In this document: piece by piece, positions 1 to 64,000 of the stretch
How the letters are laid out: each line of letters begins with the position of its first letter
Numbering within the stretch: the stretch's first letter is position 1
Assembly (NCBI GenBank): GCA_016841245.1
Contig: JAENZN010000021.1
Location: 1-64,000 of the forward strand
Direction of reading: 5' to 3'
DNA: 64,000 bases
Origin: Syntrophomonas sp.
Lineage (GTDB): Bacteria > Bacillota > Syntrophomonadia > Syntrophomonadales > Syntrophomonadaceae
The notes under the pieces: model-generated
The model's database searches: none
What the model saw: the letters and a program-made list of their open reading frames with translations, nothing else
What the model was told of the DNA's origin: nothing
Program-made: the position numbers and the translations under genes

Positions 1-60
1 ATCTACGATGAACGGGATGGCGAAGGAGCAAAGCACAAAATTATTGACAGACCCAACTAA
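1..60 (+). CDS. C-terminal end of an unidentified protein (partial)
   Basis: An open frame enters from the left edge and stops with TAA at 58-60, giving 19 residues ending in a charged tail (KHKIIDRPN). A rho-independent terminator about 95 bases downstream on the same strand fits the end of a plus-strand gene. Too little is present to name a family. Confidence 0.45.
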   Translation: MYDERDGEGAKHKIIDRPN

Positions 61-153
61 ATCGTCATAGGTCTGTTATAGCAAACGAATAATGATTTGT
101 TTTTCCTGCGACGACAAGTATTAACAGGGTAAAACAATTGTACCTCTTATATT

Positions 154-197
154 GGTGAGCAGGGGTTTGGTATTCATCTGCTCACCATCTTTCTTTT
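154..197 (+). terminator. Rho-independent terminator
   Basis: A perfect 9-bp stem (GGTGAGCAG at 154-162, CTGCTCACC at 178-186) is followed by a T-rich tract (ATCTTTCTTTT). It would end the gene whose last codons lie at 1-60. Confidence 0.7.
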
Positions 198-459
198 CCC
201 GCTTACCCTTTATATTGAAATTCTAATATTTTATCTGGAACATGTTTTTTAATAAGGTGTGAAAACCATCTATCGTTAAGGCTCTGGTGATGATGCCCAG
301 TTTGGTATATACCAAGAGGTATATATAATTTTGTCACATTTGTGGATGTCGAATTATTCTCGGGTTTTCTTTTGTACATTCCCTCCCTGCAGGTTGATTT
401 AAGAATGGCTAGTAGAGATGATTGTATAACCCACGGATGCTTGGAAAAGAAATAAAGGA

Positions 460-488
460 ACTCCTCGAGCAACTATGCTTGAGGAGCC
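460..488 (-). terminator. Terminator of the sigma/anti-sigma/gerW operon
   Basis: On the minus strand, downstream of gerW, a stem GCTCCTCAAGC / GCTCGAGGAG (one mismatch, short loop) is followed by TTCCTTTATTTCTTTT. This is a typical intrinsic terminator closing the minus-strand operon that begins near 2610. Confidence 0.7.
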
Positions 489-514
489 CTGGAGGCAAAT
501 CCTTGCCGATTGCA

Positions 515-865
515 CTATGCCTGGTTTTTATGACCGGACATATTGCTCATAATGTCCGGAATCATTTCTGCGATTTTGTCTATGGAACCCCGGTTGGTTA
601 AAGGCATTACACTTACTTCATCATCTTTAATGACTATCAATGCACTGGGAGAAATTCTGCCCCCGGCTCCTGAACCTCCACCAGTTCCATCCATACCCTT
701 GGGGTCCCTTCCTGAACCGCCACCGTTACCAGCACCAAAAGCAACGCTGATTACCGGGATGAGGGTAATGCTGCCTACTTGAATTGCTTCACCAAATACC
801 GTTTCAGTCTTAAAAAACTTTTCCAATTGTTCGAATAAAGCATTGATGTTTTGAGTTAAATCCAT
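515..865 (-). CDS. GerW/YtfJ-family sporulation protein
   Basis: This 116-residue protein has the GerW (YtfJ) pattern: a conserved N-terminal part (FKTETVFGEAIQVGSITLIP), a long Gly-rich loop at about residues 44-69, and a C-terminal segment with ISPSALIVIKDDEVSV. In Bacillus the family is made in the forespore and is needed for spore germination. The start has a strong site (AAAGGAGG) seven bases upstream. It follows the DUF2953 gene, the same pairing as ytfI-ytfJ in Bacillus. It also has its own ECF-type promoter overlapping the end of that gene, so its expression is probably tied to the sigma factor encoded at 2011-2583. Family call confident; role in this species inferred. Confidence 0.88.
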   Translation of the reverse strand: MDLTQNINALFEQLEKFFKTETVFGEAIQVGSITLIPVISVAFGAGNGGGSGRDPKGMDGTGGGSGAGGRISPSALIVIKDDEVSVMPLTNRGSIDKIAEMIPDIMSNMSGHKNQA

Positions 866-907
866 AGCTTTTCCTCCTTTCTGTGATTATTCAAAGCACC
901 CTATTTT

Positions 908-935
908 ATATACCCGCTGTCATTAAAAAGGTTGC
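908..935 (-). promoter_or_regulatory. ECF-type promoter for gerW
   Basis: Minus strand: a -35 element GCAACC (935-930) followed by TTTTT, 14 bases of spacing, then GGGTATAT (915-908) and AAAATAGG. The same -35 and -10 with the same spacing occur before the sigma factor gene at 2639-2612. GCAACC-type -35 boxes are common for ECF sigma factors. It overlaps the stop codon of the DUF2953 gene and leaves a leader of roughly 35 bases before gerW. Confidence 0.7.
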
Positions 936-1582
936 ACTGCAGGCTGCTTAACAGGTTTTTTGTTTTTCCTTACTGCTGACAGGAATCGCCAGGTTGATGC
1001 TTGAAAAACAAACTTTATTAAATACCAAAGTAATAATGCTAGAGTAATGGAACCGACAATCTCCAGATATATTTCCAAGTAATCCTGATCCCATACTGGA
1101 TTCAAGTTTATAGTGTAAGTATCGTTCATCCTGCCCAGTAAATAACAGCAGGGCAGAACCCAGGCAGTGATCTCAGGTTCATAGAAGCCATAGCTGCCGT
1201 TGATGATAATGTCATCTGGTTTGAATGCTGCCAGGAGATTCTTAAACAGTTTCCAGATAGTGATCTGAAGTCTATTTTCTAAAAAACTCTGCAAAATTGT
1301 GAATCCCGCAAAAGTTTTATTTTGATTTCTATCAGGGCTAATCTCTTTCCTCGACCTTGGTCGATTTCGCACCGGCCAGGATATACCTAAAAATTTAAAC
1401 CGCAGCATATTTATATCGGTTGAAGGTTTTAACTCACATTTATACAGGAAGCCTGACCAAATCTTGAAAGAATATTTCAGTCTGTCTTGATATTGAGCAT
1501 TTATGGTGTATTTAAGAGGAATGAACAAAATCATCAATATTAAAATTATGACCACCAGCAGTAAAGCTAAAATAATATACAT
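923..1582 (-). CDS. DUF2953 domain membrane protein (YtfI-like)
   Basis: The 219-residue protein starts with a hydrophobic helix (about residues 1-22), has a middle region with the WPVRNRPRSRK and PDDIIINGSYGFYEPE segments seen in DUF2953 proteins, and a second hydrophobic segment near residues 177-195. Function is unknown. The family is usually found directly before gerW/ytfJ in spore formers, as here. It lies 8 bases downstream of the anti-sigma factor gene with an AGGTAGGTG site, so it is probably co-transcribed with the sigma and anti-sigma genes. A sporulation or envelope role is inferred only from context. Confidence 0.8.
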   Translation of the reverse strand: MYIILALLLVVIILILMILFIPLKYTINAQYQDRLKYSFKIWSGFLYKCELKPSTDINMLRFKFLGISWPVRNRPRSRKEISPDRNQNKTFAGFTILQSFLENRLQITIWKLFKNLLAAFKPDDIIINGSYGFYEPEITAWVLPCCYLLGRMNDTYTINLNPVWDQDYLEIYLEIVGSITLALLLWYLIKFVFQASTWRFLSAVRKNKKPVKQPAVQPF

Positions 1583-1590
1583 CCAGGCAC

Positions 1591-2007
1591 CTACCTTTTT
1601 AGCGATATTATTTTACGTATGTCCAGTTTTTTACCCACATAGTTTCTGGTATTGTTCCCCGCAGTCTTGATTAGATTGGCCCCAGGCAGGAATTGCATAT
1701 AATTTACCGCCAGTTTCATTGAAGAGGTCTGAATTCTATATACATCCGCCAGAGAAGCATTATCCTGCAAGGATTCTAATTCTTCAAAACAGTGATCATA
1801 AGTATTTTTCCGTAATTTGGCCAATTTATGATGGGGTATATTAATATGCTCATGAAAACGAAGATCCCAGTCCAATATCTTCAACTGGTTTAATTCCCGT
1901 CTGCACTCGGGACATGTTTTAAGGTGTTCTTCCAGGAGCTCAGCTTCCAGTACATTTAGTTCCCGGTCCAAGTACTCATGCAGTAATTCTCTATTAATTT
2001 CACACAC
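1591..2007 (-). CDS. Soluble zinc-finger anti-sigma factor
   Basis: The 138-residue protein carries the ZAS motif H-x3-C-x2-C (His28, Cys32, Cys35) within an N-terminal helical region typical of anti-sigma factors (zf-HC2). No transmembrane helix is visible after it, unlike RsiW-type proteins, so it should act in the cytoplasm, perhaps as a redox or zinc sensor like RsrA. It starts with GTG six bases after GGAGGTG, and begins right after the sigma factor stop codon, indicating translational coupling. Binding to the upstream-encoded sigma factor is inferred from gene order. Confidence 0.85.
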   Translation of the reverse strand: MCEINRELLHEYLDRELNVLEAELLEEHLKTCPECRRELNQLKILDWDLRFHEHINIPHHKLAKLRKNTYDHCFEELESLQDNASLADVYRIQTSSMKLAVNYMQFLPGANLIKTAGNNTRNYVGKKLDIRKIISLKR

Positions 2008-2010
2008 TTA

Positions 2011-2583
2011 TTACACCTCCAGCAGCCCAGAGCTTTCCAGCCTTTTTTTAAGCATATTCCTTGCCCGGCACAGATTGCTTTTTACTGTACCCACAGGTTG
2101 ATCCAGGTCGGATGCTATTTCCTTATAGCTCATTTCCTCAACATATCTCAGGGTTAAAACCATTCTATAAGAATCGGGCAGTTCCAAGATTGCTTCATCA
2201 ATAATTCTTTTCATATCTTTTGCTGCTGCGTCTTTTTCTATATTAGTATGAGAATCAATAACATTGATCAAGTCTGGTTTATTAAAATCTAGATTATCCA
2301 GAGCGGCGTGAATATGCTTTTGGTGATCACGTTCATAGTTCAAACAGGTATTAACAGCAATTCTTTTTAGCCAGGGCCAAAAAGATCTTGATTCATCAAA
2401 AGTACTTATTGAACGAAAAACTTTGATAAATACCTCCTGCATTATATCCATGCTGCTCTCGTGATTTCTGGCATAACTGAAACATAGTCTATACAATTGA
2501 CCTTCATAAGAGCTCAGCAATATATCAAAAGCATCTCGTTCCATGTTTTTGCATCTGCGGATAAGATTGATCGAAATGTCCAT
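2011..2583 (-). CDS. ECF-family RNA polymerase sigma factor
   Basis: The protein (190 residues from ATG at 2583) has sigma region 2 (FDILLSSYEGQLYRLCFSYA, DIMQEVFIKVFR, FWPWLKRIAVNTCLNY) and region 4 (LPDSYRMVLTLRYVEEMSYK, then a helix-turn-helix ending GTVKSNLCRARNMLKKRL). An earlier in-frame GTG exists at 2604. I prefer ATG at 2583 because it has AAAAGGAAA at good spacing and because the promoter at 2612-2639 would start the transcript near 2604. The sigma factor is followed by its probable anti-sigma factor. The identical promoter motif upstream suggests autoregulation. Confidence 0.9.
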   Translation of the reverse strand: MDISINLIRRCKNMERDAFDILLSSYEGQLYRLCFSYARNHESSMDIMQEVFIKVFRSISTFDESRSFWPWLKRIAVNTCLNYERDHQKHIHAALDNLDFNKPDLINVIDSHTNIEKDAAAKDMKRIIDEAILELPDSYRMVLTLRYVEEMSYKEIASDLDQPVGTVKSNLCRARNMLKKRLESSGLLEV

Positions 2584-2611
2584 AGCCAATTTCCTTTTTA
2601 TCACCTATTTA

Positions 2612-2639
2612 ATATACCCTTGAGAATCAAAAAGGTTGC
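2612..2639 (-). promoter_or_regulatory. ECF-type promoter of the sigma factor operon
   Basis: Minus strand: GCAACC (2639-2634) plus TTTTT, 14 bases between the boxes, and GGGTATAT (2619-2612) followed by TAAATAGG. It matches the gerW promoter at 935-908 in both boxes, spacing and the start-site region, which argues for one sigma factor reading both, most simply the one encoded here. Confidence 0.72.
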
Positions 2640-2832
2640 AATTATCTATATTATGGTCAAACATCGTGGGAAATAAGTCATTTAGCACCTTGGAGCATGT
2701 TAACGAGAATAGATTAAAACTTGAATCCAGATTTAAATATAATATTCTTATGCATTGTTAACAATAGTGTCGGTAATTACCATTTAAAGGTATCCAATTT
2801 AGATATAAAGGTGATAACAGCAAATACCAGCT

Positions 2833-2861
2833 TTGACTATATCTAAAAGTTATAATATCAT
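2833..2861 (+). promoter_or_regulatory. Sigma-A-type promoter for the riboswitch-osmolyte transport operon
   Basis: TTGACT (2833-2838), 17 bases, TATCAT (2856-2861): five of six consensus bases in each box with ideal spacing. Transcription would start near 2868, just before the riboswitch. The surrounding sequence is very AT-rich with other TATAAT-like hexamers, so the exact -10 is not certain. Confidence 0.55.
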
Positions 2862-2884
2862 TAAATATAATATAATAATATTAT

Positions 2885-3035
2885 AAGGTGGGCGCCGAGG
2901 TCTTTTATCATAAGGCGCGGGGGAACCGAAATTTGGGGCGAATTCCTGGGATGATCATAGAGATTCCGGGATAGGGCTGACCCGAGTCCGAGCCCGACAG
3001 CTAACCCCGTAGGCGAAACGGGCTATCAGGTCGAG
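2885..3035 (+). promoter_or_regulatory. Cyclic di-AMP riboswitch (ydaO/yuaA type)
   Basis: The leader contains the conserved blocks of the ydaO motif in order: GCGGGGGAACCGAAA (near 2917), GGGGCGAATTCC (near 2935), a GGG(A)TAGGGCTGA segment, then CCGAGTCCGAGCCCG and CAGCTAACCCCGTAGGC (2980-3014). These riboswitches bind c-di-AMP and usually turn off osmolyte and potassium transport genes. Here it lies directly before a glycine-betaine-type ABC transporter operon, the expected regulatory target. Identified from remembered consensus blocks, not a covariance search. Confidence 0.88.
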
Positions 3036-3040
3036 TTTTT
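2994..3040 (+). terminator. Possible riboswitch expression-platform terminator
   Basis: The 3' part of the aptamer can refold into a stepped hairpin (CGAC 2995-2998 with GTCG 3030-3033; CCCGT 3006-3010 with ACGGG 3018-3022) followed by TTTTT at 3036-3040. Sharing bases with the aptamer core is what a switchable terminator needs. Inferred by eye. Confidence 0.45.
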
Positions 3041-3186
3041 ATGTAATTATACACGTAGATATATCGGCAGGAGCTAATGTTGCATTATTCTGCGGATTTA
3101 TATTGTATACGCTATTTAATGTGAATTATTTTTATAGCCTTTCTTTCATGCCTTGCGTTGCCTGCCAGCAAGGAGGATAAGTTTTC

Positions 3187-4260
3187 ATGCAAAAAATTAG
3201 AAAACCACTGAGGAACTCGAGAGTTGGGGTGATTTCCTTTACTGTCGTGCTGTCTTTTTGTCTGCTGGTGGCCGGATGCGGTGGAGCAGGCAGTGAAGAA
3301 CAGGAGGGCAATAATAACACTGTTGAGAAACCGGTACTGGTTATGGCTGATGTTAGTTGGGACAGCGTTAAAGTTCACAACCGCATCGCAGGTTTTATTA
3401 TCGAGAAAGGGTACGGTTATCCGGAATGCGAATATGTTTTCTGCGAAACGCTTCCAGCTCTGCAGGGACTGCAGTATGGGGATTTAGACATCTATATGGA
3501 AGTATGGGCAGACAATATCATAGATGCCTGGAATGCAGCTCTGGAAGAGGGTACGGTAAAGGACTTGGGTTCCAATTTTCCCGATGCACCCCAGGGCTGG
3601 TATGTGCCAACCTATATGATTACTGGAGATCCGGACAGGGGTATAGAAGCAGTAGCCCCGGATCTGAAATCAGTCAGCGACCTGCCGAAATACCAGGAAC
3701 TGTTTAAGGACCCTGAAGTTCCAACCAAAGGGCGTTTTTACAACAGTCCTCCGGGCTGGAAATGTACCGAGATAAATGAATATAAATTTGCAGCTTATGG
3801 TTTGAATGATACCTTTAATCTATTTAGCAGCGGTTCAGATACAGCTCTGGCTGCATCTATGGCTACCGCTTATGAAAAAGGAGAACCATGGGTGGGGTAT
3901 TACTGGGAACCTACCTGGGTGATGGGTAAACTTGATATGACTCTCCTGGAGGAACCGGTTTATGATGAATCCCTGTGGTCGGCAGATGGTGGTTATGCCT
4001 GTGCTTATCCGGCAGCCAAGGTATTGATCGGAATAAACAGTGAAATGGAAAACACTTCACCAGAGGTAATTGAATTTTTGAATAATTACGATACGACTCT
4101 GGGGCAGAACAATGATTTCCTGGCTTTTATGATGGATAATGACGGGGATGTAGAAAAAGCCGCCATCTACTTTTTGCGGACCTACCCGGAGGTATGGAAA
4201 TCATGGGTACCTGAAGATGTGGCAAACAAGGTGGAAGCAGTACTCGAAGGGGTGGACTAA
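3187..4260 (+). CDS. Glycine betaine/proline-type ABC transporter, substrate-binding lipoprotein
   Basis: This 357-residue protein has a lipoprotein signal ending in LVAGC (lipidated Cys31), then an OpuAC/ProX-type domain (DVSWDSVKVHNRIAGF near the N-terminus, QYGDLDIYMEVWADN, ending with RTYPEVWKSWVPEDVANKV). It should capture a quaternary ammonium osmolyte such as glycine betaine outside the membrane and deliver it to the permease encoded two genes downstream. Start ATG follows AAGGAGG. Exact substrate (betaine, proline betaine, choline) cannot be read from the sequence. Control by the c-di-AMP riboswitch fits osmoprotectant import. Confidence 0.87.
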   Translation: MQKIRKPLRNSRVGVISFTVVLSFCLLVAGCGGAGSEEQEGNNNTVEKPVLVMADVSWDSVKVHNRIAGFIIEKGYGYPECEYVFCETLPALQGLQYGDLDIYMEVWADNIIDAWNAALEEGTVKDLGSNFPDAPQGWYVPTYMITGDPDRGIEAVAPDLKSVSDLPKYQELFKDPEVPTKGRFYNSPPGWKCTEINEYKFAAYGLNDTFNLFSSGSDTALAASMATAYEKGEPWVGYYWEPTWVMGKLDMTLLEEPVYDESLWSADGGYACAYPAAKVLIGINSEMENTSPEVIEFLNNYDTTLGQNNDFLAFMMDNDGDVEKAAIYFLRTYPEVWKSWVPEDVANKVEAVLEGVD

Positions 4261-4261
4261 A

Positions 4262-5182
4262 TTGGATAGCAATTCCGAAACATATATTCTGGAGGTTGAA
4301 AACCTGTGGAAGGTGTTTGCAAAAGACAAAATAGAATGTAATCTATATGATGCTGCAGCGGTAGGAAAGCTGGAAGCTGCGGGTGGAGTTGTGGCCGTAC
4401 GGGATATTTCTTTTAAAATCAAACGGGGAGAGGTTTTCGTAATTATGGGTCTGTCCGGAAGCGGCAAATCAACCTTGATACGATGTATACCCCGGCTGAT
4501 TGATCCCAGCTCCGGTAGGATAATGATGAATGGTGATAATGTTTCGGAAATGGATCAAGAGCAGTTGACCGAATTTCGCCGTACCAAAGCGGCCATGGTT
4601 TTCCAGCATTACGGTCTGCTGCCTCACCGCACAGTTCTGGAAAATGTGTCCTTTGGACTTAAACTGCGTGGTGTGGAACAAAAAGACCGAGAAATGAAAG
4701 CGGAACAGGCTATAGAACAGGTCGGGCTCAAGGGATGGGAAGCCCATTATCCCTCTCAGCTTTCAGGTGGCATGCAGCAGAGAGTTGGAATTGCCAGGGC
4801 TCTGGTACAGGAGACCGATTTGCTTCTTTTAGATGAACCCTTCAGCGGCCTGGATCCCCTTATACGCCGGGAGATGCAGGAGGAACTCCTGCGGCTGCAG
4901 GAGCAGCTGCATAAAACTATGGTCTTTGTTACTCATGACCTGAGTGAAGCGGTTCGTCTGGGTGACCGTATGGCGGTGATGAAAAGCGGTGAGTTTGTAC
5001 AGGAAGGAACTCCTCAGGAGATAATTATGCATCCGGCTGATGAATATGTACAGCGCTTTGTTCAGGATGAGCAAAAGATTGCGCTTATGATGGAACAAGA
5101 CAACAAGCCCAGCAATGTAAGAACCCTGCCGGTTCGTTCAGGCGGATGCAGTGATAAGGCTGTATCGGGTACCAGGAGGTGA
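4262..5182 (+). CDS. Glycine betaine/proline-type ABC transporter, ATPase
   Basis: The ATPase has Walker A GLSGSGKST (about residues 63-71), the signature LSGGMQQR, Walker B LLLLDEPFSGLD and the H-loop FVTHD. The N-terminal region before Walker A is long with VVAVRDISF, as in ProV/OpuAA. No pair of CBS domains follows, so the ionic-strength sensor of classical OpuAA is missing; the C-terminus is a short tail. I chose TTG at 4262, eight bases after GGGGTGG; a longer frame reaches back into the preceding gene. It would energise betaine uptake together with the flanking genes. Confidence 0.87.
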   Translation: MDSNSETYILEVENLWKVFAKDKIECNLYDAAAVGKLEAAGGVVAVRDISFKIKRGEVFVIMGLSGSGKSTLIRCIPRLIDPSSGRIMMNGDNVSEMDQEQLTEFRRTKAAMVFQHYGLLPHRTVLENVSFGLKLRGVEQKDREMKAEQAIEQVGLKGWEAHYPSQLSGGMQQRVGIARALVQETDLLLLDEPFSGLDPLIRREMQEELLRLQEQLHKTMVFVTHDLSEAVRLGDRMAVMKSGEFVQEGTPQEIIMHPADEYVQRFVQDEQKIALMMEQDNKPSNVRTLPVRSGGCSDKAVSGTRR

Positions 5183-5186
5183 AAAC

Positions 5187-6044
5187 ATGTTTCCGGAAGC
5201 ATTAGAATACCACGTAGCTCCGTATATCAGTAATTTTGTCAAATGGCTGCTGCATACTTGCGGCCCGGCCTTTGATGCCTTCAGCAACTCATTAATTACC
5301 ATTATGGTACAGATTGAGCATGGTCTTTTATTTATACCCTGGTGGTTATGGGCGATTGGAATAATGTTTCTGTCCTGGCGTATCACCAGGCACATTGGTA
5401 AAACCATCCTTCCCGCCGTGCTGCTCATGACGATAGGAATGCTGGGATTATGGGATGTTGCCATGGAGACCCTCTCAATAATTATTGTATCAGTTGTCCT
5501 GGCCTTAATCATTGGTATCCCTTCGGGTATCGCGATGGCGGTATCGAACCGGGTCAATACCGTATTTACGCCTATTCTGGATGCCATGCAAACTATGCCC
5601 AGCTTTGTATACCTTATCCCAGCCTTGATGCTCTTCCACCTGGGAAAAGTACCTGCAGTGGTGGCTACAGTTATTTATGCGGTGCCTCCGGTGCAGAGAC
5701 TTACTAATTTAGGTATAAGGCAGGTTTCTGAATCAGTGCAGGAAGCAGCTCTGGCATTTGGTGCTACTCCCTGGCAGTTAATGAAGGAAGTGCGTTTACC
5801 CCTGGCCATGCCATCTATACTGGCGGGAATCAACCAGACTACCATGATGGCTCTGGCGATGGTGGTAATTGCCAGTATGATTGGAGCTGGAGGTCTGGGC
5901 GAGAAAGTGCTGGTTGCCACCAACCGGATAGATGTAGGGGGAGGATTCGAAGCTGGATGGGCTATTGTGGTCCTGGCCATAATTATTGATCGCCTCAGTC
6001 AGGGAGCGGCCGGTAAATTCGATAATACTAATATACAGAGGTAG
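5187..6044 (+). CDS. Glycine betaine/proline-type ABC transporter, permease
   Basis: This 285-residue integral membrane protein has several hydrophobic helices and the cytoplasmic EAA loop that contacts the ATPase (EAALAFGATPWQLMKEVRLP), as in ProW/OpuAB. ATG at 5187 follows AGGAGGTG, which overlaps the ATPase stop, so translation is coupled. It is the last gene of the riboswitch-controlled operon, ended by the hairpin at 6051-6089. The N-terminus (about 60 residues before the transport domain) is longer than in minimal permeases and includes an extra hydrophobic stretch. Confidence 0.87.
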   Translation: MFPEALEYHVAPYISNFVKWLLHTCGPAFDAFSNSLITIMVQIEHGLLFIPWWLWAIGIMFLSWRITRHIGKTILPAVLLMTIGMLGLWDVAMETLSIIIVSVVLALIIGIPSGIAMAVSNRVNTVFTPILDAMQTMPSFVYLIPALMLFHLGKVPAVVATVIYAVPPVQRLTNLGIRQVSESVQEAALAFGATPWQLMKEVRLPLAMPSILAGINQTTMMALAMVVIASMIGAGGLGEKVLVATNRIDVGGGFEAGWAIVVLAIIIDRLSQGAAGKFDNTNIQR

Positions 6045-6050
6045 AGTTTA

Positions 6051-6089
6051 AAAAGCCTGTTGGCCATATTTTTGGTCAACAGGCTTTTC
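6051..6089 (+). terminator. Bidirectional intrinsic terminator
   Basis: Perfect stem AAAAGCCTGTTG (6051-6062) with CAACAGGCTTTT (6077-6088), loop of 14 bases, T-run on the plus strand and A-run on the other side. It separates the convergent transporter operon and flagellar rod genes. Confidence 0.8.
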
Positions 6090-6107
6090 TTGTTAGTACC
6101 GGGGATA

Positions 6108-6467
6108 CTATTCCTTTTCCACCAACTGTGAACTGAGCTGTTTATATAGAAGATCTGCTATACCCAGCGAACCAGTTTTACTCATATTTTTAGCATATTC
6201 ATCATACAGCATGGATTCATAAGTTTCGGTGGCAAAACCACGCTCTATTAAATCACTGTGGGAGATGCAAGCTCTCATTGAATCCAGAACCTTGTTTATA
6301 AATACACTTTCTAACTGTTGACAGGATTCATATAATTTTTTCTGGTCATCACTTTGAATAGCACTGTTTAAGGCCCGGTCAAAACTAGTCATCTCTGAAG
6401 TTTCTTGGGCAACGGAAGTACTGGTCTGAGCCGTTTGCATGTTTATCATGTTGGTATCGATCATCAT
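6108..6467 (-). CDS. Flagellar rod-binding protein, FlgJ N-terminal-like
   Basis: The 119-residue protein matches the rod-binding domain of FlgJ: ESCQQLESVFINKVLDSMRA followed by the YESMLYDEYAKNMSKTGSLG signature and an amphipathic end. It lacks the C-terminal muramidase domain of proteobacterial FlgJ, as is usual in Firmicutes. It should help assemble the flagellar rod through the peptidoglycan. ATG at 6467 follows AAGGAGC. It lies 24 bases after flgG and is probably co-transcribed with it. Confidence 0.85.
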   Translation of the reverse strand: MMIDTNMINMQTAQTSTSVAQETSEMTSFDRALNSAIQSDDQKKLYESCQQLESVFINKVLDSMRACISHSDLIERGFATETYESMLYDEYAKNMSKTGSLGIADLLYKQLSSQLVEKE

Positions 6468-6491
6468 ATTCTTAAGCTCCTTAATGAAAAT

Positions 6492-7277
6492 TTATCTGCG
6501 CAGATTGGCCGCCGTCTGCAGCATCTCGTCTGAAGCGGTAATAACTTTCGAATTCATCTCATAAGCACGCTGAGCAGATATTAAATCAACCATTTCATCA
6601 ACGATTTGTACATTGGATAATTCCAAGTATCCGGATTGCAGGTACACCGACGAATCATCATCAGGATCCCAGTCTTCAGGATCTCCAGAGCTAGCTGATG
6701 CTGCATAAAGGTTGCCGCCAAGTTTTTCTAATCCGTTCAGATTCATAAACTTAACCAGTTCTATTTGACCAGCTTCCTCAGCTTCATCGCCATCAGAAGT
6801 CGTATATGTTACGATTCCGTCTTTGGCGATGGCAATATCGGTTGCATTTTCGTCAATAGAATCTGTACCCACCACTATGTAACCATCAGAAGTGCAGAGA
6901 TTTCCCTCTGAATCAATTTTAAAAGATCCATCTCGGGTATAAAGTTCTTCGTCATATCCCGGCACTTCAACTTTAAAGAAAGCCTGACCGATAATAGCTA
7001 CATCTGTGGAATTGTCAGTTTCCTGCAAGCTTCCCTGTCTAAATGACGTAGATATAGCAGAAGGTTTTACCCCGAGACCAACCGCAACTCCTACGGGGTC
7101 ATTAGTATTAGTACCTGAAATTGGACGATTAATTTGCTGATACAGAAGATCCTGAAATTCTGCCCTTTGTTTTTTATAGGAAGTTGTATTAACGTTGGAA
7201 ATATTATTGGCGATGGTATCAACATTTAACTGCTGGGCATACATTCCTGTACTGGCAGTATAGAGAGACCTCATCAT
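6492..7277 (-). CDS. flgG: Flagellar basal-body distal rod protein FlgG
   Basis: The 261-residue protein starts MMRSLYTASTGMYAQQLNVD and has the ANNISNVNTTSYKKQR motif of flagellar rod/hook proteins, a middle domain with QAFFKVE and YTRDGSFKID, and the C-terminal MVDLISAQRAYEMNSKVI signature. Length and N-terminus fit FlgG, the distal rod subunit outside the membrane. An Asp-rich loop (PEDWDPDDDSS) is a local insertion. Start ATG follows AAGGAGGATC. Other flagellar genes are not in the window, so this is a small detached rod cluster. Confidence 0.9.
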   Translation of the reverse strand: MMRSLYTASTGMYAQQLNVDTIANNISNVNTTSYKKQRAEFQDLLYQQINRPISGTNTNDPVGVAVGLGVKPSAISTSFRQGSLQETDNSTDVAIIGQAFFKVEVPGYDEELYTRDGSFKIDSEGNLCTSDGYIVVGTDSIDENATDIAIAKDGIVTYTTSDGDEAEEAGQIELVKFMNLNGLEKLGGNLYAASASSGDPEDWDPDDDSSVYLQSGYLELSNVQIVDEMVDLISAQRAYEMNSKVITASDEMLQTAANLRR

Positions 7278-7670
7278 AACTTTGATCCTCCTTGTTATAC
7301 AGTATTGATGGCGGTACTTCAGTCAGTCGGTACCGTAATGGGCCTCTCGAAATGAGTCCAGCCCAATATAATATAATTCTTTTATATTATCGTAATGTAT
7401 AAGCAATAGCTTAATAGAAAATATAAAAATTTTCTTTAGGCTTAAAGAAAAAACAGGAGTATTTATAAAACGACAGCATTATGGCAGATACAGTCACAAT
7501 AATTTAATTCCGGTAATATTATCGGCTGCTGGTTGGTGCAATTGCAGCTGTCATAACACCAAGTATTCACCAATATCGCAGCCTGTCCCGAATATAAAAG
7601 AAACTTTTCTGAAATTTTTCATATATTAAAAGTATAGACGAAATTCACAGTGCTGGGAGGGATGAGTAAG
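7278..7670. other. Intergenic region between flgG and ylmC-like gene
   Basis: Divergent promoter region of about 390 bases, AT-rich. On the minus strand GCCGATAA (7526-7519) equals the -10 box of flagellar sigma-28 promoters, but the base run at the -35 position (GCAA) is a poor match to TAAA. No open frame or strong hairpin seen. Confidence 0.4.
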
Positions 7671-7958
7671 ATGATAAAGATATCTGACTTAAGAAACCGG
7701 GATGTAATCAATGTTTTGGATGGGAAAAAACTGGGCAATATCATGGATATCGATCTGGACCTGGAGAGCGGGAGAGTATTGTCACTTATTATGCCCGGTC
7801 AAGCGCGGCGGTTTAACTTTTTTTCTCGCCGAGAGGAAGTTAATGTCCCCTGGAATAAAATCGTGAGAATTGGCCGGGACGTTATTCTAGTGGAGGTGCC
7901 GGCCGCAAGCAATCTCGAAGATTATCGAAGAGAATATCTGGAGGATGATCGATACTAG
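7671..7958 (+). CDS. YlmC/YmxH-family PRC-barrel protein
   Basis: This 95-residue protein (MIKISDLRNRDVINVLDGKK, then LGNIMDIDLDLESGRVLSL, VNVPWNKIVRIGRDVILVE) is a single PRC-barrel of the YlmC/YmxH family, found widely in spore formers and linked to sporulation by expression and gene context rather than a known activity. ATG at 7671 is chosen because GGGAGGG lies nine bases upstream; in-frame starts further up (GTG 7650, ATG 7662) are too close to that site or lack one. It precedes nrdR. Confidence 0.85.
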   Translation: MIKISDLRNRDVINVLDGKKLGNIMDIDLDLESGRVLSLIMPGQARRFNFFSRREEVNVPWNKIVRIGRDVILVEVPAASNLEDYRREYLEDDRY

Positions 7959-8053
7959 AAGGCGTATTTGTTAAAACCTTGCAATATACCCGGGTATTGG
8001 TCATAATAAGGGCATACGAGACCTAATTTGAAGTAGTTAGGTAGGTGATAATA

Positions 8054-8527
8054 ATGCGATGTCCTTACTGTAATGAGATGGAGAGCAGAGTAGTTGACTC
8101 CAGGGCCAGCGAAGATGGATCATCAATACGCAGGCGCAGAGAATGCAACTTATGCAAGAGACGTTTTACTACCTATGAACGTCTGGAAGAAAAACCGCTG
8201 TTGGTTATTAAACGAGGGGGAACTCGAGAACAGTTTAACCGGGATAAGCTGCTTAATGGGATAACCCGGGCCTGTGAGAAAAGACCAGTCAGTATGGAGG
8301 AAATCGAAATCCTAGTTGCTGAGATAGAGCGGTATTTAAGGGATGAATACGACCGGGAAGTAAGCAGTATGATCATTGGCGAAAAAGTAATGGACAAACT
8401 CAAACAAATAGATGATGTTGCCTATGTGAGATTTGCCTCGGTATACAGGCAGTTTGCAGATGTTAACAGCTTTATTAAGACGATTGAGCAATTAAAACAA
8501 CGGCAGGATGATTTAGATAAGGATTGA
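8054..8527 (+). CDS. nrdR: Transcriptional repressor NrdR
   Basis: 157 residues: an N-terminal zinc ribbon (MRCPYC near residue 1 and [12 protein letters not shown] near 31) followed by an ATP-cone ([29 protein letters not shown]). NrdR senses ATP/dATP and represses ribonucleotide reductase genes by binding NrdR boxes. MRCPYC is the canonical N-terminus; ATG at 8054 follows AGGTGAT. No reductase gene is present in the window, so its targets lie elsewhere. Confidence 0.95.
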
Positions 8528-8544
8528 TAAGAACACAGTACAGG

Positions 8545-9378
8545 TCAGCATTTTCCGGTCTTCAGGTAATTTTCTAGTTTATTAATGATCATGTTAATTG
8601 GGAAAACCTGTTCTTCTACCGGGCTTGCCGGGCGTCCATACAGGTACATCCGATCGTGATAACTGCCGGTATTACGGGCGCTTTGAGGAAGATCGGCCAG
8701 GTTTTTCATCCAGCGTTCAGCTGATGACAGGGGTAAATGAAAGGTGAATTTATACTCCGCCATCCTTACTCTGAATTCTATAAGCGAATAGTATTCTTTA
8801 TTGACTGAGTGCAAGGAGCACTTGGGACAGAAATACTCATTTTTTATATAGGCAGCATAAGACATACCAGATGATTCAGCAGAATCCTTACAATCTTCAC
8901 AGAGCCATACCCGGTATCGGTCAGGACCGGTTAGGTATCGGATATTCAGCAAAGATGGGTTTTCCAGATACATTTTTTCTAGTACCTGGTTTTTTAGCCG
9001 GTAAAGATGATTGCTGTTTTCGTTATAGGTTTTGGCATAATGATTCAGGTGAAAGAGATAAAAACAGCATCGCAAAAAAACATCGTCCGGATAATCGGAG
9101 ACATTTTCCAGGAAACGGTCGTAATGGCGTACGGCACCTATAACCTGTTTGAACCTGAAAGCAGGCCCGAAATTGCCTCGTGAAGGGCATCCCTGAACCT
9201 CAGCCAGCAGGGAATAAATATCAAGTTTGGCTATCTCTTCTTCTGAAAAGAGATAGGTTACTCCGTGGTTATTATTTCGATAGAGATGGGCGACATTTAA
9301 ATATCCATGTTCAACCAGGTTATGGACCTGACGGTTGCTGATATTGAATCTTTCAGCTATCTGGCTGACGGTAAGCAT
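8545..9378 (-). CDS. MerR-like helix-turn-helix protein with a zinc ribbon
   Basis: About 277 residues. The N-terminus (MLTVSQIAERFNISNRQVHN, then VTYLFSEEEIAKL) is an excisionase/MerR-type winged helix. The middle is rich in aromatic and His residues, and a CxxC...CxxC pair (CEDC and, 28 residues later, CPKC) forms a probable zinc ribbon. I do not recognise the full-length family. Start ATG at 9378 follows AGGTG; a longer in-frame start at 9414 overlaps the upstream gene without a ribosome-binding site. It is probably a regulator, transcribed with the DUF2007 gene. Its 3' end faces nrdR with 17 bases between. Confidence 0.6.
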   Translation of the reverse strand: MLTVSQIAERFNISNRQVHNLVEHGYLNVAHLYRNNNHGVTYLFSEEEIAKLDIYSLLAEVQGCPSRGNFGPAFRFKQVIGAVRHYDRFLENVSDYPDDVFLRCCFYLFHLNHYAKTYNENSNHLYRLKNQVLEKMYLENPSLLNIRYLTGPDRYRVWLCEDCKDSAESSGMSYAAYIKNEYFCPKCSLHSVNKEYYSLIEFRVRMAEYKFTFHLPLSSAERWMKNLADLPQSARNTGSYHDRMYLYGRPASPVEEQVFPINMIINKLENYLKTGKC

Positions 9379-9394
9379 TGTAACACCTGCTTTG

Positions 9395-9691
9395 CTAGTT
9401 TGGTTCTGGCTCATTATAATTGCTGTCTATTAAAGATTTGGCTTCGGTGACGATAATTTCAGGAACATATATATCGGTTTCTGCCATGGGACCAATCCCC
9501 ACCGGTATTTGCGATACCTCCCGGCGGTGCAGTTTTACCGGTATACCGCTGGCTTTTAGCAGACTTTCAATAATTATGTCATCGGGTGGGTAAACCTTTT
9601 TTATGGATATCCACCGGCATTTGTTCAGATCATAACCACAGTTTTGGCAGCGGGAGTCTTCAAGGACTTCTTTGCAGAAAGGACAGTTCAT
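9395..9691 (-). CDS. DUF2007-type protein with N-terminal zinc ribbon
   Basis: 98 residues: MNCPFC...CQNCGYD is a small zinc ribbon, and the rest (IKKVYPPDDIIIESLLKASG, IPVKLHRREVSQIPVG, DIYVPEIIVTEAKSLID) looks like the DUF2007 'putative signal transducing protein' fold related to PII-like proteins. No biochemical role is established. Strong site AGGAGGTGAA before ATG at 9691. Divergent from pgeF, with about 50 bases between start codons. Confidence 0.65.
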   Translation of the reverse strand: MNCPFCKEVLEDSRCQNCGYDLNKCRWISIKKVYPPDDIIIESLLKASGIPVKLHRREVSQIPVGIGPMAETDIYVPEIIVTEAKSLIDSNYNEPEPN

Positions 9692-9741
9692 TGCTGTTCA
9701 CCTCCTGAGCATATTTTAAGCTAAAAAAGGGTGTTCTACAA

Positions 9742-10560
9742 ATGGATAAATGGTTTTGGGAAAAATATCAGCAAATATCATATATTACCATTCCTGATTG
9801 GTTGGAACAGGGGGTTAATATTGGATTCTCTACTCGTCAGGGGGGAGAAAGCCAGCCCCCTTTTAATTCTTTGAATATGGGTCTGCATGTAGGGGACAAC
9901 CAGGAAGCAGTGATAGTCAACCGCCAGCGATTTATGAGGCTATTTGATATCGGTATGGACCGGGTGGTATGCTGTCAGCAGGTGCATGGCAGCAGTGTAG
10001 CGTACATAAATGGGGAACAGGCAGGGCAGGGAGCTGAGAACTATGATGCTTCGCTGCCTGGAATAGACGCTATGGTCACCGAGACTCCCGGGATAATCCT
10101 GGCGACTTTTTATGCCGATTGTATTCCGGTTTTCTTTTTTGATCCCGTTAAAAGAGCAGTAGCTATAGCTCATAGCGGCTGGAAAGGCACCATGGACAGG
10201 ATAGTTTTAAACACTGTGAAAACCATGATGGAGCGCTTCAGATGTGATCCGAGTGATATAGAGGTTTTTATTGGTCCAGGTATTGGCCGCTGCTGTTTTC
10301 AAATTCACCCTGATTTGTCTGAAAAAGTTAGTAAAGCCTTTCCTGAATTTGATGATATAATGTACAGGAATAGTAAAATTTACTGGGATTTAAGGCTTAC
10401 TAACCAGAAAATCTTAATTGGTGCAGGCATTAATCCTATAAAAATTATAGACTGCGGCTTATGTACGTCATGTCGGACCGACCTGTTTTTTTCCCATAGA
10501 AAAGAAAATGGCAAAACCGGCCGTATGATGGCGGCGATTGGTTTACAAATACCGAGGTGA
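9742..10560 (+). CDS. pgeF: Purine nucleoside phosphorylase/polyphenol oxidase family protein (PgeF/YlmD/YfiH)
   Basis: 272 residues with the conserved Cys/His sites of the YfiH family: GFSTRQGGES at the start, QQVHGSSV, FYADCIPVFFFDP, AHSGWKGTMDRIV and GPGIGRCCFQI. Members are zinc or copper enzymes that cleave purine nucleosides (adenosine, inosine) or act on editing-escaped peptidoglycan precursors. In Firmicutes the gene (ylmD) sits near sepF/ylm genes, as it does here five genes upstream of proC. Start ATG lacks a strong ribosome-binding site in the 20 bases before it. Confidence 0.87.
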   Translation: MDKWFWEKYQQISYITIPDWLEQGVNIGFSTRQGGESQPPFNSLNMGLHVGDNQEAVIVNRQRFMRLFDIGMDRVVCCQQVHGSSVAYINGEQAGQGAENYDASLPGIDAMVTETPGIILATFYADCIPVFFFDPVKRAVAIAHSGWKGTMDRIVLNTVKTMMERFRCDPSDIEVFIGPGIGRCCFQIHPDLSEKVSKAFPEFDDIMYRNSKIYWDLRLTNQKILIGAGINPIKIIDCGLCTSCRTDLFFSHRKENGKTGRMMAAIGLQIPR

Positions 10561-10566
10561 AAATTT

Positions 10567-11274
10567 ATGTCGAGGGATAAAATTCTAGTAGTGGATGATG
10601 AGGCATATATTGTAGAATTAGTAAAATTTAATCTTGAGAAAGAAGGTTATGAGGTTGTTGTCGCACATGATGGTTTAATAGCTCTGGATATGGTAAGAGA
10701 AGAACTGCCGGACCTTATAATATTGGATATTATGATTCCCCACATGGATGGGCTGGAAGTATGCCGACTGCTAAAACAAGATCAGGCTTACAAGACTATT
10801 CCCATAATAATGCTAACCGCCAAAGGTGAAGAGTTGGATACTATTCTGGGTCTGGAAATGGGTGCTGATGATTATATCAAGAAACCCTTTAGCCCGAGGG
10901 AAATGCTGGCTCGGGTAAATGCACGCTTGAGAGCTCTTAGGATATTAAGAGCCGAAAAGGCCGTAGGTCAGAAGATATGCGTTTTTAAAGAGCTTATCGT
11001 AGTGCCGGAAAAATATGAAGTTTTTTTAGGCGAGAATAAACTGGAATTGACCCCTAAGGAATTCGAGTTATTAACCCTGATGCTGTCTAATCCAGGTAAA
11101 GTATTTACTCGGGAAACGTTGCTGGAAAAAGTATGGGGTTATGAATTCTCAGGAGATACTCGTACCGTTGACGTGCATATACGCCACTTGCGGCAGAAGC
11201 TTAGTGATGATTTCAGCTATCCTGATTATATTGAAACCGTACGCGGGGTTGGGTATCGATTTGCGGAAGAATAG
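10567..11274 (+). CDS. OmpR/PhoB-family response regulator
   Basis: 235 residues: a receiver domain (phosphoacceptor Asp54 in IILDIMIPHMDG, LTAKGEE, KKPFSPREML) and a C-terminal winged helix (LELTPKEFELLTLML, VWGYEFSGDTRTVDVHIRHL, ETVRGVGYRF). It most resembles PhoP/PhoB-type regulators. It overlaps the pgeF stop with its ribosome-binding site and is followed 22 bases later by its histidine kinase. The stimulus is unknown; a phosphate response is suggested only by similarity. Confidence 0.9.
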   Translation: MSRDKILVVDDEAYIVELVKFNLEKEGYEVVVAHDGLIALDMVREELPDLIILDIMIPHMDGLEVCRLLKQDQAYKTIPIIMLTAKGEELDTILGLEMGADDYIKKPFSPREMLARVNARLRALRILRAEKAVGQKICVFKELIVVPEKYEVFLGENKLELTPKEFELLTLMLSNPGKVFTRETLLEKVWGYEFSGDTRTVDVHIRHLRQKLSDDFSYPDYIETVRGVGYRFAEE

Positions 11275-11296
11275 GTAAGAGGTTGGAGGACAGGCG

Positions 11297-12352
11297 ATGC
11301 TTTTAGAAAATGATCATCAAATCTATGACAATTGGATTATGCAGGTTATTTTGTCTACTATGGCAGAAGGCGTCCTAGTTATAGACAGAAATTCATATAT
11401 AATCAGGGTTAACCGGGCGGCGGAAAACATTTTCATGCAAAGGCAGAATGTATTATTATATAGACAGCTCCAGGATACTACTGCCAATCAGGACATAACC
11501 AGGCTGGTAAATGAAGTGTTGAATAAAGGCAAAGAGATTTTTCAGGAAATCATGATGATTCCCACCAGGCAGCTGTATCGGGTTCATGGTGCTCCCATAA
11601 AAAATTCTTATGGAATAGTACAAGGGGCAGTGGTGATTTTTTATGATGTTACCGAGATACGGGATTTTGCCCAGGTCAGGTCCGAATTCGTAGGCAATGT
11701 TTCTCACGAATTGAGAACCCCTTTAACCTCTATCAAAGGGTTTGTTGAAACACTCCTGGATGGCGCCATGGAGAACAGTGCTATATGCAGAAGGTTCTTG
11801 ACCATAATTGATGATGAAAGCGAACGTTTAAGTCGTTTAATTGATGATTTATTAACTCTCTCGTCCCTGGAAACCAATGAAAAAATATCCCGGTTGAAAC
11901 CGGTTTGTATAGCCAAATCCATGCGCAATGTTATGAACATACTGGGCCCCCAGATAAGTGAAAAAAAACTACAGGTAGAATTCATTTATTCCAGGTCCTT
12001 GCCTTATATTAAAGCAGATGAAGATCTGCTGGGGCAGGTTTTAATCAACCTGCTGGATAACGCCATTAAATATACTCCGCCTAACGGTAAAATCGTTATC
12101 AGGTCCAAGAGAGACGAAAGTCGGGTCATGACTACCTTTACCGACACTGGTATGGGTATACCCGAGGAGAGCCTGACCCGGGTGTTTGAGAGGTTTTACC
12201 GGGTAGATAAGGCCAGGTCCAGAAGGCATGGAGGTACCGGGTTGGGATTATCCATTGTAAAACATATTGTGGAATCTCATGGCGGCGAGGTATTTGTTAA
12301 CAGCGAATTTGGTAAGGGTTCTACTTTTGGGGTTGGTTTCCTGGTAGTATAA
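11297..12352 (+). CDS. PAS-domain sensor histidine kinase without membrane segments
   Basis: 351 residues: an N-terminal PAS domain (MAEGVLVIDRNSYIIRVNRA, then PIKNSYGIVQGAVVIFYDVT), the H-box VGNVSHELRTPLTS (His137), N-box VLINLLDNAIKYT, G1 DTGMGIP, F-box FERFYRVD and G2 GGTGLGLSI. It is PhoR/WalK-like but starts directly with PAS and has no transmembrane helix or extracellular sensor, so it should detect a cytoplasmic signal. Partner of the regulator just upstream. GGAGGA precedes the ATG. Confidence 0.9.
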   Translation: MLLENDHQIYDNWIMQVILSTMAEGVLVIDRNSYIIRVNRAAENIFMQRQNVLLYRQLQDTTANQDITRLVNEVLNKGKEIFQEIMMIPTRQLYRVHGAPIKNSYGIVQGAVVIFYDVTEIRDFAQVRSEFVGNVSHELRTPLTSIKGFVETLLDGAMENSAICRRFLTIIDDESERLSRLIDDLLTLSSLETNEKISRLKPVCIAKSMRNVMNILGPQISEKKLQVEFIYSRSLPYIKADEDLLGQVLINLLDNAIKYTPPNGKIVIRSKRDESRVMTTFTDTGMGIPEESLTRVFERFYRVDKARSRRHGGTGLGLSIVKHIVESHGGEVFVNSEFGKGSTFGVGFLVV

Positions 12353-12459
12353 CATTTATTTGCGGTATAATTGCAGATAATCAAGCAGTTAAGCGATATT
12401 ATATAAAGAGGATATATATGAATATTTATAGAATTACTGGGATGAAAAGGTGATCCAGC

Positions 12460-13137
12460 ATGGGATTAAAAGAAAATATCGAGGGCATTAAAGCCCGAAT
12501 AGAGAAATCAGCAGCCCTGAGCGAGCGAAAAGCAGCGGATATTATGCTGCTGGCAGTAAGTAAAACGGTAGACACCGACATAATCAGGCAGGCTTATGAT
12601 CTTGGTTTAAGACATTTTGGAGAAAACCGGGTACAAGAACTACAGAGAAAAATAGCAAGTCTCCCTGAAGCTCACTGGCATATGATTGGTCGTCTGCAGA
12701 CTAACAAAGTCAAGGACATTGTGGGCCGGGTCCAACTCATTCATTCACTGGACAGGTGGAATCTGGCCGAGGAGATGGATAAAAGAGGGCAGCAGGCTGG
12801 ACTCGAAGTGCCAGCTCTCATGGAAGTCAATATATCCGGGGAAAAACAGAAGGCTGGCTTTGCAGTTAATGAAGTGGAGGCATTTCTTGAGCAAGCGGCT
12901 CAGTTTAAGTCACTGCGTATCTATGGTTTCATGACCATGGCCCCGCTGAGTGATGATGCAGAACTAAGCAGACCGATATTTGCGGAACTAGCCGATATGA
13001 AGAAACGGCTTGGGAAAAACTCATATGCCAATGTTGAACTAAAATACCTGTCAATGGGGATGTCGGATGATTTCGAAGTTGCTATCGAAGAAGGGGCAAA
13101 CATAGTTAGGATTGGTACAGCTCTTTTTAAGAAATAA
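12460..13137 (+). CDS. YggS-family pyridoxal-phosphate homeostasis protein
   Basis: 225 residues with the family core: LLAVSKTVDTDIIRQAYDLG (PLP-binding Lys), RHFGENRVQELQRK, HWHMIGRLQTNKVK-like segment, MEVNISGEKQKAGF, LSMGMSDDFEVAIEEGANIV and RIGTALF. It is a PLP-binding TIM barrel that controls vitamin B6 and amino-acid pools. Firmicutes keep it (ylmE) upstream of sepF, as here. Start ATG follows AAAAGGTGAT. First gene of the division cluster. Confidence 0.93.
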   Translation: MGLKENIEGIKARIEKSAALSERKAADIMLLAVSKTVDTDIIRQAYDLGLRHFGENRVQELQRKIASLPEAHWHMIGRLQTNKVKDIVGRVQLIHSLDRWNLAEEMDKRGQQAGLEVPALMEVNISGEKQKAGFAVNEVEAFLEQAAQFKSLRIYGFMTMAPLSDDAELSRPIFAELADMKKRLGKNSYANVELKYLSMGMSDDFEVAIEEGANIVRIGTALFKK

Positions 13138-13178
13138 CTCAAGAAAAATTTCAACAGACAGAGTGGAGGAGGAGCACC

Positions 13179-13610
13179 ATGAGTAAAATGCATGATTTTA
13201 TGGTCTGGTTGGGCATAGCTGAAGAAGAAGAGATCACGGAAGAAATAATGGAAATGCCTCTTGGTTCCAACGTGGATCAACGGGGAGCAGCAAATGTAGT
13301 AAGCATTCATACCAATAAGAATTTAAGGGTAGTCGTTTGTGAACCTCAGAGTTTTGAGGAGGTTGAGCTACTTACCGATCATCTGAAAAACAGAAAACAG
13401 ATTATTTTAAACTTTGAAAACACTCCCGAAGAAACCACCCGGAAAATATTTGACTTCATCAGTGGAGCTACATATGCCTTGGAAGGAAACAGCCAGCAGT
13501 TGGGAAGACATGTGTTTATGTTTGCACCCAGCAATGTTGAAATTTCCAAAGATGGCCGTACTTTGATGTTGAAGAACAGATTTAGCAAGCCTTTCGGGGG
13601 TGATCAATAG
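13179..13610 (+). CDS. sepF: Cell division protein SepF
   Basis: 143 residues: a short N-terminal amphipathic membrane-binding helix (MSKMHDFMVWLGI), an acidic linker, and the SepF core (VVVCEPQSFEEVELLTDHLK, QIILNFENTPEETTRKIFDF, SGATYALEGNSQQLG, VFMFAPSNVEIS). SepF polymerises into rings that bundle FtsZ at the septum. GGAGGAGG precedes ATG. Its stop codon overlaps the GTG start of proC by one base. Confidence 0.95.
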   Translation: MSKMHDFMVWLGIAEEEEITEEIMEMPLGSNVDQRGAANVVSIHTNKNLRVVVCEPQSFEEVELLTDHLKNRKQIILNFENTPEETTRKIFDFISGATYALEGNSQQLGRHVFMFAPSNVEISKDGRTLMLKNRFSKPFGGDQ

Positions 13611-14419
13611 TGGCTTCGGTACTGGGTGTTGTTGGTTGCGGTAAAATGGCCTATGCGCTCCTGCAGGGTATTGAAAATGAGAAAAGTCAACTATTTAACA
13701 CAGTTTACTGTACTGATATTGAACGAGGCCGGATGGAATTGTTCGGAAAAGAATTTAATGCAGCGGCGGAAGAACTGCAGGAGTTGGTGAAAAAATCCAG
13801 TCTGGTAGTTCTGGCTGTTAAACCCCAGCAGGTATGGCAGGTACTGGGACAGGTGCAGGAAAGTTGGAGTGAGGGGACCCTGCTTGTTTCTATAGCGGCT
13901 GGCATTAGAACTGTGGATCTGGAGAAAGCGGTGCAATCTTTTGTCCCGGTAGTTCGGGTTATGCCCAATACTCCCTGTCTGGTTGGTAGTGGGGTATGTG
14001 CTGTTGCGGGAGGCAGTCGGACTGGCGAGCAGGATTTGGAGCAGGTGCGTAATTTACTGGCGGGTATGGGGAATGCATTGATCTTAGATGAAAAATATAT
14101 GGATGCAGTTACCGCAGTTTCTGGCAGCGGTCCTGCTTATGCCTACCTGGTACTGGAAGCATTTATAAACGCCGGGATTAATATCGGATTGGATGCGGGC
14201 CTTTCCAAAAGACTGGTCTTGGATACCTTCCGGGGGAGTATAGAGATGATAGAACAGAGTGGGGAGCATCCGGCTACCCTGAGGGAACAGGTTTGTTCAC
14301 CTGCAGGCACTACCATTGCCGGAGTCAGACAGCTGGAAGAAAACGGACTGCGCAAAGCCTTTTTCGATGCAGTTGAAAAAGCCTACCTGAGGTCTATTGA
14401 ACTCGGTCAGATTAAATAG
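13610..14419 (+). CDS. proC: Pyrroline-5-carboxylate reductase
   Basis: 269 residues beginning at GTG with a Rossmann nucleotide site (LGVVGCGKMAYALLQG), VLAVKPQQVWQVL, VVRVMPNTPCLVGSG, and the C-terminal P5CR signature around AVSGSGPAYAYLVLEA and SPAGTTIAGVRQLEENGLR. It reduces 1-pyrroline-5-carboxylate to proline with NAD(P)H in the cytoplasm. Coupled to sepF by a 1-base overlap; a GGGGGTGAT site lies within the end of sepF. Its position in a division cluster is common in Clostridia. Confidence 0.95.
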   Translation: MASVLGVVGCGKMAYALLQGIENEKSQLFNTVYCTDIERGRMELFGKEFNAAAEELQELVKKSSLVVLAVKPQQVWQVLGQVQESWSEGTLLVSIAAGIRTVDLEKAVQSFVPVVRVMPNTPCLVGSGVCAVAGGSRTGEQDLEQVRNLLAGMGNALILDEKYMDAVTAVSGSGPAYAYLVLEAFINAGINIGLDAGLSKRLVLDTFRGSIEMIEQSGEHPATLREQVCSPAGTTIAGVRQLEENGLRKAFFDAVEKAYLRSIELGQIK

Positions 14420-14433
14420 GGAGGTAAATATCG

Positions 14434-14703
14434 TTGTTTGCATATCAGTTGATACAAGTAATAAATATAGCTTTTCAGGTGTTGATTTATTTAATAATAG
14501 GGCGGTGCATTTTATCATTTATCAGGCACGATCCCTACAATCCAATCATAAAGTTTGTATATGATGTTACTGAGCCAGTTATGGCACCCTTCCGGAAACT
14601 CCTGCCTATGGGCTACGGGATAGATTTTTCCCCCTTACTGGCAGTTTTTGCCCTGGGACTTCTCAACAAACTTATTATACAAATAATTTTAATAATTTTT
14701 TAG
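14434..14703 (+). CDS. YggT family membrane protein
   Basis: 89 residues, two hydrophobic helices flanking a conserved amphipathic segment (SFIRHDPYNPIIKFVYDVTE, PVMAPFRKLLPMGYGIDFSP). YggT proteins are near sepF in most Firmicutes and cyanobacteria and have been tied to division or nucleoid distribution and osmotic tolerance; mechanism unknown. Start TTG 14434 lies after GGGAGGT at good distance. Confidence 0.9.
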   Translation: MFAYQLIQVINIAFQVLIYLIIGRCILSFIRHDPYNPIIKFVYDVTEPVMAPFRKLLPMGYGIDFSPLLAVFALGLLNKLIIQIILIIF

Positions 14704-14728
14704 ACATGTATAAATAAAGGAGCCAGAG

Positions 14729-16642
14729 ATGAAGCAAGAATATAAGCTGGAATTACTGGCCCCGGCAGGAAGTTGGGACGTATTGACTTCTGTAGCAGAA
14801 GCCGGGGCAGATGCGGTATATGCAGGTGGAAAAAGATTTAATATGCGCGGACTGAGGGCGGATATGAATTTCACCGAGGAGGAAATAGCATCAGCAGTCC
14901 AATATCTGCATGAAAAAGCCAAGAAACTCTATATCACCATAAACAACCTTTATTTCGATTATGAGCTGAACGAACTGCACGATTATATTGCGTTTCTTGC
15001 CGCTGCCGGGGTAGATGCCCTGATTATTCAGGACATGGCTGCAGCCCGGATATGTGCTGAGCAAGACTTGAACATACCACTGCATGCCAGTGTGCAGGCA
15101 GGAGTATCCAACCTGCCGGCAGTAAAAAACCTGGAAGAAAAAGGATTTGCCCGGGTCATTCTTTCCAAAAACACTTCCCTGGAAGATATAAAAACCATTA
15201 AACAGGCCACCCGACTGGGGTTAGAATATTTTGCCCATGGGGATCTTTGTATTTCTCATACCGGGCAGTGCTATATGAGCAGTTTTCTAACTGCGGAGAG
15301 CGGCAACCGGGGTAAATGTATTAAGCCCTGCCGCTGGGAATACAGTCTGAACAGCAGTACCGGGACCAGACAGCAGGGTTATCTGCTGGCCAATAATGAT
15401 CTGTGCCTTTATCCCTATTTATCGGACCTGGTACATGCAGGAGTAAGCTCCTTCAAAATAGAAGGGCGTATGCGCAGCTCAGAATATCTGTCTCATATAA
15501 TAAAGATTTACCGGCGGGCTCTCGATAAGATTGTAGAGGATCCAGCTGCATACTTGATGGACGATAAGGAAATGGAAAAACTGCAGGAAAAAAGAATAAG
15601 GGATTTCTGCTCTGGGAATCTGTTTGGCACACCGGGGCCGGAATCAATAGGAGTGAGCGGGGCAAGAGAACCGTTTTTCGTGACCACTTCTTGCCTATTA
15701 AAACAACAAACCCGGGATGATTACCCGGCCAGGCTAGAACCTGGCGGAAGTATTGAAGAAATCAGTGTAAAAGCAGGCAGCCTAAAAGCTCTGGAATCTC
15801 TCTGCGATGCCGGAGTAAATCATGTTATTCTGGGATGCGAACTAATGCGTCATCCGGTAAATGGGTGGACGGCCGGAAAAATAAACCAGGCGATAGAGAC
15901 AACTTTAAAAAGCACTGTAAAACTGGTATTGGAATCACCCCGGATTTTAAACAACCAGGATGCTCAAGATTTTAAACGTACCCTGGAACAGGTTGACCGG
16001 GCTGGTATATATGCCGTGATGGCCAATGATTTTGGGTCCATACAAATTGCTAAAGATATGGATTTCAGACTTTGGGGAGGATATGGACTCAATGTGAGTA
16101 ACAGCACCGTCGGCAATTTTTATTCTGCTGAGGGTCTGGAGAGAATAGCTGCTTCTCAGGAGCTGCAATTTACAAATCTTCAAATGATAGATAAATGTGC
16201 AGCTGATATAGAAATTACCGTTCACGGGCCATTATGCGGTATGATCAGCGACTACTGTATCATAAGGGCAGCTCATAATCACGAGGATCAGTGCCAGGCC
16301 TTCTGTACCAGGGACGACTATACCTTGCGGGATAAGGAGGGCCAGTTATATCAAGTGCGAGCGGACCTGCAGTGCAGGAATTATATTTACAGTCCCTATC
16401 ATCTCTGTCTGCTGCCGTATCTGCCTATAATCAGTTCAGCTGGAATAAAACATATTCGTATCGATGGTCAGCATTATGATGCTGAGCTATTATGTGAAGT
16501 GACCGCCATTTACGTGGAGGCAGTACAGGAATTAAACCTTGGGAAATGGCAGCAGGAGGAAAGCTATCGGCGACTTTTGGATATGTTCCCGGGAGGATTA
16601 ACTTCCTTACCGACTTTTGAAGGACGTGGTGTAGATGATTGA
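14729..16642 (+). CDS. Peptidase U32 family protein (long form)
   Basis: 637 residues. The N-terminal two thirds is a U32 barrel: LELLAPAGSWDVLTSVAEAG, DAVYAGGKRFNMRG, YITINNLYFDYE, LHASVQAGVSN, YFAHGDLCISHTGQCYMSS and the Cys cluster GKCIKPCRWEY, with further Cys residues downstream (CGMISDYCIIRAA; CQAFCTRDDY) that may bind an iron-sulfur cluster. U32 relatives include collagenase-like peptidases and RNA hydroxylases (RlhA, TrhP), so a prephenate-dependent RNA modification is as plausible as proteolysis. It occupies the place where ylmH often lies in other Firmicutes. AAAGGAGC precedes ATG. Confidence 0.85.
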   Translation: MKQEYKLELLAPAGSWDVLTSVAEAGADAVYAGGKRFNMRGLRADMNFTEEEIASAVQYLHEKAKKLYITINNLYFDYELNELHDYIAFLAAAGVDALIIQDMAAARICAEQDLNIPLHASVQAGVSNLPAVKNLEEKGFARVILSKNTSLEDIKTIKQATRLGLEYFAHGDLCISHTGQCYMSSFLTAESGNRGKCIKPCRWEYSLNSSTGTRQQGYLLANNDLCLYPYLSDLVHAGVSSFKIEGRMRSSEYLSHIIKIYRRALDKIVEDPAAYLMDDKEMEKLQEKRIRDFCSGNLFGTPGPESIGVSGAREPFFVTTSCLLKQQTRDDYPARLEPGGSIEEISVKAGSLKALESLCDAGVNHVILGCELMRHPVNGWTAGKINQAIETTLKSTVKLVLESPRILNNQDAQDFKRTLEQVDRAGIYAVMANDFGSIQIAKDMDFRLWGGYGLNVSNSTVGNFYSAEGLERIAASQELQFTNLQMIDKCAADIEITVHGPLCGMISDYCIIRAAHNHEDQCQAFCTRDDYTLRDKEGQLYQVRADLQCRNYIYSPYHLCLLPYLPIISSAGIKHIRIDGQHYDAELLCEVTAIYVEAVQELNLGKWQQEESYRRLLDMFPGGLTSLPTFEGRGVDD

Positions 16643-16672
16643 GGTCCTCTTATCTATAAAGGAGGGTTTGAG

Positions 16673-17170
16673 TTGATTACTGCGATGGAAATCAGGAAGC
16701 ATCAATTCAATCGGGGTTTTCGTGGTTTAAAGGAAGAAGAAGTCAAGAATTATTTGAACCAGATTGCCGTTGATTATGAAAATCTCTACAGTGAAAATTC
16801 CCGTTTAAAAGAAGAGGTACAAAGACTGGAATTCGAGATCAAAAAATACCGCAGTATAGAAGAGACTATGAATAACAGCCTGATATTGGCACAACAAAGC
16901 GCTCAGGATTATCAGAAAAACGCTAAATTGGAAGCCCAAAATATGCTGGAGGCATCTAAAAGGCAGATAGCAGATTTATTGATGATTTACCAGGAAATAA
17001 TTAAGCGCATGAATGTATTTAATACTGAATTAAAGGCTCAGATAAGCGGACAGGTTGACATGCTGGATAAGAACCAGAAAAAGATCGATGAGATTTCCAA
17101 CTTCTTTTATGCAGCCGATATGAAAGATTTGATGGAAAATCTAGAGAAAGTAAGTGTTGGAGAAGAGTAG
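16673..17170 (+). CDS. divIVA: DivIVA domain protein
   Basis: 165 residues: the N-terminal DivIVA lipid-binding region (MEIRKHQFNRGFRGLKEEEV, KNYLNQIAVDYENLYSEN) and a long coiled coil from about residue 35 to 125. DivIVA marks curved membrane at septa and poles and recruits division or sporulation proteins. Start TTG at 16673 lies six bases after GGAGGG; the next ATG (16685) is too far from that site. The C-terminal half is less conserved. Confidence 0.9.
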   Translation: MITAMEIRKHQFNRGFRGLKEEEVKNYLNQIAVDYENLYSENSRLKEEVQRLEFEIKKYRSIEETMNNSLILAQQSAQDYQKNAKLEAQNMLEASKRQIADLLMIYQEIIKRMNVFNTELKAQISGQVDMLDKNQKKIDEISNFFYAADMKDLMENLEKVSVGEE

Positions 17171-17172
17171 AA

Positions 17173-17457
17173 GTGCTTAATATAACGGAAATACCAGGAG
17201 GTTGTAGGCTGGAGATCAAGGTTCAGCCCCGGTCATCTAAAAATCAGATAGTCGGTGAACAGGAAGGAGTATTAAAAATAAAACTTACCGCGCCTCCCGT
17301 AGATGGGGAAGCCAACCAGGCTCTGATTAACTTCTTGTCCACCTGCTTAAAGATACCCAAAAAGAATATCACCCTCCTGAAAGGAGAAACATCACGCAAT
17401 AAATTGCTTGAAATAAAAGGAATAGAAAAAAATGCCCTAATCAAACTGTTACTGTAA
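17173..17457 (+). CDS. DUF167/YggU family protein
   Basis: 94 residues with the family pattern: LEIKVQPRSSKNQIVGEQEG, LKIKLTAPPVDGEANQALIN, ITLLKGETSRNKLLEIKG. Small basic protein of unknown function conserved in bacteria and eukaryotes, often last in the sepF cluster. GTG start two bases after the divIVA stop. Its stop codon TAA lies inside the 28-bp palindrome that follows. Confidence 0.9.
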   Translation: MLNITEIPGGCRLEIKVQPRSSKNQIVGEQEGVLKIKLTAPPVDGEANQALINFLSTCLKIPKKNITLLKGETSRNKLLEIKGIEKNALIKLLL

Positions 17458-17525
17458 CAAGGGGACGGTTCTGTTGTTACACTTAAAGATTAAAACATGT
17501 AACAACAGAACCGTCCCCTTGTTAC
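17454..17525. repeat. GGGGACGGTTCT palindromic repeat, copy 1 (28-bp perfect arms)
   Basis: Perfect inverted repeat: arm GTAACAAGGGGACGGTTCTG... at 17454-17481, and its complement at 17498-17525, with a 16-base loop. It begins inside the yggU stop codon and ends one base before the stop codon of the convergent LCP gene, so it must form very stable hairpins in both transcripts and probably terminates both. Nearly the same element is at 23011-23074. Confidence 0.9.
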
Positions 17526-17526
17526 G

Positions 17527-18714
17527 TTATATAGAGCCGTTGTCTTCGGGGAGGGTAACTTCATAACCTTCACTGCCGGTATTATCGGTTTCTATAACGT
17601 CTTCTGATCCATCGATCGGAATCTCTTCCTCCGACCCATCGATATTTGATTCAGATTCATTGTTATTGTCAGCAGGATTATCCCCATTTAAGGCGGGATC
17701 AGATAAATCTGCTGGATTCTCTATCTCTGTATTATCCTCCGGTTCAGTTGTTTCTTCTGCCGGCTGGGCAGGGACAGCAGATGGAGCTGTCCAATTAGGC
17801 GGATCACTCATTACCTCAAAAGATTCACCCGCAAACAAGGCATCAATCATACCCGGGGCTATTTCTTCATCTGCATGCCAGTAGCTGGCTCCGGTACCGG
17901 GATCAGTAAATGAATATCCGGGCAGAGTTTGAGTTATCATATTCTCCGCCGAGAATTGGCGGGCCATATTGGCCAGAGTGCCCATTTCCTTAACCGGTAT
18001 ATTTGTATGCACATTCTCAAGTAATTTGGGCACCAGTTCAGGAAGTTTGCTAATAGTACTGGTGCTGATCATCTCATCTATCAATGCTTTTATAAATTTT
18101 GCCTGTCGTTGGGTGCGGCCTATGTCTGCTGTTGGTCCTCCCCGATATCTGACGTATCTCAATGCGTCTTCGCCGTTTAAGAGCTGCATCCCCTTGGAGA
18201 GATTAATGTTCAGCTTGGGGTCCGGATCCTTGTGATTCATATCGGATTCAACATCTATATGTACACCCCCGAGAATGTCTACTATTTCAGCAAAGCCGTC
18301 AAAGTTGGTTACTACGTAATATTTAATATTTTCTCCCAGCAGGTCTCCGGTTACCTGGCATGCCGCTTCCGGCCCCTGCAAATAATTTACACTATTAATT
18401 TTGTCAAAATAACCCGATGACACCTCTACCCGGGTATCGCGCGGAATCCAAACCATAACCGCCTTTTTAGTCTTTTTGTCAATACTCGCTAAAATCATCG
18501 TATCACTGCGAGAATTTTCTCCCTTAGACCTGGCGTCAATCCCCATGAACAGGATATTTAATCTCCCCCCGGGTATTATGCTCTGCACAGTTGAAACCAT
18601 AGTTCCATTTTGCAGTTGATTCCCTATCAGGGCTCCCATAGCAAAAGTTATCAGATAGACTACGAGTACAACCAGAACTAAGCCAACTTTGCTAATGCGC
18701 TTGCGCTTATGCAA
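17527..18714 (-). CDS. LytR-CpsA-Psr (LCP) family cell-wall ligase
   Basis: About 395 residues: a basic cytoplasmic start, one transmembrane helix (VGLVLVVLVVYLITFAMGAL), then the LCP domain (NILFMGIDAR, SRSDTMILASID, VWIPRDTRV, KINSVNYLQGPEAACQ, LNGEDALRYVRYRG, IGRTQRQAKFI). LCP enzymes transfer anionic polymers or glycans to peptidoglycan outside the membrane. The last 90 residues are low-complexity and acidic (Glu, Asp, Asn, Pro). I prefer TTG at 18714, which has AAGAGG seven bases upstream; a TTG six codons earlier lacks a site. Confidence 0.88.
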   Translation of the reverse strand: MHKRKRISKVGLVLVVLVVYLITFAMGALIGNQLQNGTMVSTVQSIIPGGRLNILFMGIDARSKGENSRSDTMILASIDKKTKKAVMVWIPRDTRVEVSSGYFDKINSVNYLQGPEAACQVTGDLLGENIKYYVVTNFDGFAEIVDILGGVHIDVESDMNHKDPDPKLNINLSKGMQLLNGEDALRYVRYRGGPTADIGRTQRQAKFIKALIDEMISTSTISKLPELVPKLLENVHTNIPVKEMGTLANMARQFSAENMITQTLPGYSFTDPGTGASYWHADEEIAPGMIDALFAGESFEVMSDPPNWTAPSAVPAQPAEETTEPEDNTEIENPADLSDPALNGDNPADNNNESESNIDGSEEEIPIDGSEDVIETDNTGSEGYEVTLPEDNGSI

Positions 18715-18732
18715 CTTTATACCTCTTTTCAA

Positions 18733-19354
18733 GATTCATTATATAAATCCAGCTTATTTTACCAATATGTGCGACAGCTGTCTACATTAAATACGCGGAT
18801 ATACAAGCAGAATTACTGCTTGGGAAAGATTACCTGAGAAATTCAAGCATATTGAACCCCCGCTGGTCATTGGCAGATAGTCACCAAGAAGCTAGTTTAC
18901 CCCTTCTATGTCAAGGCGAGGTGATTGCTTGGATAATGACTGTGCAGAGACTTTATTCGGGCTCTTAAGACAGAATGTATTTACCTAAATAAGCCAACCG
19001 CTTGTCAAAATACAAGGACTTTAATAAAATTTTATAATTATGAGCGAATCTAGCTAAAAATAGAGCTAACACCACATGAGAAACGGTGTCAACCTACGTG
19101 AACTAACAGAGGAATACGGCGGGTGGGAGCTGATATTTATTCAGTAATCATTTGTGAAGAAAGGCTGGTTCTATTAGTTAAGTTAAGATAAATTAGTGGA
19201 GAACATAACAGCATAAATACGGCAAGGGATTTTTGCGGTCTTAAAAAAAGGAATGGAAAATAACGGTGCATAATGCCTATCTGCATTGGTGGTGAGCAGT
19301 TCTATAAATCTCTTGAAGAAGGGCCTGTGGAGTCACTTGATCCTGGATGTAAGC
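18733..19354. other. Gene-free stretch with possible coding debris
   Basis: About 620 bases without a convincing gene. Two short plus-strand frames read like protein: one around 18905-18970 (contains GEVIAWIMTVQRLYSG, then stop) and one at about 19077-19150 (MRNGVNLRELTEEYGG...). Both lack ribosome-binding sites and are interrupted, so they may be remains of a lost gene. No repeats or strong hairpins seen. Confidence 0.3.
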
Positions 19355-20266
19355 TCAGGTGACCAACGGACTGTCTTCTGGGATGATCTGGGATGGTTCT
19401 TCCTTCTTTCCCAGTATGGATATAAGCATAGCTGCAAGTATTAATGCCATGCCGGCCATGATGCGTATGGTTAAGATGTCTCCACCCCAGAGATAGCCGG
19501 CCATACCGGCAAAAACCGGTTCCATCGTTAAAATAACAGCAAAACGGGTAGGGGTGCTGTATTTCTGCATAGAGTTTTGTAAAAGAAAGGCCATAGTGGT
19601 GGCAAAAACTGCGGTAACCAGTATTGCGCCTGTAACGCTGGGTGGAAAACTATGGGGGATTGGTTCGAAAATCAGACCTATGAGTAAACAAACCACACCC
19701 ACAAATAAAATTTGTATTGCAGTTATGGCGACCGGGTTATGCCGATGTGAATAACGGTCGACCGATATGATATGCATAGCAAAGCCAAAAGCACACACCA
19801 GTACCAGCAGATCCCCCCGGCCCAGGTGAAAAGTTCCCGGTTGAACCGACATGAGGTAAAGGCCAGCGGCAGCTAACAATACGGTGAAGATGATTGATAC
19901 CCCCAACAGACGTCTGTTTATGATGGAATAGATGATCGGCACCAGCACTACGCTGAGGCCGGTAATAAATCCAGCATTGGAGGATGATGTATACTGAAGC
20001 CCTGCCGTCTGGAAGGTATAACCCACAAACAGGAAGAAACCGATTAGGATTCCGCTCCACAGAGTAGAACGAGTTATCTGTTTAATATTTTTGTAAGATA
20101 TTATGGCCAAGAGTATGAACGCAGTAATAAATCTTATGCCCAGGAACATGAAGGGACCAATATCTGCCAGAGCATTTTTAGTCATTACAAAAGTAGTACC
20201 CCAGACGAACGCAACTATAAGCATGGATAGTTCTGACTGGGACCGTTTACTGATTCTGCCGAGCAT
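19355..20266 (-). CDS. EamA/DMT-family transporter
   Basis: 303 residues with about ten hydrophobic helices arranged as two EamA repeats (SMLIVAFVWGTTFVMTKNAL at the start; second repeat from about residue 155). Typical conserved spots are GLQYTSSSNAGFITGLSVV and TRFAVILTMEPVFAG. Members export amino acids or other metabolites. Substrate unknown. A second, distinct member of the family is at 38450-39331. Confidence 0.87.
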   Translation of the reverse strand: MLGRISKRSQSELSMLIVAFVWGTTFVMTKNALADIGPFMFLGIRFITAFILLAIISYKNIKQITRSTLWSGILIGFFLFVGYTFQTAGLQYTSSSNAGFITGLSVVLVPIIYSIINRRLLGVSIIFTVLLAAAGLYLMSVQPGTFHLGRGDLLVLVCAFGFAMHIISVDRYSHRHNPVAITAIQILFVGVVCLLIGLIFEPIPHSFPPSVTGAILVTAVFATTMAFLLQNSMQKYSTPTRFAVILTMEPVFAGMAGYLWGGDILTIRIMAGMALILAAMLISILGKKEEPSQIIPEDSPLVT

Positions 20267-20622
20267 AAAATTAACCCCATTCCCTTACTGCCCATCGACA
20301 TAAAGCGACTAACTATATTACAGTAACAATATTATCCGAACAATTCAACACCTGCAGCAATATTTATCCAGGCCATAACAAAAATTAATAACCTAATAGT
20401 AATTCGGATAAATCTTCAGAGATAAGGTCACCAGGGGGTCAATATTTAAAACATTTTCTGAACTAATAGTCCGATATTATCCAAAAACTACGCATAAATA
20501 TAATCTGCTTTATACAGCGAATAAATGTTGAGTAAAGTGTCATTACTTGAAAAATTAACCACCAATCCCAATAAATCAACATTTATAATGATCTCACAAG
20601 CTTCTGCCGGGCTCTTTTGCTG
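20267..20622. other. Divergent intergenic region
   Basis: About 355 AT-rich bases between the start codons of the DMT exporter (minus) and the amino-acid transporter operon (plus). Apart from the promoter listed at 20623-20651 I see no gene, repeat or clear hairpin. Confidence 0.5.
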
Positions 20623-20651
20623 TTGTCGATATATGGATATGAATGTATAAT
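20623..20651 (+). promoter_or_regulatory. Sigma-A-type promoter of the amino-acid transporter operon
   Basis: TTGTCG (20623-20628), exactly 17 bases, TATAAT (20646-20651). It would give a leader of about 40 bases before the TTG start at 20698. Confidence 0.6.
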
Positions 20652-20697
20652 GAGATGTAGTTATTTAAGGAAGAAATGAGGAAAAGGAGTGGGAGCA

Positions 20698-21474
20698 TTG
20701 AAAAAATTCTTAAGTTTGTTGCTGATTGTTATGCTGGCCATCGGGATGCTGGCGGTAGCAGGATGCGGAGGGAATGAAGAGGAAACGGCAATCACTAAGC
20801 TGGTCGTGGGTTCTGAAACTGCCTATGCACCGTTTGAGATGGTTGACGAAAACACCGGGGATTACATAGGATTCGATATGGACATTATTAAGGCCATTGG
20901 TGATGCTATGGGGGTTGAAGTCGAAATAAGAAGTATGGAGTTTACAGCATTAATTCCTGCTCTGCAGAATGGCCAAATTGACTGTGCTATTTCAGCTATG
21001 TCGATTACTGAAGAAAGAGCCCAGAGCGTTGATTTCTCAGATTCATATTTTGACGCGGGTCTGATTATTGCAGTAGCTGCTGATACCAAAGGAATTGAGA
21101 CACTGGATGATCTGAAAGGTAAAGTGTTGGCTGCTCAGATCGGAACTATCGGAGCGGATGCCTGTGTAGCAGTTCAAACTGAAGATCCGGCCACCGAAGT
21201 GAAAACCTATGATCATGTGGGAGAAGCATTTATGGAACTGGAAAAAGGCGGAGCAGATGCAGTTGTTAATGACTTGGCTGTTACCGCTTACTATATTAAG
21301 ACCGAAGCTTCCGATAAAGCTAAAATGGTTGGGGAAGTCTTCCAGGCTGATGACCACTATGGAATGCCGGTTCAAAAGGGAGATGCGGCAACTCTTGCCC
21401 TGTTGAATGAAGGCCTGGCAAAAATTAAAGCTGACGGAACCTATGACGAAATCTACACCAAGTGGTTTGAATAA
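20698..21474 (+). CDS. Amino-acid ABC transporter, substrate-binding lipoprotein
   Basis: 258 residues: lipoprotein signal ending LAVAGCGG (lipidated Cys), then a periplasmic-binding-protein family 3 domain (ETAYAPFEMVDENTGDYIGF, DMDIIKAIGDAMGVE, DCAISAMSITEERAQSVDFS, KAGD-type end IKADGTYDEIYTKWF). Such proteins bind polar or basic amino acids (Gln, His, Arg). Start TTG at 20698 follows AAGGAG at eight bases. The terminator-like hairpin after it and the following permease/ATPase genes make a standard glnHPQ-like operon. Confidence 0.9.
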   Translation: MKKFLSLLLIVMLAIGMLAVAGCGGNEEETAITKLVVGSETAYAPFEMVDENTGDYIGFDMDIIKAIGDAMGVEVEIRSMEFTALIPALQNGQIDCAISAMSITEERAQSVDFSDSYFDAGLIIAVAADTKGIETLDDLKGKVLAAQIGTIGADACVAVQTEDPATEVKTYDHVGEAFMELEKGGADAVVNDLAVTAYYIKTEASDKAKMVGEVFQADDHYGMPVQKGDAATLALLNEGLAKIKADGTYDEIYTKWFE

Positions 21475-21513
21475 GCTGAGTAGATAGCTTGTTGAGGATA
21501 AGACGGTAATTTG

Positions 21514-21545
21514 AAAGCGCGGGTCTTAACTCGCGCTTTTATTCT
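21514..21545 (+). terminator. Intra-operon hairpin (attenuator) after the binding-protein gene
   Basis: Perfect 8-bp stem AAAGCGCG (21514-21521) with CGCGCTTT (21532-21539), then TTATTCTT. It lies between the binding-protein and permease genes, so partial termination would leave more binding protein than membrane components, a usual arrangement in these operons. Confidence 0.65.
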
Positions 21546-21574
21546 TATTGGCACAGGGGAGGAACACCTGAAAT

Positions 21575-22291
21575 ATGAATTTTGGTTTTACTAACACAGA
21601 ATGGATTTTTGGCACAATGATTTTGGACAAACTTAATGAAATACATGGGTTTCAGGTGGTTGTCAACAATCTGCCCAATTTCGGTATGGGAGCCTTGCTG
21701 ACACTTGAAATAACGGTATTTTCAATAGTTATAGGCATGGTGTTGGGCCTGCTCGCTGCTCTGGGAAGGATGAGCAAGGTTAAAGTGATAAATTCTATTG
21801 CAGTTGCTTACATCGATTTTTTCCGCGGAACCCCTCTCTTTGTTCAGATTCTACTGTTGTATTTCGGAATAATACCTTTAATTTTTGATGCCACGCCAGT
21901 ACAGGCTGCTATTATTGCCTGCGGCCTGAACAGCGGCGCATATGTGGCTGAAATAGTGCGAGCTGGGATTCAGGCGGTAGATAGAGGACAGATGGAAGCA
22001 GCCCGCTCTCTGGGCATGACCCAGGGGCAGGCAATGATAAACATAATATTCCCCCAGGCATTTAAAATTGTAATACCACCTCTTATCAATGAATTTATTA
22101 TGCTGCTCAAAGACACCTCGTTGGTTTCCGCCATATCCGTCCCTGAATTAACCCATACCGGTAAGATGCTTTATGCCAGTACATATGAAGCAGTATGGGT
22201 GTGGGGTGCAGTTTGTGTATTTTATTTTATTATGACCAAAGCCTTGTCTATTCTGGGCGATTGGACGGAAAGGAGGCTGGCCACTGAATGA
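21575..22291 (+). CDS. Amino-acid ABC transporter, permease
   Basis: 238 residues of the HisM/GlnP type: several membrane helices, the N-terminal conserved [40 protein letters not shown], and the EAA loop ([20 protein letters not shown]). It forms the membrane channel for the binding protein upstream. The first 38 residues are longer than usual. The stop overlaps the ATPase start (ATGA). Confidence 0.9.
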
Positions 22292-23010
22292 TTGTAGTAA
22301 AAAACTTACACAAGAGCTTCGGCAAACTGGAAGTATTAAAAGGGATCGACTGTCACATAGATCAGAAAGAAGTGGTCTGCGTTATTGGTCCCAGTGGTTC
22401 TGGCAAAAGTACTTTCCTGCGCTGCATCAACCGTCTAGAAGAAGCTCAGCAGGGACAGGTATTCCTGGATGGCGAAGAAGTAACAGCTCCTAATGCAGAT
22501 ATTAACCGGATACGCCAGGAAATGGGCATGGTGTTTCAATTATTTAACCTTTTTCCCCATAAGACTACCCTGGAAAATGTTACTCTGGGGCCTATTAAGA
22601 TAAAGGGAATGAGGAAAGAGGAAGCGGATGACATAGCCATAAAACTCTTGAGAAAAGTAGGACTGGGGGATAAAGACCATGTTTTCCCGGGTCAGCTTTC
22701 AGGGGGACAGAAGCAGCGAGTGGCTATAGCCAGAGCTTTGGCTATGCAGCCCAAGGTTATGCTCTTTGACGAACCTACATCTTCACTGGACCCGGAAATG
22801 GTAGGCGAAGTATTAGAGGTAATGAAAGGCCTGGCCTACGAAGGAATGACTATGATCGTGGTAACCCATGAAATGGGATTTGCCAGAGAAGTTGGACACC
22901 GGGTATTTTTTATGGATGAGGGGATACTCATGGAAGAAGGAACCCCTTCACAAATATTTGATAATCCACGGAATCCTCGTACCCAGTCCTTTTTAAGCAA
23001 AGTACTCTAA
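22288..23010 (+). CDS. Amino-acid ABC transporter, ATPase (GlnQ-like)
   Basis: 240 residues: Walker [15 protein letters not shown]-loop [13 protein letters not shown], signature [15 protein letters not shown], Walker [22 protein letters not shown]-loop [12 protein letters not shown]. Length and sequence fit GlnQ/HisP polar amino-acid importers. ATGA overlap with the permease gene indicates coupling. The operon ends at the palindrome 23011-23074. Confidence 0.93.
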
Positions 23011-23074
23011 TGTAACAAGGGGACGGTTCTTCTGTTACATTGCGATGTAACAGAAGAACCGTCCCCTTGTTACA
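23011..23074. repeat. GGGGACGGTTCT palindromic repeat, copy 2 (30-bp perfect arms)
   Basis: Arms 23011-23040 and 23045-23074 are exact complements around a 4-base loop; the outer 20 bases (TGTAACAAGGGGACGGTTCT) match copy 1 at 17454. It begins directly after the glnQ-like stop codon and ends about 8 bases before the ribosome-binding site of nth. It should act as a terminator and is probably a mobile REP-like element. Confidence 0.9.
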
Positions 23075-23096
23075 GAGTTTTGGGGGAAATAATGAA

Positions 23097-23726
23097 TTGG
23101 CAGTAAAACATGTAGATAGAATATTAGAAATATTGACAGCTGAATATCCTGATGCGGGCACCATGCTGGTATTCGGTTCCACGTTTGAGCTGTTGGTGGC
23201 GGTTGTGTTATCGGCCCAGAGTACCGATGTACAGGTTAATCGGGTTACAGCTGAATTATTTCAAAAGTATAAAACTCCAGAAGATTTTGCAGCTCTAAAC
23301 TTGAGTAAACTAGAGGAACTCATCAAGGGAGTTGGCTTGAATAAGTCAAAAGCTAAAAATATCAGGGCCATGGCTGAGAAACTTATCAAAGAATATAATG
23401 GGCAAGTTCCGGCTGACTTCAATGAGTTATTGAAACTTCCAGGAGTAGGGAGAAAAACCGCTAATGTAATGTTAGCAGTCGGCTTTAACCAACCAGGGCT
23501 AGGTGTTGACACCCATGTACACCGAGTAGCTAACCGTTTGGGGCTGGTAGATAGCAAAAACGCCGATAAAACCGAAAAAGAACTGAAAGCAATAATACCC
23601 CAGAATTTATGGAGTAAAAGCCACAATCTTTTTATCTGGCACGGTCGCAGGGTCTGTAAAGCTCGAAAACCCTTGTGCCAGGAATGCGTTTTAGAAGAAT
23701 TATGCCCCAAGAATATCGAAAGATGA
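23097..23726 (+). CDS. nth: Endonuclease III
   Basis: 209 residues: helix-hairpin-helix with the catalytic Lys (LPGVGRKTANVML), catalytic Asp in VDTHVHRVANRLGL, and the C-terminal 4Fe-4S loop C-x6-C-x2-C-x5-C (from CKARKPLCQECVLEELC). It removes oxidised pyrimidines from DNA and cuts at abasic sites. I start it at TTG 23097, ten bases after GGGGG; an open frame reaches back into the palindromic repeat, which cannot be coding sequence of this family. Confidence 0.94.
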   Translation: MAVKHVDRILEILTAEYPDAGTMLVFGSTFELLVAVVLSAQSTDVQVNRVTAELFQKYKTPEDFAALNLSKLEELIKGVGLNKSKAKNIRAMAEKLIKEYNGQVPADFNELLKLPGVGRKTANVMLAVGFNQPGLGVDTHVHRVANRLGLVDSKNADKTEKELKAIIPQNLWSKSHNLFIWHGRRVCKARKPLCQECVLEELCPKNIER

Positions 23727-23729
23727 CAA

Positions 23730-23763
23730 TGAGGACGGTTCCCCCCGTGTCCTGGTCCCCATT
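23730..23763. repeat. Degenerate GGACGGTT element
   Basis: GAGGACGGTTCC...CCGTGTCCT is an imperfect short palindrome carrying the same GGACGGTT core as the repeats at 17454 and 23011, directly after the nth stop codon. Probably a decayed or different-length copy, and possibly the nth terminator. Confidence 0.45.
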
Positions 23764-23813
23764 TTCATATATGAGTAAAGTATAATGAATTTGGCAATAA
23801 TTACTGTGAAGAG

Positions 23814-23843
23814 TTGTCCTTCAGGCTGGCTATATGCTACAAT
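23814..23843 (+). promoter_or_regulatory. Promoter of the ileS T-box transcript
   Basis: TTGTCC (23814-23819), 18 bases, TACAAT (23838-23843) preceded by TG at the extended -10 position (TGCTACAAT). It would begin the transcript about 40 bases before the T-box leader. Confidence 0.5.
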
Positions 23844-23889
23844 TATAAGGATTTTTAAGGATTTAGAAAATATTATCAAAAATAATTAC

Positions 23890-24125
23890 TGTGAACGGGA
23901 CAGTAAACGAAAGCGGTCGCTATCAGCGAGTTGGGGACGGTGTAAGCCCGGCAGCGAGTTTTGGTTGAAGATCACCCGGGAGTTTCTAAACCGAATATAA
24001 TAGATAAGGTTTGGACGTCACTCGCGTTAAGAGTATGGAGTGGTACCTGGTTAAGTCGGGTACTACAAGGGTGGTACCGCGGAAAATGCTTTTCGTCCCT
24101 TGGGGATGGAAAGTGTTTTTTAATT
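23890..24125 (+). promoter_or_regulatory. T-box leader (isoleucine) of ileS
   Basis: Stem I elements are visible (AGCGAGTTGGGGACGGTG, then TAAGCCCGGCAGCGAG), followed by GAAG-ATC-ACCC at 23967-23977, where ATC (23971-23973) is the likely isoleucine specifier. The T-box sequence AGGGTGGTACCGCGG is at 24068-24082. A terminator hairpin follows (CTTTTCGTCCC ... GGGGATGGAAAG, then TTTTTT to 24121). Uncharged tRNA-Ile should pair with both the specifier and the T-box and allow ileS transcription. Position before ileS and the specifier codon agree. Confidence 0.95.
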
Positions 24126-24159
24126 AATTGGAGAAATAAACTGGTGAGGTGGTTAATAA

Positions 24160-26943
24160 ATGGCTAAGGGTAAGTATGATGGCACACTGAATTTGCCAAA
24201 AACAGAGTTTCCTATGAGAGCGAATCTCCCAACCAAGGAACCTGAAATACTGAAGTTCTGGGAAGACAACCGGATATATGACCAGGTACAGGAAAAAAAT
24301 GCCGGCCGTGATAGGTTCATTCTGCATGACGGACCTCCTTATGCAAATGGTGATATTCACCTGGGACATACTTTGAACAAGGTTTTGAAAGACATTATAG
24401 TTAAGCACCGGTCTATGGTTGGTTACGACGCGCCTTATGTCCCGGGATGGGATACTCATGGTCTGCCTATCGAACAGCAGGCTATTAAAGCTCTGGGGAT
24501 TGACCGGCATAAAACGGACGTGATAGAGTTCAGGAATCATTGTAAACAGTATGCTCTTAAATATGTGGATATTCAGAGGGAAGAATTTAAACGTCTGGGA
24601 GTACGGGGAAATTGGGAAAATCCTTATTTAACCCTGGATCCCTCCTTTGAATCGGTACAGGTCAGGGTATTTGGCGAAATGGCCAAAAAAGGCTATATCT
24701 ATAAGGGGTTAAAACCCGTTTACTGGTGTGCAGATTGTGAGACTGCTTTAGCTGAAGCGGAAATTGAATATGGAGATAAGACTTCTCATTCGATATATGT
24801 AAAATTTCCGGTTAAAGATGGTAAAGGAATAATACCCCAGGATGCTTTCGTTATCATATGGACTACTACTCCCTGGACGCTTCCTGCTAATATGGGTATT
24901 TGTCTGCATCCCGATTATGATTATGTGCTTCTGCAGGTTGACAACGAGAAATATGTAGTAGCCAAAGAATTACTGGAAAATGTGGCTCGGGAAGTTGGCT
25001 GGGATAAATATGCCATACTAAAGGAGTTTAAGGGAGCTGCACTTGAGAGAGCGACTTGTCAGCATCCGTTTTTCGATCGTGATTCACTGCTGATGTTGGG
25101 TGAACACGTGACTTTGGAAGCTGGAACCGGATGCGTTCATACTGCTCCGGGACATGGCGAAGATGACTTTTATGTAGGCAGAGAATATGGTTTGGATGTG
25201 ATTTCTCCGGTGGATGACAGCGGTCATTTTACGGATGAGGCCGGAGTGTTTGCGGGTCAATTTGTGTATGAGGCTAACAAAGGCATAGTTGCCGAGCTTG
25301 ATCAGCTGGGTCTGCTGGTTCACCATGGCAGTATTAACCATCAGTATCCTTATTGCTGGCGCTGTAAAGAGCCCATCATTTACCGGGCTACTGAACAATG
25401 GTTTGCATCTATCGATGGTTTTCGAGAAGATGCCCTAAAAGGCATCGATCAGGTTAAGTGGATTCCAGCCTGGGGGCGTGAACGGATCTATAATATGGTA
25501 AGAGATCGCGGCGACTGGTGTATTTCTCGTCAAAGGACCTGGGGTGTTCCCATCCCTATTTTCTACTGTGAATCCTGTGGCGAAGCAATAATCAATGAAA
25601 CTACCATAGATCGTATAAGTAAGCTTTTCGCTGAGCATGGATCTGATATTTGGTTCAAAGAAGAGGCCAAAACCCTGCTTCCTGATAATTATCAGTGTCC
25701 TCATTGCAAAGGCGATAAATTCCGGAAAGAAACGGATATAATGGATGTATGGTTTGATTCCGGCTCCAGTCATATGGCAGTTCTGGAGACTCGTGATGAC
25801 CAGCGCTGGCCGGCAGATATGTATCTGGAAGGCAGTGACCAGCATCGGGGATGGTTTAATTCATCACTATCCACTTCGGTAGCCATGCGCGGTATTCCTC
25901 CCTACCGGCAGGTATTGACTCACGGCTTTTTAGTAGACGAACAGGGCCGCAAGCAGTCAAAATCTAAGGGAAATGTAGATGATCCACTGAAAATTATTGG
26001 GCAAATGGGAGCAGATATTTTGAGGCTGTGGGTTTCATCAGCTGATTACCGAACTGATGTGGCTGTTTCAAATAATATTATTAAACAGAGTGCCGAGGCG
26101 TACCGGAAAATAAGGAATACCTGCCGCTTTATTATGGGCAATCTGTTTGATTTCGATCCGCAAAAAGATACGGTTGCTTATCAAAAACTAAGCGAGATGG
26201 ATAAATGGGCTCTGGCTAAACTTGACAAGCTGGTGCGTCGGGTAAGCAGGGCTTACGAGGAATATGAATTTCATGTGGTCTTTCATTCTATACACAATTT
26301 CTGTACCGTGGATCTCAGCAATATCTACTTTGATGTATTAAAAGATAAACTTTACTGTTCACATCCCGCCGACCCGGAGAGAAAGGCGGCGCAAACAGTA
26401 CTATATGAGCTGATTAATGCCCTGGTAATAATGCTTACACCTGTTCTGGCCTTTACCAGTGAAGAAATTTGGACCCATCTGAAAAAAGAGGGAGATCCTA
26501 TCAGTGTGCAAATGCTGGAATGGCCGGAAGCTAAAGATGATTATGTCAATGAAGAAATGGTTGAAAAATTTGATAAAATACTCCTGGTTAGAGAAGTGGT
26601 AACCAAAGCCTTGGAGGAGGCGCGGGTTAAAAAAGTAATCGGGCATTCTCTGGGTGCCTGGGTAACGATTTATGCCAGTATGGATGAGTTTAAACTCCTG
26701 AAAGAAGTTGAGGGATTGGAGAAAATACTGATAGTTTCGCGGGCGGATGTGAAAGGCGAGGATGAACGCACCTCAGAATCACTGGCTCTGGAAGAAGTAG
26801 GCGGCATCTGGGTAAGCGTACAAGCTGCTGAAGGCGAAAAATGCGAGCGGTGCTGGATTATCGAACCCTCAGTTGGGAATGATACAGCTAATCCTACGCT
26901 TTGCCAGAGATGCAGTGATGTTGTAGCCAGGCTGGAAGGATAG
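24160..26943 (+). CDS. ileS: Isoleucyl-tRNA synthetase
   Basis: 927 residues: HIGH motif as HLGH in ANGDIHLGHTLNKVLKD, the editing CP1 domain (TTTPWTLPANMG; GTGCVHTAPGHGEDDF), the class I signature DVWFDSGSSH, KMSKS as KQSKSKGN, and a C-terminal zinc site (CERC...CQRC). It charges tRNA-Ile and edits valine. Length fits the bacterial type 1 enzyme. GAGGTGG precedes the ATG. Expression is controlled by the T-box leader upstream. Confidence 0.97.
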   Translation: MAKGKYDGTLNLPKTEFPMRANLPTKEPEILKFWEDNRIYDQVQEKNAGRDRFILHDGPPYANGDIHLGHTLNKVLKDIIVKHRSMVGYDAPYVPGWDTHGLPIEQQAIKALGIDRHKTDVIEFRNHCKQYALKYVDIQREEFKRLGVRGNWENPYLTLDPSFESVQVRVFGEMAKKGYIYKGLKPVYWCADCETALAEAEIEYGDKTSHSIYVKFPVKDGKGIIPQDAFVIIWTTTPWTLPANMGICLHPDYDYVLLQVDNEKYVVAKELLENVAREVGWDKYAILKEFKGAALERATCQHPFFDRDSLLMLGEHVTLEAGTGCVHTAPGHGEDDFYVGREYGLDVISPVDDSGHFTDEAGVFAGQFVYEANKGIVAELDQLGLLVHHGSINHQYPYCWRCKEPIIYRATEQWFASIDGFREDALKGIDQVKWIPAWGRERIYNMVRDRGDWCISRQRTWGVPIPIFYCESCGEAIINETTIDRISKLFAEHGSDIWFKEEAKTLLPDNYQCPHCKGDKFRKETDIMDVWFDSGSSHMAVLETRDDQRWPADMYLEGSDQHRGWFNSSLSTSVAMRGIPPYRQVLTHGFLVDEQGRKQSKSKGNVDDPLKIIGQMGADILRLWVSSADYRTDVAVSNNIIKQSAEAYRKIRNTCRFIMGNLFDFDPQKDTVAYQKLSEMDKWALAKLDKLVRRVSRAYEEYEFHVVFHSIHNFCTVDLSNIYFDVLKDKLYCSHPADPERKAAQTVLYELINALVIMLTPVLAFTSEEIWTHLKKEGDPISVQMLEWPEAKDDYVNEEMVEKFDKILLVREVVTKALEEARVKKVIGHSLGAWVTIYASMDEFKLLKEVEGLEKILIVSRADVKGEDERTSESLALEEVGGIWVSVQAAEGEKCERCWIIEPSVGNDTANPTLCQRCSDVVARLEG

Positions 26944-26954
26944 GAGGGAAGCAG

Positions 26955-27236
26955 GTGGAAGAGGGCAAGAGAGCTATAATCACCGTGTTGGGCCATGATA
27001 GAGTAGGTATAATATATGGTATCTCCGGAGTGCTGGCCAATAACAATGTCAATATTCTGGATATCAGCCAGACTATATTGAAGGAGTTTTTTACCATGGT
27101 AATGGTGGTAGATGTTTCCCAGAGTCTGGTCGAATTTGCCGATTTGAAAGAACAGCTGGCCGGCAAAGGCAAAGAATTAGGCCTGCAGGTAAACTTGCAG
27201 CATGAAGATATATTTAAGTTTATGCACCGGATATAG
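26955..27236 (+). CDS. ACT-domain regulatory protein (UPF0237)
   Basis: 93 residues, a single ACT domain: AIITVLGHDRVGIIYGISGV, LANNNVNILDISQTILKEFF, TMVMVVDVSQ. UPF0237 proteins normally sit directly before a UPF0210 (DUF711) gene, as in Streptococcus, and are thought to bind an amino acid or related ligand. Here the partner is present but lies 727 bases downstream, beyond a repeat array. GTG start after AGGAGGGAAGCAG. Confidence 0.9.
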   Translation: MEEGKRAIITVLGHDRVGIIYGISGVLANNNVNILDISQTILKEFFTMVMVVDVSQSLVEFADLKEQLAGKGKELGLQVNLQHEDIFKFMHRI

Positions 27237-27960
27237 GGGTCAGGGGACACACCTACCCTTGGTGAACCTGGTGGTAGGAATGTCCCCATTGTGTAGGGGA
27301 CACACCGGGTTAAGGAACAGGGACACACCAGCTCCGCAGGAATGTCCCTGGGTATAGAGAACCTGGTGGTAGGAATGTCCCGGTTAAGGTCAGGGGACAC
27401 ACCTTCCTTGAAGTACCTTGTTGAAAGGAATGTCCCCATTGTGTAGGGACACACCGGGTTAAGGAACAGGGACACACCGGTGGATTCTGACAATAGTGGG
27501 CTGTGAGACTGGGAGTCTCAGGTTAAGGAAAGGGGACACACCAGCCCTTGATGAACATGGTGGCAGGAATGTCCCTGGGTGTTAAGGAACAGGGACACAC
27601 CAGCTCCGCAGGAATGTCCCTGGGATAGAAGTACCTTGTTGAAAGGAATGTCCCGGTTAAGGTCAGGGGACACACCTTCCTTGAAGTACCTTGTTGAAAG
27701 GAATGTCCCCATTGTGTAGGGACACACCGGGTTAAGGAACAGGGACACACCGGGCTGAGAGATATGAGAATGTTCAGGGTACCATGTTTTGTCGGTGCTG
27801 AGGTAGTTTTCGGGTTAAGGAAAGGGGACACACCAGCCCTTGATGAACCTGGTGGCAGGAATGTCCCGGTTAAGGTCAGGGGACACACCTACCCTTGGTG
27901 AACCTGGTGGCAGGAATGTCCCCATTACATAGGAATGTCCCCATTATGTAGGAGGTTTTG
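27237..27960. repeat. Array of GGGACACACC / GGAATGTCCC repeat elements
   Basis: About 720 bases built from short imperfect palindromes whose ends are GGGACACACC and GGAATGTCCC; by eye I count 13 of the first and 11 of the second. Between elements is GGTTAAGG(A/T). A 110-base block at 27371-27480 recurs exactly at 27644-27753, and a second block (GGTTAAGGAAAGGGGACACA...) recurs at 27521 and 27813, so the array grew by segmental duplication. Open frames in it are artefacts. It separates the ACT and UPF0210 genes and provides a ribosome-binding site only at its extreme right end. Confidence 0.9.
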
Positions 27961-27963
27961 TGA

Positions 27964-29331
27964 GTGCCGTTTAATATAAGTAATGAAGAAATTTTAGAGA
28001 CCTGGCGGATGGTGGAAGTTGAAAAGCTTGACATCCGGACCATAACTATGGGAATAAACATACTGGACTGCCGGGATGCAGATGCAGATAAGACCGGTCA
28101 GAATATTTACGATAAAATATGCCGCTCGGCCCGGGATTTGGTCAAAGTAGGGCAAGATATAGAAAAGGATTTTGGTATCCCTATCATTAACAAGCGGATT
28201 TCTGTAACACCTATTGCTATGCTGGTGGATGGCTTCTCTGCAGCTCAGATAATTAAGATCGGTCAGTACTTGGACCAGGCGGCTGTAGAAGTTGGAGTCA
28301 ACTTTTTAGGAGGTTTTTCAGCTCTGGTTCACAAAGGTTATACCCGGGGAGCCCGGGAATTGATTCAAGCGATACCTGAGACCCTGGCCTCGACCGAGCA
28401 TGTGTGTTCTTCCGTTAATGTAGGTACTACCAAAGCTGGCATCAACATGGATGCAGTCTATGATATGGGTAAAATAATCAAGACTACCGCCCAGTTGACC
28501 GCGGAAAGAGATGGTCTGGGCTGTTGCAAATTGGTAGTATTTTGCAATGCAGTGGATGATAATCCCTTTATGGCAGGAGCATTTCATGGGTCAGGCGAAC
28601 CGGAATTGGTATTAAATATAGGAATCAGCGGCCCGGGAGTAGTTGGTAACGTGGTAAAAAACAATCCTGATTGCGATCTGGGAGAACTGGCAAATCGGAT
28701 TAAGAATACTGCATTTAAGATTACCCGCAGTGGAGAACTGGTAGGACGCGTGGCCTCCAGCAGACTGGGAGTGCCTTTTGGCATAGTTGATCTGTCTTTG
28801 GCACCCACTCCAGCAGTAGGGGACAGTGTAGCAGAAATTCTGGAAGCCATGGGTTTGGAAAGAGTGGGCACTCATGGCAGCACAGCCGCCCTGGCTATGC
28901 TGAATGATGCGGTTAAAAAGGGAGGGGCCATGGCTTCTTCCTATGTTGGCGGACTCTCAGGGGCTTTCATACCTGTCAGTGAGGATGCAGTTATGATAGA
29001 GGCAGCAGCAGCTGGTGCTTTATCCATAGATAAACTGGAAGCTATGACCTGCGTGTGTTCGGTGGGATTAGATATGATTGCTGTTCCTGGCGACACCCCG
29101 GCTGAAACATTGTCTGCCATAATTGCAGATGAAGCAGCTATCGGTATGATAAATCGCAAAACCACGGCAGTAAGAATCATACCCGCTCCAGGCAAGCAAG
29201 AGGGCGATTATGTTGAGTTTGGCGGATTGCTGGGCAGAGCACCGGTGATGGCGGTAAATAAAAATCTTTCTACTTTATTCATTAACCGCAAAGGGAGAAT
29301 TCCTGCACCTATACAAGCCCTAAATAACTAA
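27964..29331 (+). CDS. UPF0210 (DUF711) family protein
   Basis: 455 residues matching UPF0210: [96 protein letters not shown]. The fold is related to pyruvate formate-lyase-type barrels but no activity is established. It is the normal partner of the ACT gene upstream. GTG start eight bases after GGAGG. Confidence 0.92.
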
Positions 29332-29404
29332 GTGATAAAGTAAGTGACCTAATGCGGTATGTAATTTCATATATATGGAATAATAAATATTAGGTGGGGA
29401 GAAT

Positions 29405-29752
29405 GTGAAGCAGGATGATAAAAAGGAAATAAAGCATAATGAGCAGGATTATGAGAAAGACCATATAAACGAAAGATTAAGTTATATCCAGCTGAAAATA
29501 GACGAAATCTCCTATAACATGGAGAAGCTGGGAGTGTCTGAGTACCTGGAAATGCTCCATAATCCCAGAAGACTGTTTTTGACCAACTTTTGGGCGGGCA
29601 TCTATCGAGGTTTTGGAATGGCTATAGGATTTACCATTTTGGCCGGTATAGTAATATATGTACTGCAGGAGATAATAACCCTTAATATCCCGGTTATTGG
29701 AGATTTTATAGCTGAAATAGTAAAAATTGTTCAAACTAGGTTACAATTATAA
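29405..29752 (+). CDS. DUF5665 family membrane protein
   Basis: 115 residues: a charged N-terminal half with a short coiled region and then the conserved EMLHNPRRLFLTNFWAGIYR, followed by one strongly hydrophobic segment (GMAIGFTILAGIVIYVLQEI). The family is small, found in Clostridia, and has no known function. GTG start after GGTGGGGAG. Confidence 0.75.
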   Translation: MKQDDKKEIKHNEQDYEKDHINERLSYIQLKIDEISYNMEKLGVSEYLEMLHNPRRLFLTNFWAGIYRGFGMAIGFTILAGIVIYVLQEIITLNIPVIGDFIAEIVKIVQTRLQL

Positions 29753-29800
29753 TAGGGGACAGGGTTTGTTAATACTTTATTTGAACTGAGGTGTTAACAA

Positions 29801-30145
29801 ATGGTATATCAAGCCAGCTTGCAAATACGTAAGCAAGAAATACAAAAGATGATTGCAGAAAAAAGAGAACAACTAATGGAAGCCAGCACGGAATTATCGA
29901 TTTTTAATCACAATCCCGATGATGTGGCGGTTGACCTGTATGAAAGAGAAAAGAATGTCGGCCTGATGGAACTGTTGGAAATCGAGCTGGAAAAAGTTAA
30001 TGAAGCTCTGGAAAAATGTGCTGTAGGAGAATATGGTATATGCGAATCCTGTGGAAGCTCAATTGAAGCCGAACGATTACAGAGCCGAGTGGACACTGTT
30101 TTATGTTCCAAATGTGAGCAGGCCCAAAAGACAAAGCTGCATTGA
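29801..30145 (+). CDS. TraR/DksA-family zinc-finger protein (YteA-like)
   Basis: 114 residues: an N-terminal coiled coil and a C4 zinc finger near the C-terminus (CESCGSSIEAERLQ...VLCSKC). It contains the GEYGICESCG signature of DksA/TraR proteins. In Firmicutes such proteins (YteA/YocK) are sporulation-related or general regulators; binding to RNA polymerase is suggested only by the family. GAGGTG precedes ATG. Shorter than E. coli DksA. Confidence 0.87.
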   Translation: MVYQASLQIRKQEIQKMIAEKREQLMEASTELSIFNHNPDDVAVDLYEREKNVGLMELLEIELEKVNEALEKCAVGEYGICESCGSSIEAERLQSRVDTVLCSKCEQAQKTKLH

Positions 30146-30327
30146 TTTGCAACATTACTATTAAATTTGGTGTATATTAGATACAGGCAGAGATTGAGAG
30201 ACGAGGAAATAGTTCTATAATATCTGTTTTTTGCTTCCTGGATAGATATGCAGAACCTTGCGGCTAAATTCAGCACGCTGCAGCACAATAACCAGGCCAT
30301 TTGATGATTAAGGAGGCTTATTGCACC

Positions 30328-31524
30328 ATGAAAGTCGGAATATTTACAGACAGCTATAAGCCGTATACCAGCGGCGTAGTTACGTCTATTGCTACTTTTA
30401 AAGAAGAATTAAATAAACTCGGGCATGAAGTGTTTATATTTGCACCCAGCTATCCCGATTATGAGGATAAAGAAGCAGATGTATATCGTTATTTTTCCAT
30501 GACTTCTCCTACGAATCCTGACTTTGCACTTGCTATACCGGTTTATCCGGGTATGCATATGCTGCTGAAAAAATTAGATCTGGATATTATTCATGTTCAT
30601 TCGCCCTTTACCATGGGACGAGTGGGTATGCACTGGGCTAACCGTCAGCATGTACCATTGATATTCACCTATCACACACTGTATGACCAGTATGCCCATT
30701 ATGTGCCCGTAGCACAGGAACTGGTCAAGGATATGGCTCTGCGCTTCAGCAACAACTTCTGCAACAGGTGTGACCATATAGTAGTACCCAGTAAGGAAAT
30801 ACAGAGACTGCTGTATAGTTACGAAATAAGTACTCCGATTACGGTAATTCCCACCGGGGTACCGCTGCACAAATTCCAGGGAATAAGAGAAAACTGGTTA
30901 AGAAACAACTACGATATACCGCGGGAAAACAAAATCCTGCTTTTCGTTGGCCGATTAACCCGGGAGAAGAATCTGGAGTATTTGATCGAAGCTTTTGACC
31001 TGGTTAAAATGAAGATGCCTAATACTACCCTGGTTTTAACTGCTCAAGGTCCGTTGGAAAATGAGTTAAAACAGCTGGTGATAGACCTGGGACTGGAATT
31101 AGATATTGATGTAATATTTACTGGTGCTCAGCCTTTTGATACTCTGGTAGATATTTACTATTCTGCCGACCTGTTTGTCTTTTCTTCCGTAACCGAAACC
31201 CAGGGATTAGTACTTATCGAGGCTATGGCTGCCGGCCTTCCCGTAGTAGCGGTGAGGGCCTATGGGGTACGGGATATGGTGGATAACGGTATAGACGGTA
31301 TTCTAACCGAATATAATAAAGAAGAATTTGCCAGCGCCATAAGTGAAATTTTGTCTGATGAAAAATTATACAACTACTATAAAAAGAATGCCTATAAGAA
31401 AGCAAATAGTCTTTCCTCCAGCAATATGGCTCTCAAGCTGGAAAGGGTTTATGAAGAATTGCTGGTCAGCAGTCCCCCCAGAAGAACCAAAATGCAGGAG
31501 TTTATTTCTCGTATTGCTCCATAA
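30328..31524 (+). CDS. Glycosyltransferase family 4 protein, diacylglycerol glucosyltransferase-like
   Basis: 398 residues starting MKVGIFTDSYKPYTSGVVTS, with GHEVFIFAPS, VHSPFTMGRVG, YHTLYDQYAHYV, the second Rossmann domain starting ILLFVGRLTREKNLEYLIEA, and the E-x7-E motif (ETQGLVLIEAMAAGLP). It resembles enzymes that add glucose to diacylglycerol (glycolipid and lipoteichoic acid anchor synthesis) at the cytoplasmic membrane face; other lipid acceptors are possible. ATG 30328 follows AAGGAGG; an earlier in-frame start precedes that site. Confidence 0.87.
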   Translation: MKVGIFTDSYKPYTSGVVTSIATFKEELNKLGHEVFIFAPSYPDYEDKEADVYRYFSMTSPTNPDFALAIPVYPGMHMLLKKLDLDIIHVHSPFTMGRVGMHWANRQHVPLIFTYHTLYDQYAHYVPVAQELVKDMALRFSNNFCNRCDHIVVPSKEIQRLLYSYEISTPITVIPTGVPLHKFQGIRENWLRNNYDIPRENKILLFVGRLTREKNLEYLIEAFDLVKMKMPNTTLVLTAQGPLENELKQLVIDLGLELDIDVIFTGAQPFDTLVDIYYSADLFVFSSVTETQGLVLIEAMAAGLPVVAVRAYGVRDMVDNGIDGILTEYNKEEFASAISEILSDEKLYNYYKKNAYKKANSLSSSNMALKLERVYEELLVSSPPRRTKMQEFISRIAP

Positions 31525-31683
31525 GATGGCGGAAAGCAGCCTGTGGCCTGCGTTAACAGGCCGTCAGGTCGATGACAAAAGCCCCCTTCGGGGATCACCC
31601 CGGGTCGGGGCAATTGATGGGCCTTCATTCTATTCCGGCACCATTAAGGGTGCAATTCTGAGCTCACTCCGCTAGAAATATTA
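31525..31683 (+). other. Structured non-coding stretch after the glycosyltransferase gene
   Basis: GC-rich sequence with several local hairpins: GGCCTG...CAGGCC (about 31549-31562), CCCC-TTC-GGGG (about 31586-31596) and CCGGCACC...GGTGC (about 31636-31652). It contains no ribosome-binding site or good open frame. It could be a 3' UTR structure or a small RNA; I do not recognise a family. Confidence 0.3.
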
Positions 31684-31738
31684 AGAAAGCCCGTGATTGA
31701 GGCGTACCTGAGTACGTTGAATTGAGCGGGCTTCTTTA
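31684..31738 (+). terminator. Intrinsic terminator with branched stem
   Basis: AAGCCCG (about 31686) pairs with CGGGCTT (about 31728), with an inner GTAC-CTGA-GTAC hairpin between, followed by CTTTATC. Probably ends the transcript that includes the glycosyltransferase gene. Confidence 0.6.
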
Positions 31739-31897
31739 TCACTCATGAGCTCTAGCGAACATCAAACTGTAGTCCTGTGGGCTTCTGTAATCGGCCGGGC
31801 ATCTTGCCGACTTTTATTAGTCTGGCATCTATGGTAAATTAATTAATAGCTAAATGCTCAAAATGAACCTAATATGCAAATATGGAAGTGTGAGAGA

Positions 31898-33277
31898 TTG
31901 AGAAAAATACTGGCGATAACTGCAGGAAAAATAATTATATTCTTAAGCCGTATGCTGGGGAATCAGGGTACCGATTTTCCGGGGCGGGCAGCCAGAAAAA
32001 TATATCCCGAAATTCTAAAAATTCTGGCCGCCAACATCCGGGAAGAGATATTTATTGTGACTGGTACTAATGGCAAGACTACGACTACCAACATGATAGC
32101 CTCCATTCTTAGAGAAAAGGGTTATTCACTGGTTCACAATACCGCCGGGGCTAATATGCTGACCGGTATTACCACTGCTTTTATTGAGGCATCTGATTTA
32201 TTGGGCCGACAGAAATTTGATTATGCTCTGCTGGAGGTTGATGAAGCCTTTGTTCCCCTGCTTATCAAAGAAGCCCGGCCCAGGGTAGTAATAATTACTA
32301 ATTTCTTCCGGGATCAGCTGGACAGGTATGGGGAACTTGATCATACCATCAATCTTATAAAAGACGGAGTGCGAAATACCGATATTGAACTGATTTTAAA
32401 CGGTGATGATCCGCTGGTGAGTCATTTTCATAATGATACCGGCTTACACTGCTGGTACTATGGTTTTGAGGATACCATTTATGATGCTCTGGAAAGCATG
32501 GAAAGCCGAGAGGGCAGATATTGTGTTTTCTGTGGTCATGAACTTGATTATCGAAGGTATCATTATGCTCAGCTGGGACAGTTCAGGTGTCCGCAGTGTG
32601 ATAACCATAATCCTGATTTTAATTTCACCGCCAATAAGCTTAAGATGAACCCATTTATCAAAATGAATGTTAATGATCTGGTTATTCAAAGCCCCTATCA
32701 AGGGTTCTACAATGCGTATAATATTCTGGCGGCAGTATCAGCAGCACGACTGGTAGGAATAGAAGACGGCATCATCCAAAGCGCCATAGCAGGGTATCGC
32801 CCCCGGGCTGGGCGCATGGAAAACTTTATTATTAACGGTAGGCGAACTGTTCTGATACTGGTCAAGAACCCCACTGGTCTCAACCAGACCTTATCAACCC
32901 TGCTTTACGATACCAAAAGCAAGAACCTCTTCATAGCATTGAATGATAATGCTGCCGACGGCCGGGACATATCCTGGATCTGGGACGCGGATGTGGAGAT
33001 GCTGGCCAGTGAAAAGGCTCGGATTAGCCATGTAGTATGTTCAGGTCAGAGGAGCGGTGATATAGCGGTAAGAATCAAATACAGCGGAATAGATTCAGGT
33101 ATTATTAATATAAAAAGTAACCTGGCCGAGGGTATTGAATTAGCAGTTGGCGGACCGGGAGAAGTTAGCTATATCCTATCCACTTATACGGCCTTGTTTG
33201 AGTGCCAGAAAATATTGAAAAAACTCCAGAAGGATGAAAAATCCGGAGTGGCTGGACAGCGACAGCTTCAGGCGTAG
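31898..33277 (+). CDS. murT: MurT-like lipid II isoglutaminyl synthase, Mur ligase subunit
   Basis: About 459 residues: P-loop VTGTNGKTTTTNMIA, LLEVDEAFVP, ITNFFRDQLDRYGELDHT, the Cys4 zinc ribbon typical of MurT (CVFCGHEL...FRCPQC), YNAYNILAAVSAARL, and the C-terminal DUF1727 region (LILVKNPTGLNQTLSTL, FIALNDNAADGRDISWIWD). With GatD it amidates D-Glu of lipid II to D-isoglutamine in the cytoplasm. I use TTG 31898 (GGAAGTGTGAGAG upstream and family-like start); an ATG at 31874 is possible. Unusually, two small genes lie between it and gatD. Confidence 0.9.
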   Translation: MRKILAITAGKIIIFLSRMLGNQGTDFPGRAARKIYPEILKILAANIREEIFIVTGTNGKTTTTNMIASILREKGYSLVHNTAGANMLTGITTAFIEASDLLGRQKFDYALLEVDEAFVPLLIKEARPRVVIITNFFRDQLDRYGELDHTINLIKDGVRNTDIELILNGDDPLVSHFHNDTGLHCWYYGFEDTIYDALESMESREGRYCVFCGHELDYRRYHYAQLGQFRCPQCDNHNPDFNFTANKLKMNPFIKMNVNDLVIQSPYQGFYNAYNILAAVSAARLVGIEDGIIQSAIAGYRPRAGRMENFIINGRRTVLILVKNPTGLNQTLSTLLYDTKSKNLFIALNDNAADGRDISWIWDADVEMLASEKARISHVVCSGQRSGDIAVRIKYSGIDSGIINIKSNLAEGIELAVGGPGEVSYILSTYTALFECQKILKKLQKDEKSGVAGQRQLQA

Positions 33278-33289
33278 AAAGGGGAGTCC

Positions 33290-33724
33290 ATGAGAAAAGA
33301 TCGAAAAATTGTTATATATGTCACAGCACTTATACTGCTGCTGGTTGGGACTGTCGGTTGTGCAGAACCACAGCAGAGCAGCCAGGGCCTGCAGATATGC
33401 AGCATGACTTCAACTATGGGAGCTGTTGATCCGGATCAATCTGATGAACAGAGGCTGTCTTTTACTGTTAATCTATGCAATGATTCGGATGAGGATATAT
33501 ATATTTCTTTTATAGAACCGCTGCTAAGTGCAGATATAAACGGGAGGATAATAAGCGGGGATACCAGAGTAGAGGTCAAAAAGAAGGTAACCGCTGGTGA
33601 TTCAATAGGAATTGACGGGGAATTCATCTTTGATTCCTCAGACTTAAGCAAACAGGATATCATAGCTATGGAGCCTATAATAACCGGGTACCGGGTCGGG
33701 ACTGAAGAGCAGATTGAGCTGTAA
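33290..33724 (+). CDS. Small putative lipoprotein
   Basis: 144 residues: lipoprotein signal (IYVTALILLLVGTVGC, Cys at about residue 24), then a short beta-rich domain (LSFTVNLCNDSDEDIYISFI). No family recognised. ATG follows GGGGAG, 12 bases after murT, so it is likely co-transcribed. Location on the outer face of the membrane is inferred from the lipobox. Confidence 0.65.
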   Translation: MRKDRKIVIYVTALILLLVGTVGCAEPQQSSQGLQICSMTSTMGAVDPDQSDEQRLSFTVNLCNDSDEDIYISFIEPLLSADINGRIISGDTRVEVKKKVTAGDSIGIDGEFIFDSSDLSKQDIIAMEPIITGYRVGTEEQIEL

Positions 33725-33800
33725 GCTGGTACCGTTTTCTTATGGTGCCAGGCACCGAGTTGTATACTTACTGAGTACTTGTGTTCGGGAGGGATTTATG

Positions 33801-34070
33801 ATGGTCAAGGAAACAACGGTGATAATAACCCTGCCTATGTTTATGACATATTTCTGCAGCCTGAGCGGCAGCAAGAAGGTACAGCTGCTGCCGGTTATAA
33901 TCAGTGGAATAGTATTGGCGGGTGCGGTGATTACATGGTTGATATATCCTCCCGCTCGTGAGATAGCTCAAAGCACAGGAGTTGGGGCTCTGGTAGCTCT
34001 AGCCTGCTGTTTATTGACGCGGGCCTTGATCAAGGAAGTACATAAAATATCAGGTTCATTTAATAGATGA
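33801..34070 (+). CDS. Small membrane protein of unknown function
   Basis: 89 residues with three hydrophobic segments (ITLPMFMTYFCSL, LLPVIISGIVLAGAVITWLI, GVGALVALACCLLTRAL) and a basic C-terminus. No family recognised. ATG 33801 is seven bases after GGGAGGG (ATG 33798 is also possible). Its stop overlaps an ATG in the gatD frame (ATGA), so the genes from murT to gatD are probably one operon. Confidence 0.55.
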   Translation: MVKETTVIITLPMFMTYFCSLSGSKKVQLLPVIISGIVLAGAVITWLIYPPAREIAQSTGVGALVALACCLLTRALIKEVHKISGSFNR

Positions 34071-34099
34071 AATTATCTTTTTGCTGGGAGATGAAAGAC

Positions 34100-34834
34100 A
34101 TGGCTGGTTTTGTAATCGCCCATATGTATCCGGATCTGTTAAACCTTTATGGAGATAGAGGTAACCTGCTGTGTCTGCAGCAGAGGATGCGCTGGCACGG
34201 CCACGACTGCAGGATAAAAAATATCCGTCTGGGAGAAAAAATAGAATATGCCGGCATCGATATGATCTTCATGGGTGGAGGTTCAGACCGGGAACAGGGG
34301 CTGGTATACCGTGATCTGGTGGGACGTTCGGATGAATTCATGGCCCATATTGAGGATGGCATGCCGGTTCTGTGTATTTGCGGAGCTTATCAGCTCTTGG
34401 GAATATCTTATATAGCTGTTGATGGGCAGGTTATGGAGGGTTTGAAATTTTTTAATTATCTTACCCGGGGAGCAAAGAATCGCTTGATAGGCAATGTCTT
34501 AATAAAGGCCTGTATAGAAGGAGAAGAAATAAGTGTGGTAGGATTTGAAAACCATGGCGGAAGGACTTGCTTCGAAGATGATTCTTTACAGCCTTTCGGT
34601 ATGGTTATCAAAGGCTATGGCAACAATGGGGAAGATAAGAAAGAAGGCATTAAATATAACAATCTTATTGGTACCTATTTGCATGGGCCGCTGCTTCCTA
34701 AGAATCCGGGAATAGCAGATTATTATCTGAAGACCATGGCCTCACGGCAGGGGATTGAATTAAACAGCAGATTAGATGATTATATAGAGAATATGGCTCA
34801 TGAACAGGTGAAAAAGAAACTGCTGGCTACTTGA
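34100..34834 (+). CDS. gatD: GatD-like lipid II isoglutaminyl synthase, glutaminase subunit
   Basis: 244 residues of the CobB/CobQ-type class I amidotransferase fold: IAHMYPDLLNLYGDRGN, FMGGGSDREQGLVYRDL, nucleophile Cys in PVLCICGAYQLLG, GFENHGGRT, and catalytic His in GTYLHGPLLPKNP. It supplies ammonia to MurT. ATG 34100 has GGGAG nine bases upstream and gives the normal N-terminus; an in-frame ATG at 34067 overlaps the previous stop and would add 11 residues. Confidence 0.9.
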   Translation: MAGFVIAHMYPDLLNLYGDRGNLLCLQQRMRWHGHDCRIKNIRLGEKIEYAGIDMIFMGGGSDREQGLVYRDLVGRSDEFMAHIEDGMPVLCICGAYQLLGISYIAVDGQVMEGLKFFNYLTRGAKNRLIGNVLIKACIEGEEISVVGFENHGGRTCFEDDSLQPFGMVIKGYGNNGEDKKEGIKYNNLIGTYLHGPLLPKNPGIADYYLKTMASRQGIELNSRLDDYIENMAHEQVKKKLLAT

Positions 34835-34851
34835 TAGATAGAACTCCTTTA

Positions 34852-34965
34852 GTTCAAAGGAAGCACCGTCTATGTGGACGCAGTGGCAGATACCCGCCAG
34901 GGCTATGCCTGGTTATTGAAGTCCCGAGATATTGCGAATATAGAAGAAGCAGCAGCGACAGAATA
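34852..34965 (+). pseudogene. Possible C-terminal gene remnant
   Basis: A plus-strand frame of 37 codons reads like a protein tail (STVYVDAVADTRQGYAWLLK, then SRDIANIEEAAATE, stop), but an in-frame TAG lies just before it and no good start is present. Either a very short gene from GTG near 34873 or the remains of a deleted one. Its end overlaps the terminator hairpin. Confidence 0.3.
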
Positions 34966-34982
34966 AAGCCGCTGCTTTGTTC
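34949..34982 (+). terminator. Intrinsic terminator of the murT-gatD operon
   Basis: Perfect stem AGCAGCG (34951-34957) with CGCTGCT (34970-34976) followed by TTGTTCG. The T-tract is short, so strength is uncertain. Confidence 0.5.
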
Positions 34983-35039
34983 GCCCTCGATAAAATCCCT
35001 TCGAGTGGTATATTGTGTAAACTGGGAGGTAAAACTAAT

Positions 35040-35066
35040 ATGAGAATCCCCACAAAGGAGTGTTGA
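35040..35066 (+). CDS. Short upstream open frame before the prenyl synthase
   Basis: ATG at 35040 with a strong GGGAGGT site nine bases upstream opens an eight-codon frame (MRIPTKEC) whose TGA stop (35064-35066) overlaps the start region of the prenyl diphosphate synthase. It may couple translation by reinitiation. An alternative is a one-base error separating the real start from the gene. Confidence 0.4.
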   Translation: MRIPTKEC

Positions 35067-36112
35067 TCATCAACCCTGATAAAAATACCAGCCCTGATTT
35101 ATTTCCTGAAAAAAATATAAAGATCCGTATGAAGGAAGTACTGAATACAGGCTATACTGAGATTGATGATATATTGGATTACCTTTTGCTGAGCAGCGGG
35201 AAGATGCTTCGCCCGCGTATGGTATTTTTATCTGCATCGATTAATCCCCATGATGAGAAGACAATAATTGATATAGCGGCGGCGGTGGAGCTTATTCATA
35301 TGGCCTCTCTGGTTCATGATGATGTGATAGATAAGGCGGCCAGCAGGAGAGGACGGGAAAGTGCAAACTATCGGTGGGGAAACCAGGCCAGTGTGCTTAC
35401 CGGAGATTATCTGTTTGCCGCGGCTTTCAACCTGATTAATCGGCACAGCCTGAAAGAAGTGATGGATAACATAACTTCCACCATACAGGTAATGTGTACC
35501 GGAGAAATAAAACAGCTATCCTTAAATTGTGATCTAAATATCAGTGAGGAAGAGTATTACGAAAAGACCTATCGCAAAACAGCCTGCTTGTTTGCATCTT
35601 CCTGTCGGGTAGGAGCACTGGCAGCAGAAGCTCGGCCGGAACATGTGTGTATACTTGAGAATTTTGGGCTTAATCTGGGTTATGCCTACCAATTAATCGA
35701 TGATGTTCTAGATTTTACCGACGATGAAGTTAATCTGGGTAAGCCGGTAGGAAACGATCTTACTCAGGGTAATATTACTCTGCCGGTAATACTGGCTCTA
35801 AGAGACTGTGAGCAGGGAATAAAACTGCGTAAGCTATTGGAAAACGGCAAGTGCAGTATCGAAAGAATGCCAGAGATAGTTGAATTACTATCCGAGTGTG
35901 GTGCCCTGGAAGAAAGCATCAGGCGATCCCAGGGTTTTTTACATCAGGCTCTGGATATAATTGATGAACTGCCGGTGAGTCCTGCTCGACAGGCCCTCAA
36001 AGATACTGGCATTTATTTAATGGAAAGATATTATCAGCCCACTGAAAATACAGTCTCTTTCGGAAGGGAGGCTGCTGAGTGGGAACACTTGATAGTACCG
36101 GCCATGAATTAA
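35060..36112 (+). CDS. All-trans polyprenyl (heptaprenyl-type) diphosphate synthase
   Basis: 350 residues with both Asp-rich motifs: first in MASLVHDDVIDKAASRRGR (FARM), second in YQLIDDVLDFTDDEVNLGKP (SARM), and GKMLRPRMVFLSA near the N-terminus. It condenses isopentenyl diphosphate to make a C30-C35 prenyl diphosphate for quinone or terpene synthesis. The start is ambiguous (GTG 35060 or TTG 35063, both at the AAAGGAG site). It overlaps the next gene by 34 bases; a C35 product would feed the DUF2600 cyclase encoded there. Confidence 0.88.
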   Translation: MLIINPDKNTSPDLFPEKNIKIRMKEVLNTGYTEIDDILDYLLLSSGKMLRPRMVFLSASINPHDEKTIIDIAAAVELIHMASLVHDDVIDKAASRRGRESANYRWGNQASVLTGDYLFAAAFNLINRHSLKEVMDNITSTIQVMCTGEIKQLSLNCDLNISEEEYYEKTYRKTACLFASSCRVGALAAEARPEHVCILENFGLNLGYAYQLIDDVLDFTDDEVNLGKPVGNDLTQGNITLPVILALRDCEQGIKLRKLLENGKCSIERMPEIVELLSECGALEESIRRSQGFLHQALDIIDELPVSPARQALKDTGIYLMERYYQPTENTVSFGREAAEWEHLIVPAMN

Positions 36113-37179
36113 TATACCAGATGAGCAGCAGAAAGGTGAAAGGGCAGAGCAGCATCCTGTACACTTATATCAGCAGGATACTGCCCGAAGTAAGAAAACT
36201 GCTCAAGTACTGGCAGCATGAAGCGGAACTTGGCCCCAATAGTGAACTGAAGCGTCAGGCCCTCTTGAGTCTGAAGACCAAAGATTTTCACTGCCAGGGG
36301 GGGGCGGTATTTGCCGTGCCCTATCCCGAAAAACGCCGGGAACTACTGAAACTTATAGTCGCTTTTCAGACCATCTGCGATTATCTGGATAATCTTTGTG
36401 ATCGGGCTGGATGTACCGATGGAAGAGCTTTTGAACAGCTGCATTGCTCATTGATTGATGCTTTGAGTCCGGGAAAGGAACAGGCCGACTTCTATAAATA
36501 TTATCCCTATAAAGATGATAATGGATATTTAGAAAAACTGGTTCATGAATGCAGAACTCATATAGCAGAACTCCCATCATGGGAAAAAGTAGAGGATCAT
36601 GTTCTGGCTCTGGTAGATCTGTATGCAAATCTGCAGGTTAACAAACACCTTATGATAGAAATCAGAGAGGATACCTTGAAAGATTGGGCAGCATCCGCAA
36701 ATACCAGGTATAATTGTCTTTTCTGGCAGGAATACGCTGCCGCCTGTGGATCGACCCTGGCAGTTTTTGCTCTGATGGGTTTGGCTAGCAGAAAAAACCT
36801 GGCAGCAGAGGAAGTCGAGAACACTATTAAGGCTTACTTCCCCTGGATATGCGGACTGCATATACTCCTGGACTATTTTATTGACCGTCAGGAAGACACA
36901 CTGGGCGGTGACTTGAACTTTACCTTCTACTATGAGAGCAGCGAGGAGATGATGAAGCGGCTGAAACTTTTTGTGCGCCAGTCACACCGTTCAATCGGCT
37001 GCCTGCCCGCAAGTGCCTTTGCCAAAACAGTAGTGGAAGGACTTCTGGCCATGTATTTATCCGATCGCAAAATCAGGGAACAGGGATTAGAAAAAGCAGT
37101 CCGAGAACTGCTGGCCGAGTCGGGACCCCCTGCATTTCGAACCTATCGTATATGTAAAGTAGTTAGGAAGCTTCTGTAG
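36079..37179 (+). CDS. DUF2600 terpene cyclase (tetraprenyl-beta-curcumene synthase-like, YtpB)
   Basis: 366 residues; conserved blocks include YISRILPEVRKLLKYW, KDFHCQGGAVFAVPY, VAFQTICDYLDNLCDRAG (Asp-rich metal site), WEEYAAACGS-like WQEYAAACGSTLAVFAL and WICGLHILLDYFIDRQED. YtpB cyclises all-trans-heptaprenyl diphosphate to tetraprenyl-beta-curcumene, the first step of sesquarterpene synthesis in Bacillus. GTG start with GGGAGG inside the end of the synthase gene. The overlap with a prenyl diphosphate synthase supports a two-step pathway; no squalene-cyclase partner is in the window. Confidence 0.88.
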   Translation: MGTLDSTGHELIYQMSSRKVKGQSSILYTYISRILPEVRKLLKYWQHEAELGPNSELKRQALLSLKTKDFHCQGGAVFAVPYPEKRRELLKLIVAFQTICDYLDNLCDRAGCTDGRAFEQLHCSLIDALSPGKEQADFYKYYPYKDDNGYLEKLVHECRTHIAELPSWEKVEDHVLALVDLYANLQVNKHLMIEIREDTLKDWAASANTRYNCLFWQEYAAACGSTLAVFALMGLASRKNLAAEEVENTIKAYFPWICGLHILLDYFIDRQEDTLGGDLNFTFYYESSEEMMKRLKLFVRQSHRSIGCLPASAFAKTVVEGLLAMYLSDRKIREQGLEKAVRELLAESGPPAFRTYRICKVVRKLL

Positions 37180-37310
37180 ATTCACCATCGCTTGGCTCCT
37201 TCCAAATAGCTGCTGAAGACATTTCCAACCCCGCTTATAGCTCTTGCTATACAAAATACGGCGAACGACGAAGAGCAAGGGCAATCAGGGAACTCACCCA
37301 CCTATATTTT

Positions 37311-37319
37311 TGGTATAAT
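37311..37319 (+). promoter_or_regulatory. Extended -10 promoter for corA
   Basis: TGGTATAAT (extended -10, TATAAT at 37314-37319) lies 46 bases before the corA start codon. No good -35 is present at 17 bases; extended -10 promoters can work without one. Confidence 0.45.
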
Positions 37320-37364
37320 TATGAAAAACATCCAATGAACTTATTAGAAGGGAAGCAGGGGTAG

Positions 37365-38453
37365 ATGTCTAAAGCAAGATCCTTTTTTCGCCCAAGCTCA
37401 AATTATTACCATCCCCCGGGTACGGAACCCGGCACACTGGTTAATCACGTAGAAGATGAGAAACTGCGGAACGATATTCACATCATTAAATTTTCACCTG
37501 ATTATTTCTGCGAAAAAACCGTCAATAATTTAGAGGAATTAGGGGAGGAAGAAAATAAAGGTGTGATAACCTGGATAAATATAGATGGACGCCCCTCAGC
37601 GGCTATGCTGGAGTCTCTGGGAAAGCGTTTTCATCTTCATCCCCTGTCCCTGGAGGACGTTCTAAACAGCGGGCAGCGCTCTAAAATTGATTTTTATGAC
37701 AATTATTATTTTATAGTCATGTATTTATTACAGGACAATACCCATACTGCCTGGCAGGTGAGCATATTTTCTGCAGATAATACTATAATAACTCTGGCAG
37801 AAAACGAAGAAGATGCTTTTGAATTAATACGGACCCGTCTGCGCAGCAGCAAAGGAATGATACGCAATCAGGGTGCGGATTATTTATGTTACAGTATATG
37901 TGACGCCCTGATAGATCGATATTTCCCGGGTTTGACTGGGGTTAGAGACCATATTGACCTTTTAGAGGAATCGGTGTTTACCAGACAAGGTGACAATGTT
38001 ATAGAAGAAGTACATAACTTAAAAATACAATTAATTGCGATGGAAAAATATATCTGGGAGGCCCAGGAAGTAGTTAATACCATGCTCAAAGACGAAACCA
38101 GCTTGATAGACCAGCAGGTGAAAGTATATTTGCGTGATTCCTATGATCACACCATTCAGCTCTTGAGCATTATTGCCAGTTATCGTGAGATTTCCAGCAG
38201 CATACTGGAATCCTACCTTTCGTTGGTGAACAACCAGATGAACGAAGTGATGAAAGTATTAACGCTGATAGCTACCATATTTATACCGCTTACATTTGTG
38301 GCCGGGATCTATGGGATGAACTTTAACCCGAAAGCAGGTCCTTTAAATATGCCGGAATTAAACTGGCCTTACGGTTATATTACTATTCTGGGATTAATGC
38401 TGATCATAGCATTTCTTATGTTCAGTTATTTCCGCCGCAGGAAGTGGTTTTAG
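37365..38453 (+). CDS. corA: CorA-family magnesium/cobalt transporter
   Basis: 362 residues: a large N-terminal cytoplasmic domain with long helices and two C-terminal transmembrane helices, the first ending in the YGMNFN signature, the second YITILGLMLIIAFLMF, then a basic tail. The periplasmic loop (NPKAGPLNMPELNWPYGY) is typical. It forms pentameric Mg2+ channels. Its stop codon overlaps the convergent DMT gene by four bases, with no terminator between. Confidence 0.93.
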   Translation: MSKARSFFRPSSNYYHPPGTEPGTLVNHVEDEKLRNDIHIIKFSPDYFCEKTVNNLEELGEEENKGVITWINIDGRPSAAMLESLGKRFHLHPLSLEDVLNSGQRSKIDFYDNYYFIVMYLLQDNTHTAWQVSIFSADNTIITLAENEEDAFELIRTRLRSSKGMIRNQGADYLCYSICDALIDRYFPGLTGVRDHIDLLEESVFTRQGDNVIEEVHNLKIQLIAMEKYIWEAQEVVNTMLKDETSLIDQQVKVYLRDSYDHTIQLLSIIASYREISSSILESYLSLVNNQMNEVMKVLTLIATIFIPLTFVAGIYGMNFNPKAGPLNMPELNWPYGYITILGLMLIIAFLMFSYFRRRKWF

Positions 38454-39331
38454 TCAAAATGCTCAGGGTGTTTCTTTATACTTATAATAGACAAAGCAGA
38501 AAACAGCAGAACCGCACCAATAGACTGCATCCAGCTGAGACGCTCGCCAATGAATGTCAAAGCCAGAAAAGTAGCTGTCAGCGGTTCGAATAGCGATGCT
38601 ATAGCCGCACTGGTAGCAGTAGTGCTCTTTAGCCCGGTTGTGTAAATAATGTAAGCCAGAGCAGTAGGTACTACACCCAGGAACAAAAGTACACCCCATA
38701 CCGCGATGGGGAGATCAGCCGGAAACCGTATAAAGGGCAGCATAAATAATGCGCCCAGGGAAAACGTTATCGAGACTATCCGCAGCGGGGAATAATGAGC
38801 CAAGAGGGATTTGCCTGCTACTGCATAAGTGGCATATGATAAACCGGCAGCCAGTGCCAGCAGATACCCCAGAGAATGGTTGGAATCCAGAGAAAAATTA
38901 AGCTGGTATATATCCATAATCAGTATAGTGCCGCTGATGCTCAATACCAGGGCAATAAAAACCTTAGCGTTCAAACTTTCTTTCAGAAACAATTTCGATA
39001 AAATGGCTACAAAAACCGGCGAGGTACATATAGCAATCAGAGTGGCGGTTGATACCATGGCAAAAGAAACTGCCGAGAAAAAACTCAACTGGTAAGTGGC
39101 TACAGTCACACCATATATCAGAAAAATGCCCAGATGTTCTTTCCGCAGAGGTTCTTTTTCACCCTTGCTGAGAAAAGAGATCAGAATTAGAATCGGGGAA
39201 GCAAAAAGAAGCCGCCAGGCTCCAATAGTTAAGGGAGACAGCGGATAAATATCGTTGATAAACCTGGCCGAAAAACCAGTCGTTCCCCAGAGTATGGCTG
39301 CGAATAAGATTAATAAAATCCCGCGCTGCAT
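38450..39331 (-). CDS. EamA/DMT-family transporter
   Basis: 293 residues with about ten hydrophobic helices as two EamA repeats (LLILFAAILWGTTGFSARFI at the start; second repeat from about residue 150, GYLLALAAGLSYATYAVAGK). Probable exporter of an unknown metabolite. AGAAGG precedes ATG. A 9-bp palindrome overlapping its probable -10 box (39351-39372) and an adjacent AraC gene on the same strand suggest regulation. Confidence 0.87.
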   Translation of the reverse strand: MQRGILLILFAAILWGTTGFSARFINDIYPLSPLTIGAWRLLFASPILILISFLSKGEKEPLRKEHLGIFLIYGVTVATYQLSFFSAVSFAMVSTATLIAICTSPVFVAILSKLFLKESLNAKVFIALVLSISGTILIMDIYQLNFSLDSNHSLGYLLALAAGLSYATYAVAGKSLLAHYSPLRIVSITFSLGALFMLPFIRFPADLPIAVWGVLLFLGVVPTALAYIIYTTGLKSTTATSAAIASLFEPLTATFLALTFIGERLSWMQSIGAVLLFSALSIISIKKHPEHFD

Positions 39332-39350
39332 AATAAAATACCTTCTTTTC

Positions 39351-39372
39351 TATAATACTTAGTAGTATTATA
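39351..39372 (-). promoter_or_regulatory. Palindromic operator candidate overlapping a -10 box
   Basis: TATAATACT-TAGT-AGTATTATA: two exact 9-base arms around four bases, 20 bases before the DMT transporter start. Read on the minus strand, the arm at 39372-39367 is TATAAT, so a bound protein would control that promoter. No good -35 is visible, as in activator-dependent promoters. Confidence 0.45.
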
Positions 39373-39423
39373 ATCCATTGCCGCAATTATTTTTTAGCCG
39401 ATATTCGGGTTATTCAAGCCGGA

Positions 39424-40137
39424 TTAAGTACTCCTATAAGCCCGGGGGGATTGTCCTAAATGTTTTCTGAAAAGCCGGGTGAGTGAGGACTGTTGCTCAT
39501 AACCAACCCGCTGGGCAATTTCCATCACCGACAGGTCAGTCTCTTGCAATAATTCCCGGGCCTTTTTCAAACGAATATTTTGAATGTAAGTGATGGGGGT
39601 GACCCCCATTTTTTTATTAAACCATTCACAGTAATAAGTAGCATTAAAATGCTCCAGTAAAGCCAGTTGTTCCAGGCTTATTTTTTCAAAGAAATGCTGG
39701 TGGATATAGTCTATAGATGCTGGTACAGCAGTATGAAACAGCAGACCCGAAGTATATCGAAGCAGGTCAGTTAATCCCCGGCTGCGGTTTTTATCCGGAT
39801 AAGATTCATAGGACATCAATAAACGGATAGCTCTTAACTTTTCAGTAAGCTCCATAAAAAGTTCGTTGTTAACATTGGTCTGATATACTTCCGGGAAGGA
39901 GGAAACAGGAATGTCCAGTACCAGAAATTCATTGCGCTCCCGGGCATAAAAGGTATGGTCTAACCCCGGGGGGATGAAAAACAAGTGATCAGCATCCAAT
40001 TGCAAATTATGGTTATCGGTTGTTATTTCAAGCTTTCCCTCCAGGGGAAGAATCAGCTGTGCGAAGTTATGGCTGTGAGTGCTGGAATCGTTAGAATATG
40101 TCCTGCGCTCGCAGAGGATATCTTCCTGCTGGTTCAT
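39424..40137 (-). CDS. AraC-family regulator with cupin domain
   Basis: 237 residues: an N-terminal cupin (SHNFAQLILPLEGKLEITTD, LFFIPPGLDHTFYARERNEF) and a C-terminal AraC double helix-turn-helix (KKMGVTPITYIQNIRLKKAR, ELLQETDLSVMEIAQRVGYE, LTRLFRKHLGQSPRAYR). It should bind a small ligand and activate nearby genes. ATG 40137 has GGAGAG seven bases upstream; an ATG five codons earlier is less likely. The same-strand DMT exporter downstream is the natural target. Confidence 0.88.
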   Translation of the reverse strand: MNQQEDILCERRTYSNDSSTHSHNFAQLILPLEGKLEITTDNHNLQLDADHLFFIPPGLDHTFYARERNEFLVLDIPVSSFPEVYQTNVNNELFMELTEKLRAIRLLMSYESYPDKNRSRGLTDLLRYTSGLLFHTAVPASIDYIHQHFFEKISLEQLALLEHFNATYYCEWFNKKMGVTPITYIQNIRLKKARELLQETDLSVMEIAQRVGYEQQSSLTRLFRKHLGQSPRAYRST

Positions 40138-40218
40138 AAACATTCTCTCCATTTATCTTAGCAGTATATTCAGAATGATAGCACATAGCAGGATGCTTGT
40201 CTTGCAGCAGCGGATTAT

Positions 40219-40581
40219 TTAAATATTAACAGGAAATCTAACTACTAAGGGGAAAATTATCATATTGATTATGATCAGCATCAGCAGGCTGATAGTCCAG
40301 TAGGCTGTTTTTTTTACTTTATTTATTTCCCTACCGATTACCCAGGCCATAAACAGCCCGATACCTGCTAAAACAGGTACTGCCGGCATTCCCACCTGGA
40401 AACCTTCAGAAATAGCAAATATAACTCCAGCGCCGAATTGTCCCCAGAAGAGGTTAAGCAGGTGTTCCAGCATAAACGGATCATAAAACCCAATTATCAG
40501 CTCAAGATATTTAATTATTAGAAAGATGTTGATTATCATCAGAAAGAAATTGACACTCATATCAAGTATTTTCCTCTTCAT
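40219..40581 (-). CDS. Small integral membrane protein of unknown function
   Basis: 120 residues with three to four hydrophobic segments (FLMIINIFLIIKYLELIIGF, AVPVLAGIGLFMAWVI, YWTISLLMLIIINMIIFPLV). A strong GGAGGTGAC site before ATG supports expression. No family recognised. It lies upstream of the AraC gene on the same strand with about 80 bases between. Confidence 0.6.
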   Translation of the reverse strand: MKRKILDMSVNFFLMIINIFLIIKYLELIIGFYDPFMLEHLLNLFWGQFGAGVIFAISEGFQVGMPAVPVLAGIGLFMAWVIGREINKVKKTAYWTISLLMLIIINMIIFPLVVRFPVNI

Positions 40582-40768
40582 AAGTCACCTCCGGGGAAGG
40601 ATATAATATAACTTCTATTTCTATCAGTTGATTTCCTGTAATATACTGGCATAAACAATTATTAATACATTCCGAATAAAAACATTATTTATTTCAGCAG
40701 GAATTTTTACTTGTATAAAGTAATATATAGGAAAAAGTATTTTAATAAAAACCGAAAGGGGATAAACA

Positions 40769-41557
40769 ATGGCAGCGGATATAATTGATTATCAGATATT
40801 TGGCGATGATCTGCAGATGGTAGAAATTGAACTGGACCCTGGTGAAGGTGTGAGAGCTGAAGCTGGTGCCATGATGTACATGGAACAGGGAATAGTAATG
40901 GAAACCGGAATGGGTGCTGGAGCAGGTGCAGGTGTTGGAGCAGCAATTTTTAAGGGTTTGAAACGCGCAGTCACTGGAGAGAGCTTTTTCATCACTACCT
41001 TTTTCAACAGCGGTCAGGGGAAACAGCATGTAGCTTTTGGCGCTCCTTATCCCGGGAAAATAATACCTATTAACCTGACGTCTCACGGGGGACAATTCAT
41101 AGCTCAGAGAGATTCCTATCTGTGTTCTGCCAATGGTATAGATATAGAAGTAGCTTTTACCCGCAAAATTGGGGCTGGACTGTTTGGCGGGGAAGGGTTT
41201 ATTCTTCAGAGATTAAAAGGAAATGGGATGGCCTTTATCCATGCCGGGGGAACCATTATAAGAAAAGAACTGCGGCCGGGAGAAATGATCAAACTGGATA
41301 CCGGCTGTTTATGCGGAATGGATGCATCGATCAACTATGATATACAATTCGTAGGCGGTTTCAAAAATGCCATGTTTGGCGGGGAAGGGCTTTTCCTGGC
41401 CACCTTAACCGGACCAGGAGTGGTTTACCTGCAGAGCCTGCCCTTATCCAGGCTGGCTGATCGTATCTCAGCGGCAGCAGGATTCAAGGCCGGAAACAGC
41501 GGCGGAGAAAGCAGAGGCATAGGTGGTATCCTGGGCGGTATGATCAGCGGAGACTAA
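40769..41557 (+). CDS. AIM24/TIGR00266 family protein
   Basis: 262 residues: DDLQMVEIELDPGEGVRAEA, GAMMYMEQGIVMETGMG, FFITTFFNSGQGKQHVAFGA, PGKIIPINL, GEGFILQRLKGNGMAFIHAG, LDTGCLCGMDASINYDIQFV. The fold is a trimeric beta-barrel related to TRAP; the role in bacteria is unknown. AAAGGGGAT precedes ATG. Stands alone, ended by a strong terminator. Confidence 0.88.
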   Translation: MAADIIDYQIFGDDLQMVEIELDPGEGVRAEAGAMMYMEQGIVMETGMGAGAGAGVGAAIFKGLKRAVTGESFFITTFFNSGQGKQHVAFGAPYPGKIIPINLTSHGGQFIAQRDSYLCSANGIDIEVAFTRKIGAGLFGGEGFILQRLKGNGMAFIHAGGTIIRKELRPGEMIKLDTGCLCGMDASINYDIQFVGGFKNAMFGGEGLFLATLTGPGVVYLQSLPLSRLADRISAAAGFKAGNSGGESRGIGGILGGMISGD

Positions 41558-41587
41558 TAATAAGGGTTTTTTTAAATTAAGCTAAAC

Positions 41588-41640
41588 AAAATGGGTAGTA
41601 TTTTAAAATCAAGATAAATACTACCCATTTATTGTATTTA
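41588..41640 (+). terminator. Strong intrinsic terminator
   Basis: Perfect 15-bp stem AAATGGGTAGTATTT (41588-41602) with AAATACTACCCATTT (41616-41630), followed by ATTGTATTTAT. Confidence 0.85.
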
Positions 41641-41995
41641 TCCGCTTTATAATAAAAAGCGGAATCCATTAATTAATAGTAAAATTAGAAATCGAATAGA
41701 CTCAAATAATGATAGAAAAACCACTACTACAGACAGGTCAGCCATTATTATTTGACAAAAATGGACAGCGATCAAAAATACTTTAAAGTTAAATAAACTT
41801 ACGATTACCAAGGACTTTGAACAATAATTATAAAATAATATCAAATTGGCAGAAAAACATAGCACTCATTATCTGTTGCAATCATGCAAAATATGAAGGA
41901 ATTTGGCGGCAAAAGATGCTATCTATAGGCATTCTGGGATAGTAAAATTATAATAACACTTGATGTAGGTAATAAATGGAAGGGATATGTAGAAT
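41641..41995. other. AT-rich gap before the defence island
   Basis: About 350 bases without a convincing gene. A 25-codon plus-strand frame near 41709 (MIEKPLLQTGQPLLFDKNGQ...) reads like a protein start but has no ribosome-binding site and stops soon. It marks the change from conserved to accessory DNA. Confidence 0.35.
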
Positions 41996-42751
41996 ATGCG
42001 AATTTGTGTATTATTCCATTCTGATAAGGAGATCGTACTTCCAGTACAGTATAATCACATCCTGCAAGGGTTTATGTATAAAAATCAACTAGATCGGGAT
42101 TACAGCAAGTTTCTTCATCAGGAGGGGCAAGGATTATGTAATGGGAAGTTTAATCTCTTCACTTTCTCACGTCTGATGGGGAAGTTCAAGTTTCATAAGG
42201 AGACTGGGAAAATTACTCTGTTTCCCCCGGCCAAGCTCATAATATCCTCTGTCGTTGATGAGTTCATTCTTGATCTGGCTGATAAACTGAATAGATCAGA
42301 TCTGGTATTTCTGGGGCATAATGAAGTGGAAGTCCAGAGGATAGATATAGAAGAAGGCATTGAGTTTGGCAAGAGAGTACAGATAAAAATGCTTTCACCG
42401 CTGGTAGGATGTACTACCAGCATGCGCGAAGAAAAAAAATATACCAATTATTACTCTCCCTGGCAATCCCAGTTTGCAGAGATAGCCAAGAATAATCTGC
42501 TCACCAAATATGAGGTGGTACATGGTTACCGGCCGGATAACAAGGAAATTAAGATTATTCCCAACGGCAGCCAGGAGAAGAAATTTGAAAAAATACTCAA
42601 CTATCGAGGAACGGTTGTCAAAGGATATGCGGGTATTTACTGGCTTAAAGGCTGTCCGGAACTAATAAAAGTAGCCTATGAAGCCGGTCTGGGTTTTAAA
42701 AACAGTCAGGGATTCGGGTGCTGGGAAGTAGTCAAACAGGAAGCGGTATAG
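41996..42751 (+). CDS. cas6: CRISPR endoribonuclease Cas6, copy 1
   Basis: 251 residues of the Cas6 (type I-B) fold: PVQYNHILQGFMYKNQLD near the start, FTFSRLMGKFKF, YYSPWQSQFAEIAKNNLL, and the C-terminal Gly-rich loop GLGFKNSQGFGCWEV, which is diagnostic. Cas6 cuts the pre-crRNA in the repeat. Weakly spaced GGAAGGG precedes ATG. A second, clearly paralogous copy is at 45586-46329; the last 90 residues of the two match at most positions. Stand-alone gene followed by a terminator. Confidence 0.92.
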   Translation: MRICVLFHSDKEIVLPVQYNHILQGFMYKNQLDRDYSKFLHQEGQGLCNGKFNLFTFSRLMGKFKFHKETGKITLFPPAKLIISSVVDEFILDLADKLNRSDLVFLGHNEVEVQRIDIEEGIEFGKRVQIKMLSPLVGCTTSMREEKKYTNYYSPWQSQFAEIAKNNLLTKYEVVHGYRPDNKEIKIIPNGSQEKKFEKILNYRGTVVKGYAGIYWLKGCPELIKVAYEAGLGFKNSQGFGCWEVVKQEAV

Positions 42752-43189
42752 AAAAAATATCGATTTAGGTATATAATTTAAGTGCAGAAGTAAATAATTT
42801 GCTTTTAATCTTGGAATCATAAATAATACCACCCACTAACTTTATATATACCATGCCCAGACAATTCTACCGCCGGTAAAACGGCGGTATTTTCTGTTTC
42901 TGAACAAGTGAAATTCTTGCAGGAAAGAACCAATTTAATGCTGAAGATCCGGGATGATAATTACCAGCAGCGTAAGTGATGGCGTTCAAATATTTAGGAG
43001 AAACAGCTCGAAAAAGTCCCGTTTTCTATAAAAAACCAAAAAAATGCAAAGAATTATCCGAATAATGACGATAAGATACTAGACGAGTAGGCCTCTCAGC
43101 AGTATTTGCAGACGGCAGATGTGGAGATGCCAGTAATATAAGCAGAGAGCCTGGCTGGTGGTTTAAAAATATCTTTGGAGAAACATTTA
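42752..43189. other. Intergenic region between cas6 copy 1 and the diguanylate cyclase gene
   Basis: About 440 bases: a terminator (42868-42898), then sequence without a convincing gene. No direct repeats resembling a CRISPR array. Confidence 0.5.
42868..42898 (+). terminator. Intrinsic terminator after cas6 copy 1
   Basis: Perfect stem TACCGCCG (42868-42875) with CGGCGGTA (42882-42889) and TTTTCTGTTT after it. Confidence 0.8.
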
Positions 43190-44740
43190 ATGCTGGAAAA
43201 CAAAATTGTATTTATTCTTTTACCTGCCATGGCCGGAGCAGCAGCTGCTCTATTGGGAATAAAGATATACCTTAGAAAAGTTGCTGGGCCTAGTACATTT
43301 ATGTATCTATTAATGGCTACTATGATTTATGCGCTGGGCTATGCTTTTGAACTGAACTCTACTTCATTGGCGGATATGCTGTTATGGTCCAAAATTGAGT
43401 ATTTGGGTATTGCTGTTATACCTGTATTTTGGGTTATGATAGTGCTTAAGCATACTGGCAGAGATCAGTGGTTAAACCGCAGGAATCTGCTGATTTTATT
43501 TACTATACCTGTTATCACTATAATCCTGCATTTTACCGATGAGTGGCACCATCTGGTTTATGCAGCCGCTTACATTAATACTGAAAGTGCTCATCCGATG
43601 CTTTCTTTTGAAAAAGGTCCCTGGTACTGGGTTCACATAATCTTTGCTGATCTTATGTTTATATCTGCCAGTATTTTATTAATCAAAAAAATGTTTGATA
43701 CAGCCGGTGTATATAGATATCAAATTAGCATTATGCTGGTTGGATCGTTTATTCCCTGGGTAACGATGATAATATATGGAACGGGAATAATTCCTTTTAA
43801 TTATGATATTAATCCACTGGGTTTCAGCATGGGTTGTTTAATATTTGCCTGGGGAATATTCCAATATCGACTTTTTGATCTGGTCCCGGTTGCATATAAA
43901 CAGGTATTCAGGAGTATGCGTGATGGGGTACTGATTTTGGATTTGAACCACAATCTAGTCGACTATAATCCTGCGGCTGATTTCATACTCAACCATATTC
44001 AAACCAGTGATCTGGGGCGGCCAATAACTGAAGTGCTGAAAGAATACCCGGATTGGATCAAGCAACTGGTATCAGATGATATTGACCAGGATGAATATGA
44101 ACTGCTTATTAATCATTCAAGCCAAAAATTTTATTATAATTGCACCATATCACCGATATTAGATAAAAACCAAAAAACAGCCGGAAAAATTCTGGTGCTT
44201 AATGAAATAACCCAGCAAGTTGAAATGGTGGAAAAGCTCCGCTTCCAGGCCACTACTGACAATCTTACCTGTGCATTGAACCGCAAATATTTTATGGAAC
44301 AATGCAGCTTGCACCTGGCTAACTCCAGGAAATCAGGACAGAGTATAGCCCTGATATTGATGGACATAGACGACTTTAAAGCGGTAAACGATACTTATGG
44401 TCATAGGGCTGGGGATATCGCTCTTAAAAAAATCACCGAAGTATGCATCAAAAACCTGCGGCCTACAGATGTTTTAGGTCGTTACGGCGGGGACGAATTT
44501 GCGGTTTTGCTGCCGGATACCACGTCTGATATTGGATTCCAGGTAGCTGAACGTCTGCGCAAAGAAGTAGCAGGTAGCCCCATAATACTTGAAGGCGATA
44601 TCATCATTGTCACAGTCAGTTTTGGTGTTACTGCGGCAGAAAGCTCATCGGGTATAGATATAGAACAACTGCTGAAACAGGCTGATGATGCCCTCTATCA
44701 GGCAAAAAACGCAGGGCGCAACTGTGTCGTGGTAAGTTGA
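43190..44740 (+). CDS. Membrane diguanylate cyclase (7TM-PAS-GGDEF)
   Basis: 516 residues: seven hydrophobic helices resembling the histidine-kinase N-terminal 7TM region (about residues 1-220), a PAS domain (MRDGVLILDLNHNLVDYNPA), then a complete GGDEF domain (DNLTCALNRKYFMEQ, LILMDIDDFKAVNDTYGHRA, RYGGDEFAVLLP). The intact GGDEF motif predicts synthesis of cyclic di-GMP at the membrane. No I-site (RxxD) is obvious five residues before the motif. ATG 43190 has GGAG nine bases upstream. It lies between two cas6 genes; a link to CRISPR function is not supported beyond position. Confidence 0.9.
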   Translation: MLENKIVFILLPAMAGAAAALLGIKIYLRKVAGPSTFMYLLMATMIYALGYAFELNSTSLADMLLWSKIEYLGIAVIPVFWVMIVLKHTGRDQWLNRRNLLILFTIPVITIILHFTDEWHHLVYAAAYINTESAHPMLSFEKGPWYWVHIIFADLMFISASILLIKKMFDTAGVYRYQISIMLVGSFIPWVTMIIYGTGIIPFNYDINPLGFSMGCLIFAWGIFQYRLFDLVPVAYKQVFRSMRDGVLILDLNHNLVDYNPAADFILNHIQTSDLGRPITEVLKEYPDWIKQLVSDDIDQDEYELLINHSSQKFYYNCTISPILDKNQKTAGKILVLNEITQQVEMVEKLRFQATTDNLTCALNRKYFMEQCSLHLANSRKSGQSIALILMDIDDFKAVNDTYGHRAGDIALKKITEVCIKNLRPTDVLGRYGGDEFAVLLPDTTSDIGFQVAERLRKEVAGSPIILEGDIIIVTVSFGVTAAESSSGIDIEQLLKQADDALYQAKNAGRNCVVVS

Positions 44741-45038
44741 AAACTGCGCTATGAAACATATATAGGGTAAATCTAAAATATAGTCTTGGATCGGGAACGA
44801 TACTGCGTCTTAGTATTGCGGCTGCTGCTTCTCCCAGGAGCATGTTGGTCTTACCAATTAACAACCCCTTATCTTTAAATTATAGGGGGACCTTCCTGCC
44901 ACCAAGTCCATCAATGGTAGGTGTGTCCCTGTTCCTTAACCCGGTGTGTCCCCTGACCTTGCCTGCTTAAAGGAAGGTGTGTTTCCAGCCATTAACTTGA
45001 GAATTCCAATAAAGAAAAGGCCCTCCTGTAAATGCCCG
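44741..45038. other. Gap after the diguanylate cyclase gene
   Basis: About 300 bases without a gene. Its right half holds the GGTGTGTCCC repeats listed separately; the left part shows nothing recognisable. Confidence 0.5.
44885..44990. repeat. GGTGTGTCCC repeat elements (reverse orientation copies)
   Basis: GGTGTGTCCC occurs at 44920-44929 and 44943-44952, with TTCCTTAACC between and a degenerate copy near 44975. These are the reverse complements of the GGGACACACC and GGTTAAGGAA parts of the array at 27237-27960, so the same element family is dispersed. Confidence 0.75.
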
Positions 45039-45206
45039 TTATAATTTATTGTCGATAGGATATTCATCGTTAATCATACGAATCTTAATATCTGCATCAA
45101 AAAAATCCCTGACAAATTTTAAAAAAGCATCTTACTCAAGAAATTTTCCTTCGCTAATTGATCTGAAATTTCCAAAATCATGTGCCCCGAAGCGAATATG
45201 GATCAT
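45039..45206 (-). pseudogene. Small gene interrupted by an in-frame stop
   Basis: Minus-strand frame from ATG 45206, with GAGGGG six bases upstream, reads MIHIRFGAHDFGNFRSISEG..., meets TAA at codon 25, and continues in the same frame with KFVRDFFDADIKIRMINDEY to a final TAA. One base change (for example CAA to TAA) explains it. About 55 codons; family unknown. Confidence 0.5.
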
Positions 45207-45254
45207 ATTCGCCCCTCAGGAACACAATTTTGAAATTAGTTATCCAGTAAAATG

Positions 45255-45507
45255 GAGCTGACCAAAAAATACTGAAGAAGAAAGTCTGAAAGAAATCTTT
45301 CATGGTGTTTTGTGCCTCAAGAAAGTAATGATTATAAAAATGAACGACATATTAAAATGACCATCGGAGAACAAGATCAAAATAATTTCCAGCTGACCTG
45401 CAGCGTCTAACTGCTTTACATCGAAGAGATTCACCGTGGCAAGCGCTGGTAATTAAAAATGGAGTTGACATTAAATTTTTGCAGGTATGTACTGTCATTT
45501 GAACATA
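45255..45507 (+). pseudogene. Frameshifted gene remnant
   Basis: Three plus-strand frames each read like protein and connect only by frameshifts: NTEEESLKEIFHGV (near 45270), VPQESNDYKNERHIKMTIGE (near 45310-45375), and FPADLQRLTALHRRDSPWQA followed by LVIKNGVDIKFLQVCTVI and TGA near 45505. At least two indels are needed. I do not recognise the family. Confidence 0.45.
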
Positions 45508-45585
45508 AGCCCGCTAAAATTGATGGCTGGAAAGAAAAGGTGTAAAATGTCATTGTATGGAAAAATGGGGAGGAATTATAAGAAA

Positions 45586-46329
45586 ATGAGGATAAGTGTG
45601 ATACTCGAAACTGATCGGGAGATAAATCTGCCGATACAGTACAATCATATCCTGCAGGGATTTCTTTACGAGAACCTGACCGATAAAGATTACCGGGAGT
45701 TTTTACACCAGACCGGATACAGGGATGGCAATAAGGTATTTAGACTCTTTACATACTCACGCCTGCTGGGGAAATTTAGAATGAATCAACAATCAGGGCA
45801 GATATCTTTCCAATCTCCAGTAGAAATAATCATTTCGTCAGCAGTTGAGCAATTCCTTACAGATCTAGCTGAAACCTTGATAAAATCTGATTCCAATTAT
45901 CTCGGGCAAAACCAGGTAGAAATAAAGAGTATTAATGTTCATCGAAATATTAACTTCGGTAATGAAGTCAAAATCAAGATGCTCTCACCCGCTGTAGCCT
46001 ACACCACTTTGCAAAACCAGGATGTCAAATATACCTACTACATGTCTCCCTGGAAAAGCCAGTTTGCAGATATTGCCAGGAATAATCTTCTGATCAAACA
46101 TGAAATAATCCACGGCTTCAAACCGGAAAACCAGGAACTAAAAATCATCCCCAACGGCAATCAAGAAAAAAAATTCGAAAAGACCCTGAACTATAAAGGC
46201 ACGATCATAAAAGGATACAACGGTATCTACTGGCTCAAAGGCAGTCCCGAACTAATAAAGGTCGCCCACGATACCGGTCTCGGTTCAAAAAACAGCCAGG
46301 GGTTTGGGTGCTGGGAGGTGGTGAAATGA
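45586..46329 (+). CDS. cas6: CRISPR endoribonuclease Cas6, copy 2
   Basis: 247 residues, paralogue of the protein at 41996: PIQYNHILQGFLYENLTDKD, FTYSRLLGKFRM, YYMSPWKSQFADIARNNLL, LKIIPNGNQEKKFEKTLNYK, and the Gly-rich GLGSKNSQGFGCWEV end. ATG 45586 follows GGGGAGG; an open frame extends upstream without a site. This copy is next to the type III-D operon, the first copy further out, so they may serve different effectors or be redundant. The His commonly used for catalysis cannot be assigned without a structure-based alignment. Confidence 0.92.
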   Translation: MRISVILETDREINLPIQYNHILQGFLYENLTDKDYREFLHQTGYRDGNKVFRLFTYSRLLGKFRMNQQSGQISFQSPVEIIISSAVEQFLTDLAETLIKSDSNYLGQNQVEIKSINVHRNINFGNEVKIKMLSPAVAYTTLQNQDVKYTYYMSPWKSQFADIARNNLLIKHEIIHGFKPENQELKIIPNGNQEKKFEKTLNYKGTIIKGYNGIYWLKGSPELIKVAHDTGLGSKNSQGFGCWEVVK

Positions 46330-46668
46330 AGGTGTAAAAATAAGCCTAAAAATTATTTGATCATTTTATGCGCCTTTGAGCGACTTGATATTCTGATCGT
46401 AAAATAATCAACGATTAGCATACCTTTCCTAATTATAGAAAAGTGACGTCTACCCGCAGTAATGTTAAAGAACCGGGTAGCGACTATACTGCAAGAAGAG
46501 GGCAAACAGTATTTTAATAGAAGTGCTATTTTTAAAATTAAAGTGTGTTTTTAATGTGATTATGATGGACTGCATTTTTAATAGCAGAATCGTCCTAAAT
46601 GTAAAAGCTTTTTATAAAGAGACTAAGTGGAACTCTGATGAAAAATAGATACGAAAGGAAAGATCAAT
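46330..46668. other. Intergenic region before the III-D operon
   Basis: About 340 bases. A perfect 7-bp hairpin CTACCCG / CGGGTAG (46450-46480) without a T-run, and a short plus-strand frame around 46540-46650 (VIMMDCIFNSRIVLNVKAFY..., stop) that reads like a gene fragment. The promoter for the following operon should lie here, but no clear boxes stand out. Confidence 0.4.
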
Positions 46669-47589
46669 ATGGGACAAAATGGCAAAAAAGCATTTGGGAA
46701 AATCCATAAAAACTACCAGCATCTAAACAAAATGATGGTAGAAGAAATGGATATTGCCTCAGAGCATGACGGCTTGACAGGTGATTATCGCGAGCAGATG
46801 TGGATGAAGCTGTTTCGAAGTATTATTCCTCAAAAATTTTCAATGGCCCAGGGGGTAATGATCATTGATGTGGAGAGAAAAGTCTCCAAGGAAATTGATA
46901 TTGCCGTATACGATGAACAGTATACCCCCTATGTTTTTCAGTACAATACCCTGAAATTTATCCCCATAGAAGCCGTTGCAATGGTGATCGAATGTAAAAG
47001 TACTAATCCAAAATTAGATGAGTTAGTAGAATGGGCGGATGCAATTGAAACGTTAACCCCCAAAGCCTCCGGGATTGCCAGAATGGCTACGGGGTACTTC
47101 TGTGGGCTAACCAGTGAATATCAAAAAAAGACAAAGCCTATTAAAATTTTGGCCACTATTAAAACCTCCGCAACCGAAAAACCAATGGAAAAGCTTAAAG
47201 AGAAGTTGGGAGATCAATTTGATTTTATCATTCAGAAGCAAGCGGATGAAGACGAAGAATTTACAGTGCTGATAAAAAACGAAGACAAATCTTTGGGCTG
47301 GTGGGGAAAACAATTAAATGGAATAGGAGACGAAAATTATCTCGAAATAAAGAGTATATCAAAATGCCAATTAGATAAGGCAGGTTGCGAAGAGTTGTCC
47401 TTTGAGGGAGAAAACCTCCTTACAAATACTTTGAAGAATCTAAGAGTTGAAGGCAATGAATTTCTTTCTCTCAATTTGCAATTGAACCAATTGTTGATGA
47501 TCTTAAACAATCCAATGCTGTTCCCTCACTTTGCTTATGCTAAAAGATTTAATGAGATAATTAAGAACCTGCCCGAGGATACTAAATAG
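46669..47589 (+). CDS. DUF6602 family protein, putative PD-(D/E)XK nuclease
   Basis: 306 residues. The N-terminal ~190 match the DUF6602 pattern: a helix with GDYREQMWMKLFRSIIP (Glu42), GVMIIDVERKVSKEIDIAVYD (Asp77), and VAMVIECKST (Glu108, Lys110), which gives the E...D...ExK arrangement of PD-(D/E)XK nucleases. The C-terminal third shows no known domain. It is 33 bases upstream of cas10 with the same orientation and probably the same operon. A role as a nuclease acting with the type III-D system is inferred from motif and position. No CARF or SAVED sensor is visible in it. GAAAGGAAAG precedes ATG. Confidence 0.75.
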   Translation: MGQNGKKAFGKIHKNYQHLNKMMVEEMDIASEHDGLTGDYREQMWMKLFRSIIPQKFSMAQGVMIIDVERKVSKEIDIAVYDEQYTPYVFQYNTLKFIPIEAVAMVIECKSTNPKLDELVEWADAIETLTPKASGIARMATGYFCGLTSEYQKKTKPIKILATIKTSATEKPMEKLKEKLGDQFDFIIQKQADEDEEFTVLIKNEDKSLGWWGKQLNGIGDENYLEIKSISKCQLDKAGCEELSFEGENLLTNTLKNLRVEGNEFLSLNLQLNQLLMILNNPMLFPHFAYAKRFNEIIKNLPEDTK

Positions 47590-47622
47590 CTGATATAAAC
47601 AAAAGGAAAGGAGGCCAGTCAA

Positions 47623-49242
47623 ATGGCTGTCTATGCTTACATAGATGTGTCGCAAAAACAAGAGTACATCTACAGAAATAGTAGGCTGAGAGATAATCTT
47701 TATCATTCCTTTATTATTAAGGCTGTAACAGAAGAGTTAACCGAAAAAAACGAACTACCGGACAAAGAAATAGAATTAAGCGATATTATATCTCTGGGAA
47801 AATATCTGAACGACTGCTTCTGCTCACATTATACTTTTGAATATTCAGGTGGCGGCAATAGTATTATCCGCTTTGAAACATATGAAATTGCTGAAAAATT
47901 TGTCAAAGGATATTCTTTTATAGTATTGAAAGCCTATCCGGATCTGGAACTCTATATTAGCTTGGTAGATGAAGAAAAAGAGATAATAGCTAATCAATAT
48001 GATAAAGATAGACAAATAAAAAACTTGTTAATCAAAAGGGCCGATGCAATGAAGGACAAACGCCGATCACGCTTTAAACGCTGGAGCTATGGGATAGAAG
48101 CGATTAAGGAGAACGGACAACCCAAACAAATAAAAACTGCAGACCGCAAAGAAGATACAGAAGAACAAATGATAAGGAATTATTTGTTCAAGAAATTTGA
48201 AGATGCTTTAGAGGATACCGTGACGGTTACGGCTGAACTGCAAAATTATAAGAAGGAAGATGGCAAAAGCTATATCGGGGTTATTTCCATTGACGGCAAT
48301 AAAATGGGCGACATGATAAATAAAATTGCTAGCTTTGAAGTTTTAAGAAATTTTAGTGAAGCAATAGAAAAAATTTATTTTGGCGCTATCGTGGAGGCCT
48401 TGCAGGAATATCGGAAAAAAGTAGAAGCCAAAGATATGCTTCTTACTCCGGTTTTGCAGGCGGGAGATGACATTTGCCTGATTGTCGAAGCAGAACATGC
48501 TATAGAAATTGCGGCGGGCATCCTTGGGAAAATAGCAATAAAATCCCGAGAGGATTGTAATCAAATAATTTTGCGAAAAATCATAGGCTCCGGCTATTTA
48601 ACCGCTTGCGGGGGAGTAGCCCTTGCAAGATACAGCTATCCTTTTTTTGAATTAGTAAAAATTGCGGAAAGGCTATGCCACAGGGCAAAAGAAAATATTT
48701 ATTTGGTCAAAACCCCGCAAGAAGAAATGCAGAGGAATTGTTTCCTGCATTGGGAATTGGTCCAGAGCCAGGTAACTACAGGGATTTCCTATGAGAGCTA
48801 TGTGAAGGACAGAAATATTAAGGAAAGGTTTCATATTAAACCCCTGTGTATTGACCAGACTGGATTGGTTGAAGATGGCTTTTTCAGCTATGAGGCTTTT
48901 AACAGACTGGTTAGAGCAATCCAAGCAGCACAAACAGAAAAAAAGATCAGTAGCTCTTTCCTGGAAAATCTTAAGAAGCAAATGTATGGAGGTATTGAAT
49001 CATACCGTCTGTTTTTAAATACCAATAAACAAGAAAGCAATAATTTGGAAAATTCAGTTGAAGATATATTGGGTAATAATGTAGATGAACATAGGACTGT
49101 GGATCAATACATGACTTTGATAAAGGACGACGGAAAAGAAAAGCGAATCACCTATATTTTAAATGATGTGCTGGAAGCGCTGCCATTTATGGCCAAGATA
49201 AAGGAGGGCTCTGATGGGGCAGGAGAAAAATTATCAAATTGA
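47623..49242 (+). CDS. cas10: Type III-D CRISPR Cas10, HD-less, AGDD palm motif
   Basis: 539 residues. Starts VYAYIDVSQKQEYIYRNSRL, a Cas10 palm beginning; the first cyclase metal site is SIDGNKMG (Asp224), the second LQAGDDICLIVEAE (AGDD at 280-283, in place of GGDD). No N-terminal HD nuclease domain exists, and the protein is short for Cas10; both fit subtype III-D. Both aspartates of the palm site are kept, so oligoadenylate synthesis remains possible. AAAGGAGG precedes ATG. It overlaps the next gene by 29 bases. Confidence 0.9.
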   Translation: MAVYAYIDVSQKQEYIYRNSRLRDNLYHSFIIKAVTEELTEKNELPDKEIELSDIISLGKYLNDCFCSHYTFEYSGGGNSIIRFETYEIAEKFVKGYSFIVLKAYPDLELYISLVDEEKEIIANQYDKDRQIKNLLIKRADAMKDKRRSRFKRWSYGIEAIKENGQPKQIKTADRKEDTEEQMIRNYLFKKFEDALEDTVTVTAELQNYKKEDGKSYIGVISIDGNKMGDMINKIASFEVLRNFSEAIEKIYFGAIVEALQEYRKKVEAKDMLLTPVLQAGDDICLIVEAEHAIEIAAGILGKIAIKSREDCNQIILRKIIGSGYLTACGGVALARYSYPFFELVKIAERLCHRAKENIYLVKTPQEEMQRNCFLHWELVQSQVTTGISYESYVKDRNIKERFHIKPLCIDQTGLVEDGFFSYEAFNRLVRAIQAAQTEKKISSSFLENLKKQMYGGIESYRLFLNTNKQESNNLENSVEDILGNNVDEHRTVDQYMTLIKDDGKEKRITYILNDVLEALPFMAKIKEGSDGAGEKLSN

Positions 49243-49930
49243 AATAAAAATTTGCAGTGAAGCTATTTTCACCAGCGGAGAAAAAGAGAGTAATCTTGTA
49301 CAGTCCAGAGCGCAGACCGATGTGCATGGGTTTATATATTTTCATGCCAAAACCTTGAAAGGACAGCTTAAACGCCAGGCATTTTGGCTGTTGAGGCAAT
49401 ATGCGGTTATGGATCTCAGCGAAGGGAAGACTCGGGCCAACTCCTTTTATGAATCTATTGTCCGATTATTTGGCATCAGTTCTGAAGAAGGACAAAGTTC
49501 TGGTTTAATGAAGCTGAGCAATCTGGAGCTTGATGAGAAGTTGAGAAACTATTTCATCGCTCAGCGGAAGATAGATGAAGAGAAAGATTATTGCCGGATT
49601 TCTCCCCATGATTTGATCGCAGCCCAAACCCATATCCGCACAGGTATTCAAATGGAAAATGGAGTTGCCATAAATAAAATGTTGAATACCTTTCATACCG
49701 TAAGGAAGGGTTTGACGTTTTATTCCACGGTATCTTTTGAAGAAGAGGTAAACAGAGCCTTGATAGATGATCTAGCCCGGATTGTATATTCTTTCAGGAG
49801 GATTGGTGCTGGTATCCACCGGGGGAGAGGTGAGATCAAGGCAAGTTTGCTTATTGACGGAAAGAAGATGCCATATGATCAATTGATGAACACAGGGGGT
49901 GGGAGAAGTGTATTGTTACAGGATTGTTGA
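49214..49930 (+). CDS. Cas7-like (Csm3-type) RAMP subunit
   Basis: 238 residues, one RAMP domain. The early segment SRAQTDVHGFIYFHAKTLKG corresponds to the conserved Asp and glycine loop of Csm3, and RRIGAGIHRGRGEIKASLL is the C-terminal Gly-rich loop. The Asp in TDVHG is in the position of the target-RNA-cutting Asp of Csm3, so this subunit may cut RNA. AAGGAGGG precedes ATG; overlaps cas10 upstream and csx10 downstream. Confidence 0.85.
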   Translation: MGQEKNYQIEIKICSEAIFTSGEKESNLVQSRAQTDVHGFIYFHAKTLKGQLKRQAFWLLRQYAVMDLSEGKTRANSFYESIVRLFGISSEEGQSSGLMKLSNLELDEKLRNYFIAQRKIDEEKDYCRISPHDLIAAQTHIRTGIQMENGVAINKMLNTFHTVRKGLTFYSTVSFEEEVNRALIDDLARIVYSFRRIGAGIHRGRGEIKASLLIDGKKMPYDQLMNTGGGRSVLLQDC

Positions 49931-51557
49931 AATCACCAATCTGGAGCCTCTTAAAATAGGCGCTCGTGGGGCGCAAAGTACTTATGCCGAACCTACGGCG
50001 GAATACATTCCCGGCTCTACCCTGCGGGGAGCCCTGATTAGCCAACTGATTCACCTGGGGTTATTTGACGACAACACCAAAAGCGGTTTTTTATTGGGCA
50101 TGGAATGTTATAATGCTTATCCATACTCCGATGGGGTATTTTATCTGCCTCGACCTTTCCATTTACGAGTGGATAAACATGAGTGGCGAAAAGCAAGGGC
50201 GCATGGTAAAAAAATGATGCCATTATCTAATTTATGGCAGGAAAAAGGGAACACGTCGGGGGCGAAGAATCAACCAGAATATTCTTTTATAGCTGTAGAA
50301 CACGAATTGGGTGAAGAAAAACGGGATGCCCTGCGCGGGAAAAATGTTATAAAGGAATACAGGCTGCACCATTCGACCTGTAAGAGTCAAGTGCAAGAAC
50401 CGGAGAATCTGTTCCGGTACGAAGCCATTTCCGCAGGCCAGAAATTTTGGGGAATCCTCAAATATAATAAGGAACTGGAACCGCAGTTTAATGCTTTGCT
50501 GGGAGAAAAACGAATTATTTACCTGGGAGGCTCCAAAGGCTCCGGATATGGCAAGAGTGAGATAAAGACTGTAGATGGACCTTTAGGGGAATATGATGAA
50601 ATTAAGCAGTTGTTGGGAATAAAATCATCCCCTAAAAATAGTGACGAGGGAAATAGTGAGATGGAAATCGTGATTACCTGCCTTTCTGATTGTTTGTTTA
50701 GAAATGAATGGGGTCAGCCCATCAACCACCTGTCTGAACAGTACTTATATGGATTGACCGGGAAATATCCGACCTTAGAAAGACAATTTGTTCAGACCGG
50801 AAAAACAGAAGGCTACAACACCACCTGGCAAGCCAGGTATCCGAAAGAGACAACGGTCAAGGCCGGTTCTGTACTGATCTATAGTTTCGCCGAGGGGTTG
50901 ACATCAGAGGAAATACAACGATTGGAAGGAACTTTATTGGGCAGCCGAAATCAGGATGGATACGGCTGGCTGGGAGTAGATCTATATTATCCCGAATATA
51001 TGCTGCTTGATGATAGAAAAGAAAACAGTATCCACTTAGAGGAATTGTTGCAGGAGAAGCCGGTAAGCGAAACCTTCAAAATTCTGATTGGAGGGTTGAA
51101 GGACGCCAAAGAACGTTGGCTGAAAATGCTTTTTGGCCAATTAAGTGGAAATTTCTATGATGATAATAAAAATAAAGCACTAATTATTTCATTAAAATTA
51201 AACAACAGCCAACTAAAAAATATGGAAGATTTAATTGATGATTGGGTTAAATCAAAGGAAAAGGGAAATCCATACAGGTTGGAGGATAAATCGAAAACTA
51301 TATTAGAACGGCATTATATCAATGATAAAACCCTTTTTTCCCTAAACGACTGTGATTTAAATAGGATTTGGAATTATTTAAAAGGCAATTCCAACGACGA
51401 ATTAAGGGGGTTTGCCAATATAACTTTAAGTACACAACGGGGTAGTCTGTTTTATTATGATATTGATGATAAAGAGCAGGCTGCGAGGAAATTTATAGCC
51501 GATCTGGTAAAGACAGGATTATATATTGAACGGATGGGGAGGGGCAGGAATGAATAA
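49908..51557 (+). CDS. csx10: Csx10 (Cas5-like RAMP of type III-D)
   Basis: About 549 residues. CYRIVEITNLEPLKIGARGA and YIPGSTLRGALISQL are the Csx10 N-terminal signature, with a Gly-rich loop LGGSKGSGYGKSEI and a second RAMP-like part ending GTLLGSRNQDGYGWLGV. The last ~170 residues are divergent. It should cap the 5' handle of the crRNA in the III-D complex. I use GTG 49908 (AGGGGGTGGGAG upstream); GTG 49899 is also in frame. Overlaps the genes on both sides. Confidence 0.88.
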   Translation: MYCYRIVEITNLEPLKIGARGAQSTYAEPTAEYIPGSTLRGALISQLIHLGLFDDNTKSGFLLGMECYNAYPYSDGVFYLPRPFHLRVDKHEWRKARAHGKKMMPLSNLWQEKGNTSGAKNQPEYSFIAVEHELGEEKRDALRGKNVIKEYRLHHSTCKSQVQEPENLFRYEAISAGQKFWGILKYNKELEPQFNALLGEKRIIYLGGSKGSGYGKSEIKTVDGPLGEYDEIKQLLGIKSSPKNSDEGNSEMEIVITCLSDCLFRNEWGQPINHLSEQYLYGLTGKYPTLERQFVQTGKTEGYNTTWQARYPKETTVKAGSVLIYSFAEGLTSEEIQRLEGTLLGSRNQDGYGWLGVDLYYPEYMLLDDRKENSIHLEELLQEKPVSETFKILIGGLKDAKERWLKMLFGQLSGNFYDDNKNKALIISLKLNNSQLKNMEDLIDDWVKSKEKGNPYRLEDKSKTILERHYINDKTLFSLNDCDLNRIWNYLKGNSNDELRGFANITLSTQRGSLFYYDIDDKEQAARKFIADLVKTGLYIERMGRGRNE

Positions 51558-52872
51558 GCAAAGCCATAAACTCATTATCTACGAATTTATTCTTCGAGCT
51601 GTTTCACCTGCCTATTTTGGGGGTAGTAAACAGGGAGAACTGGTTAAAGATTCCCAAGAAAAGCCGATGCTATTCGGAAACTCTGTTGGCGGAGCATTGC
51701 GAGACTACCTAAAGGTATGTAATGTGCCGGAAAACACTATCTATACTTATATGGGCGGGAACAAGAATAATGAATTTTTGCCCAGCTTGCTTTATATCAG
51801 CGATGCGCAAATCACAGGAGATCATGAACTTGCATATAAAGAAGGGACAGCCGTTGATCCTGCTTATGGAAGTGCCAGGGAGCACCAAAAGTATACTTTA
51901 GAATATTTGCCTGAGGAAACCATTATAACCTTTGAAATAGAATATGAGGCGGAAGAAAGTTCTGAGGAAACGGAATTTCATAAAATTATCGGCACTTGGG
52001 AACAGGGGTTCCGAACTGGAAGCATCCGACTGGGCGGGCAGCAGAATAACGGATGGGGGAAGTTTGAACTAAAGGAGTTAAAGAAAAGGGAGTTTATATT
52101 TCGTACCCCGGCCGATTTGGATGAATATATTTTTCAACCATCGGTACGGTCATTTACCTCTGTTAACGAGGGAGAGCTTCCATGTTATGAAATTGCTAAG
52201 CCAAAACAGCTTAGCTTTTCTTTAAAAGGAGAATTTCCTTATGGAGTTTATCAAGCTTTTGTGGATAAGGATAATTCGCAGTTAACCGGATTGCAAAGTC
52301 GGGGGGCCAACTACTATTTGCCGGCCAGCAGTTTTAAAGGAGTAGTGCGGAATGAGGTCAGGATACTGTTGGGTAAATTTCTCAGTACAGAAGAGGTCGA
52401 CGCCAAATTAGATGAGATATTCGGGAACAAAGATCATAAGGGCAAAATACTCTTTCACGATGTGGTTTTAGAAAACAGTGGTCTGGTTAAGGTCAAGCAT
52501 AAAAACTCCTCAGACCGAGAGCCTGTTTATATCAAAATTGACCGGTTGACAGGGGGGGCTTTTGACGGTGCCCTGAAAAAGCAAAAGGAAGTCTGGGGAA
52601 GCGCACTTCTTTGGTGTCAGTTAAGTCTTGAGCAAAATCAAGAGCAGGACCGGTCCTTTCTTTTTCCGTTAATTTATGTCTTAAGGCGGATCGGCAGCGG
52701 CTTGATCCCTTTAGGGGGAAGAACAGCCACAGGGCTGGGGGAATTTGCGGGCAGCGAAGTCGAACTGAGCGGAGCGATAGAAGAGAATATTCCCACAGAC
52801 GATAATTTATCCCCGCAGCAAATCAATAGAATGAGAGAATATTACAACGCATTTGAAAGGTGGTGCCAATAA
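51550..52872 (+). CDS. Double Cas7-like RAMP protein (two Csm3 modules fused)
   Basis: 440 residues with two RAMP modules. Module 1 (about 1-195): ELVKDSQEKPMLFGNSVGGA (candidate catalytic Asp in KDS) and RLGGQQNNGWGKFEL as the Gly-rich loop. Module 2 (about 210-420): SRGANYYLPASSFKGVVRNE and RIGSGLIPLGGRTATGLGEF. A fused pair supplies two backbone subunits of the crRNA complex in one chain, as described for some III-D complexes. ATG 51550 follows GGGGAGG; stop overlaps the csx19 start (TAATG). Confidence 0.85.
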   Translation: MNKQSHKLIIYEFILRAVSPAYFGGSKQGELVKDSQEKPMLFGNSVGGALRDYLKVCNVPENTIYTYMGGNKNNEFLPSLLYISDAQITGDHELAYKEGTAVDPAYGSAREHQKYTLEYLPEETIITFEIEYEAEESSEETEFHKIIGTWEQGFRTGSIRLGGQQNNGWGKFELKELKKREFIFRTPADLDEYIFQPSVRSFTSVNEGELPCYEIAKPKQLSFSLKGEFPYGVYQAFVDKDNSQLTGLQSRGANYYLPASSFKGVVRNEVRILLGKFLSTEEVDAKLDEIFGNKDHKGKILFHDVVLENSGLVKVKHKNSSDREPVYIKIDRLTGGAFDGALKKQKEVWGSALLWCQLSLEQNQEQDRSFLFPLIYVLRRIGSGLIPLGGRTATGLGEFAGSEVELSGAIEENIPTDDNLSPQQINRMREYYNAFERWCQ

Positions 52873-53315
52873 TGCGGTATCTAGGGTTTGATTCGGCGGA
52901 ATCCATTATGGAAGAAAGCGGGTTTACTAAAAGATGTTATTATATAGCTCATTTGCTGGACCGTGTTTTATTGGGCCAAGAGCAAGATGATAAGTATGGG
53001 GAACTGAAACAGGCCCTCAGAGACGGACAGGTTTTAGAACTGCATTTATTCAACGAAGAAAAGGAAATATTTGTAATCGGAACAGATGGGCAATATCTGG
53101 TTTATAATGACCTTTTGCATGAGGAGAGGAATAAAGATAAGCCCGTAATCACCCGCTGCTATAAATTAATGCCGGGTTTGCTGCGAGCCAATGGGATGGC
53201 TGAGAATTACCAGTTAGAGGTGAAGGAATATATAGATTATGATGAGGAAAGCCATATGGCGTATGTGAAAAAAAGCATATTGCATCAATTTAAAGGGGGG
53301 CTGAACGATGAATAA
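52872..53315 (+). CDS. csx19: Csx19 (TIGR03984-type) CRISPR-associated protein
   Basis: 147 residues. LELHLFNEEKEIFVIGTDGQ, a central loop, and LEVKEYIDYDEESHMAYVKK resemble the Csx19 family, which is limited to type III-D loci and is a subunit of the effector complex. Position between two Cas7-like genes fits. ATG 52872 follows AAAGGTGG. Assignment rests on pattern and neighbourhood, so moderately sure. Confidence 0.72.
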   Translation: MRYLGFDSAESIMEESGFTKRCYYIAHLLDRVLLGQEQDDKYGELKQALRDGQVLELHLFNEEKEIFVIGTDGQYLVYNDLLHEERNKDKPVITRCYKLMPGLLRANGMAENYQLEVKEYIDYDEESHMAYVKKSILHQFKGGLNDE

Positions 53316-55551
53316 AAATAAAATAAAATATGTAACCCTGCCTTATGATTTTATTCGGTTTCCCAGCAAGTGGCATCCATACGCCGGGAAAAGGGAACTG
53401 CCAGAGCGGGACTTGCCACGTCATGACCGGCGGGATCAGATAAGCGGCTATATTCAATACAAGCTGTGGCCCAGGTCGGATTTGGCTGTGGAAATAAAAG
53501 AGGGAAAAGACGGAAGGTTGTTTCTGGGCGGCAGCCAGATGCGGGGGCGGGTGAGGGCCAATCTGGAGATATTAAGTCAGAGCTTTCCTCATTTTATTGA
53601 AGGTTCACCGATGCTGTTCAGGGACTTTGCTGGAGATTTAAAGAGTTCTTATCAAGTAAAGATGAATATTCAAAATGGTATTGAGAGATCAATCCAGGCG
53701 GGATTTTTAAAGAAAGATGGGGATGAATTTTATGTGGTTCCGGCCCAAACATATTTTGCCGATAAGTATTTTGCTTCCATAAAAGAACACAGGCTCATAA
53801 ATATTGGGTTTAACGGAGCAGGAAAATTTGCCGGGCTGTATGATAAAGGCAAAAGCAAGAAACAATTTAAAAAAATAAATGAAATTCAAAAGCAAATTGA
53901 TATGCTGACTGGTGAGGTAAAGAAGCTGAGAGAACAGCTGCGGGATGAATTAGCTCCTATTAAGCAAGAAATTGATAAGCTATTTACCGAAAAATTCAGT
54001 TTTCGTAAAAAGTTAAAAGGGAATATCAATGAAGTTGATTTAAAAAATATAGAACAGGAGTTATTAATTCAATTAAATAAAATCAGGACGGAAGATGATA
54101 AGCTAAAGGATTTTTTTGACAAAATGGCGGAAAGATGGGTGCTTAAAGCAAAAATTGATATCAAGTACTCTAAATTGCCAAAAAACCCGTCATATTATCC
54201 GTATCAGACTGCAGTCTATTATAGGCAGAACATTAACGGAGGAATAGATAGGATAACAAAAGATGCAACGGAAGATGTAACTTTAAAAGGCTATCTCTTT
54301 AATTCCACCAACGCTACTTCCAAAAGAAGCCACTATTTTATAAAAGAAAAACAAAAAGGGGTAATAGAATTTTCCGTACCACCGGACGTCATTCAAAGTT
54401 ATAAGCAGAATTATAAGAGATTTCGTAGCAACGATGAGAAAATAAAGGAATTTTATAATATATTTGACGAAGTTGCTTATCAAAAATTGCTTAAAAAGCA
54501 CCCCGAAGGCCCAATTGTATTTTTCCAGGCAGGAAATGACGGGAAGGTAGAAAAAATTGGCCGCACCCCTTATTTTAAAACTCCGTATACGCATTCCATT
54601 GAGGATATTCTCCAAAAAAAGGGCGAAAAGAACCAGATAGGTTATGCTGATGCTTTGTTTGGCTTTATATCTGATGTCTTTAAATCAAAGGAGCAGGAGA
54701 AAGAAAGTGAGAGTGATAATAAAACAACAAGCTATAAATCACGCCTGCGTTTCTCGCCGCTTGATATAAAAGGTAAATTCGATTATGACCAACAATATGT
54801 CCCTGAAGAATTTCTCCTTCTCAGCCCTTTGGCCAGTGCCAGCGCCATGTATCTTAAGCAAACCGACGGTGAGAAGCTTTCGACTTATGAGAACAAGAAA
54901 GAAGAACCGCCCATCTTAAACGGCTATAAATACTATCATATATTGGACCGGGTTCAAGAGAGAAAACAAGAAAGAAAAACAAATCCTGCCAATGACAAAA
55001 GGTTAAGCACAAAGGGCGTAATGAAAAATAATGAGCAGGACGGATTTTGTCTGGAGGGCAAAGTCTATTTTCACAATTTAGCGCCTGAAGAATTAGGTCT
55101 CGTATTGCTTAGCCTGGACGTAAAAGAGGTTTTGCAATCCCATCGATGCGTTGATTTTATAGAGAAAAACCGTAATTTGATTCAAAACGCCTATGAACAG
55201 ATTGGTGGGGCCAAACCATACGGTTATGGCAAAGTAAAGGTAGAAGTTGAAAAACTGTATCTTGAAAAAAAGGATCATTCTTTTGAGGCATTGATTGTTG
55301 ATCCCACGGAAGAGCAAAACGACCGATGTGAATATATTGATGCTTTTATTGATGAGATGTATTCAGCAAAGGAAGATTATTTTCACTACTTTAAAGAATA
55401 TATTGAGAGCAAGCAAGAAAGGAATCGAGAAGAAAAAACAGATGAGAATTATAGCAGAGAAAATCCCACAACTATCAATTGGAATAATTTGAATGAGAAG
55501 ATAGGGGGCGGCGGATATCCTAAAGACTGGAAACTCTGGCGGAAAGATTGA
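53308..55551 (+). CDS. Large RAMP protein (TIGR03986-like, Cas7 with insertion)
   Basis: 747 residues. N-terminal RAMP part: YVTLPYDFIRFPSKWHPYAG, LPRHDRRDQISGYIQYKLWP, LFLGGSQMRGRVRANLEILS. A C-terminal part has YEQIGGAKPYGYGKVKVEVE as the Gly-rich loop. Between them is a long insertion with a coiled coil near residues 190-275 (KINEIQKQIDMLTGEVKKLR, then Glu/Lys-rich heptads). This matches the RAMP family that closes III-D operons and the idea of a Cas7 with an insertion. GGGGGG precedes ATG. Confidence 0.82.
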   Translation: MNKNKIKYVTLPYDFIRFPSKWHPYAGKRELPERDLPRHDRRDQISGYIQYKLWPRSDLAVEIKEGKDGRLFLGGSQMRGRVRANLEILSQSFPHFIEGSPMLFRDFAGDLKSSYQVKMNIQNGIERSIQAGFLKKDGDEFYVVPAQTYFADKYFASIKEHRLINIGFNGAGKFAGLYDKGKSKKQFKKINEIQKQIDMLTGEVKKLREQLRDELAPIKQEIDKLFTEKFSFRKKLKGNINEVDLKNIEQELLIQLNKIRTEDDKLKDFFDKMAERWVLKAKIDIKYSKLPKNPSYYPYQTAVYYRQNINGGIDRITKDATEDVTLKGYLFNSTNATSKRSHYFIKEKQKGVIEFSVPPDVIQSYKQNYKRFRSNDEKIKEFYNIFDEVAYQKLLKKHPEGPIVFFQAGNDGKVEKIGRTPYFKTPYTHSIEDILQKKGEKNQIGYADALFGFISDVFKSKEQEKESESDNKTTSYKSRLRFSPLDIKGKFDYDQQYVPEEFLLLSPLASASAMYLKQTDGEKLSTYENKKEEPPILNGYKYYHILDRVQERKQERKTNPANDKRLSTKGVMKNNEQDGFCLEGKVYFHNLAPEELGLVLLSLDVKEVLQSHRCVDFIEKNRNLIQNAYEQIGGAKPYGYGKVKVEVEKLYLEKKDHSFEALIVDPTEEQNDRCEYIDAFIDEMYSAKEDYFHYFKEYIESKQERNREEKTDENYSRENPTTINWNNLNEKIGGGGYPKDWKLWRKD

Positions 55552-55635
55552 TATCAGCAAGGTATCCCGCAGTAGCGTTGTTAAATGTCAATGAAATAAG
55601 TTAGAAATTTATATAAAAAAATATTAAGTGGAAAA

Positions 55636-55757
55636 GGAGTTAATGCGGAATCCAGCCTAAATATATACCACGATGCTCTGGAGGATGCATCGATGAAAAA
55701 ACAGAATTATACAAAGATGTAATTAACAAAAGGACTGCTTTTTATACCGAAAATTAA
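55636..55757 (+). pseudogene. Frameshifted gene remnant between the III-D and I-B operons
   Basis: Plus-strand frames GVNAESSLNIYHDALEDA (from about 55636) and IDEKTELYKDVINKRTAFYT (to the TAA at 55755-55757) join if one frameshift is placed near 55690. Both read like one short protein tail. Family unknown; sign of a deleted gene between the two CRISPR modules. Confidence 0.4.
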
Positions 55758-55817
55758 ATACTGTGATGATAAAAGATATTTAAAGAAAATGAGATTTACT
55801 CAGAAGGAGGTGAGATC

Positions 55818-57647
55818 ATGATTGAAGCTTTACGTGACATAGGTGCTTACAGTTTTCGGCAGAAAGGAATAAACACCGAGGAAAACCTGATTGAAATTTT
55901 ATTGGATGAGGTTAATAAAGGGGGGAATTATGCCAAGGTCTATGCCATCAATTTTGAGGACAGCGAAGCAGGGTTGCGTTATAGGGATGTAAGCATAGAG
56001 GACTGGGATAAGAAAAAGGCTTTACAGTATTTATACCGGGAAAAAGCTTCGCAAGGAGCCCATTATATGCCAACGGCCAGAATTGCAGGCAACAAGGAAG
56101 TAGATGTGAGAAAGACTTTTGAAAATCGGATCGAGAAGTGGTTTGACCGGTTAAAGAGAGAGCATACGCAATGGTTAAACAAAAGTGCCTTCCTGGCCAG
56201 TCTGTATGCAGCTTTTGTCAAAGATCAGGAACGGATTAAGAATGATCTGGTTAGATTGAGGATGCAGTATGAAGATGGAGGATTTATTACTCTGATTTTC
56301 TGCCAGGGTGAAGAAAAAAAGTATCTGGGTGACATTGAGGACTGCTCATCATATTTGCTGGAATTCAGCCAGGAAAAATATGATGAGGTATCTAACGATG
56401 GAATCTGCTGTTTGTGTAATAGGAAATCCAAAGTTTTTGGCAATGCTTCGCCGATTACCTTCTATTCTTTGGACAAGCCGGGCTATATTGCGGGGGGCAT
56501 GAAAAAGGAAAATGGGTATAAAAACTTTCCGCTCTGTTTTGAATGTTTGCTGCAGTTAAACGAAGGAGCAGCTTATATGCAGGACTTGCTGGGATTTAGA
56601 TTTGCCGGGCTGAGATATTATTTGATTCCGGAAGCCATTTATAATAAAAATGAAGTGTTAGATGAGATCATGAATATTTATTATAGTTTCCAGCAAGAAA
56701 GCGAAGGAAAAGTGTCATTGTCGCAGGCCGATCGGATAGCGGCGGATGAGGATGATATCCTGGGTCTTATAAAAGACGTAGATGATATAGTTTCGTTGAA
56801 GTTTTTGTTTTTCCAGGAACAAAGCAGCAAGTTTGTTATATTGCTGCTGATGGAAGACGTCCTGCCATCCCGCATTCGTACTTTGTTTGCCGCCAAACAA
56901 AGAGCGGAAGATCATTCGGTTTTTAAAGATCAAAAATTTAGTGCCAAGTTGATTCAGGATATTCAGTTTAACTATGGAGTTCTGCGGAGACTGTTTCCTA
57001 CCATAAAGGGTTTTCTGGAGATTGTTAACAAGACTTTTAAAGATCAGAAGATTGATAAACAGTATGTGTTGGAATTGATTATGGATAGATTAAGAGGATT
57101 GTTCAATGACAATCGCTACATGAAAATTGAAGTACTGCAGGCCTTTGCATGTCTGCTATATTTAACTGAACTTGGAGTACTAAAAAGTACAGGAGGTGAC
57201 TTGGGGTTGATGGATATGGAGAATGAAGTGGTGGCTATGGTGGCTATGGAGGCTTTGGACGCTCGTGTCGAACGCTTTTTTCAAGAATTTAGCTCGACCA
57301 TTGATAATAACGCTAAAAAAGCAGTATTCCTGACTGGTGTACTTACTCAGCATTTGCTGGCTATACAAAACGCTGACCGGGGATCTACTCCGTTCAGAAG
57401 CCAGCTAAAAGGACTCAAGATGAAAGAAGCGGACGTAAGAGCATTATTGCCCAAGATCCAGCAGAAACTCGAAGAATACGGAAGCAACTACTATACTCAA
57501 CTGGAGAAGATAGCCAGTTTATATTATTTGCAAGCCGGGAACAATTGGGGGATGTCTGTTGATGAGGTAAATTTCTACTTTGTTTTGGGCATGAACCTGA
57601 ATGACTCAAAAAATAAAGAAGGCGTACCATATTTTAAAACAAAATAA
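55818..57647 (+). CDS. cas8b: Type I-B CRISPR large subunit Cas8b (Csh1)
   Basis: 609 residues. MIEALRDIGAYSFRQKGINT, then a zinc-finger-like pair (CCLCNRKSKVFG and FPLCFECLLQLNEG), LQDLLGFRFAGLRYYLIPEA-like segment and a C-terminal helical part as in Csh1. Cas8b recognises the PAM and holds the crRNA 5' end in type I-B Cascade. Ideal site AAGGAGGTGA before ATG. First gene of the I-B operon cas8b-cas7-cas5-cas3. Confidence 0.9.
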   Translation: MIEALRDIGAYSFRQKGINTEENLIEILLDEVNKGGNYAKVYAINFEDSEAGLRYRDVSIEDWDKKKALQYLYREKASQGAHYMPTARIAGNKEVDVRKTFENRIEKWFDRLKREHTQWLNKSAFLASLYAAFVKDQERIKNDLVRLRMQYEDGGFITLIFCQGEEKKYLGDIEDCSSYLLEFSQEKYDEVSNDGICCLCNRKSKVFGNASPITFYSLDKPGYIAGGMKKENGYKNFPLCFECLLQLNEGAAYMQDLLGFRFAGLRYYLIPEAIYNKNEVLDEIMNIYYSFQQESEGKVSLSQADRIAADEDDILGLIKDVDDIVSLKFLFFQEQSSKFVILLLMEDVLPSRIRTLFAAKQRAEDHSVFKDQKFSAKLIQDIQFNYGVLRRLFPTIKGFLEIVNKTFKDQKIDKQYVLELIMDRLRGLFNDNRYMKIEVLQAFACLLYLTELGVLKSTGGDLGLMDMENEVVAMVAMEALDARVERFFQEFSSTIDNNAKKAVFLTGVLTQHLLAIQNADRGSTPFRSQLKGLKMKEADVRALLPKIQQKLEEYGSNYYTQLEKIASLYYLQAGNNWGMSVDEVNFYFVLGMNLNDSKNKEGVPYFKTK

Positions 57648-57661
57648 GGGAGATGAAATAA

Positions 57662-58645
57662 ATGAACAGGTCTGAACTGTTATTCCTATATGATATTACC
57701 GATGCCAATCCCAACGGAGATCCTATGGATGAAAATAAACCGCGGCTGGATGAGGAAACCGGGATAAATATAGTGACCGATGTACGCTTAAAAAGGACTA
57801 TCCGCGACTACCTGCTTGAAACTAAAGGTGAGGAAATATTTGTGCGGGAAAAGCGCGATGATAATGACAACCTGCAGGATGCCAAATTGCGGGCAGAAGA
57901 TTTTCTTCTGGATGAAAGTGGAAACAAGATTGACAAGAGTAAAATGACTGTTGCAGAAATGAAAAACGTAATAAGTAAGAACGTGCTGAAAGAATGTATT
58001 GATGTAAGACTATTTGGTGCTACCATTCCGCTGGAGAAAAAAAAAGGGGAAGCAGGCAGTTTAACATATACCGGTCCGGTGCAATTCAAGATGGGGCGCT
58101 CCTTGCATGCCGTAAACATGGTGCATATAAAGGGAACCGGAGCATTTGCGTCTGGGGCCAATAAGAGCATGTCAACCTTCAGGGAGGAATACTTCCTTTC
58201 TTATTCTCTAATCAACTTTTATGGAATTGTAAATGAAAATGCGGCGGCTCATACTGCTTTGCGGGAAGAGGATGTGGATTTGCTCCTGGAAGCGATGTGG
58301 AAAGGGACCAAGAGCCTAACATCTCGATCAAAGGCGGGGCAAATGCCCAGGGTATTGTTCCGGGTAGTATATAAAGAAGATGATTATCATATCGGTGAAC
58401 TGGATAAGTACATTTCTTTAAAGAAAAATGATGAGATGATGCGTGATGAAGAACTACGGGATATTAACCAGGTGCAAATCGATGTGACTGAATTGGCAAG
58501 CAAATTATCGGCCAACCGGGACAAAGTTGATAGAGTGGAATATGCCCTTGATTCGCGGGTAACGTTAATAAACAATGAAAAGGCCTATAATCTTGCTGAA
58601 GCTGTGGAGGGAGTCGAATTTATAGCGCTGCCTTTTAACGATTAG
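57662..58645 (+). CDS. cas7: Type I-B CRISPR backbone Cas7 (Csh2)
   Basis: 327 residues: FLYDITDANPNGDPMDENKP and VTDVRLKRTIRDYLLETKG are the Cas7/Csh2 signature, followed by DVRLFGATIPLEKKKGEAGS and TYTGPVQFKMGRSLHAVNMV. It polymerises along the crRNA in Cascade. GGGAGATGA precedes ATG, 14 bases after cas8b. Confidence 0.94.
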   Translation: MNRSELLFLYDITDANPNGDPMDENKPRLDEETGINIVTDVRLKRTIRDYLLETKGEEIFVREKRDDNDNLQDAKLRAEDFLLDESGNKIDKSKMTVAEMKNVISKNVLKECIDVRLFGATIPLEKKKGEAGSLTYTGPVQFKMGRSLHAVNMVHIKGTGAFASGANKSMSTFREEYFLSYSLINFYGIVNENAAAHTALREEDVDLLLEAMWKGTKSLTSRSKAGQMPRVLFRVVYKEDDYHIGELDKYISLKKNDEMMRDEELRDINQVQIDVTELASKLSANRDKVDRVEYALDSRVTLINNEKAYNLAEAVEGVEFIALPFND

Positions 58646-58662
58646 ATGAGGAAGTGATTAAG

Positions 58663-59379
58663 GTGAATGTCATTGTATTTGATATATGGGGCGATTATGG
58701 ACACTTTAAAAAATTCCATACTACAGCGTCACCATTAACTTTCTCTTTTCCGCCGCCGACAGCAGTAATCGGTATTGTGGCCGCCATACTGGGTATTGAT
58801 AAGGAGAACTACTGGGATACTTTCTCGCAGGAGAATACCCGGGTGGCGGTAAGAATCATCAATCCGGTAAAAAAAATAAGAACCGGCATCAACGTAATAG
58901 AAACCAAAAGCGCAGGGCCTATGTTTAATCGCATAAAACAGCGCAGCCAAATAAAATATGAATATTTAAAGGATGCCCATTATCGTATATTTTTCAGCCA
59001 TGATGATCCGGATCTGATGGCTCGATTGAAGACAATGCTGGCTGCGCATAAGACTGTGTATACAATATCACTTGGAAACGCACAGATGCTGGCAGGGTTT
59101 GCTTTTGCCGGTGCATATGAGGCACAGAAACTATCCGCTGGAAGTTATGTTAGTATTCATTCGGTTCTTCCCCTGGAAGAACACATGAAAATAGACAGCA
59201 AAGTAATTATGTTAGAGGAAAATCGGCAATATACGAAAGAAATCGTATCAATTCGGATGAATGCCGATAGAGAAGTTTTAGACTATAAAACCGTGTTATT
59301 TGATATGAACGCTATGATTATTACTGCTAATGTCAAGGGAATAGTGAAAGTAGGGGATGAGAATGTCGTGTTTATGTGA
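58663..59379 (+). CDS. cas5: Type I-B CRISPR Cas5
   Basis: About 238 residues starting VIVFDIWGDYGHFKKFHTTA, with TFSFPPPTAVIGIVAAILGI, the typical Cas5 N-terminal RAMP pattern, and SLGNAQMLAGFAFAGAYE. Cas5 binds the 5' handle of the crRNA beside Cas8b. GTG 58663 has GAGGA ten bases upstream; GTG 58654 is in frame but too close to it. Overlaps cas3 by 17 bases. Confidence 0.9.
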   Translation: MNVIVFDIWGDYGHFKKFHTTASPLTFSFPPPTAVIGIVAAILGIDKENYWDTFSQENTRVAVRIINPVKKIRTGINVIETKSAGPMFNRIKQRSQIKYEYLKDAHYRIFFSHDDPDLMARLKTMLAAHKTVYTISLGNAQMLAGFAFAGAYEAQKLSAGSYVSIHSVLPLEEHMKIDSKVIMLEENRQYTKEIVSIRMNADREVLDYKTVLFDMNAMIITANVKGIVKVGDENVVFM

Positions 59380-61801
59380 GAAACTCTTTTCACATCCCGG
59401 AAAGCTCTTGGAAGATCATCTTCGGTATGTAGGGCAAACAGCACAAGACTGGGTCAATAATCTACAGTTGAATTTAGATGTAAATAAGCACACGCTGGCA
59501 GATATTGCGTGTATTATTGGACTTGCTCATGATATGGGCAAGTCCAGCAGATCATTCCAAAAATATCTGCTTACAGAGAGCGAAGAAGAGAAATTGAAAA
59601 TGAAAAACCATGAAGAAACCAGACATAGTCCTCTGGGAGCTTTTTGCGGGTACTATTTAGCTTGCGAATATGTAAGATCTAATCATCTTGAAACAGAGTA
59701 TGAGGCTTATCTGCCTATGGTAACTTTTTTAGTTATACAAAGACATCATGGCGATTTAAACCTCCTTATCAACGAGGCATCCAAATATAAAGCCAGTAAT
59801 GTGTCAGCGTATCTAAATGATGTGGATGAATTATCATTTGATAAACTGCTTTTTAGTATTTTATCCTCTATACCCGGTCTGGAACATTGCAATTACAAGT
59901 GGCTGCAAAGCAAAATTAACAATTATGAAAAGGATATGAGGGCCATTCGCAGCTTTGCCAGAACGCTTGGAAGACAGCAGAAGCTGGATTATTATTTTAT
60001 TACTGCCTTACTCTATTCAACTTTAGTTGATGCTGATAAGAGTGATGCTTCAGAACTTAAAGCAGATTATACAGGCAATACTATCCCCGGGAACCTGGTT
60101 GATCAATATCGCAATATTCTTGGGTTCGATAAGCCCAGCACAGAAATGAATCGATTGCGAAATGAGATATATCAAGCAAGCGCAGATGTGACTAATGCCA
60201 TAGAACAGGGGCATCATGTTCTATCGATTAATGTTCCCACAGGAACAGGTAAAACCCTTAATGCTTTATCTGTCGCCGTAAAAATAAGGGAATGTCTTAT
60301 TTCACGGGAAGGACTTAATAGGTCTATAATATATGCGCTTCCTTTTACCAGTATAATTGATCAAAACTACCAGGTTTTTAACGAAGTCTTAACCAAAGTC
60401 AGCGGCAAGGAGCCTGGAAACAACATTTTATTAAAACATCATTACCTGGCGGATGGATTCTATAAAGCAGTTGAGAATAATGAGGAGTATCTGGAATATT
60501 CAGCCCTGGATTCAAAATTCATAATTGAGGGCTGGAATTCATCTATTATTGTTACTACCTTTGTGCAGTTGTTTCACAGCTTGATTACCAACCGTAATTC
60601 AGCATCCAGAAAGTTTCATAGGATAGTAAATTCAATTATTATTTTAGATGAGATTCAAGCAATTCCTCATAGATATTGGTACCTGCTGCGGGAAATATGC
60701 AATTATATGGCTGAACATATGGATACCTATTTCATCTTCGTTACTGCTACTTTGCCATTGATTTTTCCGGAAGGCGAAATATATGAGCTGGTCGCCGACA
60801 AAGGACAATACTATCGCGCTTTAAACCGTATTAATCTGGAAATAAACATCGATGAAATTATAGATATTAGTGAATTTCAGGAAATCGTGATACAAGAAGC
60901 TTTAAGCAATAAGAAAAAAGATATACTGGTAGTTATGAATACCATTAAATCTGCACAGATAGTATATGAGGCACTCATTAATGAACTGGATGCAGCAGAA
61001 AATGCTTTTTATTATCTATCATCCCATGTTGTACCTGCCCAGAGAAGAAAAAGAATAGAAAGAATCAAGCAAGACCAGGAGAAACGAAAAGTAGTGGTCA
61101 GTACGCAGTTAATTGAAGCTGGTGTGGATATTGACCTGGACATCGTTTTCAGGGATATGGGGCCCCTTGATTCTGTAAATCAAGTAGCCGGGAGATGCAA
61201 CCGTAATTTGAGCAAAGGCAAGGGGGTTGTCAAGTTATATTATATAAAACGGGGCAATAAACCGGATTCATCCTTCATATATGATAGCACCTTGCTTAAT
61301 GCTACCAGGCAAACCATTGCTGCTTGTTCCATCCAGGGCCGCATTGAGGAAAAGGACTTTTACGATATGAGCAGCAGTTATTATAAATTGCTTAACCAGG
61401 GGATACTTTCTGATGCTGAATCGGAAAACGTTCTGGAAGCGGTATGCGCCTTGAATTATGAGAAGATCCAGGATTTTAAACTTATTGATGAGAATTATGA
61501 AAAAGCTGACTTATTTATTGAAATCGATGAAAAGGCCAGGGAAATATGGAACAGGTTCTTGGAGTTAAGTAAGATTGATGATAGATGGGAACGGCGAGAG
61601 GAGTTTTATCGGTTTAAGAATACTTTTCAGCAATATATTATTTCGGTGCAAAAAAACGCTCAATGGCTGTATCCATTCGCAGACAGTATGGCTGGCGGAA
61701 TATTCCATATAAGCTTGGACGTTGTTGATACATATTATAAAGGAGAAGGTCATGGTGATACTGGTTTTAAACCTGAAGGGGAAGCGTATGCTATATGGTA
61801 G
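59363..61801 (+). CDS. cas3: Type I CRISPR nuclease-helicase Cas3
   Basis: About 812 residues: N-terminal HD nuclease (LLEDHLRYVGQTAQDW, GLAHDMGKSSRSFQKYL, HSPLGAFCGYYL, VIQRHHGDL), then an SF2 helicase with Walker A NVPTGTGKTLNAL, DEAD-like box IILDEIQAIP, FVTATLP, and motif VI VNQVAGRCNR preceded by STQLIEAGVDIDLD. It unwinds and degrades DNA targeted by Cascade. ATG 59363 has GGGGATGAG upstream (ATG 59357 also in frame). All key residues appear intact. Confidence 0.95.
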   Translation: MSCLCEKLFSHPGKLLEDHLRYVGQTAQDWVNNLQLNLDVNKHTLADIACIIGLAHDMGKSSRSFQKYLLTESEEEKLKMKNHEETRHSPLGAFCGYYLACEYVRSNHLETEYEAYLPMVTFLVIQRHHGDLNLLINEASKYKASNVSAYLNDVDELSFDKLLFSILSSIPGLEHCNYKWLQSKINNYEKDMRAIRSFARTLGRQQKLDYYFITALLYSTLVDADKSDASELKADYTGNTIPGNLVDQYRNILGFDKPSTEMNRLRNEIYQASADVTNAIEQGHHVLSINVPTGTGKTLNALSVAVKIRECLISREGLNRSIIYALPFTSIIDQNYQVFNEVLTKVSGKEPGNNILLKHHYLADGFYKAVENNEEYLEYSALDSKFIIEGWNSSIIVTTFVQLFHSLITNRNSASRKFHRIVNSIIILDEIQAIPHRYWYLLREICNYMAEHMDTYFIFVTATLPLIFPEGEIYELVADKGQYYRALNRINLEINIDEIIDISEFQEIVIQEALSNKKKDILVVMNTIKSAQIVYEALINELDAAENAFYYLSSHVVPAQRRKRIERIKQDQEKRKVVVSTQLIEAGVDIDLDIVFRDMGPLDSVNQVAGRCNRNLSKGKGVVKLYYIKRGNKPDSSFIYDSTLLNATRQTIAACSIQGRIEEKDFYDMSSSYYKLLNQGILSDAESENVLEAVCALNYEKIQDFKLIDENYEKADLFIEIDEKAREIWNRFLELSKIDDRWERREEFYRFKNTFQQYIISVQKNAQWLYPFADSMAGGIFHISLDVVDTYYKGEGHGDTGFKPEGEAYAIW

Positions 61802-61918
61802 CTGTCAAGCAAAATGTCGGTAAAAGAAAGTTGTATGCGCAACCAATAGGAATGAATAAGGGTATTATACAATCACGATTTTTGCATGGAAAGAGTTGTT
61901 TTGTAAGGGGAAAGAATT

Positions 61919-62416
61919 ATGGAATTTCAAGTAACAGGTACTCACATCTGGTATTACTATATATGCAAACGCGAGGTATGGCTTATGATTCATCAGATGG
62001 AGCCTGATGAAGATGATGAAAATATTCTGATTGGCCGCATCATCGGTGAGCACAGCTACAAACGGGAAAAGAAAGAAATTGACCTGGGCAATGCCAAGCT
62101 CGATTTGATTCGTACTGAAGATGGACAGGTCGTTGTAGGGGAAGTGAAGAAATCCTCCCGATTTGTAGAAAGTGCCAGCAAGCAGCTGCTGTTTTATTTG
62201 CTTCAGCTTAAACAAATGGGTATAGATGCCCGGGGGGAATTATTGATCCCGGAGGAGAAGAAAAAAATTGACGTTCTGCTTGACGAAAAGAATAAGATTG
62301 ATATATTAGCGGCTATTGGAGAAATCGAGCAGATAGCTGCTGCGGCCCGGCCCCCGGTACCGGTTAAGAACAAGTACTGCCGGAAATGCGCTTACAGTGA
62401 ATTTTGCTGGGCTTGA
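61919..62416 (+). CDS. cas4: CRISPR Cas4 exonuclease
   Basis: 165 residues: the first Cys in YYYICKREVWLM, RecB-like nuclease core (KLDLIRTEDGQVVVGEVKKS, with QLLFYLLQLKQMG), and C-terminal iron-sulfur Cys cluster (KYCRKCAYSEFCWA). Cas4 trims prespacers and helps select PAMs during adaptation. AAGGGGAAAG precedes ATG. It lies 117 bases after cas3 and is separated from cas1 by the hicB/hicA pair. Confidence 0.93.
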   Translation: MEFQVTGTHIWYYYICKREVWLMIHQMEPDEDDENILIGRIIGEHSYKREKKEIDLGNAKLDLIRTEDGQVVVGEVKKSSRFVESASKQLLFYLLQLKQMGIDARGELLIPEEKKKIDVLLDEKNKIDILAAIGEIEQIAAAARPPVPVKNKYCRKCAYSEFCWA

Positions 62417-62503
62417 GCAATATATGTGAACATCTAGTATCTAATGATTATTTAGTAAATAATATTAAGTGACATCATTTTGCATAAGTAAAGGAGGAAA
62501 TGA

Positions 62504-62728
62504 TTGGCGATAAAGCGAAGATTTACAGTCGTTATTGAGCAGGACGAAGATGGGTTGTATATTGCATCAGTCCCGGAGTTGCCGGGATGTCATACTCAAG
62601 CTAAAGATCTGGATCAGTTGGATAATAGGATAAAAGAGGCTATTAAACTGTATATAAAAGAAGAGGATAATCCAGAATACTCAGGCAGTAGATTCATTGG
62701 CGTTCACCAGGTCGAGGTAGCGATATGA
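62504..62728 (+). CDS. hicB: HicB-family antitoxin
   Basis: 74 residues with the HicB pattern FTVVIEQDEDGLYIASVPEL, PGCHTQAKDLDQLDNRIKEA, IKLYIKEED. It is a short form consisting of the partial RNase H-like fold with no separate DNA-binding domain. TTG 62504 after AAAGGAGG. Its stop overlaps the hicA start (ATGA), the reverse order from many hicA-hicB operons. Confidence 0.9.
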   Translation: MAIKRRFTVVIEQDEDGLYIASVPELPGCHTQAKDLDQLDNRIKEAIKLYIKEEDNPEYSGSRFIGVHQVEVAI

Positions 62729-62962
62729 CCAGATTACCACTAATAACTCCTGAAGATATGGTTAAGCTCTTTCATCATCTTGGGTTTGAAAAGAAAAGGC
62801 AGGCTGGCAGTCATGCTTTTTATCGTCATCCTGATGGAAAGGACCACCGTAATACCATTCCATACCGGAGAAGATCTGGGACGTGGTTTGATACGAAAAA
62901 TCTTACGTGATATTCAGATTGAACTGGAAGAGTCTCTGGAATTACGACAGCGGCTTCTATAA
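62725..62962 (+). pseudogene. hicA: HicA-family toxin with a frameshift
   Basis: The first frame gives TPEDMVKLFHHLGFEKKRQA and GSHAFYRHPDG (catalytic His), then goes off family. The next frame continues TTVIPFHTGEDLGRGLIRKI and LRDIQIELEESLEL to a stop at 62962, which is the normal HicA C-terminus. A single extra A in the GGAAAGG run at 62837-62843 explains it. The toxin would be inactive unless the frameshift is bypassed or is an assembly error. Confidence 0.85.
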
Positions 62963-63069
62963 GAAAAAGTAATCAAGGTATAGATAACCATTTCTATGGA
63001 TTTATCGAAAAAGCAAAAATGGTATTGGCGGAAACCTTATGGTGTATGAGAGAGGGGGGGAGAGTCTCA

Positions 63070-64000
63070 TTGAAAAAAACCATATATGTCTTTAACGACG
63101 GTGAATTCAAACGGAAAGACAACACCCTGTATTTTGAAACCGAGGCCGGCAAAAAATACCTGCCGGTGGAAGATGTCAAGGAAATAATAGCATTTGGTGA
63201 GGTGAGTCTTAACAAGCGCTTCCTGGAGTTTCTAACCAAAAAGGAAATCATACTTCATTTTCTCAACGATTATGGGTACTATGTAGGCAGCTATTATCCC
63301 CGGGAACATTACAATTCCGGCTATATGATTTTGAGACAATCGGAATATTATCTGGATGAAGAAAAACGGCTGAGCCTGGCCCGCAGGTTTGTTCGGGGGG
63401 CTGCAGACAATATATTGAATGTGCTGCGTTATTATAATAATCGTGGCAAAGAATTACAGACTGAAATAGAACATATAACGAGCCTGGAGGCAAAGATAGA
63501 AACCAGCGCTGCGATAGATGAACTAATGGCGATAGAGGGCAACATAAGAGAAGCGTATTATGCCGGGTTTAATACTATTATTGACAAGAATGATTTTGTA
63601 TTCCATGGACGAAACAAGCGTCCTCCCCGTGACCGGATAAATGCATTGATAAGCTATGGAAACACCCTGGCGTATATTGCCGTATTGAGTGAAATATACA
63701 AAACTCATTTAGATCCGCGTATAGGCTATCTGCATACTACCAACTTCAGAAGATTTACATTGAATCTGGATGTGGCGGAAATATTCAAACCTATACTGGT
63801 AGACCGGTTGATATTTTCATTGATAGGCCGTAATATGTTGAAAAGCAGCGACTTTGAATCCAAAGCCAATGGTATTTTAATGAATGACAAAGGTAGAAAA
63901 CTTTTTGCTCAGGAATGGGAGAACCGGTTAAGAACCACCATAAAACATCGGGAATTAGGCCGTGAGGTATCCTACAGAAGATTGATTAGAATGGAGCTAT
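63070..64000 (+). CDS. cas1: CRISPR Cas1 integrase (partial, runs off the window)
   Basis: Open frame from TTG 63070 (GGGGGAG upstream) to the window end, 310 codons: MKKTIYVFNDGEFKRKDNTL, EDVKEIIAFGEVSLNKRFLE, MAIEGNIREAYYAGF (metal-binding Glu156), YLHTTNFRRFTLNLDVAEIF (His222, and Asp234/Glu237 area), and KPILVDRLIFSLIGR. Only about 20 residues are missing. Cas1 inserts new spacers; cas2 and an array are expected just downstream. It is the only Cas1 in the window and probably serves both the I-B and III-D modules. Confidence 0.95.
   Translation, partial: MKKTIYVFNDGEFKRKDNTLYFETEAGKKYLPVEDVKEIIAFGEVSLNKRFLEFLTKKEIILHFLNDYGYYVGSYYPREHYNSGYMILRQSEYYLDEEKRLSLARRFVRGAADNILNVLRYYNNRGKELQTEIEHITSLEAKIETSAAIDELMAIEGNIREAYYAGFNTIIDKNDFVFHGRNKRPPRDRINALISYGNTLAYIAVLSEIYKTHLDPRIGYLHTTNFRRFTLNLDVAEIFKPILVDRLIFSLIGRNMLKSSDFESKANGILMNDKGRKLFAQEWENRLRTTIKHRELGREVSYRRLIRMEL

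Follow-up and report, generated by a model that had tools for sequence, protein, structure and literature searches.

Does an ECF sigma factor in Syntrophomonas directly control a spore germination gene? The question is raised by a stretch of 64,000 nucleotides (the window, analysed over its whole length), in which two near-identical sites lie on the minus strand, one before an ECF sigma gene and the other before a gene of the GerW family. A sequence-only reading of this DNA had proposed that the sigma factor, together with a soluble zinc anti-sigma factor, directly controls gerW, taken to be a spore germination protein, and that such a link is unusual for an ECF factor. We followed up this proposal in the window, in its genome (G000; 3.9 Mb in 56 contigs) and in relatives, where genomes are numbered with G, contigs with C and loci with L. 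The features on which the argument turns are these:

2612-2640, minus strand: candidate ECF-type promoter upstream of sigma, TGCAACC...GGGTATAT; a like site precedes sigma in 25/25 clusters inspected
2011-2583, minus strand: ECF sigma factor, ~190 aa from ATG 2583 (PF04542 and PF08281 above cut-off; start chosen from orthologue starts)
1591-2007, minus strand: anti-sigma factor with a zinc-binding zf-HC2 domain, predicted soluble (PF13490, 38.1 bits)
923-1582, minus strand: DUF2953-like membrane protein, YtfI-like (profile match to DUF2953; hydrophobic N-terminal segment)
908-936, minus strand: second candidate ECF-type promoter, operon-internal, spanning the end of the DUF2953-like gene
515-865, minus strand: GerW-family paralogue (GerW2), 116 aa (PF09579, 81.5 bits)
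30148-30176, plus strand: third candidate ECF-type site, upstream of the GT4 gene; conserved in 5/5 genus genomes examined
30328-31524, plus strand: GT4 glycosyltransferase, possibly a glucosyl-diacylglycerol synthase (PF00534, PF13439)

An apparent operon headed by an ECF sigma gene

The four minus-strand genes look like an operon in the order ECF sigma, anti-sigma, DUF2953-like and GerW2, with co-transcription suggested by gene spacing. In the list of open reading frames, the sigma gene starts at GTG 2604, about at the expected transcript start, and most aligned sigma orthologues start at or near MDIS, so that ATG 2583 is the more likely start. Pfam content (PF04542 and PF08281/PF04545 above cut-off, and no further family) corresponds to sigma regions 2 and 4 only. 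SigW ranks among the top NCBIfam models for the protein (127.9 bits, under the cut-off of 209), and the sigma factor of G001, a member of the window's genus, is 79% identical.

We found that the description of the anti-sigma factor as a soluble zinc protein held up at the level of prediction, since the zinc motif is kept and no strongly hydrophobic segment occurs in any of 14 orthologues, among which the top 19-residue hydrophobicity mean is 1.27, too low for a membrane helix. The H-x3-C-x2-C motif is present, C2, H28, C32 and C35 are invariant in 14/14 proteins, and a zf-HC2 protein lies immediately downstream of sigma in all 14 genome clusters. This invariant Cys-His-Cys-Cys set recalls RsrA, to whose model the window protein has a weak match (24.2 bits; cut-off, 62.5). 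Redox anti-sigma factors of the RsrA type possess an extra conserved switch cysteine, whereas no additional invariant cysteine is available in the window anti-sigma as a switch partner: three cysteines are invariant across the 14 proteins, and C73 is not general among them. Without an RsrA-like switch cysteine, redox sensing in exactly the RsrA manner appears unlikely.

Our cluster search queried 151 genomes with the anti-sigma and 61 with PF09579, and 27 loci were retrieved. The order sigma, anti-sigma, DUF2953-like, GerW2 is kept in 13 of the 27, which with the window gives 14 genomes; in 11 more, which were scanned for the site, GerW2 is present with no sigma linked to it, and three (G012, G030 and G032) have no DUF2953-like match. 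Among L098-L105 and L114-L116, ten loci carry the DUF2953-like gene and GerW2 without a linked ECF sigma, and L101 carries GerW2 alone. When loci were ranked by sigma alignment, at least 14 of the best 80 named loci had sigma beside a DUF2953-like gene, at least 12 of them with GerW2. L139, L147 and L153 repeat genomes already counted, leaving 11 new loci, three of them incomplete; L149 and L150 are cut by a contig end (L150 is a weak match as well), and L164 has a shortened sigma frame and no anti-sigma match. In all there are at least 25 clusters, some incomplete, and their hosts include Pelotomaculum, an Alicyclobacillaceae MAG and MAGs labelled Nitrospirae and Armatimonadetes.

Two RNA elements were also seen in the window. 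A c-di-AMP riboswitch (2883-3029, plus strand; RF00379, 75.3 bits) lies between sigma and the rightward ORF 3187-4260, which, reading by eye, we take to encode a betaine-type substrate-binding protein followed by ABC genes, and a T-box leader (RF00230, 133.8 bits) is found at 23882-24103 on the plus strand.

The sites are rare in the genome

The window contains two copies of the string GCAACC-TTTTT-N9-GGGTATAT, at 908-935 and 2612-2639 on the minus strand, and 100 dinucleotide-preserving shuffles contained none. As originally noticed, both copies have 14 bases from GCAACC to GGGTATAT and then AAATAGG. The equal spacing proved to be particular to G000, the gerW2 site being one base longer in G001, G003, G004 and G009, and conservation of AAATAGG in relatives is not strict. 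Because the second site spans the end of the DUF2953-like gene, it is internal to the apparent four-gene operon. The further claim that the window holds no other copy is correct for the strict string but not for the looser pattern TGCAACN{15,17}GKGTATA, which has a third match at 30148-30176 on the plus strand. At the three window sites the -10 reads GGTAT or TGTAT, and none has CGT. A consensus scan returned 14 sigma-70 promoter-like matches against 10.1 expected and two terminator-like matches against 2.4 expected.

The sequence-only reading had reasoned that a motif frequent throughout the genome would speak against a link to this sigma factor, and genome-wide pattern searches found no such frequency. 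With GCAACCTTTTTN9GGGTATAT at fixed spacing and up to three mismatches, G000 yielded nine matches, of which the two window sites are the only exact ones; the next best are three two-mismatch matches, all within ORFs, and the remaining four carry three mismatches. Across seven genomes, TGCAACN{15,17}GKGTATA gave 15 matches, four before sigma, six before gerW2 (two of these, in G009, lie either side of an N run and are probably one site) and five before GT4, with none outside these three places and one in the reversed control. The G009 locus L061 carries its gerW2 promoter region twice around the N run (about 2016-2394), probably an assembly artefact. The pattern TGCAACN{15,17}GNGTAT had 15 matches in G000 and G003, six at the three places and nine within ORFs (control, 0); GCAACCTTN{11,13}GGTATA had four in seven genomes, all upstream of sigma or gerW2 (control, 1); and TGCAACNTN{12,15}GNGTAT had 21 in eight genomes, 16 at the three places and five within ORFs (control, 2). 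No fourth intergenic site was found with the five patterns used, which may miss weaker sites, and the three intergenic sites found in G000 are all inside the window.

The sites are conserved in relatives

Inspection of the 25 clusters revealed a box before sigma in every one, reading TGCAAC in nine, CGCAAC in G009 and TGAAAC in 15. At the -10, 18 clusters have GTAT, six have GTA followed by a different base (G048, G058, G062, L143, L148 and L164) and L151 has neither. The looser of these sites would not stand alone, and the argument is carried by exactness and position. The G146 sigma gene (L063, about 4842-6965) is interrupted: a stretch with a transposase-like gene splits the promoter and first codons from the remaining sigma frame, which puts the site ~2.1 kb away from that frame. 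A second TGAAAC site in G062 (G062:C52:1558-1583; L293) lies beside a second anti-sigma match and belongs either to a second cluster or to a mixed assembly.

Ten TGCAAC-group clusters have a gap before gerW2, and a site lies there in nine of them (G000, G001, G003, G004, G009, G048, G108, G146 and L140), the exception being L164. TGAAAC-group clusters have overlapping or almost adjoining genes, and no internal site was seen in the six inspected. A TGAAAC-type pattern applied to six TGAAAC-group genomes had five matches, all at sigma copies, and is weak evidence by itself because the reversed control had three and no match was found in G035 or G060. Residue 176 of the sigma factor is S or N in the nine TGCAAC-group sigmas whose region 4 could be read and T in 14 TGAAAC-group sigmas (24 sigmas were entered, with G035 left out and L164 too short to count). 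This pattern would fit co-evolution of sigma and promoter, but since many other columns split the groups equally it may reflect shared ancestry alone.

We also considered that a different sigma factor, or a group of overlapping ECF factors, may recognize the sites, with the window sigma as one customer among them. Overlapping promoter recognition is described for the ECF factors of B. subtilis (PMC8144471), and two genomes, G002 and G019, carry a site without a detected orthologous sigma. In G002 the GT4 site is present and sigma, anti-sigma and GerW2 were not detected, but contig C11 ends ~0.3 kb short of the place that the cluster occupies in G004, so this genome neither supports nor refutes the link between sigma and site. 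G019 is a case similar in kind: the exact site lies upstream of its DUF2953-like gene, and the search for a sigma orthologue in this 73% complete assembly found a best match of only 33% identity. Among the 11 GerW2 loci without a sigma, the exact site is missing in ten, with one-mismatch matches in G014 and G027. Within G000, moreover, the exact site occurs only at the window sigma among 18 sigma-like matches, none of the 17 others being preceded by it and two (L018 and L023) having a one-mismatch match. We regard reading by another sigma factor as unlikely, and conclude from the sequence comparisons that both sites are conserved, ECF-type and nearly private to the window sigma factor.

The gerW-type gene of the window belongs to a separate clade

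We found that the gene described as a spore germination gene does not qualify for that name. Its product carries the PF09579 (Spore_YtfJ) domain above the Pfam cut-off but scores 53.9 bits against TIGR02874, the GerW equivalog model with a cut-off of 116.3. A canonical gerW elsewhere in G000 reaches 172.4 bits, above this cut-off; it follows a DUF2953 gene, and the genes after it we take, by eye, to be spmA and spmB. The genome-wide patterns found no ECF-type site on its contig, C34. In a tree of 55 proteins, one branch with support 100/100 splits 30 GerW2 rows from 25 canonical rows, in an analysis whose bootstrap is not fully settled and which includes three long rows (two GerW2, one canonical). 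By these comparisons the window gene is not the germination gene and is a member of a separate GerW-family clade, GerW2.

The DUF2953-like protein has no Pfam match at E <= 0.001, PF11167 included. Profile comparison with canonical DUF2953 proteins gave 97.2% probability (E 4.2e-11 over 180 columns), which points to a remote relationship. Together, the separate GerW2 clade and the remote DUF2953 relationship suggest that the pair in the window arose by an old duplication of DUF2953-GerW (YtfI-YtfJ). Comparison of the predicted structures of GerW2 (mean pLDDT 75.0) and of the DUF2953-like protein (mean pLDDT 78.4) with the PDB found nothing at E <= 0.001, nor did a sequence search of the PDB at E <= 0.1 find a relative of GerW2, and the models give no clue to function.

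GerW2 might still be a sporulation protein, made by an ECF factor that is active in sporulating cells. The genus has a canonical gerW, to whose family GerW2 belongs, and some genomes, such as G019, yield only a GerW2-type match; yet neither the site nor the operon holds a pointer to sporulation, and G019 is incomplete and therefore says little, which leaves this idea improbable in our judgement. We consider it very unlikely that the ECF sigma directly controls the spore germination protein GerW itself, normally a forespore gene. The Spore_YtfJ domain would speak for this, as would the placing of ytfJ in the sigma-F regulon in the core sporulation list of PMC3416734, but that listing concerns the canonical gene and not GerW2, and GerW2 falls under the equivalog cut-off and into its own clade, while the canonical gene lies elsewhere without the site. 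Direct control of the downstream gene by the sigma factor survives as the best inference, and the germination identity of that gene is lost with the TIGR02874 score and the clade. The alleged unusual link also dissolves, since GerW2 closes the sigma factor's own operon as its fourth gene, and ECF control of it is no surprising bridge to sporulation.

A third site precedes a glycosyltransferase gene

The third site lies directly past the stop (30145) of a DksA/YteA-like gene and ~150 bases upstream of GT4. It came to light with TGCAACNTN{12,15}GNGTAT and also fits TGCAACN{15,17}GKGTATA, which matched none of 100 window shuffles. In G000, G001, G002, G003 and G004 the GT4 site keeps TGCAAC and GTGTATATTA without change, while much of its spacer differs. 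Across 26 GT4 upstream regions the site occurs in five, all from the window's genus; G013, G022 and G025 have two-mismatch matches only, and G009 and G048, in which sigma is present, have no GT4 site. The GT4 match is missing in three of 28 genomes.

The best NCBIfam model for the GT4 protein is NF049988 (alpha-monoglucosyldiacylglycerol synthase), with 223 bits. Because this best score lies below the cut-off of 400, the identity of the enzyme is a lead only, and GT4 may be a glucosyl-diacylglycerol synthase, a maker of membrane glucolipid. PMC8144471 describes that loss of ugtP activates ECF factors in B. subtilis and that a heterologous monoglucosyl-diacylglycerol synthase suppresses this. 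Since glucolipid loss activates ECF factors there, it would be plausible for an ECF regulon to include an enzyme of this kind; ECF activity would be tied to glucolipids in both cases, but here the glycosyltransferase is itself a predicted direct ECF target.

Further observations were made around this gene. A leader block at 30220-30248 on the plus strand, ATATCTGTT..TTGCTTCCTGGAT.GATA, is more conserved than its surroundings in five genomes and is perhaps an RNA element; no Rfam family matched it at gathering score. Genes of the MurT and GatD types (lipid II amidation) are found at 31874-33277 and 34067-34834 on the plus strand, after a ~350-base gap downstream of GT4.

That the sites are chance matches or a small repeat and no promoters can practically be dismissed, for although T runs and AT-rich spacers slightly raise the rate of chance matches, neither the strict string nor the looser pattern appeared in any shuffle, the sites are kept in relatives despite altered spacers, and each is followed closely by a gene in the same orientation.

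A proposed small regulon

We think it quite likely that these elements form an autoregulated ECF switch with an extra internal promoter and a third target. In this switch, the soluble zinc anti-sigma would hold the sigma factor in the absence of stress, as is usual in its family, until some signal frees it and the three promoters fire. The first promoter would amplify the four-gene operon that sigma itself heads (sigma, anti-sigma, DUF2953-like and GerW2), the operon-internal second promoter would add extra GerW2, and the third would drive GT4 and so possibly membrane glucolipid synthesis. The cargo of the operon would be the old duplicate of the DUF2953-GerW pair, whose other copy stands in the usual sporulation neighbourhood, and we propose that this duplicate works outside germination, at the membrane of cells that are growing or under stress. 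Altogether, the locus probably encodes a very small autoregulated regulon for membrane or envelope homeostasis that includes a duplicated DUF2953-GerW module. The membrane or envelope role is a weaker proposal than the switch, and is suggested by the model match of GT4 and by the hydrophobic stretch in the DUF2953-like protein.

PMC8103513 characterizes ECF factors, in 157 groups, by sigma regions 2 and 4 only, a neighbouring anti-sigma, an AAC -35 and positive autoregulation, and gives CGT in the -10 as an older part of the definition that was later relaxed. The window sigma has regions 2 and 4, a neighbouring anti-sigma and AAC in the -35, with no CGT in the -10, and a conserved site upstream of sigma would provide for autoregulation. 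In having regions 2 and 4 only, an adjoining anti-sigma gene and an AAC-type -35, the locus is like the autoregulated operons of the SigW-RsiW type, and a profile search of the PDB with the anti-sigma finds RsiW (E 1.3e-05). RsiW, however, is a membrane protein, whereas the window anti-sigma is predicted to be soluble; the -10 is GTAT and not CGT, the cargo is DUF2953-GerW, and there is an extra internal promoter. With the canonical YtfI-YtfJ pair the operon shares the two families and their order, but its GerW member falls into a separate clade, and the pair is linked to an ECF factor and has no spm neighbours. We conclude that this is a new ECF system, ordinary in mechanism and unusual in cargo, rather than a case of ECF control over a germination gene.

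To our knowledge, the molecular role of GerW/YtfJ proteins is unclear. Literature searches for Syntrophomonas with extracytoplasmic function and for Spore_YtfJ found no paper. One speculative idea, which we find possible but doubtful, is that DUF2953-GerW is a general two-part membrane device duplicated in Bacillota, with a spore copy and an ECF-driven copy to which one genus has added a glucolipid-type glycosyltransferase; the shared job of both copies, and hence that of GerW in germination, would be to tune membrane lipids or envelope state.

The superfamily name gerW can suggest a false link to sporulation, as it did at this locus. A GerW paralogue that occurs in many relatives and is tied to an ECF factor, with a DUF2953-like partner and, in one genus, a possible glycolipid enzyme, would offer a testable handle on GerW outside spores and, because the predicted regulon is tiny and its sites are well defined, a tractable ECF system in syntrophic Clostridia.
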